Shown here: positions 1 to 44,393 of the stretch, piece after piece
Numbering within the stretch: position 1 is the first letter of the stretch
Layout of the letters: each line of letters opens with the position of its first letter
IMG/VR virus record: IMGVR_UViG_3300035698_009618
Coordinates: 1 to 44,393 of that record
Length of the DNA stretch: 44,393 bases
Source: a virus
Reading direction: 5' to 3' (one strand)
Translations under genes and position numbers: made by a program
Notes under the pieces: generated by a model
Database searches by the model: none
What the model was told of the DNA's origin: nothing
Seen by the model: only the letters and a program-made list of their open reading frames with translations

Positions 1-127
1 CGCTTTGAGTTATTGAGGTTTCTGGGTCAGAGCTGCCAACCGCTGAAAAGTTACTCACTCTTAACGTATCAAAATAGCCCAAATCATCAATGTGAGCATA
101 GGCTGTAGGTTTATTAGTCTGTATGTA
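1..127. repeat. Contig-end overlap, copy 1
   Basis: These 127 bases are identical to the last 127 bases of the window. The same reading frame runs through both copies. The length of exactly 127 equals a common maximum k-mer size of short-read assemblers, so this is most likely the overlap of a circular assembly graph and not a biological terminal repeat. The unique circle is then 44,266 bp. Confidence 0.93.
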
Positions 128-496
128 CTCTCTGAGAACTTTCCATGTGCTGCCCACATTTTTAGGATTATGTTTAGCACAAGAGCCACTAATCATTTTC
201 CAATTACCCGCAGCAGGTGCTGTCTTAAAAGAGCCAGTAGTTGTGACCGCCGCTTGCGTGATAGCTACAGTGTATTCCTTATCAGCTGCCAGCCCACCAA
301 TAGTGACTATACCTGTATGGCATAAGGTCGAACCAACACCTTGCCCAACCCTTGTCGCTACGACTGGAGTTGTGCCACCTGAGCAAACAACAGTTACAGC
401 ATTATCATTGTTAAAGGTAACAACACTTATTTTTACTTCTGCTGTGGTTGCATAACCAACTCTGAATCTAACTCTATCTACTGTAGGACCAGCCAT
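1..496 (-). CDS. Tail protein with PhoD-like phosphatase domain, N-terminal part
   Basis: This is the N-terminal 165 codons of a gene that crosses the contig join and continues from 44,266 down to a TAG at 41,991. The joined protein has 923 residues. The ATG overlaps the TAA of the upstream lectin-like gene by one base, which suggests translational coupling. Residues 1-95 look like a small beta domain, as found in front of purple-acid/PhoD phosphatases. The enzyme domain starts near residue 98 with W-K-M-I-S-G-S-C. At 134-141 the sequence A-H-I-D-D-L-G-Y matches the metal-binding 'H-x-G-D-x-x-Y' stretch of this superfamily, with D in place of the usual G. The family assignment rests on motifs only. 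The likely role is a virion enzyme acting on a phosphodiester or phosphate of the host surface, which is inference. Confidence 0.8.
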   Translation of the reverse strand, partial: MAGPTVDRVRFRVGYATTAEVKISVVTFNNDNAVTVVCSGGTTPVVATRVGQGVGSTLCHTGIVTIGGLAADKEYTVAITQAAVTTTGSFKTAPAAGNWKMISGSCAKHNPKNVGSTWKVLREYIQTNKPTAYAHIDDLGYFDTLRVSNFSAVGSSDPETSITQS

Positions 497-1323
497 TAGA
501 TGCCACCCATAAAGTCACTAGGTACAGACTCCCCTAAGTGCAATGCTTTTACCAATCCTGAAATATCGTCAGGTGGCTTATTGTTAAAATTCATTATTCC
601 CACTCTTAGCAGCTCGCCGTCTAAAAGACTAGACACACCTGCCCCTGGCTTATCGCAACCTATACAGATAGCGTGATTAGCATTAGCCGTTCCAATAACT
701 AACTGGCCCCTACTTATAGTTGGTGAGTTTTTCAGAGTACCATTGAAGAAAGAATAAGCTGTACCTTGCGACGATCTCAAATCTACAAAGAAGGCCACAT
801 CAAAAAACTCAGTAGTACTGTCAATGTCCCCTATTACACAGGGGATAGATTGGATGCTATTGCCATTATTAATATTTAACTTAATACGCTGCTCTGAAGT
901 GTTTTTATTGGCATAGTCCAGAGCTAGTAGCTGGTCTTGACTGCCGGTCTTACCTCTTATAGAGAACAAGTTACTATCAAATTCAGAGGTGCCTGCCACG
1001 CTGTTAACCCTAACTCTGGCCCATATCAGAAAAGAGTTAGTAGTAAAGATATCTGAGTAGTCAGAAAAGCCGACAGCTGTGTTAGGTAAGTAGAAGCAAT
1101 TAGCACTAGCAGGTACGAAGTTATAAGACCCCGAGTCTGAAGCTGCGCCACTTGTCCAACCAGCTTGCACGTTAGATGCTGCTGAGTTTACAGGAATAGC
1201 TGCTCGCTGGGGTGCGTTGGTAAAAAGTAAGTAAGACGCGTCCTGCACTGAGGTAGGAGACCCCCCATTGCGTACATAGTCCCCCAACTCCCAATATACG
1301 ACCGGTGATATATTTTTAATCAT
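496..1323 (-). CDS. LamG/concanavalin-like tail fibre protein
   Basis: This 275-residue protein has alternating beta-strand character throughout. Stretches such as S-F-L-I-W-A-R-V-R-V and F-D-V-A-F-F-V-D-L-R, followed by F-F-N-G-T-L, are typical of the laminin-G/concanavalin-like jelly roll that phages use for carbohydrate binding. The start ATG at 1323 is preceded by AAGG at suitable spacing. The stop codon overlaps the start of the phosphatase-bearing tail gene, so the two are probably co-translated and may assemble together. It may bind a host surface glycan. The fold call is by pattern only, and no catalytic residues are recognised. Confidence 0.55.
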   Translation of the reverse strand: MIKNISPVVYWELGDYVRNGGSPTSVQDASYLLFTNAPQRAAIPVNSAASNVQAGWTSGAASDSGSYNFVPASANCFYLPNTAVGFSDYSDIFTTNSFLIWARVRVNSVAGTSEFDSNLFSIRGKTGSQDQLLALDYANKNTSEQRIKLNINNGNSIQSIPCVIGDIDSTTEFFDVAFFVDLRSSQGTAYSFFNGTLKNSPTISRGQLVIGTANANHAICIGCDKPGAGVSSLLDGELLRVGIMNFNNKPPDDISGLVKALHLGESVPSDFMGGI

Positions 1324-1339
1324 TGACTGTACTACCTTG

Positions 1340-1714
1340 TTACTTAATAAGTGGACTTAACCGATTTAAGTCACGAGTAAGTTCATCTTTCTGCAAACCT
1401 AGCTCACGTAGTCTATCAGCATGAAAGCGACTAAACTCAGTAGGTTTAGTCTTCTTAAGAGTTACCAGCTCAAAGATCTCCTTGGTAACTCCTCTCATAC
1501 TTTGGTTAGCTGAGTCATACTCAAGCTCAAGGCGTAAGTCAGATATACTTTTAGATATAGTCTGAACTTGCGCGTCTACATACTTCTCAGTAGCATACGC
1601 TTTATTAGAGTATAGGCTAGCACCTCCTGTGCCTAGACCTGAGCCTACAATTAACATAGCTAACAGCCCAAGAAGTGGGTTATTAGATTGTGCTTCCTGA
1701 ATCCAATTTATCAT
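1340..1714 (-). CDS. Inner-membrane coiled-coil protein, spanin-like
   Basis: This 124-residue protein has one hydrophobic segment at about residues 13-35, followed by a charged, heptad-rich helical region to the C-terminus. That layout fits an Rz-type inner-membrane spanin, which spans the periplasm to fuse inner and outer membranes at lysis. The neighbouring gene at 1752 encodes a small lipoprotein, the expected outer-membrane partner. A holin is an alternative, but holins rarely carry so long a soluble coiled coil. No sequence signature proves the assignment; the gene pair is the main argument. Confidence 0.5.
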   Translation of the reverse strand: MINWIQEAQSNNPLLGLLAMLIVGSGLGTGGASLYSNKAYATEKYVDAQVQTISKSISDLRLELEYDSANQSMRGVTKEIFELVTLKKTKPTEFSRFHADRLRELGLQKDELTRDLNRLSPLIK

Positions 1715-1751
1715 ATTGCATACTGCTCAGTTAGGGTATTAAAGTAGGCTG

Positions 1752-1994
1752 TTATTTCCAACGCTCTGACAGACTCCCGTTAGTTGTGACATAGCTGCAA
1801 GTCTCTGGGTACTTAATACCTGAGTACGTAGGTTTAGTTACCTTGTGGGGTGGGGTAACTAGTAAGGTTTCGTGAACTACTAGTTTTCTAGGGGTAAACT
1901 CACCACCAATAGCCTCGCACTCTTCTTTCATTGTCGGCCCGTTGGCGCAACTAGCTAGCAAGGAACAAGTTAATAATGGTAGTATAAATTTCAT
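1752..1994 (-). CDS. Small lipoprotein, probable outer-membrane spanin
   Basis: This 80-residue protein has a lipoprotein signal peptide: a short basic start, a hydrophobic stretch, then the lipobox L-A-S-C with the lipidated cysteine at residue 16. The mature part is about 64 residues, with a proline-containing middle (V-T-P-P-H-K-V-T-K-P), as is usual for Rz1-like outer-membrane spanins. An AGGAT site precedes the ATG. It is transcribed just before the coiled-coil membrane protein at 1340-1714, and the two probably form a spanin complex. They are separate genes here, not nested as in lambda. Confidence 0.6.
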   Translation of the reverse strand: MKFILPLLTCSLLASCANGPTMKEECEAIGGEFTPRKLVVHETLLVTPPHKVTKPTYSGIKYPETCSYVTTNGSLSERWK

Positions 1995-2017
1995 ACTAAG
2001 TATCCTATGTTTATTTT

Positions 2018-2545
2018 TTATGAGGGTATATAAGTTATAGCTACTGTGCGTCCACTACCGTTAGTCCAGCTAGGGAAGTGAGCAGTAGGGCTATCCCAAG
2101 CCAATACAGTGATAGTACCATCATATAGCTCAGTAGCATCTGCTATCAGGAAGGCAGACTGGCCTTCTGGGGTAACGCTAACAATCCTACCCAGCCAGTC
2201 ACCTGTGATAATGAGGGCAAAGCTATAAGCATTGTTGGCCGCTTTAAAGGTACTAATCCGATTAATAGTCTCACCATCTAAGGCTGAATTATCAATACTG
2301 CCAACATCAGCGCCTGCTATACCTACCCCAGCAGCATAACCATTCCACTCTTGTGTAGAACTGCCACCACCTACACCTTTCTGGTAAAAGCCAACAGTTA
2401 CAGTTCTGATTACTGCTACTTGACGGTTCCAGACCACATGAGTAACTGCGCTATCGTCAATCCAGTCAACTCTATCAACATCAGAGCCTCCCCACTTAAC
2501 ATCATCTGGGTCGTTACCATCATTAAGCCAACGTAAGTTACTCAT
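2018..2545 (-). CDS. Tail-associated protein, unknown
   Basis: This 175-residue protein is rich in tryptophan, aspartate and glycine near its N-terminus (repeated W-x-x-D/G patterns) and in beta-type sequence later. The ATG overlaps the stop of the upstream gene (TAATG), indicating coupling. Its position among fibre-type genes suggests a virion or tail-fibre component. I do not recognise the family. Confidence 0.55.
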   Translation of the reverse strand: MSNLRWLNDGNDPDDVKWGGSDVDRVDWIDDSAVTHVVWNRQVAVIRTVTVGFYQKGVGGGSSTQEWNGYAAGVGIAGADVGSIDNSALDGETINRISTFKAANNAYSFALIITGDWLGRIVSVTPEGQSAFLIADATELYDGTITVLAWDSPTAHFPSWTNGSGRTVAITYIPS

Positions 2546-3375
2546 TAGGACGCACTCAGAGTTAGCACACCGCCTACGAAGCTGGCCTTCATAGTACCAC
2601 CCAAGATAGCTGTGGCATAGTCAGTACGTCGAATAGCTCTAGACGTTGAGCTACCAGCCGAAGCTACTGCGAATACTTGACTGGCATCTCCGGCGGCTGG
2701 TGCTCGGCCATTAGCATTATTGTTAGCAGCAGTTGCAGCAACTTGCGCATCGTCCGCGTCACTTTGAGCGTTATCAGCAGCAGTCTGCGCATTACCAGCA
2801 GCCGTATCCGCATCATCCGCAGTTAACTGAGCAGCGGCAGCAGCAGTAACTCCCGCTGATCCTCGGTTGTAGGCTAGTCTAGCAGCAGCCGGAGTAGCAG
2901 CTATACCATCAGCTTCACCACTAGTAGCGTCAATAGCATCATCTAGCCTAACTGAGCCAGTAAGTGTAGCAGTAGCTATGCCAATGTATGGATTAAGTAA
3001 TACCAAGTGAGTAGAAGTCTTGTATAGCCTAAGTACTGATCGGCTCTGAATCATACCAGCTACTATATCAGTGGTATTGTCCAGCTGCTTAATAGTCAGC
3101 GTGGTGCCAGGAGTAGGACCGGGTGCCAAAGTAGCTGCACCTGTGTTAGCTGCTGTTACTCTTATAGTATAAACCACACCAGTAGTTAAATTGTCAGCTA
3201 GGCTAGACTCAAAGTAAGCGTTACCTGAGTTAGTAGCTGTAGGTGGAGTGTCAATGTTATTATCACGCACCAGTATCTTAAGTGCTTTAAGTTCAGCAGC
3301 TGAGTAGCCTCCTGATATATTAACTGGTGGGGTATTGACATTGTTGGGATCAGCTACATAGGTACCTAAAGGCAT
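2545..3375 (-). CDS. Tail fibre-like protein with Ala/Asp coiled coil
   Basis: This 276-residue protein starts with beta-rich sequence. At about residues 175-225 it has an alanine/aspartate/glutamine repeat with an A-x-x-A-x-x-A-D-x-A heptad-like pattern, as seen in trimeric coiled coils of phage fibres. A short C-terminal beta domain follows (A-I-R-R-T-D-Y-A-T-A-I-L-G-G). This arrangement is typical of an adaptor fibre that trimerises through the coiled coil. It is directly coupled to the downstream gene at 2018-2545. Confidence 0.6.
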   Translation of the reverse strand: MPLGTYVADPNNVNTPPVNISGGYSAAELKALKILVRDNNIDTPPTATNSGNAYFESSLADNLTTGVVYTIRVTAANTGAATLAPGPTPGTTLTIKQLDNTTDIVAGMIQSRSVLRLYKTSTHLVLLNPYIGIATATLTGSVRLDDAIDATSGEADGIAATPAAARLAYNRGSAGVTAAAAAQLTADDADTAAGNAQTAADNAQSDADDAQVAATAANNNANGRAPAAGDASQVFAVASAGSSTSRAIRRTDYATAILGGTMKASFVGGVLTLSAS

Positions 3376-3387
3376 ACTAAGTTACTC

Positions 3388-4029
3388 CTAAGCGTTCATC
3401 AGTAATTCGGGGATGTGTTGGTTCTGGACTACAGACAAGTGGGTACTGGCTAACTTCTGGTTACCAACTGAGGCTAAGGCAAAGCCTAGCGCTTGGTCAA
3501 TAACAGCCAGAGGCATACTGTCAAGTAGCCAGTCTGAATAACCTGCAATAGCTGGGTCAGTCATAGCCCGCATAGTACCGTCAGTATTAGATACTACGGC
3601 CTTGGTGGGTCTATGAGTTATACCACTTACTAAGAATGAGTTGACTTGGGCCCCAGCGTAGAAGCTAACACCCCCATTGATCTGGTAGCAGGTACTTACA
3701 GCTGGGCCGTATAAAGTTCTGCGCTTAACTACTTCACTGATATTAATAATATCTAATGGCGCGCCAATGATGTTACCGTATACATCCAACGCTGCTACTT
3801 GTTCTAGTAGCCTAACGTCATCCGGTAATGTAAATGTACCTACAGTTACTGAATTAGCTGCGAAGGTTATATCAGCTAGCCCTATTACCCACTCAGTTCT
3901 ATCCCGTGGGAAAGCTGCAACAGCATGCATAGTCCTAACTGCTTGTAGAATACGTTGATTAATAACTGCTGTCTTATCAGGACGCCTTACAGTCTCATGT
4001 ACTTGGTCAATTATCTCGCCTAATAACAT
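3388..4029 (-). CDS. Head-tail adaptor-like protein
   Basis: This 213-residue protein follows the major capsid gene and precedes the fibre genes. The N-terminal helical region (R-I-L-Q-A-V-R-T-M-H near residue 30, then F-P-R-D-R) resembles the podoviral adaptor/tail-tubular-A type proteins that sit between portal and nozzle. The length is in the usual range of about 200 residues. The assignment rests on size, position and this weak N-terminal pattern. Confidence 0.5.
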   Translation of the reverse strand: MLLGEIIDQVHETVRRPDKTAVINQRILQAVRTMHAVAAFPRDRTEWVIGLADITFAANSVTVGTFTLPDDVRLLEQVAALDVYGNIIGAPLDIINISEVVKRRTLYGPAVSTCYQINGGVSFYAGAQVNSFLVSGITHRPTKAVVSNTDGTMRAMTDPAIAGYSDWLLDSMPLAVIDQALGFALASVGNQKLASTHLSVVQNQHIPELLMNA

Positions 4030-4064
4030 GTAAGTTATCCCAGTAATACTAAATATTAGTTACC

Positions 4065-4090
4065 AAAAAAGGCCACCCGAAGGCAGCCTT
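4065..4090 (-). terminator. Terminator or attenuator after the capsid gene
   Basis: On the minus strand there is a nine-base stem with two G-T wobble pairs around a TTCG tetraloop, followed by a run of six T. It lies downstream of the major capsid gene and upstream of the adaptor gene. It could partly terminate late transcription so that capsid mRNA is made in excess, or stabilise the 3' end of that mRNA. Confidence 0.75.
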
Positions 4091-4154
4091 AAGTGGGGAA
4101 GGAATAACCTTCCAAGGGGAGCGACCAGCTGGAGACTGGCCTGAGACTTAGTGC

Positions 4155-5363
4155 TTACGCACCAGCGGTTAGGTTGTGGATGATACCCCAGCCAGTTGGG
4201 TTAGTCATCTCAACAGTAAGCTCAGAAGTATAGACACCTGAAGTAGCATCAACACCGTCATAAGCAACATCTTTGTGCGCAGTATCACGTAAGTACTGAA
4301 AGTCAATAGTACCTAAGTCAGCAACAATAGCCATTTTCTTAGTGGCTACGTGGGCATTCAATAAAGGATGCTCTACCATTTCGAACATACCACGACTAGT
4401 ACGGAAGCTGTGGAACTGCTGGCCAAACTGAGTAGACTCAGGAGTAAACTGCAAGCGACCATTAGGAGTAGCACGAGCAATTTCGTTAAGAGTTTCAATA
4501 GCTTGTGAGCCACAGAACAGAGTCTTAACACCAGTGCTACGGCCTTTAATAACAGTATCAAGAGTCGCGTGTAACATAGACTCCAACTGATCAAAGGTAG
4601 TAGTAGTACCAGCCGATGCAATGTTACCAGGAGCGTACTCAGTAACAATAGCTTCAATGCCTGACATAGTACGCATTGGGCGACCGTTATATACTGAGGC
4701 AGACTTGCGGCCAAAGATAGTAGACCACTCAATGTCTTGAGCGTGCAAGAACATAGCATCTTCCCGGTTCTCAGCAATCATGCTAATACCAGGCTCAACA
4801 GCTACAGCTGCTGCTGTCTCAGTCATGTCCCAAGCGTTACGGAAGATCTGAGTAAAGTTAGTATGCTCAGACATAGTGATACTACGAGCAACAGGCATTG
4901 AGCTACCTTCCTCGTTTGAGTTACCAACTTCGATAAGTACTTCGTTATCAGAGATAGCAGTACCAATAGTACCAGCAAAACCACGAACAACTACCAAGTC
5001 AGTTGCATCAGTAACAGCAGTAACTTGAAGTAACTCAGGAGCTGCGTAAGTACCAGCTGAGAAGTTAAACTTCATGTAGATAGTGCCAGCTACTACATTA
5101 GTAGTGGAGTCAACAACCAAAGTGGTCGCAGTTGTGTTGATAGCACCGTTAACAGTAACAGAAGGGAACAGTGCTTGCTTAACCCAGACTGAGTGAGCAG
5201 TTGCCATGATACGTTTATGCTGAGCTAGCCCAGACATAGCGAACATTGGAGCAGCGCCGTTAGGCTGTAACCGCATTAAGTTAGCTGTAAAGCTACGTTG
5301 TAAGATGCTGCCGCCTTGGTCGCTTGATAACGCAGCCAGCTCAGCTGTTGTATAAAATCGCAT
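4155..5363 (-). CDS. Major capsid protein (DUF5309/SU10-like)
   Basis: This 402-residue protein lies directly downstream of the scaffold, as usual for a major head protein. The middle stretch S-I-T-M-S-E-H-T-N-F-T-Q-I-F followed by W-D-M-T-E-T-A-A-A-V resembles the conserved 'nyTQif...S.Ta' core of the DUF5309/SU10-type head proteins, which have the HK97 fold. A beta-rich insert lies at about residues 65-150 and could be a surface domain. The ATG has an AAGGA site at good spacing. The capsid role is secure from context; the family name is my recollection of the motif. Confidence 0.85.
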   Translation of the reverse strand: MRFYTTAELAALSSDQGGSILQRSFTANLMRLQPNGAAPMFAMSGLAQHKRIMATAHSVWVKQALFPSVTVNGAINTTATTLVVDSTTNVVAGTIYMKFNFSAGTYAAPELLQVTAVTDATDLVVVRGFAGTIGTAISDNEVLIEVGNSNEEGSSMPVARSITMSEHTNFTQIFRNAWDMTETAAAVAVEPGISMIAENREDAMFLHAQDIEWSTIFGRKSASVYNGRPMRTMSGIEAIVTEYAPGNIASAGTTTTFDQLESMLHATLDTVIKGRSTGVKTLFCGSQAIETLNEIARATPNGRLQFTPESTQFGQQFHSFRTSRGMFEMVEHPLLNAHVATKKMAIVADLGTIDFQYLRDTAHKDVAYDGVDATSGVYTSELTVEMTNPTGWGIIHNLTAGA

Positions 5364-5412
5364 AGGATTATCCTTTGGTTATGAGTTAGCCGAGTTGGCT
5401 GGTTTACAAGTA

Positions 5413-6198
5413 CTAGCTAGCCAAATGTTTAGACCAGTCAGTAGCATTGTCTTTTGGTGCGGCTGCTGGTGCTACCATTCCTAGCTCAGCTGCGGCATGC
5501 TGCCCTAATAAGTTAGCTGGGGCAGTTGGAAATTGTTTACGTAGCTCATTAATAGCTGTAGTAAGTAATGTTGCTTTCATACCAGTTGCAAGTTCAGGGT
5601 TACCCGAAGTAGCAGCTGCTGTAGCCTCATTCATGTAGTTAGTATCAGTGACTGAGCTAGCAGCTTGTTGTGCAGTTTGATCACCGCGCTGTTCACCCAT
5701 ATGAGCTGAGCCTGCCATTGAGGCATGTATTGCTTTACCCATTGAGTCACTGATTACACCACTAAGTAACTTACCTAAAGCCTCTGCTGCTCCCTCGCCG
5801 CCACCAACAGCTAAGGCTGCTAAGTCTTGGTCAATGGCAACTGATCCAGCTAGTTGAGCTATTACTGGTTTGAGTTGTTCCTGTGTAGGAGCTTCAACCT
5901 TCTTAAAAGTAGGCGTGGTCGGCTTCACTGGATTACCGTCATTATCTAACTTCTGCGCGTATTGTGCAAGTGGGTTATCAGCAAGATTGACAGTCTGATC
6001 GTTCATACCACTAGCTGGGTTAGCAGGTGGTGCCCCCTGTGGCGTACCTGGGGCTATAGCTGCGGGTGCTGGAAGCTGAGTAGGCTGTAGTGGGTTAGGC
6101 TGCGCAAATTGCTGCTGGCTAGGAGGTGCAAAAGGTTGGCCAGCTGCCATACCATCTAGTACTGAGGGTGCTGTAGCTTGTAAGTCTGACATAGACAT
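5413..6198 (-). CDS. Scaffolding protein
   Basis: This 261-residue protein lies between portal and capsid genes. Its N-terminal third is rich in proline, glutamine and alanine and probably disordered. The C-terminal half is alanine-rich helical and ends in a small mixed-charge tail. This composition, size and position are typical of a phage scaffold that directs procapsid assembly and then exits. The first of two nearby in-frame ATGs is chosen because a GGAG site lies nine bases upstream of it. Confidence 0.72.
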   Translation of the reverse strand: MSMSDLQATAPSVLDGMAAGQPFAPPSQQQFAQPNPLQPTQLPAPAAIAPGTPQGAPPANPASGMNDQTVNLADNPLAQYAQKLDNDGNPVKPTTPTFKKVEAPTQEQLKPVIAQLAGSVAIDQDLAALAVGGGEGAAEALGKLLSGVISDSMGKAIHASMAGSAHMGEQRGDQTAQQAASSVTDTNYMNEATAAATSGNPELATGMKATLLTTAINELRKQFPTAPANLLGQHAAAELGMVAPAAAPKDNATDWSKHLAS

Positions 6199-6204
6199 AG
6201 GGTA

Positions 6205-6528
6205 TTACTCCGGTTGATTTGAGGTGGGTACTGTGGATTGTAGTTGTTCAGTGAATATTTCCAAGAACTCTATACGGATAGTAGACTGCAATATTCGTAG
6301 TTGAGCCTCGGGATTAGTTAACCCACCTAAGTGGTTATCGCTAGCTATATCAAATACCAGCTCTTGTAACTCTTGGCGTGCCTCAGCTAGTAGTGATTTC
6401 CAATCATCAGGGTTAACAGCCTGCACAGCTGAGATAGCAGCCATGCGTTGGATTATTGCCTTAGTTACCGCTTTGTCATGCTCTAAGGCTGTAGGTACTG
6501 GTGGTACATTTAAGTCACTGGCCTTCAT
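6205..6528 (-). CDS. Small protein of the head gene cluster
   Basis: This 107-residue, mainly helical acidic protein is placed between portal and scaffold genes. The ATG overlaps the stop of the upstream gene (ATGA), so translation is probably coupled. The family is not recognised. Its position suggests a head assembly or accessory role. Confidence 0.6.
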   Translation of the reverse strand: MKASDLNVPPVPTALEHDKAVTKAIIQRMAAISAVQAVNPDDWKSLLAEARQELQELVFDIASDNHLGGLTNPEAQLRILQSTIRIEFLEIFTEQLQSTVPTSNQPE

Positions 6529-6740
6529 ATCGGTGCTCCGCCTGCTGGGCCTTGAGGTGCTGGGCCTTGGGGTAATCCGCCTGCCCCTCCTGCTGGGCCT
6601 GCTAGCTTATATTGCTCAAGCTGTAGTCCATTACCTTGACCTAGTATATGAGCTAGTATCTTAGGTATATCATACTCGGCTAGTAGCTGCGGAGCTGTAG
6701 TAATAAGCTGTAGCATCTGCTGCTGAACATTAGGTGACAT
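6525..6740 (-). CDS. Small Gly/Pro-tailed protein after portal
   Basis: This 71-residue protein has an N-terminal helical half and a C-terminal tail made almost only of glycine, alanine and proline. It starts just downstream of the portal stop and ends in an ATGA overlap with the next gene. The open frame with tight coupling on both sides makes it a likely real gene. Its function is unknown. Confidence 0.55.
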   Translation of the reverse strand: MSPNVQQQMLQLITTAPQLLAEYDIPKILAHILGQGNGLQLEQYKLAGPAGGAGGLPQGPAPQGPAGGAPI

Positions 6741-6746
6741 TTGGTA

Positions 6747-8438
6747 CTAAGTAGGCATTAAGGCTGTAGCTAACTTAAAGTCCACAGATGCTTGATAGAG
6801 TTGCGCAGGGTTAATGTCAATAGTCTCACGGTTCTCAGGGTTATAGAGAGTAGCAGTTTTCTGGTACTGAATGATGTTTAGCTTAAGAATGTACTTAATT
6901 TCTACCATAACAGTGGACTCAATGACTAAGCTACGAACAAATGCCTTATCAGCTGCGTTAGACATGACGTCTTGGTACTCAGCTAGAGTCTTGTTACCCT
7001 TCTGGAACTGGCCAGTCTGTGGCTTATTGATACCAGCAGCTCTACGGCCAGCTTCCTCTACAGCTCCTATGTCAGTTAGGAAGGTGTTAGTAGTTGAATC
7101 CTGAAACGGAATAGATACGTAGAAGTCTCGGAGTGACTTACCACGGGGAATGGTCTTCTTGGTAGCTATCTTAGCCTCCGGTATCCTAGAGTCAACATGA
7201 TCTTTGTCGAACATAGTATGATCATACAATGCTCTGTCACCTATAGCCCTGTCAGCAGATGCTAACGCTCTATCTAACAACTGCTTAGCTGTCTTCATAT
7301 AAGGTATAGTTACTTGCGCGGGGCCTGTAGAGTTGTAACCTAATGAGTCAGCATCTGTCTGACCTAGTACCATACCTAGGCGACCGTGAGCATTATCCAT
7401 AGGCTCAGCATATAGTAGCCAGTTACCTTCGAGTATGTAGATAGTCCAGATTTCTACGTCATCATCAGGGTTCTTAGCTGTAGATAGGCCCCAAGCACTA
7501 GGGATAACTCGGATATTAACTTTACTTACCTGATATCGGGACTTAGTTACTGCAGTTTGCTGGTTATGCTGGTTAAGTCCAAAGTGTTGCGACCAATCAG
7601 TGGCCTCTTTCTGGATATCAGCAGCTTCTTGGCCTAATGGTACAATGTCAGGGTTGATATGCTGCATATTGGTAACTGACGCGCCCATACCTACAGTTGA
7701 GCCACCATATGCGTAGATGTTAAACTGTGGGTTATTGGCATCAGTTAGATACAGCTCACCGTTGCGGGACTTAAGCTTATCTAACAGAGTTTTAAAGGCT
7801 ACTTGGGTATATATCTCAGTAGTACCTGCCCATTCACCCTTAACACTAAGATCCTGTGGACTAACTGAGGTATCAAAGAACGCATTGTACATATCTATGC
7901 GGTTAATAGCAGTACCTTCCCACACTTGCTTAACCTTCTTAAGGTTATTAGCATTCTGACCCTGACCTGGCCCACTAGCAGCAGCTGATAACTCATAGTT
8001 AACCTGAGTATCCCAAGGTATATCTAACATAGCTATATTGTACTTAGCTATATCTAGGAAGAACATACTTAAGTTAGATGACCAGCCTGCTCGCTTCTGC
8101 TGCTCAGACATAATAGTGTTAAAGGCTTCAGCATCTTTAATCTTGTCAGCAGGTGAGTTCATTTGGAAGATACTAGAGTTACCAAGGTAAGTGGTAATGT
8201 AAGTAGATGAGTAGGTTTCTACTACTTCAGGTACCTGCGCGTTAGTTAACTCAGCGAATCGACTAGTATTCTGGGTATCAGCTGGGTCTTTAGTAGCAAG
8301 TTTACCATCAACTTTGGCTAAGTGGTACGCCTCATCAGCTGACCGTAGTTTAGCTAGCAATGCAGCTCTTGGGAACTGGGCTACTCGGAAGTTGATACCC
8401 GCTAGTAGTGTAGAACGTTGCTCAACAGTTAGTTTCAT
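6747..8438 (-). CDS. Portal (head-tail connector) protein
   Basis: This 563-residue protein lies immediately downstream of the large terminase and upstream of scaffold and capsid, the canonical portal position. The length fits podoviral collar/portal proteins of roughly 500-600 residues. It is mainly helical with an acidic middle and a long helical C-terminal region (residues about 480-563). No single diagnostic motif is visible to me, so the call rests on order and size. It would form the dodecameric DNA channel at one capsid vertex. Confidence 0.78.
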   Translation of the reverse strand: MKLTVEQRSTLLAGINFRVAQFPRAALLAKLRSADEAYHLAKVDGKLATKDPADTQNTSRFAELTNAQVPEVVETYSSTYITTYLGNSSIFQMNSPADKIKDAEAFNTIMSEQQKRAGWSSNLSMFFLDIAKYNIAMLDIPWDTQVNYELSAAASGPGQGQNANNLKKVKQVWEGTAINRIDMYNAFFDTSVSPQDLSVKGEWAGTTEIYTQVAFKTLLDKLKSRNGELYLTDANNPQFNIYAYGGSTVGMGASVTNMQHINPDIVPLGQEAADIQKEATDWSQHFGLNQHNQQTAVTKSRYQVSKVNIRVIPSAWGLSTAKNPDDDVEIWTIYILEGNWLLYAEPMDNAHGRLGMVLGQTDADSLGYNSTGPAQVTIPYMKTAKQLLDRALASADRAIGDRALYDHTMFDKDHVDSRIPEAKIATKKTIPRGKSLRDFYVSIPFQDSTTNTFLTDIGAVEEAGRRAAGINKPQTGQFQKGNKTLAEYQDVMSNAADKAFVRSLVIESTVMVEIKYILKLNIIQYQKTATLYNPENRETIDINPAQLYQASVDFKLATALMPT

Positions 8439-8487
8439 TAGTTAACTCTCTTAGGTTAGGTAATTTGGTTAGCTAGTTAGCTAGCTA

Positions 8488-10092
8488 TTAGCCTTGGGTA
8501 ATACCACGATCCCTAGGAGCAGGCGGTGGTATCATATTGTTAGCTAGTAACAGGTGGCACTGTATCTCAGATGGGTACTCTAGCATTACACGACTAGCGT
8601 AACTTACTACATCCATAGAGTTATCAATGTTGTCCTTTTTCATAGGGTCAAATGCTTTGATCTCGTTGTAAAGTATACCGCGTACGTCTGGGTGAAGTAG
8701 CAGCAATGCGGGCTCGCCTTTGTAGCCAGTCATGCACTCCTTGAACATACTGAGGATAGCGCTGTTCTTGCTGGTAGCTCCACGGTCTATTAGTAGTATC
8801 TCGATACCCTCTATGTCTAACTCCTCTAGGTAGTACTCGAACCACTGTCCTAGGGAAGCCTGATAAGCATAACTCTCTATCGCGATAGCTGGGATGTTCT
8901 CTTCTAGACACCATGTTATTAAGTCCTGAACTAGTTGGGGAGCTGATACTTGGAACCGCTGTAACTTCTTAATGCAAGGACGTCCATCTATTACATCAAT
9001 TAGTCCTACCATCTGATCATCTGACTTAGCTTTACCTAAGCTAGGATCAATCATTAGGAATCTACCTTGCGGGTAAGTAGCATCAGTGAATGGGTAGTCA
9101 GGTACTCTCATAAGGTCAAAGTAACCTGAGTTAAACGCCTCGTCATCGTTCATAACCTCAGCTAGGAATACCTCTTCTACTCCAGCCTCTACATCTTCTT
9201 GGTACTCTTGTAGTAGTTGCGCTCTGGACTGTAAGTCTTCCCATAAGGATTCACCGTTAGCTAAGATACCACCAACTATGATTGATTCCCAGTGCTTAGA
9301 GTTCTTAAGGTTCTTTAAGTGGCAGCCGTAAATAGCTGGTATCTTACGTTGCGGGTCAGCTGCTTTAACTTCAGTCTTGCGATACATGTTACCTAGGTAT
9401 AGATAGCAGCAGAACTTAGGATCCTTAGCCTTCATAGCAGTACCACGGAACCACTCAATGTATTCCTTAGCTTGCTGTGGTGACTCAGCTGACTCCTTAG
9501 TCTGGCTATCATCGAATAACATTACATCAGGTCTGAAGAACTTCTCGTTAACACCACGAAAGCTGGAACCTTGTCCACGAGCCTTAATGATAATGTTACG
9601 ACCACGGAATCTGAATGACTTAGACTCAGCTTTGTTGTAGTTAGCATTGTCATCCCAGTTACCAAACAGGGTTCTAATGTTGTCAGAGTCAAGGATATCT
9701 ATTACATCGGATATCAGAGCCTCAGCTAGTGTTTGGCTAGCACATATAACTAAGACAAACTTACGCTTAGTAAATAGTACTATAAATACTATGAGTAACT
9801 TAAGGAATATAGTCTTACCGAAGCCACGTGGGATACCTAAGCCTAACTTAGGGAAGCCCCGCTCACCACTAACTAGCCCCGCGCACCTAGCCCAGAAGTA
9901 GATAAATAGTGGAGGGAACTCAAACTCCATAACATCCGGTATACTTAGAGCTGCTAGTATATTAAGCTCTCTAGCTCCATCCGCTACCTCACGAGCGTCA
10001 AACTCATAAGACTCAGCCTCCAGCTCACTGGCAGTTAACTCACGGGTACTAAGTGGGTTAGTTGACGACGAGCTGCCAGTAGTGGGTTGCAT
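8488..10092 (-). CDS. terL: Terminase large subunit
   Basis: This 534-residue packaging ATPase/nuclease has a Walker A at residues 86-94 (G-I-P-R-G-F-G-K-T) and a Walker B at 190-195 (V-M-L-F-D-D). An RNase H-like nuclease domain follows, with acidic residues in F-L-M-I-D349-P, in A-I-A-I-E406-S, and D490/D494 near the C-terminus. It pumps DNA into the prohead and cuts it. The ATG has a weak ribosome site (GGTAAAG). The gene overlaps by about 58 bases with a small upstream frame that may be translated first. Identification is firm. Confidence 0.95.
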   Translation of the reverse strand: MQPTTGSSSSTNPLSTRELTASELEAESYEFDAREVADGARELNILAALSIPDVMEFEFPPLFIYFWARCAGLVSGERGFPKLGLGIPRGFGKTIFLKLLIVFIVLFTKRKFVLVICASQTLAEALISDVIDILDSDNIRTLFGNWDDNANYNKAESKSFRFRGRNIIIKARGQGSSFRGVNEKFFRPDVMLFDDSQTKESAESPQQAKEYIEWFRGTAMKAKDPKFCCYLYLGNMYRKTEVKAADPQRKIPAIYGCHLKNLKNSKHWESIIVGGILANGESLWEDLQSRAQLLQEYQEDVEAGVEEVFLAEVMNDDEAFNSGYFDLMRVPDYPFTDATYPQGRFLMIDPSLGKAKSDDQMVGLIDVIDGRPCIKKLQRFQVSAPQLVQDLITWCLEENIPAIAIESYAYQASLGQWFEYYLEELDIEGIEILLIDRGATSKNSAILSMFKECMTGYKGEPALLLLHPDVRGILYNEIKAFDPMKKDNIDNSMDVVSYASRVMLEYPSEIQCHLLLANNMIPPPAPRDRGITQG

Positions 10093-10232
10093 GAGACTTT
10101 ACCATTGGTAGTTAGTTTATCGGTAGCAAACTTAACACGCTTGGATACTACCAAGGTTAGCTTTTCGTTGTTACTTAGAGTTCGCATTTTAGGTTCTCCT
10201 ACTTTGGGGAATCTTACTGCTAAGTTGTTCAT
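10035..10232 (-). CDS. Small basic protein overlapping terL start
   Basis: This 65-residue frame lies between the small and large terminase genes. Its ATG has a good AGGAAG site seven bases upstream, better than that of terL, and its end overlaps terL by about 58 bases in another frame. The product is basic (R-F-P-K-V-G, K-R-V-K-F, A-A-R-R-Q). It could be a real small protein or a leader whose translation controls terL. A shadow frame cannot be excluded. Confidence 0.42.
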   Translation of the reverse strand: MNNLAVRFPKVGEPKMRTLSNNEKLTLVVSKRVKFATDKLTTNGKVSCNPLLAARRQLTHLVPVS

Positions 10233-10301
10233 GGTAGTACTTCCTATAAGTTAATCAAAATTACTCAATTATCCAAGGTGTACTACTATGAGTAACCTGA
10301 G

Positions 10302-10883
10302 TTAGATATCTAGTTCAGCCACAGTTTGCGGCTCCTGTGCTAGTAAGTGTGTAAAGTTAACGTCAGCTTGAAGCTCCGACGCTGCTGAGGTCTTACGTAA
10401 GCTGTCAGCATCCATACTAACTAGTGGACGACCATCCACTTCTATTACTTCATTGAGCTGGTTATGCTGCACTTGTACTTCAGCTGACTTAAGCATAAAG
10501 GCCGGTAACCTTAGTTGTACATTACCTTCACCTACATTAAGTGGCTGCTCACCTGCTGCTCGCCTAGTCATGCTATTAAGGTTCTTCATGAATTGGTTAA
10601 GTAACGCTGGCTTAGCTAACATAGCCTGTAGGTAAACTTCTTCATTCTCAACTAGCAGTGAGCTAAACCGTTCTTCCAGCTTATCATAGTTGTTATCAAT
10701 AGTCTGGTAAGTTGACTGCTTATTGAGCCTACTTGCTGCTGTGAGATCCGCTAGCAATTTCTGATAGCTCTCATCACCCGCTAGCTGGCTGATATAGCCT
10801 TCTGTCACCCCTAGCGCCGTTGCTACATCTACCGCCTGCTGCCCTTGCGCCATCAATGTTGCTACCTGCCTTTTGATGCTCAT
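10302..10883 (-). CDS. terS: Probable terminase small subunit
   Basis: This 193-residue protein heads the leftward arm, just before terL. Residues 16-37 form a helix-turn-helix-like unit (V-D-V-A-T-A-L-G-V-T-E-G-Y-I-S-Q-L), as in small terminases that recognise packaging sites. A helical centre follows, and an acidic C-terminus that could contact TerL. A transcription factor is the main alternative, but size and position favour TerS. Confidence 0.68.
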   Translation of the reverse strand: MSIKRQVATLMAQGQQAVDVATALGVTEGYISQLAGDESYQKLLADLTAASRLNKQSTYQTIDNNYDKLEERFSSLLVENEEVYLQAMLAKPALLNQFMKNLNSMTRRAAGEQPLNVGEGNVQLRLPAFMLKSAEVQVQHNQLNEVIEVDGRPLVSMDADSLRKTSAASELQADVNFTHLLAQEPQTVAELDI

Positions 10884-10918
10884 TCGCCTGCCCCGTCACT
10901 GCTAAATTCAATACAGGA

Positions 10919-10947
10919 ATTATAACCTATATATAGAAGCAAGACTT
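10919..10947 (-). promoter_or_regulatory. Candidate leftward late promoter
   Basis: On the minus strand there is a perfect TATAAT (10,919-10,924), preceded by an AT-rich TATATATAGG stretch, with only a poor -35 (AAGTCT) 17 bases further up. It lies directly upstream of terS. The weak -35 suggests that late transcription needs an activator, but none is identified. Confidence 0.45.
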
Positions 10948-11114
10948 CTGGGTTAGCTAGAGACTGGTAGTTCAGTTGCGCTAGCCTAGTTACAGGCCGC
11001 TGGGGCTAGGTAACCTAAGTCTACTTTGGTAGCTGAGGTAGTTGTTGAGCTAACCTAAACCTGCCTAGTTGTTGTTGATGCATGAGTTAGTTATAGGTAA
11101 GATGCCGTTGAAAC

Positions 11115-11142
11115 TTTACAAAAATTTATAGGTTGCTATAAT
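11115..11142 (+). promoter_or_regulatory. Early promoter, sigma70 type
   Basis: TTTACA (11,115-11,120), a 16-base spacer and a perfect TATAAT (11,137-11,142) point rightward into the early arm. The spacer is AT-rich. This is probably a main early promoter read by host RNA polymerase. Confidence 0.7.
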
Positions 11143-11252
11143 AGGATAGCCGCCGCCCAGCATCAAAAAGGCTCTAGGGAGGGTACATAGCAGCTAGTAG
11201 TAGTAATAGTTGAATCATATAGCGAATAGGTCTAAGTAATTGAAATGAATAC

Positions 11253-11280
11253 TTGCCAGTAGCTGACAAGGTAGTATACT
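11253..11280 (+). promoter_or_regulatory. Second early promoter, sigma70 type
   Basis: TTGCCA, a 16-base spacer and TATACT lie just upstream of the first early gene. The two promoters in tandem would give strong early expression. Confidence 0.6.
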
Positions 11281-11328
11281 GATTGCCAAGGCCAGCAATA
11301 TTGCTAGCCAGAATCCAAGGATTACATT

Positions 11329-11523
11329 ATGCACAACTACACAAGAAATGAATTACTAGTTAACAGCTTGAGCCTGAGCTGGAATATTCGCAATGGATCA
11401 CAGCCTAGCTTTGCTGAGTTGCTAGCCCGGAAGGTTAACAGTTCTCCTAAGACTGTTAACAGCTTTTATAAGAATGCTAGGGTTCATCAAATTGATATTA
11501 CTTTGTTGCCTGGTAGCTGGTAG
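11329..11523 (+). CDS. First early protein, small, HTH-like
   Basis: This 64-residue protein is encoded directly after two promoters, with AAGGA upstream of the ATG. Residues about 26-50 (S-F-A-E-L-L-A-R-K-V-N-S-S-P-K-T-V) have the spacing of a helix-turn-helix, so a DNA-binding regulator is possible. The gene ends inside a four-fold 7-bp repeat that includes the TAG stop. Proteins in this place often interfere with the host early in infection; that is inference. Confidence 0.6.
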   Translation: MHNYTRNELLVNSLSLSWNIRNGSQPSFAELLARKVNSSPKTVNSFYKNARVHQIDITLLPGSW

Positions 11524-11538
11524 CTGGTAGCTGGTAGC
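11511..11538. repeat. 7-bp tandem repeat, four copies
   Basis: TGGTAGC is repeated four times without interruption across the stop codon of the first early gene. Copy-number change would alter the C-terminal residue pattern only slightly, because a TAG occurs in the repeat. Confidence 0.9.
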
Positions 11539-11617
11539 TATCTTAAAGGCTGTTAGTTGTTAGCAGTCTTTATAGATAGTTATAGGTCATTTCAAGTTGA
11601 AACGATTTATTGACTAT

Positions 11618-11646
11618 TTGACGGGGAGGCATATTCATGTAATAAT
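11618..11646 (+). promoter_or_regulatory. Possible promoter upstream of the second early gene
   Basis: TTGACG (11,618-11,623) is followed 16-17 bases later by TAATAAT. A GGGGAGG followed by ATG-TAA, a start directly followed by a stop, lies inside this element and is probably not translated if transcription starts downstream. Confidence 0.35.
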
Positions 11647-11701
11647 GTCACCTCTTTACCACCAACGGCAATTTTGCCAAAATTCTATAAGGTCTATGAC
11701 T

Positions 11702-12364
11702 ATGATTACTTTTAAAACTAACTACAACTTTCGCGCCATTGCTTCAACTGCGGGTAACTATGCAACACAGCTAGCTGAGTTTGCAGCCAATACTATAGCT
11801 TTTACTACCACCACCGAGGGTGAAGGGCCAACACTTAAAACTAGTATCAAACGTGACAGCTTCTCCGCTGAGTTACCCGAAATCAGCATTGAGGCCTTCG
11901 CGCTCGTTGAGCCCAATTTTGTACAAGGTCTGATTAATGACGTAGTGGAAGCAGCTGCTAGAAAGAAATTTGTTGATGAGTTGTTGCCGATCGACCTTGA
12001 AGCGTTAACGCCAGCCTTTATTATTGAGTCATTAGCTAGTCAACGTGCTGCCGGTGTTAGTCAGGATCAAGTTAAGGCATTCGCTAAGCTGGTTGTATCG
12101 GTACTGACAGAAGCTGGCACCAAGAAAGGCACCATTGATATAGTTGAAACAATGATACTTAAGAAATTCGGTAAAGCGGTACTTGGTACTTATAGCCGGT
12201 TCGAAAGCAGCTTTGATCAACTGTTAGCTAAAGCGGTAATGACCTTAGAAGGTCAATCAGATGAGGTGATTAACGAGCACACCGCAGTTGTTGAGATGAT
12301 TAGTAAGAACCTTGAAACATTCCAGACTGCTGAGCTAGAAGATATTGAACTGGATCTGGACTAG
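11702..12364 (+). CDS. Early protein, unknown, acidic C-terminus
   Basis: This protein has 220 residues when the ATG at 11,702 is used. That ATG has an AAGG nine bases upstream, whereas the longest open frame begins with a TTG at 11,597 and has no ribosome site. The N-terminal 60 residues are beta-like and the rest helical. It ends in an acidic, hydrophobic tail (I-E-L-D-L-D), like several other early proteins here. It is followed by a strong terminator. The family is not recognised. Confidence 0.7.
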   Translation: MITFKTNYNFRAIASTAGNYATQLAEFAANTIAFTTTTEGEGPTLKTSIKRDSFSAELPEISIEAFALVEPNFVQGLINDVVEAAARKKFVDELLPIDLEALTPAFIIESLASQRAAGVSQDQVKAFAKLVVSVLTEAGTKKGTIDIVETMILKKFGKAVLGTYSRFESSFDQLLAKAVMTLEGQSDEVINEHTAVVEMISKNLETFQTAELEDIELDLD

Positions 12365-12416
12365 TCAGGTAGTACCAGTTAGTTAGCTAGTACCAGTCAG
12401 TACCAGTTAGTACCCT
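12365..12416. repeat. Imperfect repeats of AGTACCAGTTAGT type
   Basis: Several imperfect copies of AGTACCAGT lie between a stop codon and the following terminator. They resemble the other short tandem repeats of the early arm. Confidence 0.7.
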
Positions 12417-12439
12417 AGCCGCTTAATTGCGGCTTTTTT
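12417..12439 (+). terminator. Rho-independent terminator
   Basis: The stem AGCCGC / GCGGCT surrounds the loop TTAATT and is followed by a run of six T. It ends the first early transcription unit. The core GCTTAATTGCGG is repeated in the terminator at 15,774. Confidence 0.9.
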
Positions 12440-12534
12440 GTGGCTGTTATTTGTGGCTGATAGTCTAGGCTAGTTATAGCTAATTAAGCCACTTAGTTAT
12501 AGCTAATAAGTGAACGAGTGATCCGAACCCAGAT

Positions 12535-12583
12535 GTATATTTTTACCCCCTACCATGCATCCATGGAATATGAGGCGAGTAAC
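12535..12583 (-). repeat. Left arm of a 49-bp inverted repeat
   Basis: This arm is the reverse complement of 12,844-12,892 at 38 of 49 positions by my alignment. Both ends are nearly perfect: GTTACTCGCC at the inner end and GGGGGTAAAA-N-TATAC at the outer end. The arm reads outward, to the left. Confidence 0.85.
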
Positions 12584-12750
12584 CTAATAACCAATAGCTC
12601 CTACTAGTTACCCGTCTACTGGCTATACTGGCTATAGCTAAGCACTAGGCTATAAGGTAAGTACTTGATATTCGATAAAATAAATTGCTCAGAATCCCGA
12701 CTTAGTTAGAACTAGTTATTAGGAATAGTAGCTACTAATTAGCCAGTTTG

Positions 12751-12848
12751 GTGAGTGAGTGAGTTAGTTAGGTTAGGTTGCCTAGGTTAGTTAGGTTAGG
12801 TTGCCTAGGTTGCCTAGGTTGCCTAGGTTAGTTACCTGAGTTAGTTAC
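12751..12848. repeat. Cluster of TTAGG / TTGCCTAGG tandem repeats
   Basis: About 100 bases are built from GAGT, GTTAGTTAGGTTAGG and TTGCCTAGG units, the last occurring at least four times, three of them in direct tandem. The cluster lies inside the inverted repeat pair and abuts its right arm. Confidence 0.9.
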
Positions 12849-12892
12849 TCGCCCCGAATTCCATCATCATATGGGAGGGGGTAAAATTATAC
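12844..12892 (+). repeat. Right arm of a 49-bp inverted repeat
   Basis: This is the partner of 12,535-12,583. It starts with GTTACTCGCC and ends with GGGGGTAAAATTATAC. TATACT at its end could serve as a -10 box, but no -35 is present, so an unknown factor binding the conserved part is possible. Confidence 0.85.
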
Positions 12893-12952
12893 TTGTTGGG
12901 ATAGACCGATAGATCACTTTTGATAGCTGGTTACAGGATGGGACTAGGGGTT

Positions 12953-12988
12953 AGTTAATGCTACCCAGCCAGTTAATGCTACCCAGCC
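12953..12988. repeat. 18-bp tandem duplication
   Basis: AGTTAATGCTACCCAGCC occurs twice in direct succession in the non-coding block. Confidence 0.9.
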
Positions 12989-13043
12989 TAGCCAGTCTAC
13001 CTAGTTAAGCCTAGACCACTAACCTGTAACTTGAAATTAATTC

Positions 13044-13072
13044 TTGACTTTGAAGTATAACTGTGATAGAAT
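13044..13072 (+). promoter_or_regulatory. Strong sigma70 promoter
   Basis: TTGACT, a 17-base spacer and TAGAAT lie 68 bases upstream of the small membrane-protein gene. It probably drives the operon starting at 13,140. Confidence 0.75.
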
Positions 13073-13139
13073 CATTTATCCGCTGCGAATTCGCGTGGGG
13101 GTTAAGGGTAGCTAGTAGCTACTCAAGGATACTAAAGTT

Positions 13140-13238
13140 ATGAGTGATAATGATAATGAAATAGTAACTATTATACTGGCTATAGCTATAGCTGTAATCA
13201 CAGCTAGCTTATTAATACTAGCTAATCACACTATTTAA
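13140..13238 (+). CDS. 32-residue single-span membrane peptide
   Basis: This short gene starts with ATG and has AAGGA ten bases upstream. An acidic N-terminus (S-D-N-D-N-E) is followed by an unbroken hydrophobic segment (residues about 8-28) and a short end. It is the first gene after a strong promoter, and the next gene has its own AAGGAAG 12 bases after this stop. A membrane-inserted early peptide, for example for host takeover or exclusion of other phages, is plausible but unproven. Confidence 0.65.
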   Translation: MSDNDNEIVTIILAIAIAVITASLLILANHTI

Positions 13239-13250
13239 GGAAGTAAAGTT

Positions 13251-14576
13251 ATGTCTAATACCCACGTTAAACCAACCAACCAGCCAGCCAACCAGCCAGC
13301 TAGCATTGATACTCAGATGATGCTAGCTAGTCAATCAGCTAGTGAGTCAATCAATGCTAAAGCTCCGCAATATGCATCAACCTATTGCAGGCTAAGCGGA
13401 GTTGAGTTGCAGCGAACCCCAGTTATATTTAGTAACGAGCGATCAATTCACTTTAGCAAGCACTGGATTTTTAATCAGAAGTTAGCGGGTGTCTTAGGCT
13501 ATCACTATGCACAAGCGGATAAGACTCACAGTCAACGCTCACTGCTAGCTTTAGCTATGATCACTCAACCTCATCTACTAGGCCAGAATATTACTATTAA
13601 ATTCCCCGCAATATTTAATGAGCTTAAACTTAAGCGTAACTATGGACAACTAGTTCTAGTTGTTAAATTCTTAGATAACCTATCTAAGGAACGTAGACAA
13701 GTATTTCTACGTCAATTGCCTAAGCTAACTAGTAACAGCTTTGCTATGTTAGACTTTGGTCAGTCACCGGATTATCAATCAGTTAAGCTAGGTGATGCGG
13801 TCTTAAACTATGTACTTGAAACGGTAACTGGGGCTATGTACTCGAATCTTAGTATGAAACATAGCTTAGATGAACTGACCACCGAATCCCAGATGCTTAA
13901 ACTTGAGCTAGAATTCCAAGCTAGCATCAAAGCATCCAACGCACAAGCTGGTATCCTTAAGTCTAACGATGCTCCTAAGTCAACACCGATTAGCGACTAC
14001 TGGCAGTATATATTCGAAGAACTAGCAGTAACCTTTGAGTTATCCGGTGAGTCATTCGAATCTTTGAAACGCCAGCTCAGGTATCCTACCAACTTAGCCA
14101 AGCTGAATGAATTAGCCAGCTATCTTAATGGTCTATACGAGTCTACTAAGATTCGCCAGCACGAGACTATACCCTCTATTCAATTCCGCAATGCATTACT
14201 AGAGGTTCGCACATTAGCAGAAGCTATTACTAATGCTCAGAATAACTTAGACCTTAGAACCTTAGCTACCCGGGAGGCTATAGAAGTTATAGCTACATCT
14301 TCTAGCTCCACTACCACTCTCCTTCCTGAGCCAGTTAGCCAGTTATCAACCGAGGCTAGCACTTCGCAAGCTGCTAAAGTCTTTGCAGGTTCACGACTAG
14401 GTAACATTATGTCGAAGCTGGCTAAGTCAACAGCTACCGCTACTGCTAAACGCAATCAGCAAGCTACCAAAGTAGAAACAACTGCTATTGACTTTATAGT
14501 ATCAATCACGCCAGCTACTGAAGCCCCAGCCACACTAGCAGGTATTGATGAATTAGACTTAGGAGATAACTCATAA
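13251..14576 (+). CDS. Large early protein, unknown
   Basis: This 441-residue protein has a low-complexity Asn/Gln/Pro N-terminus encoded by small repeats and a globular centre. From about residue 345 a Ser/Thr/Ala-rich, probably disordered tail contains N-I-M-S-K-L near residue 383, similar to the peptide motif seen in the phage helicase. It ends in an acidic E-L-D-L-G-D tail. It has an AAGGAAG ribosome site and overlaps the next gene by one base (TAATG). The family is not recognised; its position suggests a role in early DNA metabolism or host takeover. Confidence 0.75.
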   Translation: MSNTHVKPTNQPANQPASIDTQMMLASQSASESINAKAPQYASTYCRLSGVELQRTPVIFSNERSIHFSKHWIFNQKLAGVLGYHYAQADKTHSQRSLLALAMITQPHLLGQNITIKFPAIFNELKLKRNYGQLVLVVKFLDNLSKERRQVFLRQLPKLTSNSFAMLDFGQSPDYQSVKLGDAVLNYVLETVTGAMYSNLSMKHSLDELTTESQMLKLELEFQASIKASNAQAGILKSNDAPKSTPISDYWQYIFEELAVTFELSGESFESLKRQLRYPTNLAKLNELASYLNGLYESTKIRQHETIPSIQFRNALLEVRTLAEAITNAQNNLDLRTLATREAIEVIATSSSSTTTLLPEPVSQLSTEASTSQAAKVFAGSRLGNIMSKLAKSTATATAKRNQQATKVETTAIDFIVSITPATEAPATLAGIDELDLGDNS

Positions 14577-14848
14577 TGCCAACTACTACAATTAAACCAG
14601 CCAAGCCAGCATCAATAACAGTTAAGTTAACTGAGTCAATTGAGCCTCGCACCTATAAAATAGTAGCTACTAGTAATTTCCAATATGGTAGTTTACCGAT
14701 ATATGCTGACAGCTCAATCTTAGCACTGGTTAAAAAGCGTGGCACTAATGACTATCTATTGATAGTTAAGACCGAACCCACTACGCATCATAGATCCATT
14801 AACTCAGCTCTTAAATATTACGCCAAGGACAGAGGTTTTAAAGTATGA
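14576..14848 (+). CDS. Small basic early protein, unknown
   Basis: This 90-residue basic protein has beta-type sequence in its first two thirds and a helical, lysine-rich end. It is coupled to the genes on both sides by TAATG and ATGA overlaps, so the three genes are one translational unit. No family is recognised. Confidence 0.65.
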   Translation: MPTTTIKPAKPASITVKLTESIEPRTYKIVATSNFQYGSLPIYADSSILALVKKRGTNDYLLIVKTEPTTHHRSINSALKYYAKDRGFKV

Positions 14849-15162
14849 ATAACTTAGTCAATCTTAAATCATCCACTACTAATGTTATCCGTTGCCAGCA
14901 ACTACTTGAAGCTTTAGAGACTGAGACTGATAAGCATAGGCTATGGTTAAACGGTGATCATGGCCCTATCGTTAGCTATATCAATAGGGTTTACCGGCCA
15001 ACAAGCTCAAACCTAGGCCAACTTGCAACACTAGGCTGGTTTGCGGATCATACCGAGAGCCTAATGGTTAACTATGGTTACCAGGCTAGCTTGACAGCTT
15101 TTGCTAATTGGAAGCTAGCCCAGTTATACTCTGGCTATGCTACCGACTTAGCTATTGACTAA
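14845..15162 (+). CDS. Small early protein, unknown
   Basis: This 105-residue, largely helical protein has several tryptophans. Its start overlaps the previous stop, and it is the last gene before a new promoter. No motif is recognised. Confidence 0.6.
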   Translation: MNNLVNLKSSTTNVIRCQQLLEALETETDKHRLWLNGDHGPIVSYINRVYRPTSSNLGQLATLGWFADHTESLMVNYGYQASLTAFANWKLAQLYSGYATDLAID

Positions 15163-15171
15163 CAACATCTA

Positions 15172-15200
15172 TTGACTAACCCACTGAGCTACGCTATAAT
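15172..15200 (+). promoter_or_regulatory. Strong sigma70 promoter
   Basis: TTGACT (15,172-15,177), a 17-base spacer and a perfect TATAAT (15,195-15,200) lie just after a stop codon and about 33 bases before the metallopeptidase gene. This is one of the best promoters in the window. Confidence 0.82.
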
Positions 15201-15232
15201 GCTAGCTCAATCACCAAAGGATTAAAATTATT

Positions 15233-15724
15233 ATGACTCCATTACCGCGTAGTAACATCTTTAAATACTTACATCCGTTAGACATACCAGCTTATATAAT
15301 TACCAAAGAGCTAGCGCATTATCTAGCTGAGCTGGTAGGTACTAGTCACAAGCTAACTAGCTTTGAGCCTAAGCGCCGACCAACTGCCGGATGTGCTTTA
15401 GGCCTATGCTATAGTAATGGTATTATATCAATAACCTACCGATATAAACGTCATAGCTTATGGTTACCTAAACCCTTCACACTAGCTGAGGTTATAGCTA
15501 CCACAGCTCATGAGGTAGCGCACCTTACCCACTTTGATCATAGCCCAGCCTTTAGACGATTAGAGGCTAAGCTAGTTGAAGCATCTATTGACTGGGTAAT
15601 AGATAACCCTAGTAGCTACAACTTCAAGCCTAGCTTAGCCGATGATATCTATGAGGCAATGGAGCGCAAAGCTAAGTACAACCGCAACGTGGTAAGATTA
15701 TTACCTGTAACTTTAGATCTTTAG
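15233..15724 (+). CDS. SprT/YgjP-like zinc metallopeptidase
   Basis: This 163-residue protein has the zinc-binding motif H93-E94-V-A-H97, followed by T-H-F-D-H103-S-P-A-F-R-R. That fits the H-E-x-x-H...H pattern of SprT/SPRTN and YgjP/M48-type domains, with E94 catalytic. SPRTN-type proteases remove proteins crosslinked to DNA; YgjP-like proteins are less well understood. The gene has its own strong promoter and an AAGGA site and is followed by a terminator, so it is a single-gene unit. In a phage it could clear host proteins from DNA or degrade a specific host target. The enzyme class is well supported, the role not. Confidence 0.8.
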   Translation: MTPLPRSNIFKYLHPLDIPAYIITKELAHYLAELVGTSHKLTSFEPKRRPTAGCALGLCYSNGIISITYRYKRHSLWLPKPFTLAEVIATTAHEVAHLTHFDHSPAFRRLEAKLVEASIDWVIDNPSSYNFKPSLADDIYEAMERKAKYNRNVVRLLPVTLDL

Positions 15725-15739
15725 ACCTTTAGCTAACCA

Positions 15740-15769
15740 ACCAACCATCCTATAACCAACCATCCTATA
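15740..15769. repeat. 15-bp tandem duplication
   Basis: ACCAACCATCCTATA occurs twice in direct succession between the metallopeptidase stop codon and its terminator. Confidence 0.9.
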
Positions 15770-15773
15770 ACCT

Positions 15774-15795
15774 AACCTGCTTAATTGCGGGTTTT
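15774..15795 (+). terminator. Rho-independent terminator
   Basis: The stem AACCTGC / GCGGGTT (one T-G pair) has a TTAATT loop and four T. It shares the core GCTTAATTGCGG with the terminator at 12,417. Confidence 0.75.
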
Positions 15796-15846
15796 GTTCG
15801 TAGCACTGATTGCTAAATTATCCACTTAACTACGAGGTTATACATT

Positions 15847-16545
15847 ATGAATCAACCAACCAACTCAACCAACTCAACCAACTCAACCAACTCAACCCAG
15901 CTACAATTATCTACTATCAAGGTCAAGTCAACTTCCGGTGTTAGCTACCACGTTGAGTTAGTGCGCCCACTGGTAGCACACCTTGAACACCTAGCTATAA
16001 CTAACAACTTCTTTAAGAGTTTACTTAGCCAGTATTCCCAACGCCATTACTTATCAGTTAACCAATACAAACCACTTGAGCGTAGATACTATGAATCCCT
16101 AGCAGCCTCCGCTGAGTCCGAGGTTATAGCTGAATCCGGTAAGTCTAAACCTACCCAACCCAATAACCGCTGGCAGCCTATCTTCACTAAGTTCGATGCT
16201 GCTATCAGCAATGGTGTCAAGAACCCTAGAATTCGCTTAGGTGATTATAAGTTTAAACTTATAACTGAGCCAAGTAATCGCAATGTAGGTTATGTCTATA
16301 TATACCATGATGATAATGCTGGCTATGTCGGTAAGTTATCCGCGGTTGGTCAGTTCTATGCTTATGACTACCAAAGCCAGCAGCTAGCTCCCAAACTACT
16401 CAAGCTAATAGATAACATTGACGCGGAGCTAACAGCTTATGGTCATAGAACTGGTGCTTGCTCATGTTGCGGTAGAACTCTAACTGCTAAAGCTTCTATT
16501 GACTTAGGCATAGGCCCAGTCTGTGCTGAAAACTTTGGACTATAG
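15847..16545 (+). CDS. DUF6011-type zinc-finger protein
   Basis: This 232-residue protein has an N-terminus that is an N-S-T repeat encoded by four copies of a 9-bp unit. The C-terminus (residues about 205-232) reads C-S-C-C-G-R-x-L-T and I-G-x-G-P-V-C-A, matching the DUF6011 zinc-finger pattern C-x2-C-G-R-x-L and G-I-G-P-x-C. The centre is a mixed domain with many tyrosines (G-Y-V-Y-I-Y-H-D-D). DUF6011 is common in phages and plasmids, often at the end of DNA- or RNA-associated proteins. The function is unknown. Confidence 0.7.
   Translation: MNQPTNSTNSTNSTNSTQLQLSTIKVKSTSGVSYHVELVRPLVAHLEHLAITNNFFKSLLSQYSQRHYLSVNQYKPLERRYYESLAASAESEVIAESGKSKPTQPNNRWQPIFTKFDAAISNGVKNPRIRLGDYKFKLITEPSNRNVGYVYIYHDDNAGYVGKLSAVGQFYAYDYQSQQLAPKLLKLIDNIDAELTAYGHRTGACSCCGRTLTAKASIDLGIGPVCAENFGL
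15861..15896. repeat. 9-bp tandem repeat, four copies, coding
   Basis: CAACTCAAC is repeated four times in the start of the DUF6011-type gene and encodes the N-S-T repeat. Copy changes keep the frame. Confidence 0.92.
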
Positions 16546-16555
16546 GTGACTCATA

Positions 16556-16720
16556 ATGCAATGCCCTACTTGCTCAGCGTCTAGTCGTAACTTTAAGTCT
16601 TACCCACCAACTGTAACTACTAGGCGTGAGTACAAGTGTCTTAGGTGTCGCACTCGTTGGGTTACTTATGAGACTATTCACCAGGCTACTATCACACCGT
16701 ATCCAACTAAAAACCAGTAA
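16556..16720 (+). CDS. 54-residue zinc ribbon, like the NrdR DNA-binding half
   Basis: This short gene begins 11 bases after the DUF6011-type gene; GGTGA lies upstream of its ATG. The product starts M-Q-C-P-T-C and continues with R-R-E-Y-K-C-L-R-C-R-T-R-W-V-T-Y-E. This is the arrangement of the N-terminal zinc ribbon of NrdR, the repressor of ribonucleotide reductase genes: C-P-x-C, then R-R-x-x-C-L-x-C-x-x-R-F/W-x-T-Y/F-E. The ATP-cone half of NrdR is absent. It may bind DNA and compete with or mimic host NrdR, or be an unrelated small zinc ribbon such as phage Com/Ogr types. The four cysteines are clear; the relationship is inferred from the pattern. Confidence 0.7.
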   Translation: MQCPTCSASSRNFKSYPPTVTTRREYKCLRCRTRWVTYETIHQATITPYPTKNQ

Positions 16721-16727
16721 TTAATAC

Positions 16728-16756
16728 TTGACAGTTAACTATAAAGCTGTCATAAT
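16728..16756 (+). promoter_or_regulatory. Strong sigma70 promoter before the helicase gene
   Basis: A perfect TTGACA (16,728-16,733), a 17-base spacer and CATAAT (16,751-16,756) lie about 30 bases before the helicase ATG. It probably drives the main replication operon. Confidence 0.8.
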
Positions 16757-16786
16757 TACTAATCAAATAACCCACAGGTAACTACC

Positions 16787-18931
16787 ATGTCTAGCGCACT
16801 TGATTTACTTAAATCATTCAAGTCTAAAACTACCCCAGTAGCTCCAGTAGCTCCAGCACCTGTAGTGGCACCTGTAGTGGCACCTGTAGTAGCTCCAGTA
16901 GCTGTAGCTAAACCTAATGATATCCTAGCTAAGTTTGCTAACATCAAAACTCGCCAGCTTAACTCTAACTTACATAAGGCTACAGTTAAAGCTAGAGAGG
17001 TTACTGAGGCTAAAGCTACCAAAGCTACCAAAGCTACCAAAGTAGACTTGCTAGCTAAGTTCCGAGCTACCAACGCTACCAACGCTACCGCCAAGCCAGC
17101 TGAGCCAGCTACCCCACTAGCAGCTGAGCGCCTAGCTGCTAAACTTAATCTTAAGCTACCAGCTGTAGCTGCTACTATGTCAGTAGACTCCCCAGCTGCC
17201 ACTGCCTTTACTAAGGTAGCTACTACTGATCATAATGTACGTCGAGTTGAGAAACATGAGATAACTTATGATGATCTTAACACCGAGCAGGCTAAAGCAG
17301 TTGATATGTCAGAAGATGGTGAATCATTCTGCCTAATAGGCTCCGCTGGTACTGGTAAGTCAACTACCCAACGAGTAGTGTTAGAAACTCTAATGACTTC
17401 CGGTGCTGTGCGCCCATTACCTAAAGGCTTCACGCATAAAACCTTACCCAGTAATGCATTCTCTATTGTTATCTGTTCACTTATGAACAAGGCAGTTAAC
17501 AATATCAAGAACCTACTACCAGTAGAAGTTAAGTCTAATGCTTTAACTATCCATAAGCTACTTGAATACGCACCTGAAATGATAGAAAAAGAAGTACTTA
17601 ATGAAGATGGTGAGCTAGTTAAAGTTAACTCTCGTATCTTTGTACCTAACCGCCACGCCGGTAACCCTATTCACGGGCTAACTCATATCATAATAGAAGA
17701 ATCTTCTACTGTTAGCCTTGAGCTATTCGACCTACTACTAGATGCTTTGCCTAGTCGTGGTGCTAACATATGCTTCATCTTTCTAGGTGACATAAAACAG
17801 TTACCTCCAGTGTTCGGCCAGTCTATCTTAACTAAGAAGCTACGTGAGTTACCATGGGTTGAGTTAACTCAGGTATACCGTCAAGCCTTAGAGTCACCTA
17901 TCATCCGCCTAGCTGTAGCTATCAACGAGGGTAACTTACTATCAGACGCTACCCTTAAGTCTGACTTCCATACTCCCGACCAGCTAGAGTTGATTAACCT
18001 ATCAGGTATCCGAACCAACGGAACTAAAGTACCACGCCGTAAAGGTGAGTTACAAGTCTACGGATTAGCTAAGCACTTTGTTAGTCTACTAACTAGCGGT
18101 GAGTTTGTACCATTCAGGGATGTTATACTATGTCCTCATAGAGTTAACCGCCGTGATGACATTAACTGCGATCACCTAAACCAACTGATAGCTCAGGCCG
18201 ATGGTGAGCGCCGTAACGCTGAAGTATTTGAAATCATAGCTATCACCGCTAATAAGTACCTAGCTATAGGTGATCCAGTTATGTACAAGAAAGAAGAGTA
18301 CGAGGTAGTTGGTATTGAATCTAACCCTAACTATTCCGGTCGTGCTGCTAAGATACCTCATACTTCACTTAACCGTATAGGAGTCTATATGGATGAGGAC
18401 TTAGGAGAGTTAGACTTAGGCGATGAGGCTGCTGAGTTAGAGGCTATCATGAATGCGGTAGTTACTATGGCAGATGCTACCGCTGAGGATGATGACTCCA
18501 AGACTAGAGCTGCTAGTCATAAAGTTATCTTACGTTACATAACTTCCGATGCTAGCCAAGAACGTACTACCGAGGTAACAGCAGCCGGTGATATTAATGA
18601 TATTGAATTCGCTTACTGCCTAACGGTTCATAAGTCTATAGGCTCGGAGTGGGACAAGGTATGGCTACTAGCTCATCACTCAATGATCCGTATGTTTACT
18701 CGTGAGTTATTCTACACAGCTTGTACCCGCGCTAAGAATTACTTATGCGTTATGTATGATGGTCAGAACCACGCCAAGCGCCAGCTTAACTCTAGTATTA
18801 TCAACAAAGCTATAACTACACCTGAGATTAGAGGTGTTAGTATTACAGAAAAACTAGACTGGCTTGAGAACCAAGATAAACTTAAGCATGAGGACACCAG
18901 TAACTTACTTGCTAAGTTCGCAGCAGGTTAA
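16787..18931 (+). CDS. SF1B DNA helicase, RecD2/Dda-like
   Basis: This 714-residue protein has a helicase core starting near residue 160: L-N-T-E-Q-A-K-A-V, then Walker A G-S-A-G-T-G-K-S (185-192), a Walker B-like I-I-I-E-E-S, and G-D-I-K-Q-L-P-P-V (motif III). Near the C-terminus are L-T-V-H-K-S-I-G-S-E-W-D (motif V) and Y-T-A-C-T-R-A-K (motif VI). This is the RecD2/Dda type that moves 5' to 3'. The first 150 residues are Pro/Ala/Val/Lys/Thr-rich, probably disordered, and partly encoded by tandem repeats. They carry D-L-L-K-S-F (6-11), D-I-L-A-K-F (45-50) and D-L-L-A-K-F (87-92). The protein ends N-L-L-A-K-F-A-A-G. These four copies suggest several docking sites for one partner. Confidence 0.92.
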   Translation: MSSALDLLKSFKSKTTPVAPVAPAPVVAPVVAPVVAPVAVAKPNDILAKFANIKTRQLNSNLHKATVKAREVTEAKATKATKATKVDLLAKFRATNATNATAKPAEPATPLAAERLAAKLNLKLPAVAATMSVDSPAATAFTKVATTDHNVRRVEKHEITYDDLNTEQAKAVDMSEDGESFCLIGSAGTGKSTTQRVVLETLMTSGAVRPLPKGFTHKTLPSNAFSIVICSLMNKAVNNIKNLLPVEVKSNALTIHKLLEYAPEMIEKEVLNEDGELVKVNSRIFVPNRHAGNPIHGLTHIIIEESSTVSLELFDLLLDALPSRGANICFIFLGDIKQLPPVFGQSILTKKLRELPWVELTQVYRQALESPIIRLAVAINEGNLLSDATLKSDFHTPDQLELINLSGIRTNGTKVPRRKGELQVYGLAKHFVSLLTSGEFVPFRDVILCPHRVNRRDDINCDHLNQLIAQADGERRNAEVFEIIAITANKYLAIGDPVMYKKEEYEVVGIESNPNYSGRAAKIPHTSLNRIGVYMDEDLGELDLGDEAAELEAIMNAVVTMADATAEDDDSKTRAASHKVILRYITSDASQERTTEVTAAGDINDIEFAYCLTVHKSIGSEWDKVWLLAHHSMIRMFTRELFYTACTRAKNYLCVMYDGQNHAKRQLNSSIINKAITTPEIRGVSITEKLDWLENQDKLKHEDTSNLLAKFAAG
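16856..16891. repeat. 12-bp tandem repeat, three copies, coding
   Basis: GCACCTGTAGTG is repeated three times (the last with one change) in the N-terminal linker of the helicase gene and encodes A-P-V-V units. Confidence 0.9.
17012..17038. repeat. 9-bp tandem repeat, three copies, coding
   Basis: AAAGCTACC is repeated three times in the helicase linker and encodes K-A-T units. A similar GCTACCAAC series follows at about 17,067-17,091. Confidence 0.9.
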
Positions 18932-18940
18932 CCCAACAAT

Positions 18941-19522
18941 ATGAGTAATAAAATTATGAAAAATTTTCAGCGCCGTTTACTAACTACAATTATTCTGACA
19001 GCCACAGCCGCAACTACCTCAGCTGCCTCAGCTGCCACGCTGTCAACTCATCGCGAGGAGCAGCAAGCTATCAGCCAAGCGCAATCCATCCTAATAGCTA
19101 ATGGCTGTAACCGAGTTAGTTGGATTCGCTCCGCTGACTTAGCGGTTAACTCCCCGGATGCTGACTCAACCTCAGCTATCACCATAGTAGGTAAGACTAT
19201 TACTATGACTTGTGACCAGATCACGGAGGTAGAAGTAACTGAACCTCAGACCTCAGTAAAAGTTAGTTGGGATATCCCCACTACTAGAGAGAACTCTACG
19301 CTGTTACCCTTGGCTGAACTGAGCCACTACGAAATCTACTACCGCATACGTGGTACTCAGTTTGCTGACGGTGCGGTAGTAGTAATAGCTAATCCAGCTG
19401 ACACCTCAGTAGTTATCAATGACCTAACAGCTGGCCGCTGGTACTTTGCCATAGCAGCTGTTGATACTGCTGGTCTGTACTCTACGCTATCTGATTATAT
19501 ATACCAAGACTTAACCGAGTAA
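18941..19522 (+). CDS. Secreted fibronectin type III protein
   Basis: This 193-residue protein has a Sec-type signal peptide: a basic start (K-N-F-Q-R-R), a hydrophobic/alanine segment and a probable cleavage after A-S-A near residues 30-32. A middle region has two cysteines that could form a disulphide. Residues about 100-190 show the fibronectin type III pattern V-S-W...Y-E-I-Y-Y...L-T-A-G-x-W-Y-F-A-I-A-A-V-D-T-A-G-x-Y-S. It lies between helicase and replication genes, which is unusual for an exported protein. It may act in the periplasm or at the cell surface, for example to block receptors for other phages. This is inference; the domain and signal are well supported. Confidence 0.72.
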   Translation: MSNKIMKNFQRRLLTTIILTATAATTSAASAATLSTHREEQQAISQAQSILIANGCNRVSWIRSADLAVNSPDADSTSAITIVGKTITMTCDQITEVEVTEPQTSVKVSWDIPTTRENSTLLPLAELSHYEIYYRIRGTQFADGAVVVIANPADTSVVINDLTAGRWYFAIAAVDTAGLYSTLSDYIYQDLTE

Positions 19523-19523
19523 G

Positions 19524-19583
19524 CTAGTAGCCTCTAGTAGCCTCTAGTAGCCTCTAGTAGCCTCTAGTAGCCTCTAGTAGCCT
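19524..19583. repeat. 10-bp tandem repeat, six copies
   Basis: CTAGTAGCCT is repeated six times without change, beginning one base after the stop codon of the fibronectin-type gene. It is the longest perfect tandem array in the window. Confidence 0.95.
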
Positions 19584-19630
19584 AGAGCCACCAACTTACT
19601 CATCTCTGTACCACAACCAAGGAGACTACT

Positions 19631-20095
19631 ATGTCTTTACAACTGCTACACCCAACCGTTGCTACCAAAGCAAGTAAACTAACCATAGGTGATATGCTGC
19701 TAGTCTTAGGCCACTTCTATAAGGTAGCCGAGGTGCCGATGCTCAAGGGCACCGAGGATGATAACGGCCAAGAGCTTACCCGTGATGTAATTGGTAGCGC
19801 TAATCTTGTCCGCAACTTAACCAACTCAGTCCAGAGTAGTATAATACTGCAAGCCTTTAGTAACTACCAAGTAGTGGAGCTAGCAGACGTAGCTAATCTT
19901 ATGCCTAAAGGTAACGAGGCTAAGACTGGCACCTTTACTACTGGTGATCAGGTAAGTGGTAACGCTAACCGGCCAGGCTATGTACCTAATGACATCAAGG
20001 AAGCTGCACCAGTTGATGCACCAGACCCAGTTGCTCCAGATACTGCACCACCAGCCGGTGGTGCTGCTAGTCTACTTAATCGCCTTAAGAAATAG
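19631..20095 (+). CDS. Replication-arm protein with C-terminal motif tail
   Basis: This 154-residue protein has an AAGGAG ribosome site. The N-terminal part (about 1-100) is globular. The C-terminal part is a Pro/Ala/Asp-rich linker that ends S-L-L-N-R-L-K-K, similar to the L-L-A-K-F ends of the phage helicase and ATPase. A role as an accessory in the replication complex is inferred from that and from its position. The family is not recognised. Confidence 0.65.
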   Translation: MSLQLLHPTVATKASKLTIGDMLLVLGHFYKVAEVPMLKGTEDDNGQELTRDVIGSANLVRNLTNSVQSSIILQAFSNYQVVELADVANLMPKGNEAKTGTFTTGDQVSGNANRPGYVPNDIKEAAPVDAPDPVAPDTAPPAGGAASLLNRLKK

Positions 20096-20106
20096 GAGTT
20101 ACCTCA

Positions 20107-20526
20107 ATGGGCCTTGCTACTTTACCTAAGTCAACTAGGGTACACATCCTAGCCTCTATTATTGTGCGTCATGCTACTAACCGAGCTGGATCTCGTAAGC
20201 CAGCTGGTCAATTTCGCACAGTGATACGCAGCTTAGGCCAAGTGGACTGGCCCACTGTTGTTAGTTACCAGCGCTGGGATGACTGCGCTACCTTCTGCCT
20301 TACCTGCGCAGATATAACTTACTCGGACAACTACACCTATAACATCTACTTACCCTATTGCACCAGTTGTACGTTACCTAACGAGATAGCTCATCCACTT
20401 GCTACTCCTAAGCGTGATCGTCCTTACTTAAGCATAGAGGAATACTACTACTTACCGTTGCCATTACAGTCAGAAGTATTTAATAAAGTTCTTGACTTAT
20501 GCTGCGATGTACGTCATAATAACTAA
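20107..20526 (+). CDS. Cysteine-rich protein, possible zinc binding
   Basis: This 139-residue protein has its cysteines arranged C-x3-C-x2-C (from about residue 62) and C-x2-C (about 91-94), which could hold a zinc ion. The N-terminus is basic and the middle is rich in tyrosine. It is preceded by GGAG and follows the previous gene closely. The family is unknown. Confidence 0.6.
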   Translation: MGLATLPKSTRVHILASIIVRHATNRAGSRKPAGQFRTVIRSLGQVDWPTVVSYQRWDDCATFCLTCADITYSDNYTYNIYLPYCTSCTLPNEIAHPLATPKRDRPYLSIEEYYYLPLPLQSEVFNKVLDLCCDVRHNN

Positions 20527-20532
20527 TGCTCG

Positions 20533-20560
20533 ACCAACCAACTACCAACCAACTACCAAC
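20533..20560. repeat. 11-bp tandem repeat
   Basis: ACCAACCAACT occurs twice and then half again, just before the AAGGA ribosome site of the next gene. Confidence 0.88.
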
Positions 20561-20577
20561 AAGGATACCAACCTTCA

Positions 20578-20880
20578 ATGTCTAGCCGCGAACTAAAGTA
20601 CGATAGCCTAGTGCTAGTGCTAGCCTCTAAGGTTAGCCAAGGTGAGTTACCACAACTTAAGCTACGTATCAAAGCAGCGCCTAAGTCACTGGAGTTTACC
20701 AAACAAACAGAAGCTATTCGATCAGGACTAACACGTTCGATAGCAACTCACAACCGCGCAATGGCATCACTAGGTGAGCCAGCAATACCAGCGGGTGTAA
20801 GTACCAATTCACTTGACGACATAGTTACTATACGATTAGTTCCTAAGCGCAACACAGCAACTTTTGAACTACTTGACTAA
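20578..20880 (+). CDS. Small replication-arm protein, unknown (a)
   Basis: This 100-residue basic protein has a strand, then a helical centre, then a C-terminal beta hairpin (V-T-I-R-L-V-P-K-R-N-T-A-T-F-E-L-L-D). Its layout is like that of the next gene, so the two may be diverged duplicates. It ends in L-L-D. No family is recognised. Confidence 0.6.
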   Translation: MSSRELKYDSLVLVLASKVSQGELPQLKLRIKAAPKSLEFTKQTEAIRSGLTRSIATHNRAMASLGEPAIPAGVSTNSLDDIVTIRLVPKRNTATFELLD

Positions 20881-20891
20881 TAGGAACTATC

Positions 20892-21164
20892 ATGGCATCT
20901 GTTCACGCACCGATATGGGCTAGACTTAAAGAGAAACATTCAGTTAAGTTACAGCTACCAATGACTAACTTAACTCCAGCTCAAATGCCTGTAGAGTTTA
21001 AGAGTATACGCAAAGCTCTTAGTGATCTTAAAATGTCAGACGCTAGCTTCCAGAGGGCACAGCCACACGCTAGGTTAGAGGTAGTAACCCGTGATGTTAA
21101 CACTGGCATCATGGAACTTAAGTTAATATACGTTAATGTAGCTAAAGTCCTAGACTTAGACTAG
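20892..21164 (+). CDS. Small replication-arm protein, unknown (b)
   Basis: This 90-residue basic protein has an order of elements similar to its upstream neighbour: strand, helix with K-x-I-R-K-A-L, then a hairpin A-R-L-E-V-V-T-R-D-V-N-T-G-I-M-E-L-K. It ends in V-L-D-L-D, an ending shared with other early proteins here. An AGGAA site precedes the ATG. The function is unknown. Confidence 0.6.
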   Translation: MASVHAPIWARLKEKHSVKLQLPMTNLTPAQMPVEFKSIRKALSDLKMSDASFQRAQPHARLEVVTRDVNTGIMELKLIYVNVAKVLDLD

Positions 21165-21196
21165 GGAATACCACAAGGAATACCACAAGGAATACC
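21165..21196 (+). promoter_or_regulatory. Tripled GGA/ribosome-site leader
   Basis: The 12-bp unit GGAATACCACAA occurs two and two-thirds times directly before an ATG at 21,200, so the leader has three GGA motifs 12 bases apart, the last at the ribosome-site position. Spaced GGA motifs over a ribosome site are the usual target of CsrA, and this phage encodes a CsrA homologue. The link is inference. Confidence 0.55.
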
Positions 21197-21199
21197 TGT

Positions 21200-21904
21200 A
21201 TGAGTAATGATCTGTTAAGTAAGTTTAAAGTTAGTGGCACCGGCAGTCCAAAGTCTAAGCCTGCTGTTAGCCCTGAAGTCAAGGACCAAGTAGCAGCCTC
21301 CGAAGCTAGAGTTAACCCACTGATAGCTAGGTTTGCTAACAAGCTAGGCCAGGGAGTAGCAGGTGTAGAGGAAGGATCAGCTGGCCCACTCGAAGCTGGC
21401 CCACTCGAAGCTGGCCCACTCGAAGCTGGCCCACTCGACTCCAACCAAGCTAAGCCAGCTAAGCCAGCTACGCCAGCTAATCCAGCTAATGCTATGTTTG
21501 CTAAGTTAGCAGCAGCTCAAGGTGTAGTAACCTCAGCTGATAAAGCTCAACACGCAGCTGCTGTTACCTCAGCTCAGACCGAAGTACCTGAAGCTATCTA
21601 TACCCTGTCCGGTGACATACATAACATTAAAGACTTCCAAGCTGAGCAGTTCTCAGTTGTGCTAGCCAAGACTTATGTAGCGTTAACCGATGACCAGCCT
21701 GACTTAGCCATGTTACTTGAGCTAATCAATAAGAACCTACGCCAGTTTGAAGACCTTAGTTATCTGCTGTCCGATGATCAACTAAGTTTATATATCGACG
21801 GACTAATGCAAGCTAAGTCAGTTAACATTAAGACTAAGGTAGCTAAGAAGTCAGCTGCTAAGGTACAGCAAACAGTTGAAATGGAAGGAGGGTTAGACTT
21901 ATGA
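21200..21904 (+). CDS. Linker-rich protein with repeated docking-like motif
   Basis: This 234-residue protein starts with D-L-L-S-K-F (4-9) and has P-L-I-A-R-F (40-45) and A-M-F-A-K-L (98-103), the same peptide theme as in the helicase. A-G-P-L-E occurs four times at about 61-80, encoded by four 15-bp repeats, followed by a Pro/Ala linker. Residues about 120-215 are a helical domain. It ends in G-G-L-D-L. The stop overlaps the next start (ATGA). It looks like a multi-site scaffold or clamp-like adaptor of the replication machinery; this is inferred. The family is not recognised. Confidence 0.68.
   Translation: MSNDLLSKFKVSGTGSPKSKPAVSPEVKDQVAASEARVNPLIARFANKLGQGVAGVEEGSAGPLEAGPLEAGPLEAGPLDSNQAKPAKPATPANPANAMFAKLAAAQGVVTSADKAQHAAAVTSAQTEVPEAIYTLSGDIHNIKDFQAEQFSVVLAKTYVALTDDQPDLAMLLELINKNLRQFEDLSYLLSDDQLSLYIDGLMQAKSVNIKTKVAKKSAAKVQQTVEMEGGLDL
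21380..21439. repeat. 15-bp tandem repeat, four copies, coding
   Basis: GCTGGCCCACTCGAA is repeated four times (the last with one change) and encodes A-G-P-L-E units. Copy changes keep the frame. Confidence 0.95.
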
Positions 21905-22086
21905 GCCATGAACTAATAGTAGAAGTACCTAACACTGAGCTGCTAAGGCTAAGACTAATAGCTTTGCGCGCTGAGCAGTTATTCGATGAGATATTACCTA
22001 AGCTTCGCACCGTAGCCTTGGAAGACTACGAGAACTTTGTAGGGCTAGGTATCTTACTACACGATCACAACAGGACTCAGAGCTAA
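21901..22086 (+). CDS. Small helical protein, unknown
   Basis: This 61-residue, acidic, helical protein is coupled to the genes on both sides by an ATGA and a TAATG overlap, which supports that it is real. It may be an accessory of the nuclease encoded next. No family is recognised. Confidence 0.55.
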   Translation: MSHELIVEVPNTELLRLRLIALRAEQLFDEILPKLRTVALEDYENFVGLGILLHDHNRTQS

Positions 22087-23138
22087 TGCCACAACTAGAT
22101 TACGGAACAGCTGGCCACAAAGGTTTGAGTTACTCACGCCGTGGCACCTTACACTCCTGCGCTCGTAAGTTCCAGCTTGAGAATGTGTTCGGCTTTGCTA
22201 CTAAGTCAGACTCTAATACTTTTAGTTACGGTCATGCTGTAGCTGCTGGTGTGCAGGAATATTTCCTCAGTGGTGATCGTAAGTTAGCTATGGCTCAGTG
22301 TACTAAGCACTGGTCAATGCCGTGGGCTGACTTAGGTACTGGCAAGGAGATGAAGTCTAAGCGGTCAATCTGGTACGCGCTTAACGCAGTTGACAACTAC
22401 ATAACAGCCTGTAAGCATCTTATCTACGGTGACTTAGCTGAGCTACAGCAGTATGAGATAGCTTACTGTAACCCTACTGGTGAGCCAGACGGTGAGATAC
22501 CTTGCATAGAACTACAGTTCCGTATCCTATTAGAGAATGACTTTGTGTATGAGGGTCACATAGATCTGATACTACGCCACAAAGTTACAGGTGAGCTAGT
22601 TATCTTAGAGATTAAGACTACTGGCCTTAACGATCCACATGATGCTATGTATGAGAACTCTGACCAAGCTTTGAGTTACTCAATAGTTCTTGATAAGATA
22701 GTAGATGGTACTGGCTCAGCTAACTACAAAGTATTCTACTTAATCTATTCATCCCCTAAGCAGGAGTGGCTAGTCAAAGTATTTACTAAGTCTGCTAAGC
22801 GTAGGTTCGACTGGATCAACAACTTAATACGTGACTGTGAACTCATTGAGTACTACCAGTCAACCGCAGTTAGCGAAGAAGCTATACCTTATCCTACTAA
22901 TGGAGCTAGCTGCTATGAGTTCTTCTCGCCTTGTAAGTACTTTGGCAGCTGTGATATGGATGACGATAGTTTACATCTGTTCTATAAACGTGATGCTGCT
23001 GGGGCTGGAGCTAAGTCGTTTGACTACGTTGATAATACTAACTATGTATTTACTTTAGCTGAGATCATAGAGCGCCAAGTAGAACTTGCCAACGAACGTG
23101 TTGGTTTATCTATAGAATACTCAGCAGATGAGTTATAA
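22086..23138 (+). CDS. PD-(D/E)XK nuclease, Cas4/RecB-like, with four cysteines
   Basis: This 350-residue protein shows the nuclease core H50, then G-H-I-D160-L-I-L, V-I-L-E175-I-K177-T-T and Q194-A-L-S-Y. This is the RecB/Cas4 type PD-(D/E)XK pattern with QxxxY. Cysteine 25 near the N-terminus (S-C-A-R-K-F) and cysteines 276, 283 and 289 near the C-terminus (C-x6-C-x5-C) match the one-plus-three arrangement that binds an iron-sulphur cluster in Cas4 and AddB. It lies directly before a Sak4-like ATPase and probably works in end processing or recombination, or degrades host DNA. The nuclease call is firm; the iron-sulphur cluster is inferred. Confidence 0.85.
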   Translation: MPQLDYGTAGHKGLSYSRRGTLHSCARKFQLENVFGFATKSDSNTFSYGHAVAAGVQEYFLSGDRKLAMAQCTKHWSMPWADLGTGKEMKSKRSIWYALNAVDNYITACKHLIYGDLAELQQYEIAYCNPTGEPDGEIPCIELQFRILLENDFVYEGHIDLILRHKVTGELVILEIKTTGLNDPHDAMYENSDQALSYSIVLDKIVDGTGSANYKVFYLIYSSPKQEWLVKVFTKSAKRRFDWINNLIRDCELIEYYQSTAVSEEAIPYPTNGASCYEFFSPCKYFGSCDMDDDSLHLFYKRDAAGAGAKSFDYVDNTNYVFTLAEIIERQVELANERVGLSIEYSADEL

Positions 23139-23171
23139 TAATCAACCCACCTCAGAAGGAAACTACTAACA

Positions 23172-24071
23172 ATGGCTAATCTATTATCACGTAAGTCAAT
23201 ACCAACTGCCAAGAGACTAATGGTATTTGGTGGCCCTACTACAGGTAAGACTACCCTAGTGGGTGCTATAGCTAAGAAGTATAAAGTGCTATGGCTAGAC
23301 CTTGACCAAGGTATAGATACCTTATACCAAAGCCTAACTGATACTGAGTTAGAACGCATTGAGTATATCCGAGTAGCTGATACTATGGCTAACCCTATAG
23401 CTTGTGACACCTTAACTAAGATGTTTGTCACTGGCGGCAAGGGTTATATCTGTGAGGATCACTCAGCTTGGAACTGTCCTAAGTGTAGAGCTAAGGCATC
23501 CGAGTTCTTTGTTATAGACATGGCTGAGTTAACCTTAGCTAACGACTGGGTAATAGTAGTAGACTCAGGTACTCACTTCTCCGAGAGTTGTATTCACCGA
23601 GTACTTGATAACTCTAGTATTGACATTACCTTAGCTGGTAAGAATGACAAGGCTACCTTTGCAGTCTACATGGCGCAAGGTGCTATGCTTCATAAACTAC
23701 TAACATCAATTCAGAATGGTGTTAACTCAGTAGTTATGACAGCGCATGAGTTAGAGGTTGAGATGCCTGATAAGTCTAAGAAACTTGTACCATCAATGGG
23801 CACCACTAAGTTTGCCCGTACTATTAACAGTTACTTTAGCAGTGTGATACGTACCTCACAAGTTAATGGTGGCTTTAAGGTTGAGTCCTTAGCTGGATGC
23901 TCAAGAGCTGCTGACGTTGGTGGCTCACCTAACCTTGACTTGAACGACACGAAGGTTACTATCTGTGACTTTTTAAATCCCAGTAATATTGGAGCCAGCG
24001 ACTCCGGTGTGGCAACAACTAAGTTAGGTGGAGGCACCAAGCTAGACCTATCTAAATTCGCTAAGAAGTAA
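23172..24071 (+). CDS. Sak4-like RecA-superfamily ATPase with zinc-knuckle insert
   Basis: This 299-residue protein has Walker A G-G-P-T-T-G-K-T-T (20-28) and Walker B V-I-V-V-D131-S, and the length of the phage Sak4/AAA_24 single-strand annealing or RecA-like group. Between them, C94-x2-H97-x4-C102-x2-C105 forms a possible zinc knuckle. The tail ends K-L-D-L-S-K-F-A-K-K, a variant of the L-L-A-K-F motif of the helicase. With the nuclease before it and the candidate DNA-binding protein after it, it forms a recombination set. The start ATG has AAGGAA upstream. Confidence 0.83.
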   Translation: MANLLSRKSIPTAKRLMVFGGPTTGKTTLVGAIAKKYKVLWLDLDQGIDTLYQSLTDTELERIEYIRVADTMANPIACDTLTKMFVTGGKGYICEDHSAWNCPKCRAKASEFFVIDMAELTLANDWVIVVDSGTHFSESCIHRVLDNSSIDITLAGKNDKATFAVYMAQGAMLHKLLTSIQNGVNSVVMTAHELEVEMPDKSKKLVPSMGTTKFARTINSYFSSVIRTSQVNGGFKVESLAGCSRAADVGGSPNLDLNDTKVTICDFLNPSNIGASDSGVATTKLGGGTKLDLSKFAKK

Positions 24072-24133
24072 ACCGTAAGTAAAACTCACTAGTTAATTAA
24101 TTAACTTAAACTTAAAGTAATAGGAATTATATC

Positions 24134-24622
24134 ATGTCTAAAATTGATAACGAAAGCTTAGCCGAAATGTCCGTAGAAGATTTACTGTCTCTTAACATTG
24201 AAGACATTAATGAAATGAAGTTCGTTACCCTACCTAAAGGTTTGTATGGTGGTACGCTAGAGAAATGGGACTTGCCAGACGAAGATAACAACAATAGCTT
24301 TGTACCTACGGTGCATGTTACTAGTGTTATTGAGCTTGCTGGTGATGAACCCTTCGAGCTACCAGCTGACTTTAAAATGAGTCCCCGCTATGGTCGTGAG
24401 TACCAAGGTGCTATCCGCGCCATGCGTACTGAGTGGGCTGACTTCTTTATTAAAGTTGGTGGTGGTCAGATGGGCGCAGCTATGGGTAACGGTAACGGTA
24501 CTCAGATAGTGTTCAAGGTTGAGCATCGTGTAGTTAAAGAAAAGAACGAAGACAACAAAGTTGTTAAAGGTGGCGAGACTAAGACTTTTGCTGAGATTAA
24601 ATCAGTGCAAGTCGCTAGCTAA
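24134..24622 (+). CDS. Candidate single-stranded DNA-binding protein
   Basis: This 162-residue protein has an acidic helical N-terminus (residues 1-28) and a beta-rich body with a glycine/asparagine loop (G-N-G-N-G-T). It lies between the Sak4-like ATPase and DNA polymerase, where Sak4-bearing phages often encode a single-strand binding protein. No OB-fold signature can be proven by eye. An AGGAA site precedes the ATG. The gene is followed by repeats and a terminator, which suggests high, separately regulated expression. Confidence 0.5.
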   Translation: MSKIDNESLAEMSVEDLLSLNIEDINEMKFVTLPKGLYGGTLEKWDLPDEDNNNSFVPTVHVTSVIELAGDEPFELPADFKMSPRYGREYQGAIRAMRTEWADFFIKVGGGQMGAAMGNGNGTQIVFKVEHRVVKEKNEDNKVVKGGETKTFAEIKSVQVAS

Positions 24623-24655
24623 GTTACCAACTAAGTTACCAACTAAGTTACCAAC
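24620..24655. repeat. 12-bp tandem repeat, three copies
   Basis: TAAGTTACCAAC is repeated three times starting at the stop codon of the candidate DNA-binding protein. Each copy contains an in-frame TAA or shifts little. Confidence 0.93.
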
Positions 24656-24671
24656 TAAGTTAGTGTTTATC

Positions 24672-24706
24672 AATAACCCTTGGGCCAAAAGCTTGAGGGT
24701 TATTTA
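24672..24706 (+). terminator. Terminator before the DNA polymerase gene
   Basis: The stem AATAACCCT / AGGGTTATT surrounds a 15-base loop and is followed by an AT-rich tract. The stem is AT-flanked, so it may work in both directions. Confidence 0.68.
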
Positions 24707-24742
24707 TTAAATATTAATAACAATATCCAAGGCTAACTATCA

Positions 24743-27148
24743 ATGAACTTCCTTTACATCGGAGCCTCTTGGCACTTAGAACATGCTAACTATGTTAAGC
24801 AGTTAGCACCTAGTGGTCATAAGATAATAGTAAAGAACTCTACCACTGAGTACCTGAATGAGATAGTACAGACTATCCAGCGTGGTGCTGATCGTGCTAT
24901 CCAGATTCACGGCCTAATAGTATCTGACGTTAAGGTACTCAAGAAGCTAGTCAACAAACTATACACTGCTAACATAACAGGCAAGGAAGAGGCTACCTTA
25001 CAAAACTACACTGGTTCTATGTTTGAGTTAGACTGTTCAACCCAGTCTGGCACCAAGTATAAACTACCAGTAGTAATTGTTCCTAGCCCTGAGCATCTAC
25101 GCTGGTCGCATAAGGATCGCTTTATCTGGCGTCATATGATACGTAAGTTATATGATCGTAGTTTCTTTGTAGCCCCAGAGCTTGAGTGGCAGACAGCAAC
25201 GGATGAAGCATCTTTGCTAGCAGCTTATAAACTATTCACCGAGGGTGATGAGGTAGTACTTATAGGTGTTGACATTGAGACAGCTCCTAAGACTGTAGCT
25301 AATAACATAGCCACTAGACCTGAGATTAACGGAGTATCAACGCGTGGCCTATGGTTCCTTGGCTTCGGTCGTACTGCTAGTGGCCTTAAGTCTAACAACT
25401 TAGAATACCAGATGCCTTGTATTACTTGCTCAGGGTACACAGCTGTGTTCCGTAGGAAAGATGGCTCACTATATTCTCATACCATAGTTATACCTATGCG
25501 TAACATGATGCAACTTAGATGGATACGTAAGTTTAACCAGCACCCAGCTCCGAAGGTAATGCACAATGGACGCTATGACTCTACTTACTTTCTCCGTTTT
25601 AATGCTCCCCTTCATAACTACGTGTATGATACTTATATGCTTATGCATTCGTACTACGTTGAACTACCAAGACGCCTCGACTTCACAGCTGGATTCGCTT
25701 TACGTAACTCTATGTACTGGAAGGACGAAGCAGGTGCTAGCCTATATGAATATAACGCTAAAGATTGTCATGCTACTGCTTGGTCTTGTGTCGCTCTCTT
25801 ACTTGAGTATCCTGACTGGGCGTGGACTAACTATCTATCCATCTTCAAACAAGTATTCCCTTGTATCGCCTGCGGACTTGAAGGCTTTAAGGAAGACCCA
25901 GTAGAAGCTAAACGGTTGTGGGCTAAGTACCAAGACCAGATAGCTAATGATCTTAAGTGGTGGGACAATGTAGTTACTCCTAACTTTAACATAAGCTCAG
26001 CTCCACAGGTTAAGCAACTGTTCCAGTCCATACTAGGAACCGGCGTAGCTAAGTGTGATAAGCCTACACTAACTGGCATCATACATAAGCATCCACTATG
26101 GCGTCTGTTTGTTGAGAAGCTAATAGACTCACGTGGTGCTAAGAAAGCTGACTCTACTTACATGAACATAATACTATTTGACGGTAGAATATTATATGAG
26201 CTTGACCCTAGCGGTACTGATACTGGCCGCCTTGCTTCTAAGTCCAGCAGTTTTTGGTGTGGTACTCAGATTCAGAACATACCTTTCTATGCTAAGTCTA
26301 AGTTTGTATTCGACGAAGGTTGGGAAGGTGTTGCTATTGATAACGCTCAGTCTGAGTCCCGTACTACTGCCTACATTACTGGTGATGCTAATCTCATTGC
26401 AGCTGTAGAGAACGCTCCAGACTTTCATGTTCGTAATGCTAGCCTGTTCTTTGGTATCCCAGAGGCTACACTGTTTGAGTGGAAGAACTCAGATGACCCA
26501 GCACTTAATGCTAAGTTCAAGACTATCCGTAACAAGATAGGTAAGAAGCTTAACCACGGTGCTAACTACAACATGATGGAGAAGGTACTGATTACTACCA
26601 TGACACCATTGAATATCATAGCAGCTCGTATTACCTTGGGGCTAAGTGGTAAGCTAAAGTTTAAGCAGGTAGCTACTTATCTACTTAAATGTTTCGACAC
26701 AGCTTACCCTACTATCCGCAGCCGTGATGAAGGTGGCTACCACAAGCGTATCATTGACGACGTAGCTGAGAACAATATGCTGGTAACACCTGACGACTGG
26801 ACTAGGTTTACCTTCCACCAAGAGCCTGCTGATAATAAGATGCACCTCAATGCGCTGGTAGCTCACTTACCACAGAGCTGGTCAGTACGTAGCATTAACC
26901 GCGCCTTCTTTGACAGCTGGCACAAGCTACAGATAGTTGAGAATGTTATTAGGATGAAGGCTCAGATACATGATGAGATAGTATTCCAAGCTAGGCCAGA
27001 AGATGTAGCTTATGCTACTGCTGAGGCTAGTAAGTTATTGGCTAGACCTAACAAGTATGTATGCCGTACTACTGGGCTGGCTAAAGAAATGATTATACCT
27101 AATGATCCTATCACTGGCGGTAAACGCTGGTCGGACTTGAAAGACTAA
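24743..27148 (+). CDS. DNA polymerase, family A, with 3'-5' exonuclease
   Basis: This is an 801-residue replicative polymerase. Its DEDDy exonuclease has V-D177-I-E179-T (Exo I), N-G-R-Y-D279 (Exo II) and Y337-N-A-K-D341 (Exo III). The polymerase domain has T-G-R-L near 494, Q-I-Q-N-I-P near 509, motif A I-D533-N-A-Q-S-E538-S-R, motif B R596...G-K-K-L-N-H-G-A-N-Y609, and motif C H743-D-E745. All catalytic acids are present. Motif A has N-A where Pol I has Y-S. A histidine stands four residues before the motif B tyrosine, where Pol I has F762, so this belongs to a divergent phage branch. No separate 5' nuclease domain is present. Confidence 0.95.
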   Translation: MNFLYIGASWHLEHANYVKQLAPSGHKIIVKNSTTEYLNEIVQTIQRGADRAIQIHGLIVSDVKVLKKLVNKLYTANITGKEEATLQNYTGSMFELDCSTQSGTKYKLPVVIVPSPEHLRWSHKDRFIWRHMIRKLYDRSFFVAPELEWQTATDEASLLAAYKLFTEGDEVVLIGVDIETAPKTVANNIATRPEINGVSTRGLWFLGFGRTASGLKSNNLEYQMPCITCSGYTAVFRRKDGSLYSHTIVIPMRNMMQLRWIRKFNQHPAPKVMHNGRYDSTYFLRFNAPLHNYVYDTYMLMHSYYVELPRRLDFTAGFALRNSMYWKDEAGASLYEYNAKDCHATAWSCVALLLEYPDWAWTNYLSIFKQVFPCIACGLEGFKEDPVEAKRLWAKYQDQIANDLKWWDNVVTPNFNISSAPQVKQLFQSILGTGVAKCDKPTLTGIIHKHPLWRLFVEKLIDSRGAKKADSTYMNIILFDGRILYELDPSGTDTGRLASKSSSFWCGTQIQNIPFYAKSKFVFDEGWEGVAIDNAQSESRTTAYITGDANLIAAVENAPDFHVRNASLFFGIPEATLFEWKNSDDPALNAKFKTIRNKIGKKLNHGANYNMMEKVLITTMTPLNIIAARITLGLSGKLKFKQVATYLLKCFDTAYPTIRSRDEGGYHKRIIDDVAENNMLVTPDDWTRFTFHQEPADNKMHLNALVAHLPQSWSVRSINRAFFDSWHKLQIVENVIRMKAQIHDEIVFQARPEDVAYATAEASKLLARPNKYVCRTTGLAKEMIIPNDPITGGKRWSDLKD

Positions 27149-27163
27149 CTGGGAGATAAGACT

Positions 27164-27619
27164 ATGCAACCTCGTAAGCACAACGCATTTAACACTATGA
27201 TAGTAACCTATCAGATGACTAACTTCACACCGGAGTGCAGAGTTATACCACCTATCAAGGCGAGGCAGCCTATGATACTAGAGTTTATCCGTCCGGTTAA
27301 CTTAGAGTACCTTGACACGCAAGGCTGCCGGCAAATTCACAGGTTTAACGAGGGCTTCAAGACTGACGGTGCCACTACTCCAGCCATAGCATGGGCAGTT
27401 ACACCTCCACTGGGTATGTACTTTGCAGCTGCTTGCCTGCATGACCACTACTGCTATGAGGCTAACAAGCATCAGCTGTATGGGTTCCGACTAACTGGTG
27501 ATGCTATGTTCCATAGTTGGTTACGTCAGTGTGGTGTCAGTCAGCTACGCGCTAAGCCTATGGCTGCGTCAGTTACAGCCTACGGTCGCTGGCTTAAACT
27601 AACCGGTAAACTAAACTAA
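27164..27619 (+). CDS. DUF1353 family protein
   Basis: This 151-residue protein contains G-F-K-T-D-G-A-T-T-P (64-73) and C-L-H-D-H-Y-C-Y-E (91-99), matching the DUF1353 pattern 'GF.tDgaS.P' and 'llHDyLY'. The family is frequent in phages and near peptidoglycan or tail genes, but its function is unknown. Here it sits in the replication arm after DNA polymerase. A lysis-related role is possible because no endolysin was recognised elsewhere; this is speculative. Confidence 0.72.
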   Translation: MQPRKHNAFNTMIVTYQMTNFTPECRVIPPIKARQPMILEFIRPVNLEYLDTQGCRQIHRFNEGFKTDGATTPAIAWAVTPPLGMYFAAACLHDHYCYEANKHQLYGFRLTGDAMFHSWLRQCGVSQLRAKPMAASVTAYGRWLKLTGKLN

Positions 27620-27637
27620 TAACTGGGCTGAACCTTA

Positions 27638-29050
27638 ATGTCACATGAATCTTTATGCCCGCTGTTAGATGCATACTTAGAGCTAGTAGACGACACTGAG
27701 TCACCTACCTTATACCATCGCTGGTGTATGCTTAGTAACCTAGCAGCTATACTTAACCGACGTACCCAGATATCTATGCCAACTGGTGCAGTGTACCCTA
27801 ACACCTACGCTATACTACTAGGCCCACCTGCTGCTAGGAAGTCCACTGCAATAGCTATGGCTAGTAATCTACTTACTGCTGCTGGCTATGGCAAGACTGC
27901 TAGTGGCTCAACTACACCGCAGAAGTTCTTAGCTGATCTATACGAAGGCTTTGAGAACCTAGCTAACCAAGAGCTAACTGACGACTCAGGCTTAGACCTA
28001 GACTTAGATGGTAGCTTCTCTAACCACGTAACCAAGCGGGTCAGTGATGTTCTGATCAACGCGGGTGAACTACAGGATTTCCTAGGCATCAATAACTTCG
28101 GATTCATTAGCCTTATAACTAACATGTTTGATAACCTTGATCACTATGATGATCGTATCAAAACTGGTAAGTCTAACCGTATCATCCGTCCCACTATAAC
28201 CTTGATGGGTGGAGCTACACCTACTAGCTTTCGTAAGATGTTCCCCATTGAGATACTCGGCCAAGGTTTACTTAGTCGATTCATTCTAGTACATGGAGCT
28301 GGCCCGCGTAAGAAGTCATTTATGCCTAAGCCCTTTGATGCTAAGTTACGCGCTAATATAATTGAACAACTTAACTACTTACTAACTACTCCTGAATTAC
28401 CCAGTGAACTGAGCTTTACTCCTAACGCATTTGAATACTCCAGAGTCTTATACGAATCACCGCAAGACGAGATAGCAGATCCACGCTTCCAGTACTACAA
28501 CGGCAGACGCAACACACACTACATGAAACTAATTCAGCTGATAGCAATAGCCAACGGCCATACATCTATAGAAGAAACAGATTGTTTATTAGCTAATACT
28601 ATATTAACTTACACCGAGAAGTTCATGCCTAAAGCTCTAGGGGAATTCGGATTAGATAAAGCAGCAGAGCAGACAGAGACAGTATTCGAATACATACGCA
28701 TGGCTGGCACTAGAGGCATAACCATGAAAGAGTTAGTTAGCAAAGTAATAGCAGTAGTTCCTAGCGCAGCTGAGTTATCATCTCACATAGTTAAACTATC
28801 TAACACTAGCCGCATAGACAAGATACAACGTGAAGGTACTAACTACTATATACAAGTAGAGCGAGTAGTCCAGACTAAGTCAACTATGGTTAACTTTGAG
28901 TTACTACAGGAATACCGTGAGAACCGAACATTCGATACAGGGTTTATACTAGACCCAGCTAAGCTCGAAGCTTATGAGCTAGCAAGCAAGTTTAAGATGA
29001 GTAGTGAGGGAAGTAATAACCCTGACGCTGATTTTGAAATAATAAGTTAA
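27638..29050 (+). CDS. DUF3987-like ATPase, primase/helicase associated
   Basis: This 470-residue protein has Walker A L-G-P-P-A-A-R-K-S-T (61-70) and a later acidic stretch followed by a G-E-L-Q-D-F segment. The ATPase core is like DUF3987 proteins, which occur as the helicase part of phage and plasmid primase-helicases. The C-terminal part (from about 340) looks like a winged helix. No primase domain is visible, so it may be the replicative helicase or loader. The assignment is moderately sure. Confidence 0.65.
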   Translation: MSHESLCPLLDAYLELVDDTESPTLYHRWCMLSNLAAILNRRTQISMPTGAVYPNTYAILLGPPAARKSTAIAMASNLLTAAGYGKTASGSTTPQKFLADLYEGFENLANQELTDDSGLDLDLDGSFSNHVTKRVSDVLINAGELQDFLGINNFGFISLITNMFDNLDHYDDRIKTGKSNRIIRPTITLMGGATPTSFRKMFPIEILGQGLLSRFILVHGAGPRKKSFMPKPFDAKLRANIIEQLNYLLTTPELPSELSFTPNAFEYSRVLYESPQDEIADPRFQYYNGRRNTHYMKLIQLIAIANGHTSIEETDCLLANTILTYTEKFMPKALGEFGLDKAAEQTETVFEYIRMAGTRGITMKELVSKVIAVVPSAAELSSHIVKLSNTSRIDKIQREGTNYYIQVERVVQTKSTMVNFELLQEYRENRTFDTGFILDPAKLEAYELASKFKMSSEGSNNPDADFEIIS

Positions 29051-29115
29051 GGCTAATCCTTAGCTTATAACACCGGCAACTATGCCAATCAATAAACTAC
29101 TATGAGGTAGACCCC

Positions 29116-29532
29116 ATGAAAAGTTACGTATTAGGTTTTGTATTCTCCGCCGACGCTACTCAAGTGTTACTTATGCACAAGAACCGTCCTATTGACCAAG
29201 AAGGTAAGTACAACGGTATAGGTGGACTCATCGAAGATGATGAAGCTCCGTCGGAAGCTATGGTACGTGAGTGCCAAGAAGAGTCAGGCTTAGTTATAGC
29301 TGAGTCTAGTTGGGCACAGTACGCCAAGGTTGAGGGTGAAGGTTATGAGTTGTTTGTCTTTACAACTAAGATAACTGATATCACAGATGCTGAGACTATG
29401 ACTGACGAACCAGTTAGTATTCACTCGTACCCCGAAGTGTTAGTTGGTCCCGCTCCATTGGTAGGTAACTTAGAATGGTTACTGCCTATGGCTAAGAGTC
29501 ACATGGGTGGCGTGGCTTACATCGTTCTTTAA
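29116..29532 (+). CDS. Nudix hydrolase
   Basis: This 138-residue protein has a complete Nudix box at 37-59: G37-x5-E43-x7-R51-E52-C-Q-E55-E56-x-G58-L. This motif binds magnesium and hydrolyses a nucleoside diphosphate linked to another group. Phage Nudix enzymes clean up oxidised or non-canonical nucleotides or act on NAD, ADP-ribose or RNA caps; the substrate is not visible. It is grouped with dNMP-kinase-like and MazG-like genes, which suggests control of nucleotide pools. GAGGTAG precedes the ATG. Confidence 0.9.
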   Translation: MKSYVLGFVFSADATQVLLMHKNRPIDQEGKYNGIGGLIEDDEAPSEAMVRECQEESGLVIAESSWAQYAKVEGEGYELFVFTTKITDITDAETMTDEPVSIHSYPEVLVGPAPLVGNLEWLLPMAKSHMGGVAYIVL

Positions 29533-29588
29533 CTAAACGGGGTAGCTAAGTTTAGTAACCTAGCGCCCCATAACTTTTGGAGAATGAT

Positions 29589-30188
29589 ATGTCAATAGCA
29601 ATATTATTAAATGGGCCACCTGGTTGTGGCAAAGATACTTTAGGTAATGCTGTAGCTGAGTACATTAACTGGCCAGTTATGACGTTCAAGGCTGAGCTGT
29701 TTAAGGCTACCTGTGAATGCTTTGGTGTAACACTAGCTTGGTTTATGGAGGACTATGATGACAACAAGGATATTCCTACGCCTATCTTGCATGGTAAGAC
29801 TAAGCGCCAAGCTCTTATAATTACGAGTGAGTTACTTATCAAGCCTGCTGAGGGTTCTGACTACTTTGGTAAGATGGCAGCTAAGCACCTCAGATCTGAG
29901 AACTATACCGGCGTGGTGTTTACTGACTCAGGATTCATGGAAGAGTTAATGCCTATCTACTGCGAGGTGGATAAGTTAGTAGTGGTTCAGCTGCACCGTA
30001 CAGGTTGTAAGTTTAAACCCGCAGCTGAGGAAGGTGGTGACTCTCGTAACTATCTTAGTGAACGACTCTTACCTAAAGACGTAGTGTGCTTTCATTACTA
30101 CAACAACTCATCGGTAGATATAGGTGTTAAAGCTATTATCTCTACTGTCATGAGCTACTACTTAGCGGAGATATTGCCATGTTTATAG
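29589..30188 (+). CDS. Deoxynucleoside monophosphate kinase-like protein
   Basis: This 199-residue P-loop protein has Walker A G-P-P-G-C-G-K-D-T at residues 9-17, as in phage dNMP kinases and adenylate-kinase-like proteins. It would phosphorylate dNMPs from host DNA breakdown. A TTG at 29,577 extends the frame, but the ATG at 29,589 has GGAGA at proper spacing and is preferred. Its end overlaps the next gene. The exact substrate is not visible. Confidence 0.72.
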   Translation: MSIAILLNGPPGCGKDTLGNAVAEYINWPVMTFKAELFKATCECFGVTLAWFMEDYDDNKDIPTPILHGKTKRQALIITSELLIKPAEGSDYFGKMAAKHLRSENYTGVVFTDSGFMEELMPIYCEVDKLVVVQLHRTGCKFKPAAEEGGDSRNYLSERLLPKDVVCFHYYNNSSVDIGVKAIISTVMSYYLAEILPCL

Positions 30189-30673
30189 TCTATCAAGTAC
30201 GTAACAAGGCTGGTATTACCCCAGAGGGTAAGAGCTACTGCGGAGGTCAGTTGTTTTTGCCTAGTCAGCTGGTTGACGATGCAGGTGACCATAAGCACTT
30301 TGCCTACACCTTAGAGGATTGTGATCGTCCCTATGGCGTTAAGGTTAAAGGCGAGACTTGCATAGGTGCTGGCACTTACAATGTTGTCTGGAGCTATAGT
30401 CCTAGGTTTAAGCGTAACATGCTATTGCTGGCTGACCTAGGTCTCAACACTTGGAATGTAACTAGCGAAGGTAAGCATTTCTCAGGTATCCGAATCCATG
30501 ACTTTAATGACGTTGATGATACCGAAGGTTGTATTGGTGTCAGCGGTAAGTGGTTAGAGGATGGACGAATCTGGGCTGGCCTAGTCAAGCAGCTGGAAAC
30601 TATCTTAGTACCTTTGATTCAAACTGGCGTAGAAGTTCGTTGGGTTATAACTAGGAGTCCTATATCATGTTAG
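30179..30673 (+). CDS. DUF5675 family protein
   Basis: This 164-residue protein has the core Y-T-L-E-D...G-E-T-C-I-G-A-G-T-Y, R-I-H107-D-F-N and D-T-E-G-C118-I, as in DUF5675. The spaced histidine and G-C-I recall the catalytic H and C of YkuD-type L,D-transpeptidases, so action on peptidoglycan is possible but unproven. It overlaps its neighbours on both sides, within a block of nucleotide and regulatory genes. Confidence 0.7.
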   Translation: MFIVYQVRNKAGITPEGKSYCGGQLFLPSQLVDDAGDHKHFAYTLEDCDRPYGVKVKGETCIGAGTYNVVWSYSPRFKRNMLLLADLGLNTWNVTSEGKHFSGIRIHDFNDVDDTEGCIGVSGKWLEDGRIWAGLVKQLETILVPLIQTGVEVRWVITRSPISC

Positions 30674-30870
30674 TTATAACTCGCCGAGCAGGTGAATCTA
30701 TTATAGTAGGCAACCGTGAGATAACTTTTAAAGTCTTAGGTGTTAACGGTAATCAAGTTAGACTAGGCATTGAAGCTCATAAGTCTATACCAGTTCACCG
30801 TGAAGAAATCTTTGACTCAATCATAGCTAAGGGTAAGGCTATTGCATCCTGCTTTAGTCGCCTAGCTTAG
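30667..30870 (+). CDS. csrA: CsrA/RsmE family RNA-binding regulator
   Basis: This 67-residue protein is clearly CsrA-like: M-L-V-I-T-R-R-A-G-E-S at the start, then V-L-G-V-N-G-N-Q-V-R-L-G-I and P-V-H-R-E-E-I. The RNA-contacting R6 and the arginine of V-H-R-E-E (R45 here, R44 in E. coli) are kept; one residue is inserted between them. CsrA dimers bind GGA in leader hairpins and change translation or mRNA stability. The gene overlaps the previous one and has AGGAG ten bases upstream. It may redirect host carbon and motility control or regulate phage mRNAs. Confidence 0.95.
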   Translation: MLVITRRAGESIIVGNREITFKVLGVNGNQVRLGIEAHKSIPVHREEIFDSIIAKGKAIASCFSRLA

Positions 30871-30895
30871 CACCGCAACTTAAGGAATAATTATT

Positions 30896-31531
30896 ATGTT
30901 TACATCTAAGCACAACATTACACACAGCCAGATGGTAGATCAGTTAGCAAAAGATGGCCATGTTATCTTAGCCGAAATGCTACCAGTTGATATGCACTTG
31001 TTGCATATGGCAATAGGTGTTAGCGGTGAGGTAGGTGAGCTACTGGAGCTAGAGTTTGGGCCACCGGATGAACCAAATTGGCAGGAGGAGTTTGGTGACG
31101 TTGAGTTCTACTTAGCTGGCTACTTTGATACGATGCCTAAGACTGCTGAGCCTCTTGACCTAGAAGAGCCACTGGTTTACTTAGCTCGTAACTACGGCAC
31201 TGAGGCTTGCAGCTTAATAGCTTTGACTATTGAGGCTAGTAAACTTCTTGATGCTACCAAGAAAGCAGCTATCTACGCAGCACCTCTGAACCTTAGTAAA
31301 GCTGTGCAAGCTCTGGTTAACATACGCTTTGTCTTAGACCAGCAGTACACGCTACATGGTTTTGCAGCCGCCGAAGTACTAGAGGCTAACATGGATAAAC
31401 TTAAGTTACGGTATCCGGACTTTGGTTACTCTAACTCAGCTGCTGCTCTCAGGGCTGACAAGCAAGTAGCGCAAGTAGAGCCAACTAACCCTGTTGACTC
31501 ATTGTTTGAGGACGCAAAGGCTAACAGCTAG
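30896..31531 (+). CDS. MazG-like nucleotide pyrophosphohydrolase
   Basis: This 211-residue protein has a MazG-type helical core: G-V-S-G-E45-V-G-E48-L, and later E64-E-F-G-D68-V-E-F-Y-L-A. This gives the E-x-x-E and E-x-x-x-D metal sites of the all-alpha NTP pyrophosphatases. The second half (from about 85) appears to repeat helical structure without a clear second metal site. Phage MazG proteins are thought to change nucleotide or alarmone pools. It is the last gene of the rightward arm. Confidence 0.75.
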   Translation: MFTSKHNITHSQMVDQLAKDGHVILAEMLPVDMHLLHMAIGVSGEVGELLELEFGPPDEPNWQEEFGDVEFYLAGYFDTMPKTAEPLDLEEPLVYLARNYGTEACSLIALTIEASKLLDATKKAAIYAAPLNLSKAVQALVNIRFVLDQQYTLHGFAAAEVLEANMDKLKLRYPDFGYSNSAAALRADKQVAQVEPTNPVDSLFEDAKANS

Positions 31532-31532
31532 C

Positions 31533-31578
31533 AAAAAAAAAGGGTAGTACCTAACACCTCAGCGCTAGAGTACTACCC
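31533..31578 (-). terminator. Terminator at the convergence of the two arms
   Basis: GGGTAGTAC (31,542-31,550) pairs with GTACTACCC (31,570-31,578). On the minus strand the stem is followed by nine T, so it ends the leftward late transcript strongly. The same hairpin without a T run faces the rightward transcript. This is the only convergent junction of the circle. Confidence 0.9.
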
Positions 31579-31618
31579 AAACTTCCCACCATGAAACCTA
31601 CTTAACTAATCCTCTCAC

Positions 31619-34600
31619 CTAGAACTTCAACTCCTCAAACTCATCTAAGTTATTACCTAGTATCTTCTGTAAATACCTACCCTGTGGATTACTAACATTA
31701 TCACGCATTCGGTTAATGTTACTCTCATGCGCATTAGCATAGTTGTTCTTAATCCACCGATTAAACGTACCAGCATTGCCACCCTTCTCAGTGTAGCTAC
31801 GCATCACTCCCTGTAACTCATCACCTGTTAGCCCATCCTCGCTACGCATCTGAGTCTTAACAGATTTGCCTAAGCTCTCTAACTCACCCAGCTGGTGGGT
31901 ACGATAACCTTTTGCGCGGTAGAAACTCTGAACAGCTATACCCTCGTCAAGAGTCTTAGCTCCCATAGCTTTAGCTATAGCCATAGCGTAGCCCCACTCT
32001 TGGTAGTTAAACATTACCGAGCCTTGGTTAGTTGTCCTATAGCCCTGCCATAACTGCGCACCTCCAGCCAGTGGCCGGTTCATGCCATTAGTAGCTAATG
32101 CATTCAAGAATGTCTGACCTCCATCACCTTCACCTACCAGTGCATCTAACGTGCTTACTGCGTTGTCTATGAGTTTCGAGTAGAAACTAATAGCAGGAAT
32201 CTCAGAAAAACTTGTGGGAATAAGAATAGGAGTCCTAGGAGTAAGGTCACCTCGGCTGTAAAAATCAACACCCTTACCCCCCAGTAGCGGGCGAGTGAGT
32301 GAGCTTCCACCACCATATAGCAGAAACTCACTAACAGGATTATCGAAACTCTCTGTTGCCAGTGAGTAAAAATCTTTCTCACCATTGGTACGCTCTCCGA
32401 TATGCTGGTTAGCTAACTGAAATCCGGGTACTGACTGGAGGCCAAAGGTGCTAGCCTGCAAACCCATCATGTACTTAGCAGCTCCATTACCATCTTCCAC
32501 ATGCTTTAAGAATTGCTGGAACAAGTTAAACTGGTAAGTCTGGAATAGGCCTACTGCTTGCCCAGCCCAACCTTGGAACAGTGTAGGCCGTTGACTAGCA
32601 TTATAGTTACCATGCGTCCTAGCTACAAAAGTTTTAATAGTTGACCAGTACAGTGGGTTATCCTTAGGAACCCCCATCACATCCAGTATCTGCCTAGCCG
32701 AATCCGCAGCTACAAACTTAACACTAGTCTCCGAGAAGTCAACAGGAGTAGCTAGTTTGTCTATAACCTTATTCACGTTGTTAGCCCAATCAGCCTTATC
32801 AGCTACAAATGCAGCGTCAGTGGCCATTTGACGTAACTCAAGTACATCATTACCTACTATGCCACGCTCCTTCAAAGCTAACATAAAGGTCTTGTCATCT
32901 TGAAACAAGTTATTAACAGCCTGAAACATAAGCTTAGTGTTACTAGGCATCCTAGCACCTAAGTCATTATAAGGCACAGTAGTTAGCAAGTCTAGTCTCT
33001 TAAGGGCAGCCGGATCTAAGTTAGCAAAGCTAGCCTTGAGTGCCACCATCTCACCTGACAGCATAATAGGAGTTGACATACCATTAACTATAGCTTGTGC
33101 AGTGTCTAACCTTAGCATCAAAGTTGAGAAGATACTGTTAGACTTACTAACTAGTGGCTTCATGACTGACCTAGGAGCACCAGCATTGGCCATAATCCAA
33201 GACTCAGCGCCCTCATAGTAAGCTTTACCTAGGCCGTAGTTATCTATAACTTTACCAAAACCTTCCCAGTCATCGCTATCTTTAGCTTGTATCCAAGCAC
33301 CTTTGATAGCATGAGCGCCTCTACTTAGCGCAGCGTCGGCTAGCTCCTGAGTAGTATGCCACCAAGTGTGAGACTGGGTATCAGTAATATCCAGCATCAT
33401 ATTGATCTGCTTCTCATAAGTAGATAACTTCTTACCCTTCTTATTAATACTACCATACAGCTTATTAGTATTATGCAGTTGCTCTAAGGTCTTAATCCTA
33501 GCTGAATACTTAAGCCTCATAGTCTGAGTGATAACATTGTTACGCTGGTTAATCATAGAACTAACCATATCCTCAGCTACTCTAGGGTTAGGCTCAGGAA
33601 GTACATCCCATAGCTGGCCATCACTACGTAGGCTAGAGTCAATCTGAGTATCAGTAAGTGCTAACTCTGCGTCATACTTACCTCTAGCATCTAGGGCCTG
33701 AGCTCGCTCTTCAGTGGTTTGAATTAGTAGGTCGCCATTAACATCTTTATTTTTAAGATGCTGTACTTTCTTCTCTAGCGCTGCCTCACTGTGAGCTGTT
33801 ACCATGCCAGAACCTTTAGCAGTCCAAGGGTCAGTAGCACCGTTCTTCATAGTAACAAAGGCCATGTGGTTAAACTGATTAGAGTCGAACTTGCCAGGAT
33901 ATATCCTGTCCATGTCAATACCAGTAGCCTCATTAGCAGCTGCCTTAAGTTTACCGTAAGCCTCTACTATATACTTTTTGTTAGTCTGCTGGTACATATG
34001 CAGAAACTCAACAACTGACTTATTCTGAATCTGATATAACTTCTTAGTGCCTGGACCTTTAGCTACGTTCAAAGCTAGTGTATCAGTTAGCTCATCCATA
34101 ACTTTATCAGCATTAGCTTGCACAGTCCGCTTCAGCTCAGTTAGCCCATCAATAGCATCTGCATCACCTTTAGCAGCTCTAGCAGTTAAGTCGGCTAAGG
34201 CCTCAGTAACATCATCACCTAGAGTTAGGTTATCAACAGAACCTTTAAGTTTATCTAGTACATCAGACTCTACAATAGCACCACGCACATCAGTAATACC
34301 AGAGGCTTTTATACCTCTAGTGTTAATCATATCAACTACGTCTATACCGAAGTGGCTATACAGGTTTACAGTACCTGCATCTAGCGCATCAGCTATGTCA
34401 CCCAAGAACTTAAAATTACCTGAGCGCAAAGTAGATTGATGCAGAACTGATAACTCATGCATAGCTTCTTTAGAGTTACTAACCTGAGTGGTAGTCTCCA
34501 GCATATCTTGGTTAATAGCAGTAGCGTCCTTACGCTTTTTCTGGCCAGCCGCCGCTCCATCTGCTTGGTTAACTGACCCACCTGATAGGTAAGGTTGGTT

Positions 34601-37207
34601 AGCTGAAGTGACCAAACCAGCAGTGTCAGAGTTAGATGTAATATCATGCGACAGCGACACACTACCATCAGCCTGTAGCTCAGGACTACTAAACAGTACA
34701 GCGTCCTCGGCTAAGATACTATCAGCGTAGCTTTGGTTAACCTTCTCAACTCGCTGAAGCCGCTGGTCAATCTCAGCACGACTAGTAGCTCTAACTCCAT
34801 TCTTGTCAAAGGAGTCAGCTGAGTATTCAATAGCTATAGTGTTAGGTCGGAACTCACTTAGACCTTTAATGCTATCGTTAGCTTGTGGGCCACGATACAA
34901 CTTATCTTGTGTATAGAATAAATCTCCTGGCCTAACTGGCCCCATGCCCTTACCTGCTTGGGCTAGGTTAACAAATTCCTCACTTACATCAGCGTAAGCA
35001 GCCACTTCGCTCAAGTACAAACTTGTACCATCGTCACTAACCTTAGCTGCCCGAGCTATAAGCGACCGCTTAGCACCTTCAATGTGTTGGTATAACTCAC
35101 CAGCCGATGCTATGTCTCTGACTTCTTTAGTAGCAGGATTCATTATCTTAAGAGGCCCATGCTGAAACTTATAGAAGTTAAGTGCACCTTGTAAGTTAAT
35201 CAGATCACCCTCGTCAAATGGCTCACTACGTATAGTTTTAAGTAGATTACCCCCTGAGCTAACTAGTCCAACACCTGCACCTTTAGGGCTAGCAGCCCAC
35301 GCGTATCCAGCAGTAGCTTCGACTGTTGACATTTCAGTAACACTGAGGGACCGACCCCTACCAGTGACATAGGTTTTACCGCCAGCTGTTACTACATTAC
35401 GCCCAATAGTTACAGCGCCTAGGTCACTGATATAAGGTGCTGGAGTGTTGTTAACTATCTTACCAGTTTGTGGGCTAAAGTAAGCATTACGCGTACCGTA
35501 CTTATGCTTTAACGCACCGTTGTTATTCATCCACTCATACAGCGGCTTGAACTGAGCCTTGTCTCCTTTAATACTAGCTATCACTCCGTCGTCTAACTCA
35601 GTCTTATTAAATATCCGGTAAGCTGTGGCGAACAACTGGTCAGGGTTAGACATAGAAGTACTGAGACCTACTAGCTGACCTTGCTGCTCTAGCATAGCAT
35701 TCGTAACGTTATCACCTGCGGTTTTAACTTTTGAGTTAATTACCTCTAACGCGTCAAAAGTAATCCTGTAAGGTGAATCATGCTTCATAGCTAACTGGTG
35801 TAATGAATCTTGAATCTTAAGCGGGTCTCGTATAACTTTACCTGCCTTAGCGTGGTTAACCGGATAACGCTTAGTCTTACCGTCAGGTGTCTTACGTGCA
35901 ATATAGACAGGACGGTTAGTTGTAGACCACAATGCTTTAATGTCAGCGGACGCCATAAAGCCTATAGCCTCATAGAATACGTCAGCAGCCTCTTGACCTG
36001 TTAAGTTGTTACTTAGCAAATCACTAGTTATTCTAGCTACACCTGCATTCTCGTCTAATAGCATCTCAGGATACAGACGAGTCATGTTAGTCTCTTCTAA
36101 GGTCTTGGGTAACTTGGCACCATCAGGGGCAGCTGCGGCTACAGTACCCCGTATAAGCTCCTCATCCTTAAGTGTACGCAACTTAGCTACACCAGCGAAT
36201 AGATCTAACATCTTGTCTTCAGTTACGCCGTTAAGCTCTAGCGCCTCCATCACCTCATTGCCTAACACATTACCCTGAGACGCGTCATTTAAGGACTTAA
36301 GTACAATGTTCTGACCCTGAGCAATACCAGCAGTTAGTGTTGCTATCTCAGGAGCATTAGCTATTTTCTCAGCTTCACTCATGCTGTTATATTTAGCTAG
36401 CAGAGTCTTCTTATCCTGCAACTCAGTAAGCTGAATAGCTACCCGCTCCCCTACTACAGAGTTAGTGCCGCCTGCGAAGATAGTAGCTAGTGGGTTAAGC
36501 TCAAGCTCAGCTGCGTCAGTAAAAGCTTTAAGTGCACCTTTCTCTACAAAGTAACCGATGCCTCCACCTATTACGCCACCCAGTGCAATACCAAACGCAG
36601 CTGTGTCTAGGTTATTACCTATAGAGTCAAAGTACCCCAGCTCTCCACGACTAAGTGTAGAGTTCTGATTCATAGTTAACAGTGTAGCCGCCTCATAGGT
36701 AGCAGCTTCCATAAACTGCTGACCAGCATTCTGCATAATTAACTTGTTCTTAATCTGGTCAGTAATACCACGCTGGTTCATACCTTGAATCGAAGCCCTA
36801 TGAGCTGCCATGCGGGCGTCTGGTATCATAGTGTTACGAATACCAGTAGCTAACGCAGACGTGCGAGTTGCCAATGTGCCTTGGGCTATAGCGCGGCCTA
36901 CTTTGATAGCACCGAGACCTGGAAGCAGAGAGCCAGCTACTAAGCCTACACCATCAACTAGGTCAGTGTTGTTAGCATAGTACTCACCATACCCTTCACC
37001 TAGGTTATCTGTGATAAACTCCTCGGTATCAACATACTCACCATCACCGCCAAAGGCATTACCCAAGGCTATGAATGTGTTAGTAAAACTGAGGCCCGCT
37101 GATATAACTGAGTCAGCTACACCATACTGGATAAACTCACCAGTCTTCTCTAAGAAGCCAGTCTGCTCTTCTAGCTTTGAGTACTTATCTAAGAATGAAT
37201 TAGCCAT
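31619..37207 (-). CDS. Large internal virion (DNA ejection) protein
   Basis: This 1862-residue protein is the last and longest gene of the late arm. It is mainly helical with glycine-rich hydrophobic segments at about 84-110 and 200-222 that could enter membranes. It has long coiled stretches and no catalytic motif I can defend. Size, position and character match the giant internal proteins of podoviruses that leave the head first and extend the tail through the cell envelope. I looked for a lytic transglycosylase motif and did not find a convincing one. Its start has AGGA nine bases upstream. Confidence 0.75.
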   Translation of the reverse strand: MANSFLDKYSKLEEQTGFLEKTGEFIQYGVADSVISAGLSFTNTFIALGNAFGGDGEYVDTEEFITDNLGEGYGEYYANNTDLVDGVGLVAGSLLPGLGAIKVGRAIAQGTLATRTSALATGIRNTMIPDARMAAHRASIQGMNQRGITDQIKNKLIMQNAGQQFMEAATYEAATLLTMNQNSTLSRGELGYFDSIGNNLDTAAFGIALGGVIGGGIGYFVEKGALKAFTDAAELELNPLATIFAGGTNSVVGERVAIQLTELQDKKTLLAKYNSMSEAEKIANAPEIATLTAGIAQGQNIVLKSLNDASQGNVLGNEVMEALELNGVTEDKMLDLFAGVAKLRTLKDEELIRGTVAAAAPDGAKLPKTLEETNMTRLYPEMLLDENAGVARITSDLLSNNLTGQEAADVFYEAIGFMASADIKALWSTTNRPVYIARKTPDGKTKRYPVNHAKAGKVIRDPLKIQDSLHQLAMKHDSPYRITFDALEVINSKVKTAGDNVTNAMLEQQGQLVGLSTSMSNPDQLFATAYRIFNKTELDDGVIASIKGDKAQFKPLYEWMNNNGALKHKYGTRNAYFSPQTGKIVNNTPAPYISDLGAVTIGRNVVTAGGKTYVTGRGRSLSVTEMSTVEATAGYAWAASPKGAGVGLVSSGGNLLKTIRSEPFDEGDLINLQGALNFYKFQHGPLKIMNPATKEVRDIASAGELYQHIEGAKRSLIARAAKVSDDGTSLYLSEVAAYADVSEEFVNLAQAGKGMGPVRPGDLFYTQDKLYRGPQANDSIKGLSEFRPNTIAIEYSADSFDKNGVRATSRAEIDQRLQRVEKVNQSYADSILAEDAVLFSSPELQADGSVSLSHDITSNSDTAGLVTSANQPYLSGGSVNQADGAAAGQKKRKDATAINQDMLETTTQVSNSKEAMHELSVLHQSTLRSGNFKFLGDIADALDAGTVNLYSHFGIDVVDMINTRGIKASGITDVRGAIVESDVLDKLKGSVDNLTLGDDVTEALADLTARAAKGDADAIDGLTELKRTVQANADKVMDELTDTLALNVAKGPGTKKLYQIQNKSVVEFLHMYQQTNKKYIVEAYGKLKAAANEATGIDMDRIYPGKFDSNQFNHMAFVTMKNGATDPWTAKGSGMVTAHSEAALEKKVQHLKNKDVNGDLLIQTTEERAQALDARGKYDAELALTDTQIDSSLRSDGQLWDVLPEPNPRVAEDMVSSMINQRNNVITQTMRLKYSARIKTLEQLHNTNKLYGSINKKGKKLSTYEKQINMMLDITDTQSHTWWHTTQELADAALSRGAHAIKGAWIQAKDSDDWEGFGKVIDNYGLGKAYYEGAESWIMANAGAPRSVMKPLVSKSNSIFSTLMLRLDTAQAIVNGMSTPIMLSGEMVALKASFANLDPAALKRLDLLTTVPYNDLGARMPSNTKLMFQAVNNLFQDDKTFMLALKERGIVGNDVLELRQMATDAAFVADKADWANNVNKVIDKLATPVDFSETSVKFVAADSARQILDVMGVPKDNPLYWSTIKTFVARTHGNYNASQRPTLFQGWAGQAVGLFQTYQFNLFQQFLKHVEDGNGAAKYMMGLQASTFGLQSVPGFQLANQHIGERTNGEKDFYSLATESFDNPVSEFLLYGGGSSLTRPLLGGKGVDFYSRGDLTPRTPILIPTSFSEIPAISFYSKLIDNAVSTLDALVGEGDGGQTFLNALATNGMNRPLAGGAQLWQGYRTTNQGSVMFNYQEWGYAMAIAKAMGAKTLDEGIAVQSFYRAKGYRTHQLGELESLGKSVKTQMRSEDGLTGDELQGVMRSYTEKGGNAGTFNRWIKNNYANAHESNINRMRDNVSNPQGRYLQKILGNNLDEFEELKF

Positions 37208-37218
37208 TACTTATGATC

Positions 37219-38991
37219 CTATCGTAGGGTTAGGAAACTGTTATTACGTGATGACTCAGCACGAGCCTTACGCATGATAGACTTAGCCTTAACTGCGTTG
37301 TACCACAGTTGCAGGTCCATAGGCTCATTCATATCTATAGGTGTAATTGTCTTGTCAGTACGTCCTTTGCCATCTGTTACAGATAGTCTAACTGGCATAG
37401 ACAACTTAAAGTTCTCAGGATTAGACTTAGAGCTAAGTGTGCTAAAGCGGTCAGCCATGAAGCTCTGAGTTTGGTTCCTAGATACCGCTGATATAGTACT
37501 TATAGATTTCATTACTTGAGTAGTTGAAGCACCAGCCTCTATTAAGTTTTCAAAAGTACGCTCTACGCTTTTGTTCATAGCAGTAGGGCTATCTACAGTT
37601 CCAGATACTAACTCGCTGTCTAGGTGCTTAAGTATAAAAGCTGCTTGATCTTTAGTAACGCCCACTTGGCTAGCTACGTCATCTATCTGAGCCTGACCTA
37701 TAACATAAGCCTCGTTTTCTAAGGCTAACAGGCCAGCTATCTCATTGGATTCATCAGAAAACTGCTGAAGTACTGCGTCATTGGCCTCGTCTTCTAACTT
37801 TAAAGCTTGGGCAGCTGTAAGAATAGTAGTTTCATCTATATTCTGAGCTTTCCGCAAGCTAGCCTTAGCATCCGCAAGTGCCTTAGTACCCAGAGTGCTG
37901 CTAGTATAGTCTGCGTATTCTTTAGCAATCTCTGAGTTAGCTGTGCTAGTTTTAAGTAACACACGCACATCAGTCTCATTGTTTAAACCTACTAGGCCCT
38001 GCCCGATAGACGCCATTATTGCTGGGTAGTTCTCAGGGCCTACTAGGGCAGCAGCTACACTATTCCTACCAGCCGCTAACTCTTTAGCAAATAACTTAGC
38101 ATCAAAATTAGTATCATTACGCTTATTGAAGGCTACTACATCCGCTTCAAATGTAGCTTCCCGCTCCTCAATGTCCGTCTGAGTAGTGTTATAATCTTCA
38201 GCACGCTGCTCAGCTAAGGCCATCTGCCTAAGTTGCATACTACGATTTATAGAGTTACTTGTATCTGCGTAAGTAGCAGCTAACCGTTTAATTCCCTCAT
38301 CAGTTAGTCCTAGAGCAACCCGCTGACTCTCTAGTAATTTACCACCTTTAACTAGATCAGCTGTGTTAAGTGAGGCTAACTGAATTATGCTAGCTTGCTC
38401 ACGTATAAGAGTACGTTCCTCTTTATTATTACGAGCTATGTCCTGAGCTGCGTTACTAAATACAGTAGACTTAGCTTTACCCGCAGCTATCATTAACTGG
38501 TTAGACCTAGCTGATTTGTTATACCAACCATCCGCTAGCGCTTGAGAACTATCTTTAGTCAGCCAGCCCCACAACTTAGTCATTCCCTCCATAGGAGTAC
38601 CATCGGGGTTAAGCAAGTCAGCTTTACGCTGAGCAGCATCCCCACGCTCATTGGCATCTATCCTAGTGTTGTTCTGTCTAGCCATAACGTCACTATATAT
38701 CTGACGGTTAGCTTCATACTCAGCACTCTTAGCTTCTTCGTCGTCTACGTTAGCATTGGTTAAGGCCTGAGTTACAGTAGCATTCTGCTTAGTTAGAGCT
38801 GCTTCCTTCTCAAATATGTTACCCATAGCCTCAACTGTTGCTATAGCTGCCGCAGTCTTAGCATTAGCCTCTTCACGACGCTCACCTATAACAGCCGCAT
38901 CGTCTTTTAACTGTTCATGCGTGTCAACAGCTGCTAGCATATTACCAGCAGTGACCTCCAGCAGGAATGAAGCAGTACCTTCATTAGACAT
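37219..38991 (-). CDS. Internal virion protein
   Basis: This 590-residue, largely alpha-helical, Ala/Glu/Asn-rich protein lies just upstream of the 1862-residue ejection protein, as expected for a second internal core protein. The ATG at 38,991 with GGAG six bases upstream is preferred over a TTG at 39,003. No family motif is recognised; coiled-coil stretches are frequent in the first 250 residues. Confidence 0.65.
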   Translation of the reverse strand: MSNEGTASFLLEVTAGNMLAAVDTHEQLKDDAAVIGERREEANAKTAAAIATVEAMGNIFEKEAALTKQNATVTQALTNANVDDEEAKSAEYEANRQIYSDVMARQNNTRIDANERGDAAQRKADLLNPDGTPMEGMTKLWGWLTKDSSQALADGWYNKSARSNQLMIAAGKAKSTVFSNAAQDIARNNKEERTLIREQASIIQLASLNTADLVKGGKLLESQRVALGLTDEGIKRLAATYADTSNSINRSMQLRQMALAEQRAEDYNTTQTDIEEREATFEADVVAFNKRNDTNFDAKLFAKELAAGRNSVAAALVGPENYPAIMASIGQGLVGLNNETDVRVLLKTSTANSEIAKEYADYTSSTLGTKALADAKASLRKAQNIDETTILTAAQALKLEDEANDAVLQQFSDESNEIAGLLALENEAYVIGQAQIDDVASQVGVTKDQAAFILKHLDSELVSGTVDSPTAMNKSVERTFENLIEAGASTTQVMKSISTISAVSRNQTQSFMADRFSTLSSKSNPENFKLSMPVRLSVTDGKGRTDKTITPIDMNEPMDLQLWYNAVKAKSIMRKARAESSRNNSFLTLR

Positions 38992-39027
38992 ATTAAACTC
39001 CAAGTAATTAGTGGTGGGAAGTTGTTG

Positions 39028-39825
39028 CTAGCTACCGGGGCCGAAGCCGATTGACGCTTCAGTCTCAGTAGATCTAGTCTGACGCTTACTCTCAGCATCA
39101 ACCTCTTCATCGAAGGTCTCAGTCTGCTGCTGTAATGCAGTCTCAAGTACACTAAGTATACTTGACTGGTTATTACTAGTATCAGTACTCGAAGTCTGGT
39201 TACTAGTAGCGTCAGAGCTACCTGCTGTTGCTCCAGTAGTAGCTGAGCTGCCAGTAGATGTAGTAGTAGCACCTTTCTCTGTGTTAAACAGACCAGCTAT
39301 AGAGTTAACTAAGCCAATCTCATTTTGTTTGTTACGTAGCTCTACTTCAGCAGCTACCTGTGTACCCTCAGTAACTGCGCGAGCTGCTAGTTTCTCACCA
39401 GCTTTAGCTGAGGCTGTATCATCATAGGCACCAGCTCGTGAGCCTAAGTTAAGTACATCACTCATGCCCTGCTCAAGTACTTGAGTAATAGATGCGTTAC
39501 GCAGTGAAGTAGTATCAACGCCAGCACCTAGAGTAGACTGTAACTCAGCTATCAGACCCTGTAGCTCACCTAGGGATTCTTCACCTAGCTGACTAGTTAA
39601 CTCCTCTATAGTACCAGTCTCATTAGCAGACGTAGAGTCCTGTCGGCTCTCAGCTCCTGAGCTAGCAAACGACTCAGACATTAAAGCTGTTAGCTCCTCA
39701 GTAGTCATACCCTGTGAGAACAACTGACTGATAGCATCAGTTACTGCACTGGTATCTTGGGACTGGTTAAAGTCCTCAGTAGTACTGGTCTTCTTCTTAC
39801 TTGCTGAGCCACTAAAAATTGACAT
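39028..39825 (-). CDS. Ser/Thr-rich virion-arm protein
   Basis: This 265-residue protein has a helical middle and a Ser/Thr/Gly/Ala low-complexity segment (about 180-220), ending in G-F-G-P-G-S. It has a good GGAG site. Its position before the internal virion proteins suggests the third ejection component of a three-protein set, as in T7-like and P22-like podoviruses. This is inferred from order alone. Confidence 0.55.
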   Translation of the reverse strand: MSIFSGSASKKKTSTTEDFNQSQDTSAVTDAISQLFSQGMTTEELTALMSESFASSGAESRQDSTSANETGTIEELTSQLGEESLGELQGLIAELQSTLGAGVDTTSLRNASITQVLEQGMSDVLNLGSRAGAYDDTASAKAGEKLAARAVTEGTQVAAEVELRNKQNEIGLVNSIAGLFNTEKGATTTSTGSSATTGATAGSSDATSNQTSSTDTSNNQSSILSVLETALQQQTETFDEEVDAESKRQTRSTETEASIGFGPGS

Positions 39826-39836
39826 AGTATATTCTC

Positions 39837-40277
39837 CTAGTCTAAATCAAAACTTATGTTATCGAGTGTTAACCAAGTAGCGCTAGCGTAGTAGCAGTTA
39901 ACATCACCGTTAGTATTAATGTCTATCCTAGCCACAGTCTCACCTTCTGTAATAGCAGTAAGCACTGTGCGCTTAGTTGGCCGATAGCCTACAGGTAAAT
40001 TAAACATAGTAGTATTATTAGTGACTGTGCCAAATCTAACAAAGCCACGTAACTTGACAGTTAAACCACCTACTAGCTTATACTCCGCATCATTAAAGCC
40101 ATCTCCATGGTTAACCCAACTGTTCTCAAAACTAACAGCAGTCCAAGCTGTGCTGGAGGTTCTAGTAACTACAGTCTCTAGTACTACTCCCCACTTAACT
40201 AACTTCTTACGTAGGGAGTTAGTACTGTCCATTAACTTAACTGGTATAAAAGCTATTTTACTATAACTGTCCGTCAT
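39837..40277 (-). CDS. Fibre or head-decoration beta-sandwich protein
   Basis: This 146-residue protein starts at the ATG that overlaps the stop of the nozzle-like gene (TAATG); a TTG six bases upstream also lies in frame. The pattern W-V-N-H-G-D-G-F...Y-K-L-V-G-G-L-T-V-K-L-R-G-F-V...F-N-L-P-V-G-Y-R-P is the common phage receptor-binding/fibre tip beta-sandwich, 'lrG.v..Gt....LP.GyrP'. It probably decorates the tail or fibre. Confidence 0.65.
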   Translation of the reverse strand: MTDSYSKIAFIPVKLMDSTNSLRKKLVKWGVVLETVVTRTSSTAWTAVSFENSWVNHGDGFNDAEYKLVGGLTVKLRGFVRFGTVTNNTTMFNLPVGYRPTKRTVLTAITEGETVARIDINTNGDVNCYYASATWLTLDNISFDLD

Positions 40278-41935
40278 TACCAAGTCTCTCCAATGTCGTC
40301 CAGATTAATTTCTAAACCCTTCAGTGAGTTAATACCCTCTAGGACTATAGTATTTCTAGCTCCTACTATAACCTCTACGTATTCAATCTTAGTAGTGTCA
40401 AACTCATTAAGAGCTGGTAGCTCCTTAAACTGCCTAACAGCTGGGTCAGTATCTGAGTAACCGTAGACTGCGGTATCGTCATTAGTTCTAGCAGAGTTAA
40501 GCGCAAAGCTATTAGAGTCAGTAACTACTGTGACTTTACTAAGACTAGATTGCGCTGAGCGACTTAGGCGTAAATCCGGATAAATCATTCTAGACTTAAG
40601 TACCTGAAAGTCTGCTGTGTCAGCTAGTGTAGATATATCTATAGGAGTCAGCCTACGAATTGAGCCATCAAGTGCTACCACGCCAATAGCCACAGTGTTA
40701 ACCTGAGGATTAGTGTCGGTACCTAGCATATCCTCAAAGGTATCAACTGTGTCATCGAAATGCTCTAGCCAGTCATCAAATATCTTACCACCGGATGTTA
40801 TGCTGACAAAGCTAAGTATAGCTAAGTGTGGATACCTGATCCTAGACCACTCACCTAGCACTGTATCATACATTAATATAAAGTCTTTGGTGATACCTTC
40901 GGGCCCATAGCTAATACATAGCTGTCGGTTGCCAATAAAGAATAGTTGTACATCAAAAGTAATACCAGTAGCCAGCAGCTCCAGCCGCCTAGTAGCATCA
41001 TTGTAATCCTCTACTTTATCACCTGCTAGTAGCTCTGTAACTTTAGGGAATATATACTTAGCTTCGTTTTGATTCAGTAGCGCTAAGCCACTAGCAGCCC
41101 AAGCAAATGTGCTAGTCAAGTTAGAGTCAATTAACGCATGGCGGTTAGTGAACACACCAGTTGAGTTATTAACTATGTCAAAGATCCAAGGATTATCCGG
41201 ATCATTAGAGTAGGTAGCTTTAACTATATTATTAACTGTGAATATATGAAACCCATCCTCAGCTCCAGCTACAAATATAATGGCTGAGTTAATACCCAAC
41301 ACTTTAGCTGAGCCAGCACCGGAGTTAATGCCAGTGCCACCCGGAGTAAAGTACCTCTCATTCAACGGGGAGGAGTAATAGACAGTGTCGGTGTCAACTA
41401 GCACCATGTAACCAAGTGCGGCACAGGCTGACACAATGTTATTTTGAGTGATACCCGCTAATGTAACATCAACGGTGTCCTCGAATTCATTACCAGTGGC
41501 AGAGTTAGGATCAAACTCCTGCATAGTATTACCATTACTAAAGATATAAGTAATGTCTTTAAGTATAAATATTGATACCTCAGTAGCGCTAGATGGCTCA
41601 AACACAGTTACCCATGCCCCAGCATCCAAAGCTACCCAGCGATCAGTACCCATCATTAAGTAACTCGTAGCTCCTTGACTACGAACAATGGCAGGCACTA
41701 AACCTCTGGAGCTGAATTGTAGTAAGTCAGCCGCAGGTATCAGTGGTATATCAGGTCTAATATCTACTATAGCTGCTTGACGTCCGTCACCCATAGCCCA
41801 CATGTTCTCAATCCAACTAAGTTCAGCTTTCGCTACAACTACATCAGTTGAGTTCATCTTACCTGAGTTAAGGGCCGCAGGTTTAACCTGACCACTGAGC
41901 ATGGCCAAGTTTTTAGTGGAAGTATCAAGTAGCAT
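40277..41935 (-). CDS. Tail nozzle-like beta-propeller protein
   Basis: This 552-residue protein has repeated short beta blades (for example W-V-A-L-D-A-G-A-W, I-F-I-L-K-D-I-T-Y-I-F, S-A-I-I-F-V-A-G) typical of podoviral nozzle/stabilisation proteins such as P22 gp10 and T7 gp12. Length and position in the late arm agree. It would form the hexameric tail tube end that closes the DNA channel. The fold is inferred from pattern only. Confidence 0.6.
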   Translation of the reverse strand: MLLDTSTKNLAMLSGQVKPAALNSGKMNSTDVVVAKAELSWIENMWAMGDGRQAAIVDIRPDIPLIPAADLLQFSSRGLVPAIVRSQGATSYLMMGTDRWVALDAGAWVTVFEPSSATEVSIFILKDITYIFSNGNTMQEFDPNSATGNEFEDTVDVTLAGITQNNIVSACAALGYMVLVDTDTVYYSSPLNERYFTPGGTGINSGAGSAKVLGINSAIIFVAGAEDGFHIFTVNNIVKATYSNDPDNPWIFDIVNNSTGVFTNRHALIDSNLTSTFAWAASGLALLNQNEAKYIFPKVTELLAGDKVEDYNDATRRLELLATGITFDVQLFFIGNRQLCISYGPEGITKDFILMYDTVLGEWSRIRYPHLAILSFVSITSGGKIFDDWLEHFDDTVDTFEDMLGTDTNPQVNTVAIGVVALDGSIRRLTPIDISTLADTADFQVLKSRMIYPDLRLSRSAQSSLSKVTVVTDSNSFALNSARTNDDTAVYGYSDTDPAVRQFKELPALNEFDTTKIEYVEVIVGARNTIVLEGINSLKGLEINLDDIGETW

Positions 41936-41990
41936 AGTAGAGTTCTCGGTTGCTAGTTAAGAGTTAAGTTTTAGTTGATGTTAGCCGCTG

Positions 41991-44393
41991 CTAACCACTC
42001 TTGGTCAGCTGAACCGTAATGCTGTTAGTAGATCCATTACATACTAGCAGTAGGTTCCTAGGGCCAGCAATAGCACGAGTATTATTGGTAGCATCCATGA
42101 TCATTGCTGACGTGTCCACTGGGTCCTGCGCATCCGCAATGGCTATAAAGCTACCTAGCTGATCTTCCGTCCTAGCATCCATCTCAGTAAATACCACTGT
42201 GTCTGCTGCCGCAGCGTTAATCATAGTAAAGTTAAAGACAGCACCTGCGGGGATACCTATAGGTACCACAAAAGACGCCTGAGTGGGGCCAGCTACTATG
42301 ATAGTACCTTTAACTTTCTTGCTATAGGCTATGTTGACCAGTACTGGGAAGTACGAAGTACCTGCACCATTAGTAGCAGCTATCCAGACAGTGTAAGTAC
42401 CGGGCCCACCACTGGGCGTACCTACTATAGCTGTGGGGTCTGACCAATTAACACCACCAACCAGCCCTTTGTCTACAATAGAGTAACTGACTGCTCCGGA
42501 TATGTTACCACCACCTACTAGATCTAAGCTAGTCATAGCTACGCCAGTAGTTAAAGCTATTGTGGTAAACGGCGTATCTAACTTAGGCAAGGGTAGTGTG
42601 CCTTTAATGTAGAAACCCCACAACGCCAAGTTTTCCGTTGCTTGATCTGTGCGAACAAAGGTAGTAGGTAAGCCTGAGTCAGCAGTTATATTATCTCGAA
42701 AGTTGGCGCCGGCTCCCGTCGTAGATACTGCAACAGTGTTGCTGTTAACACCCGATGACTGCGATACACAAGCCAACATATAGGACTTTCCAGCCTCTAG
42801 CTTGTAGTTGCCGTCCTCAGGGATTTGCTGAAGATCGCCGATCGCGCCAGCGTTATTCGGAGTAACGAGTCTAGTTTCGGCTACTAATGTAGCCGGCATC
42901 CACCCTCGCGTAGCATCGTCAACCGCCTCATATAGGCCGATATCTAAAAGCCCTGTAACAGCGCCGCCGCCAGCGCCCTGTGTCCTTGCGCCCAGTAAAG
43001 TAACTGTTTCTGTTCCGTCGGCTAAGTAGATTAATCCTTGACCTGTAGACCTCACATCCTGAAATGAGCTTACTCTCGTACCTGTGCCAACTATTGTAGC
43101 TGGGTCTAACCCTATATATCCGCTCATTGTCTCATTCCTCAAAATAAAATTATTGCTGCCGTTAGTATAACGTAGCTCGTATGGTCCTGCCATTGTAGTA
43201 TTAGTTGGTAGATTTATATAACTAACTGTTACGTCCGCATCTGTAAAAGACATTTCCATAAACGCCGCATAATCTACCTGCGGTACTGCGTTAGATGCTG
43301 TTTGTGCTTGGTCTAAATGAAACTCCATTGACCCACCTTGAGCCAATTCTCGATTTAAGCTACCAATCGAGCTAGAGTTTATAGTCCCGCAAAGAAACTC
43401 TGTTAATAACTCTCCGCCTGTTAAACCTGTTAACCCTAACCCCGTTGATCCGTTAGCCTGGTACTTAGTAACCGCAAAGGAGTGAACATCCCCCGCATAA
43501 TGAAAGTAATTGCCGTTTGTGCCATTACAGCTATCACTACTTAGTATTTGAGAGATATAACTTACAAATTCTTCAGGGTGAAAATCATACCAAGGCTGGT
43601 TATGCGCTGTAATTCGTTTAGCGGACAACAAAACCTTAACCGCTGCGCTGGACTCAGTGCTGGTAAAGTAGGTTACGAGGTCAGTTACTTGCTGGGAGCC
43701 TAAGTAATCAGGCCCTGTAACGTCAGTACCTACGCTTAAAGTTGTTCGGCTAGGGTTAGTGGGGAATGATGGCGCTGCTTTACCGTAAACACTCTGCCAT
43801 GTATTTGCACCTGTACCACTATCACTAACATCAGCTATATACCATGCAGAATCAGTTGCACCCCTCGGCCCTGAGTCACCGGAATTACACGCATCGTAGG
43901 CTTGAGCATGATTAATAAAATCAGGTGAGGCAAAAGCTACACCAGCAACTCTATGCCCCCAGTATTTAGTACCAGCTCGCAGTCTTGGTGGCCCAGCATT
44001 ACCCGCAAATACCTCCCATAAGTCACCCGCAAAGGCGTTAATAGTAGGGTTGTCGCCCATAGCGGCTTGGTCATTAAGTTGCTGTACATGTGATCTAGCA
44101 TCACCATAATACTCATGGTCACCAAATTGATCCCAGTGCGCAACATTCTGCATACACCATTCCCAGTCATCACGACCTGGGTAAGTGAACCACTCAGGAA
44201 ACATGCCATACCATGCCATCCAAGCCACAATATAGTCATCTTTTGACTCTGTTACTTGTGGTACGCCGCTTTGAGTTATTGAGGTTTCTGGGTCAGAGCT
44301 GCCAACCGCTGAAAAGTTACTCACTCTTAACGTATCAAAATAGCCCAAATCATCAATGTGAGCATAGGCTGTAGGTTTATTAGTCTGTATGTA
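41991..44393 (-). CDS. Tail protein with PhoD-like phosphatase domain, C-terminal part
   Basis: This is the continuation of the gene that starts at 496; bases 44,267-44,393 duplicate the window start. A TTG near 44,348 could be mistaken for a start, but the frame is open upstream across the join to a good ATG. In joined numbering, W-D-Q-F-G-D-H-E-Y (about 210-218) matches the 'DDHE' signature of PhoD-type enzymes. A conserved tryptophan-rich stretch precedes it, and H-Y-A-G-D-V-H-S (about 421-428) matches the last metal motif G-D-V-H. Residues from about 460 to 923 carry no motif I know and read as glycine/threonine-rich beta structure, as in phage fibres and adhesins. It lies between the lectin-like protein and the nozzle-like protein, so it is probably part of the tail tip or a tailspike. 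The substrate is unknown; lipopolysaccharide phosphate, teichoic-acid-like polymers and phosphorylated capsule are all possible. Confidence 0.78.
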   Translation of the reverse strand, partial: YIQTNKPTAYAHIDDLGYFDTLRVSNFSAVGSSDPETSITQSGVPQVTESKDDYIVAWMAWYGMFPEWFTYPGRDDWEWCMQNVAHWDQFGDHEYYGDARSHVQQLNDQAAMGDNPTINAFAGDLWEVFAGNAGPPRLRAGTKYWGHRVAGVAFASPDFINHAQAYDACNSGDSGPRGATDSAWYIADVSDSGTGANTWQSVYGKAAPSFPTNPSRTTLSVGTDVTGPDYLGSQQVTDLVTYFTSTESSAAVKVLLSAKRITAHNQPWYDFHPEEFVSYISQILSSDSCNGTNGNYFHYAGDVHSFAVTKYQANGSTGLGLTGLTGGELLTEFLCGTINSSSIGSLNRELAQGGSMEFHLDQAQTASNAVPQVDYAAFMEMSFTDADVTVSYINLPTNTTMAGPYELRYTNGSNNFILRNETMSGYIGLDPATIVGTGTRVSSFQDVRSTGQGLIYLADGTETVTLLGARTQGAGGGAVTGLLDIGLYEAVDDATRGWMPATLVAETRLVTPNNAGAIGDLQQIPEDGNYKLEAGKSYMLACVSQSSGVNSNTVAVSTTGAGANFRDNITADSGLPTTFVRTDQATENLALWGFYIKGTLPLPKLDTPFTTIALTTGVAMTSLDLVGGGNISGAVSYSIVDKGLVGGVNWSDPTAIVGTPSGGPGTYTVWIAATNGAGTSYFPVLVNIAYSKKVKGTIIVAGPTQASFVVPIGIPAGAVFNFTMINAAAADTVVFTEMDARTEDQLGSFIAIADAQDPVDTSAMIMDATNNTRAIAGPRNLLLVCNGSTNSITVQLTKSG
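44267..44393. repeat. Contig-end overlap, copy 2
   Basis: This is the second copy of the 127-base end overlap, identical to the first 127 bases. Joining base 44,266 to base 1 restores one uninterrupted gene on the minus strand. Confidence 0.93.

Follow-up and report, generated by a model that had tools for sequence, protein, structure and literature searches.

Short peptides repeated on the flexible ends of proteins from a phage replication and recombination cassette are probably copies of one phage-encoded docking peptide, a short linear motif that is specific to each genome and co-evolves among its carriers. The peptides were studied in a 44,393-nucleotide virus sequence (IMG/VR record IMGVR_UViG_3300035698_009618; the whole of this stretch is called the window) and in 152 related genomes. 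An earlier note on the window had proposed that several replication proteins share the motif [DN]LLAKF and thereby dock on one partner.

The richest carrier is a Dda/RecD2-like SF1 helicase of 714 amino acids (positions 16787 to 18931, plus strand, as are all features below), assigned by Pfam AAA_30/UvrD_C_2 and PHROG 325 (Dda-like helicase), with RecD2 (3e1s) as its closest solved structure. Three copies lie in its low-complexity N-terminal extension of about 140 residues: DLLKSF as translated at residues 6 to 11 (16802 to 16819), DILAKF at residues 45 to 50 (16919 to 16936), and DLLAKF at residues 87 to 92 (17045 to 17062). The fourth, NLLAKF (residues 706 to 711, 18902 to 18919), is followed by AAG and the end of the protein. 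The helicase copies fall outside the aligned core. The four copies claimed earlier are confirmed at residues 45 to 50, at 87 to 92, and at the C-terminal end, but DLLKSF is imperfect and lies outside the proposed pattern. The second carrier is a 234-residue protein (21200 to 21904), here called family 4, with a motif-bearing N-terminal extension and an acidic C-terminal tip, GGLDL. No credible Pfam or PHROG family and no known domain was found for it; an HMM of the relatives' family matches it with an E value of 1e-24. Its copy DLLSKF (residues 4 to 9, 21209 to 21226) is the top match to the helicase copies elsewhere in the phage, whereas the other two copies claimed for this protein, PLIARF (residues 40 to 45, 21317 to 21334) and AMFAKL (residues 98 to 103, 21491 to 21508; not significant alone), deviate from the pattern.

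A profile built from the four helicase copies only was scanned over 12,358 peptide windows, with 300 shuffled proteomes as the control. The best match was NDLLSKFK of the family-4 protein at 18.0 bits, compared to a mean best score of 11.1 and a maximum of 15.8 in the shuffles, and the second was NPLIARFA of the same protein at 10.9 bits, inside the shuffle noise. The peptides listed earlier for the Sak4-like ATPase and for the proteins at 19,631 and 13,251 are present in the sequence as described; they fall outside the top 15 matches and are individually not significant. Patterns fitted to the data gave a post hoc count of 7 matches in replication proteins, against 0.13 to 0.19 in shuffles and 0 in the remaining proteome. 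A blind 6-mer seed search was at first dominated by Pro/Ala linkers; after masking, the motif was the top seed in the window, yet with a p of ~0.12. On window statistics, only the helicase and family-4 peptides exceed chance. Hence, the Sak4, 19,631, and 13,251 copies depend on comparative evidence, of which the protein at 19,631 has none.

The helicase protein as the sole query against viral contigs returned no relatives, but alignment queries did find them. Across these genomes the literal [DN]LLAKF is not conserved, the exact motif is absent from the four nearest annotated phages, and the family consensus is nearer LAELLAKARA. The arrangement persists: the N-terminal extensions of the helicase and family 4 bear a short peptide that is amphipathic and mostly basic, and often a peptide of the same type is also present at the Sak4 C-terminal tip and the C-terminal tail of the 13,251 family. 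The earlier note would have abandoned the motif if it were not conserved in related phages; its letters are indeed lost, but its places and its matching within genomes persist. The helicase peptide was recovered in 84 of 120 extensions by 2-fold cross-validation; in the relatives, family-4 proteins are mostly short forms with no such extension at all.

Where both extensions exist, they resemble each other within a genome (33.35) more than between genomes (25.19; permutation p = 1e-4, n = 20; p = 4e-4 in a first sample), and a helicase ranked its own family-4 partner first in 8 of 20 genomes compared to about 1 expected. Clear pairs include GLNLTKLAALVA/GLNLNKLAALVA in relative L077, SLQDILAAK on both extensions in L158, and those of L066 and L167. 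In nine pairs, the 93 common residues use the same codon in 37 cases, compared to 36.8 expected from independent choice. Codon agreement at the chance level indicates that it is the peptide rather than its coding DNA that has persisted, and that the sharing did not arise by a recent duplication of DNA. In L047, a different peptide, [FL][VT][IL][PG]x[KR], is confined to three proteins of the locus, namely, the helicase, family 4, and the Sak4 C-terminal tip, and in L167 peptides of an [NS]FL type are found on all four families. A blind comparison of tail pairs in 85 genomes served to find examples and yielded 14 pairs scoring at least 42, compared to 1.3 in shuffles; we rejected this excess as proof, since most top pairs resemble neighboring paralogues and the motif accounts for only 3 of the 14 (L077, L066, and L001). 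The proposal of a docking peptide on flexible ends is thus supported by the genome-specific matching, the independent codons, and the triple replacement in L047, but not with every listed protein as a carrier: helicase and Sak4 peptides do not match significantly within genomes (p = 0.29 and 0.11 in two tests).

Membership of Sak4 and of a primase-family protein is weaker. The product of 23172 to 24071 has a RecA-like ATPase core that fits the Sak4 family (PHROG 124 Sak4-like, E = 4.7e-14; Pfam AAA_24), and the Sak4 of relative L073 matches the solved Sak4 8rc5 among RecA-like folds. It ends in KLDLSKFAKK, with DLSKF at residues 292 to 296 (24045 to 24059), and motif-like tips recur on Sak4 in several relatives; in L073, the tail is predicted to be disordered (pLDDT <50) around a short helix. 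Many genomes, however, encode a short, tail-less Sak4 while their helicase retains the peptide, and a de novo motif from Sak4 tails was unlike that of the helicase (p = 0.24). The helicase-trained profile was discarded as a general detector for Sak4, CxISG, and polymerase tails after its controls failed: it also matches folded amphipathic helices (32 of 114 PDDEXK C-terminal ends and 19 of 111 Sak4 N-terminal ends), which makes the enrichment seen in Sak4 tails nonspecific. The protein at 13,251, of the CxISG family (E = 1.8e-5), carries NIMSKL at residues 385 to 390 (14403 to 14420), and a peptide of this type is found in the C-terminal tail of the protein upstream of the helicase in L048, L155, L156, L167, and PaP2 (L173). 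The matched test between helicase and CxISG gave a p of 4e-4, a value that is not decisive, as it stems partly from low-complexity segments and a conserved C-terminal helix of the CxISG family. SLLNRL (20069 to 20086), in a protein at 19,631 that ends in SLLNRLKK, was read from sequence alone; a search for relatives of this protein found none. The primase-family protein at 27,638 has a candidate copy, ELASKF, near its C-terminal end (residues 447 to 452, 28976 to 28993), and the C-terminal tails of this family are not enriched in general (0 of 21). ELASKF had not been listed earlier; it belongs to a tail pair, ELASKFKMSSEG / DLLSKFKVSGTG, with a score of 39.

The likeliest partners are two other phage proteins. 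One is an SSB-like protein with an OB fold and ordered acidic N-terminal helices (24134 to 24622; E = 4.8e-12 to the HMM of the relatives' SSB-like family), predicted by AF2 at a pLDDT of 92 and matched by Foldseek to PrgE and bacterial SSBs with E values of 0.004 to 0.01. The other is a widespread family-6 protein with the acidic tip IELDLD (11597 to 12364; HMM E = 1e-4), which matched no known family and probably starts downstream of its annotated TTG. Partial covariation with the helicase peptide was highest for family 6 (0.23), followed by family 4 (0.17), the SSB (0.14), and Sak4 (0.13), differences that are weak and confounded by phylogeny. For structure prediction we used natural in-frame Sak4-SSB read-through fusions because SSB-only rows misaligned when added to the Sak4 alignment; three rows from annotated phage records were left out of the second structure alignment. 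In the AlphaFold model of the L073 fusion, the Sak4 peptide was not confidently placed on the phage SSB (pLDDT of ~59), and docking on the protein at 24,134, which the earlier note had singled out for co-folding, is so far unsupported.

Could the peptides recur without a common partner? Segments coding for the extensions might have been copied long ago between genes of one phage and persisted as neutral or generic linkers. The strongest pairs are N-terminal and include flanking residues (L077, L066, and L158), as such an exchange predicts, but the chance-level codon agreement and the links between N-terminal extensions and C-terminal tips (L004, L048, and L167) make this origin unlikely. Generic amphipathic basic helices could also have evolved independently to touch DNA, RNA, or membrane with no specific protein partner, as MinD and FtsA carry membrane-targeting helices. 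LAELLAKARA is indeed a plain helix of this kind whose profile also matches ordinary folded helices, yet sequence-specific matching within genomes that includes polar positions (SLQDILAAK and GLNLxKLAALVA) would not be expected, nor would the proline or glycine of the L047 replacement peptide, and we regard this account as improbable. Chance in low-complexity linkers with a high content of A, K, and L agrees with the blind search and with the individually insignificant Sak4, 19,631, and 13,251 copies; it may hold for 19,631 but is already contradicted for the helicase and family 4, which exceed both shuffles and mismatched genomes, and as a general account it is very unlikely.

A common partner other than the two candidates might be the Sak4 core itself, if the helicase and family-4 extensions mimicked a Sak4 polymerization motif in a BRC-like manner. 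Sak4 is a RecA/Rad51-like ATPase that frequently ends in a similar peptide, and the helicase bears several copies, as BRCA2 does. This idea is highly doubtful given the tail-less Sak4 proteins, the lack of FxxA in the copies, and the unremarkable covariation of the Sak4 core. Docking on the host sliding clamp or a function like that of an SSB tip is already disfavored and hardly credible: the location on flexible ends and the occurrence in polymerase and helicase are reminiscent of these motifs, but every copy lacks the leading Q and the QLxLF pattern, and, unlike the acidic SSB tips, the peptides are basic and in many cases lie inside the protein.

We therefore favor the docking peptide. It would be an amphipathic, mostly basic helix of 6 to 10 residues, [hydrophobic][hydrophobic]x[K/R][hydrophobic], displayed on disordered N-terminal extensions or C-terminal tips of the helicase and family 4 and, in several lineages, of Sak4, the CxISG protein, and DNA polymerase. 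Every copy would bind the same groove of one common phage protein at the fork, gathering several enzymes there, and the multicopy helicase would bind most avidly. More tentatively, the replication and recombination of this group of podovirus-like phages might be wired by a phage-private peptide code. The peptide and a single hub protein would evolve together, and all carriers (the helicase, the family-4 protein, Sak4, the CxISG protein, and polymerase) could exchange it for another at the same time, as in L047; several small cassette proteins might have a second, acidic tip in common at their C-terminal ends. If so, a peptide code legible from sequence would organize an uncharacterized phage replication machinery, name the proteins that assemble together, and predict new members, several without known function. 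It would also be a natural example of concerted change in a docking motif and the receptor for it, and a peptide pull-down would be a simple route to the hub.

Literature text searches found no description of such a motif, in line with the earlier note. Like short linear motifs in general, the helicase copies and the L073 Sak4 tail lie in disordered regions outside folded cores, and the helicase and family 4, two proteins of one proteome that are not homologous, share the peptide more than chance would allow. In BRCA2, the BRC repeats, which imitate the FxxA motif of RAD51, are likewise multiple copies on a disordered partner, with possibly one on the recombinase itself; the phage copies (contexts KFANI, KFRAT, KFAAG, and KFKVS) contain no FxxA, and the peptide is missing from many Sak4 homologues. 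Sliding-clamp motifs (bacterial QL[SD]LF and the PIP box) likewise bring many enzymes to one presumed groove through one short tail motif. The phage peptide differs in its genome-specific sequence, its lack of glutamine, and its lack of an LF end: no listed copy starts with Q and continues with L/x and then LF or LxF, clamp-motif matches in the motif-bearing proteins fall elsewhere (QNNLDL and QSSIIL), and no phage clamp was recognized in a non-exhaustive search of the proteins. A further parallel is the SSB C-terminal tip, in E. coli and in phage HK620, where it is required for Sak4 to bind SSB-coated DNA (PMC5928155). There, too, one hub connects several proteins of replication and recombination by way of a short sequence in a flexible tail, and the same protein classes, Sak4 and SSB, are involved. 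The SSB tip, however, is a single acidic sequence at the extreme C-terminus that ends in a hydrophobic residue and is recognized by many folded partners, whereas the phage peptide is an amphipathic, basic sequence repeated on the enzymes; it often sits at the N-terminus or inside the protein, or has K, A, or G after it, and varies from phage to phage.

The window is a virus record of 44,393 bases, and its replication cassette encodes, on the plus strand, a Dda/RecD2-like helicase (protein start 16787), a PDDEXK nuclease (22086), a Sak4-like ATPase (23172) and a family-A DNA polymerase (24743). By helicase comparison, the closest annotated phages are Aeromonas phage P5, the PaP2/119X group, EBPR podovirus 3 and Polaromonas phage Tiera (31-34% identity). 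The protein directly 3' of the helicase within the cassette (18941-19522) has, on translation, a signal-peptide-like N-terminus. The earlier note read [DN]LLAKF-type peptides in the helicase, Sak4, 21200 (no known domain), 19631 and 13251 (CxISG family) as a motif docking different enzymes on one shared partner. Translation confirmed the listed copies with two corrections: helicase copy 1 is DLLKSF, and 21200 has three copies, two of which depart from the described pattern. When a profile was derived solely from the helicase copies and run against the remaining 41 window proteins, its top match was NDLLSKFK of 21200 (18.0 bits, versus a best of 15.8 in 300 shuffled proteomes), and the Sak4, 19631 and 13251 copies were absent from its top 15. 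A pattern fitted post hoc to the copies had 7 matches versus 0.13-0.19 expected, all 7 in replication proteins, and in a blind seed search of the window the motif ranked top with p ~0.12. Thus, the helicase and 21200 are securely beyond chance within the window, and the Sak4, 19631 and 13251 copies are candidate members.

Alignment-based scans supplied related loci from 152 genomes whose helicase cores are distinct, and the literal [DN]LLAKF motif is not conserved across them. Most of these helicases carry a peptide near the N-terminus with the consensus [RK]LAELLAxARAK (log-likelihood 743; shuffles ~305), and in two-fold cross-validation 84/120 extensions score above the 99th percentile obtained by shuffling each one. 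Protein 21200 belongs to the relatives' family 4 (E=1e-24), whose N-extensions, where present, yield the de novo motif kLAALvAKla, which lines up at offset 0 with that of the helicase (p=0.007). The helicase N-extension of L163, a locus from another lineage, has four or more related copies (TLAEKLALRR, SFAERMALKK, TFAEKMALRK and SLSEKLKRIAREK), paralleling the multi-copy helicase of the window.

If several proteins docked on one evolving partner, their peptides would be more alike within than between genomes. This holds for helicase and family-4 extensions (similarity 33.35 matched, 25.19 mismatched and 23.6 matched-shuffled; p=1e-4), with the own partner ranked first in 8/20 genomes, as exemplified by GLNLTKLAALVA and GLNLNKLAALVA in L077 and by SLQDILAAK common to both proteins in L158. 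Matching was not significant in the controls of this test, which set the helicase against the SSB C-end (p=0.82) or the PDDEXK N-end (p=0.14). Identical codons occur at 37/93 shared residues in nine pairs, with 36.8 predicted under independent choice; the peptide is kept while the underlying DNA diverged. In L047, the helicase extension is GLVIPTRKAATQ, the family-4 extension TFVIPNKKPATQ and the Sak4 C-tip PTFTLGAKK, the only three proteins of that locus with [FL][VT][IL][PG]x[KR]; its near relative L054 retains the family-4 and Sak4 forms, with GLVIPSSKP in the helicase. The L047 sequences are suggestive of a joint replacement in three proteins, short of proof because a single lineage is involved and the Sak4 match is short. 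In L167, [NS]FL-type peptides occur in the helicase and the family-4 protein as well as at the Sak4 tip and in the CxISG tail. The best explanation of the copies is a probable docking motif, a reading on which their placement, the disorder, the matching within genomes and the independent codon use converge. Generic helices, or neutral exchange of tails, account less well for the within-genome matching.

Membership of other proteins is less clear. Motif-like Sak4 tips occur in many genomes, and their matched tests were not significant (p=0.29 and 0.11). Matches to a profile trained on the helicase are enriched in Sak4 tails (27/81), polymerase N-extensions (13/25) and CxISG C-tails (18/103), an enrichment that is not specific because folded control ends are enriched as well (PDDEXK C-ends, 32/114; Sak4 N-ends, 19/111). 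Primase-family C-tails show none with this profile (0/21); the window's own copy in 27638, which clusters with a primase-annotated family of relatives, is suggestive of membership.

Two candidate partners were considered. The 24,134 protein is a member of the SSB-like family of the relatives (E=4.8e-12), and its predicted model (pLDDT 92) is similar to ssDNA-binding proteins with an OB fold, namely PrgE and bacterial SSBs (E 0.004-0.01). L073 naturally joins Sak4 and SSB in an in-frame read-through, and this fusion was folded as a docking probe; both domains are confident and the Sak4 tail is disordered, its peptide forming a helix (pLDDT ~59) with disordered flanks, which is neutral on SSB docking. 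With the helicase core accounted for, family 6 covaries most strongly with the helicase peptide (0.23), by small margins over other families. Its window member, 11597-12364 (E=1e-4), matched no Pfam or PHROG family and lies upstream of the helicase; in most relatives the family-6 gene is directly 3' of it.

Other ends also resemble one another. Small cassette proteins of the window have acidic-hydrophobic C-tips, namely FELLD (C-end 20880), KVLDLD (21164), GGLDL (21904), IELDLD (12364) and VTLDL (15724; this protein, 15233-15724, has on translation a HEVAH metallopeptidase-like motif and a SprT-like appearance). Such tips, noted in L066, L077, L047 and L031, are common within families 4, 6, 8 and 10 of the relatives (60-83%, against 17% overall), and those of families 4 and 6 match within genomes (p=6e-4; TASLGF/SDALGF in L066). 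The N-terminal segment of SSB, which is acidic (LLDATLDDLAD), is similar to the PDDEXK nuclease N-end in L035, L058 and L062, and in L001 the SSB N-terminal segment resembles the family-4 C-tip (DMSIEQLLAL / DLSIEQIMSML).

No described motif of this form was found in text searches of open-access literature. In phage HK620, Sak4 contacts SSB through an acidic SSB tip, on ssDNA only (PMC5928155), the reverse direction of the docking probed here. The peptide would work in the manner of clamp-binding or SSB-tip motifs but falls outside both classes, whose hallmark sequence features were looked for in it and are absent.

Follow-up and report, generated by a model that had tools for sequence, protein, structure and literature searches.

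Host range is decided by the phage enzymes that cleave polymers of the host surface. These enzymes also serve as anti-capsule tools, and most of those studied cleave sugar bonds. Tail-borne phosphodiesterases with phosphate polymer targets have also been described, namely the baseplate GDPD of Lactobacillus phage Ld17 and the GDPD tail proteins of enterococcal phages; the notion that a phage phosphodiesterase can target wall polymers is thus accepted (PMC10194240). GDPD and PhoD belong to separate enzyme families. Cellular PhoD, a phosphodiesterase, has been implicated as an endo-acting teichoicase (PMC7086022). The Fe3+ of Bacillus subtilis PhoD is coordinated by Cys180 together with an Asp, a tyrosinate, and a His, and Asp and Asn residues bind two Ca2+ ions; mutation of metal ligands indicated that they are needed for full activity (PMC4223295).

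PhoD domains are also found in phage proteins. Those of the Anabaena/Nostoc myophages Elbi, YongM, and Dfl-JY23 are about 650 aa in length, and when the phage was analyzed by LC-MS/MS, the YongM protein ranked seventh, at 35% coverage (PMC8875764). The phosphodiesterase ORF22 of Thermobifida phage P1312 and the proteins named purple acid phosphatases in Microbacterium (EG/EK) and Streptomyces phages contain a PhoD-like domain as well, and several are encoded in head-tail modules. ORF22 of P1312 (1,096 aa) is extended by a C-terminal CBM-like domain and was described by its authors as MPP plus CBM (PMC4569894); the table row for this ORF gives no MS coverage (PMC4569894). The authors of the Rowlf study considered the role of a PAP- or PhoD-like gene in phage to be unknown (PMC12352085), and no description of phage PhoD-like genes as a class was found in the literature.

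Contig ends and the joined ORF

The window analyzed here is the whole of IMG/VR virus record IMGVR_UViG_3300035698_009618 (44,393 nucleotides). The ends of the contig are an exact 127-bp direct repeat (positions 1 to 127 and 44267 to 44393), which closes the contig. A length of 127 bp is typical of an assembler k-mer overlap; circular closure is therefore likelier than a biological 127-bp terminal repeat, and the contig probably represents an entire genome that closes as a circle. With the ends joined, a single minus-strand ORF of 923 aa ran without interruption from 496 to 1 and then from 44266 to 41991, as the first-pass annotation had proposed. The 5' part (positions 1 to 496, ATG at 496 to 494) joins position 44266 across the repeat, and the main part (positions 41991 to 44266) encodes residues from about 166 to 923 and the stop codon. 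Neither a tRNA nor an excess of promoter- or terminator-like sequences was found.

The terminase, portal, and capsid proteins placed the phage near Aeromonas phage P5, Polaromonas phage Tiera, EBPR podovirus 3, and the PaMx41-like phages, which belong to Fredfastierviridae. Portal and capsid identity to these kin phages was 23 to 35%.

A divergent PhoD domain

Four metallophosphatase motifs, reported previously from reading of the translation, were all recovered in the same order: G104-S-C106, H135-I-D-D138-L-G-Y141, D211-Q-F-G-D215-H-E217, and G424-D425-V-H427. On the minus strand, the Fe-site motifs from G-S-C106 through Y141 lie at positions 74 to 187, the metal-loop motif (W210 to E217) at 44112 to 44135, and the G-D-V-H427 motif at 43482 to 43493. 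A profile built from 16 PhoD proteins of plasmids and phage Elbi, for which a PhoD consensus served as bait only, scored 37.2 bits against the joined protein, compared to 11.1 bits for the best of 1,000 shuffles and less than 3 bits for all other window proteins and kin-phage ORFs, the other window proteins falling below 0. A second profile, drawn from 159 viral and cellular PhoDs, scored 30.9 bits. The match was also found by hhalign (probability 95%, residues 56 to 471) and by blastp to a viral PhoD (L043; E = 1e-5). The PhoD alignments spanned the PhoD_N region, GSC, DDxxY, DHE, LGxxQ, and GDVH, followed by EFxxxxIxS. Residues from about 55 to 515 thus correspond to a divergent PhoD domain that includes an N-terminal FnIII-like, PhoD_N-type part (residues 55 to 95, approximately; positions 212 to 334, minus strand, placed by the PhoD profile alignment).

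Neither the full-length protein nor its core had a significant match in searches of Pfam, PHROG, NCBIfam, and PDB sequences or by tblastn among phages. The PF09423 model itself had no match in the phage's own genome, pattern scans based on the single sequence recovered no relatives from viral or genome contigs, and no GDPD match was found in the protein.

Residues 124 to 530 were modeled with AF2 (residues 1 to 123 absent) from an alignment (A3) with 80 homologs, giving a pLDDT of 59.8 and a pTM of 0.65. The model had the alpha-beta fold of the PhoD/PAP group. Its top solved structure was B. subtilis PhoD (2YEQ; Z = 18.0, rmsd 3.9, 290 residues; Foldseek E = 3e-4), with sphingomyelinase-like phosphodiesterases and purple acid phosphatases ranking next. 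Because the PhoD-homolog alignment helps to steer the model, this fold evidence depends in part on the sequence evidence. The best Foldseek match in BFVD was a 651-aa viral protein (E = 1e-6), which we infer from its identical length to be the Elbi phosphatase. A structure prediction followed by a search against PhoD structures had been suggested as a check on the annotation; it returned a PhoD fold for residues 124 to 530 rather than an unrelated one. The assignment to the metallophosphatases is thus borne out by the PhoD profile, hhalign, the predicted fold, and the conserved Fe-site ligands, and the front half of the 923-aa protein is almost certainly a PhoD homolog.

Metal ligands

C106, D138, Y141, and H427 align with the Fe ligands of PhoD, completing the Fe3+ set (Cys or Asp, Asp, Tyr, and His), and D215 and D425 are also retained. 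The Ca2+ ligand set, which in B. subtilis includes D265, D266, N271, N272, and D436, is near invariant in the PhoD family. Of the corresponding positions in the window protein, D215, D425, and D221 fit, and D211 does so only if a QFG insertion that separates the Asp pair of DDHE is bridged; this 3-residue insertion was found in none of 80 homologs. The position of N272, which is N or D in 75 of 80 relatives, is occupied by A222, and D137 replaces a Gly that is invariant among the 80 relatives. Judged from the sequence, phosphodiesterase catalysis by the PhoD domain is likely rather than assured, since the Ca-binding loop carries changes absent from the 80 homologs.

Purple acid phosphatase was considered as the family. 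In those enzymes, the ligands of the second metal are His2-Asp-Asn, within GNHE and GHxH (PMC4223295). The window protein has GDHE and GDVH, versus GNHE and GHVH of purple acid phosphatase, and this family was ruled out on the basis of the second-metal ligands.

The protein resembles B. subtilis PhoD (2YEQ; PF09423) in its predicted fold, PhoD_N-like region, Cys-Asp-Tyr-His Fe ligands, GDVH motif, and motif order. It differs in the altered DDHExxNN Ca loop, in DDxxY in place of GDxxY, in about 400 additional C-terminal residues, and in having neither a Tat nor a Sec signal. A PhoD domain within a phage protein is shared with Elbi, YongM, and Dfl-JY23 and with the P1312, Microbacterium, and Streptomyces phages, whose proteins have canonical metal motifs and come from cyanobacterial and actinobacterial phages, respectively; P1312 ORF22 is likewise an extended PhoD-like protein.

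C-terminal extension

The C-terminal extension (residues 526 to 923; positions 41991 to 43187, minus strand) was modeled with low confidence. A model of 800 aa (residues 124 to 923) had a pLDDT of 47.4, with most of the C-terminal half below 50. The presence of an extension agrees with the first-pass annotation; its length is about 400 residues rather than the 460 given there, because the PhoD domain runs to about residue 515. The fiber-like character, also claimed, is putative: comparison with the window, the kin phages, and PhoD-carrying loci yielded no homolog. These residues would probably serve in trimerization or in attachment to the particle.

Genome context and probable virion location

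The PhoD-like gene lies in the tail module, between the capsid block and a tail protein similar to gp21. The window genes placed in this paragraph are all on the minus strand. Directly upstream, a 275-aa gene (positions 496 to 1323) ends in a stop codon that overlaps the start of the PhoD-like gene in TAATG; its product resembled a lectin (LamG) by eye only and had no match in Pfam or PHROG. The same operon encodes a 276-aa fiber-like protein (positions 2545 to 3375), with a weak match to phrog_32540 (tail fiber), and the virion module is anchored by the major capsid protein (SU10_MCP; positions 4155 to 5363). Downstream is the gene for a 552-aa tail protein (positions 40277 to 41935) homologous to Aeromonas phage P5_0013 and to the N-terminal part of PaMx41 gp21. 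The equivalent slot holds a fiber with an S74 chaperone in phage P5 and a LamG protein in Tiera.

The N terminus (MAGPTVDRVRFRVG) had a maximum KD(12) of 1.38, indicating no signal peptide. Because of the tail-module slot and the lack of a signal peptide, the protein is argued to be part of the virion, and a tail-borne location is quite probable. This location, implied when the ORF was first called a tail protein, gains indirect support from the gene slot, the TAATG overlap, the lack of a signal peptide, and the MS detection of the YongM relative.

Two other proteins of the window were observed in this comparison. A protein of 1,862 aa (positions 31619 to 37207) has homologs in PaMx41 (gp24) and in Aeromonas phage P5 (P5_0008) and is probably the large ejected internal protein. 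A 148-aa tail protein (positions 39837 to 40283) shares one stretch, at 33% identity, with a viral contig (L033, positions 3786 to 4079) that carries a PhoD gene 1.7 kb beyond that stretch; the shared stretch may represent a common tail-tip domain.

Proposed function and alternatives

The reading slightly favored here is that of a podovirus tail protein with a PhoD metallophosphodiesterase that cuts a phosphate-bearing envelope polymer at adsorption. It would belong to the virion tail of a podovirus that is a distant relative of Fredfastierviridae, with the N-terminal 515 residues, approximately, forming a divergent PhoD-family metallophosphodiesterase. During adsorption, the enzyme would most likely hydrolyze phosphodiester bonds in such a polymer (capsule, O-antigen, or an LPS substituent), allowing the tail to reach the cell surface. 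The hosts of the relatives are mostly Gram-negative. Virion incorporation, catalytic activity, substrate, and role in infection are features that we infer, and the chance of an active phosphodiesterase acting on an envelope polymer is put at even or slightly better.

The Ca-site changes absent from the 80 homologs would also suit a catalytically weakened or dead PhoD fold that serves on the tail as a receptor-binding module only, as would the very long branch of the protein (5.9 changes per site) and the resemblance of the adjoining genes to binding proteins. This alternative is unlikely; C106, D138, Y141, H427, D215, and D425 are kept despite the divergence, which is expected under selection for metal binding. 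A loss of activity aside, the target could be membrane or LPS phosphate: the PhoD family contains a phospholipase D (PMC4223295), sphingomyelinase-type phosphodiesterases were the best structural matches after PhoD, and the podovirus relatives infect Gram-negative bacteria, which are without teichoic acid. An enzyme directed at phospholipid or at lipid A or core phosphates, comparable to Streptomyces chromofuscus phospholipase D, would aid genome entry. Such a role is rather improbable, as the gene adjoins fiber or lectin-like genes, not genes for ejection proteins, and a substrate does not follow from fold similarity.

PhoD is also the classical phosphate-starvation enzyme, and the alkaline phosphatase of YongM was grouped by its authors with DNA-anabolism genes (PMC8875764), so that an auxiliary metabolic enzyme outside the virion, supplying the infected cell with phosphate scavenged from organic phosphoesters, was weighed as well. 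It is very improbable given the structural operon with its TAATG coupling, the long C-terminal extension, and the finding of the YongM relative in phage particles (PMC8875764); moreover, without a signal peptide, the protein would have no way to act beyond the infected cell. If the preferred reading of a tail enzyme cutting an envelope polymer is true, a PhoD-type protein would add a metal-dependent phosphodiester cutter to the phage depolymerases and would offer a testable answer to the role of the PAP- or PhoD-like gene in phage (PMC12352085).

PhoD-like proteins in other phages

A tblastn search with the Elbi PhoD recovered 65 phage records (cyanophages and Streptomyces, Microbacterium, and Thermobifida phages), and an alignment scan found PhoD in 111 viral contigs, 80 of which were kept (L029 to L108). 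By a crude hydropathy test with uncurated start codons, a hydrophobic N terminus was present in 6% of viral versus 73% of cellular relatives; given the low viral fraction, the export signal appears to be a trait of cellular PhoDs rather than of the domain family. Long C termini (at least 350 residues after GDxH) were found in 36 of 66 viral and 3 of 34 cellular proteins. Genes upstream of viral PhoDs mostly had tape-measure or tail-family matches, 13 of 61 belonging to a single family; the PhoD gene of Streptomyces phage Tomas is surrounded by tRNA and small genes and is not in a tail module. The first-pass description of a virion phosphatase as unusual was overstated, since many phages have PhoD-like genes, often 3' of the tape measure gene. 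A virion PhoD has precedents in the 111 viral contigs, in many isolated phages, and in YongM LC-MS/MS.

In a tree of these proteins, the viral or cellular label switched 7 times, at least 3 of them on well-supported branches, and the window protein had by far the longest branch. Tentatively, tail-tip PhoD phosphodiesterases may form a neglected class in phages of many hosts, without signal peptides, with variable C-terminal extensions and repeated exchange with cells. The window protein would be a remote outlier of this class whose metal loop has been rebuilt, and the podovirus would use it to cut a surface polymer linked by phosphodiester bonds; as a type of depolymerase, it would differ from both the sugar-cutting tailspikes and the GDPD enzymes of baseplates. 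Two records labeled "Acinetobacter phage MD-2021a" (CAKLQH020000021.1 and CAKLQF020000019.1) carry a PhoD/PLD gene with bait identity like that of Acinetobacter plasmid genes and are possibly host DNA under a phage label.
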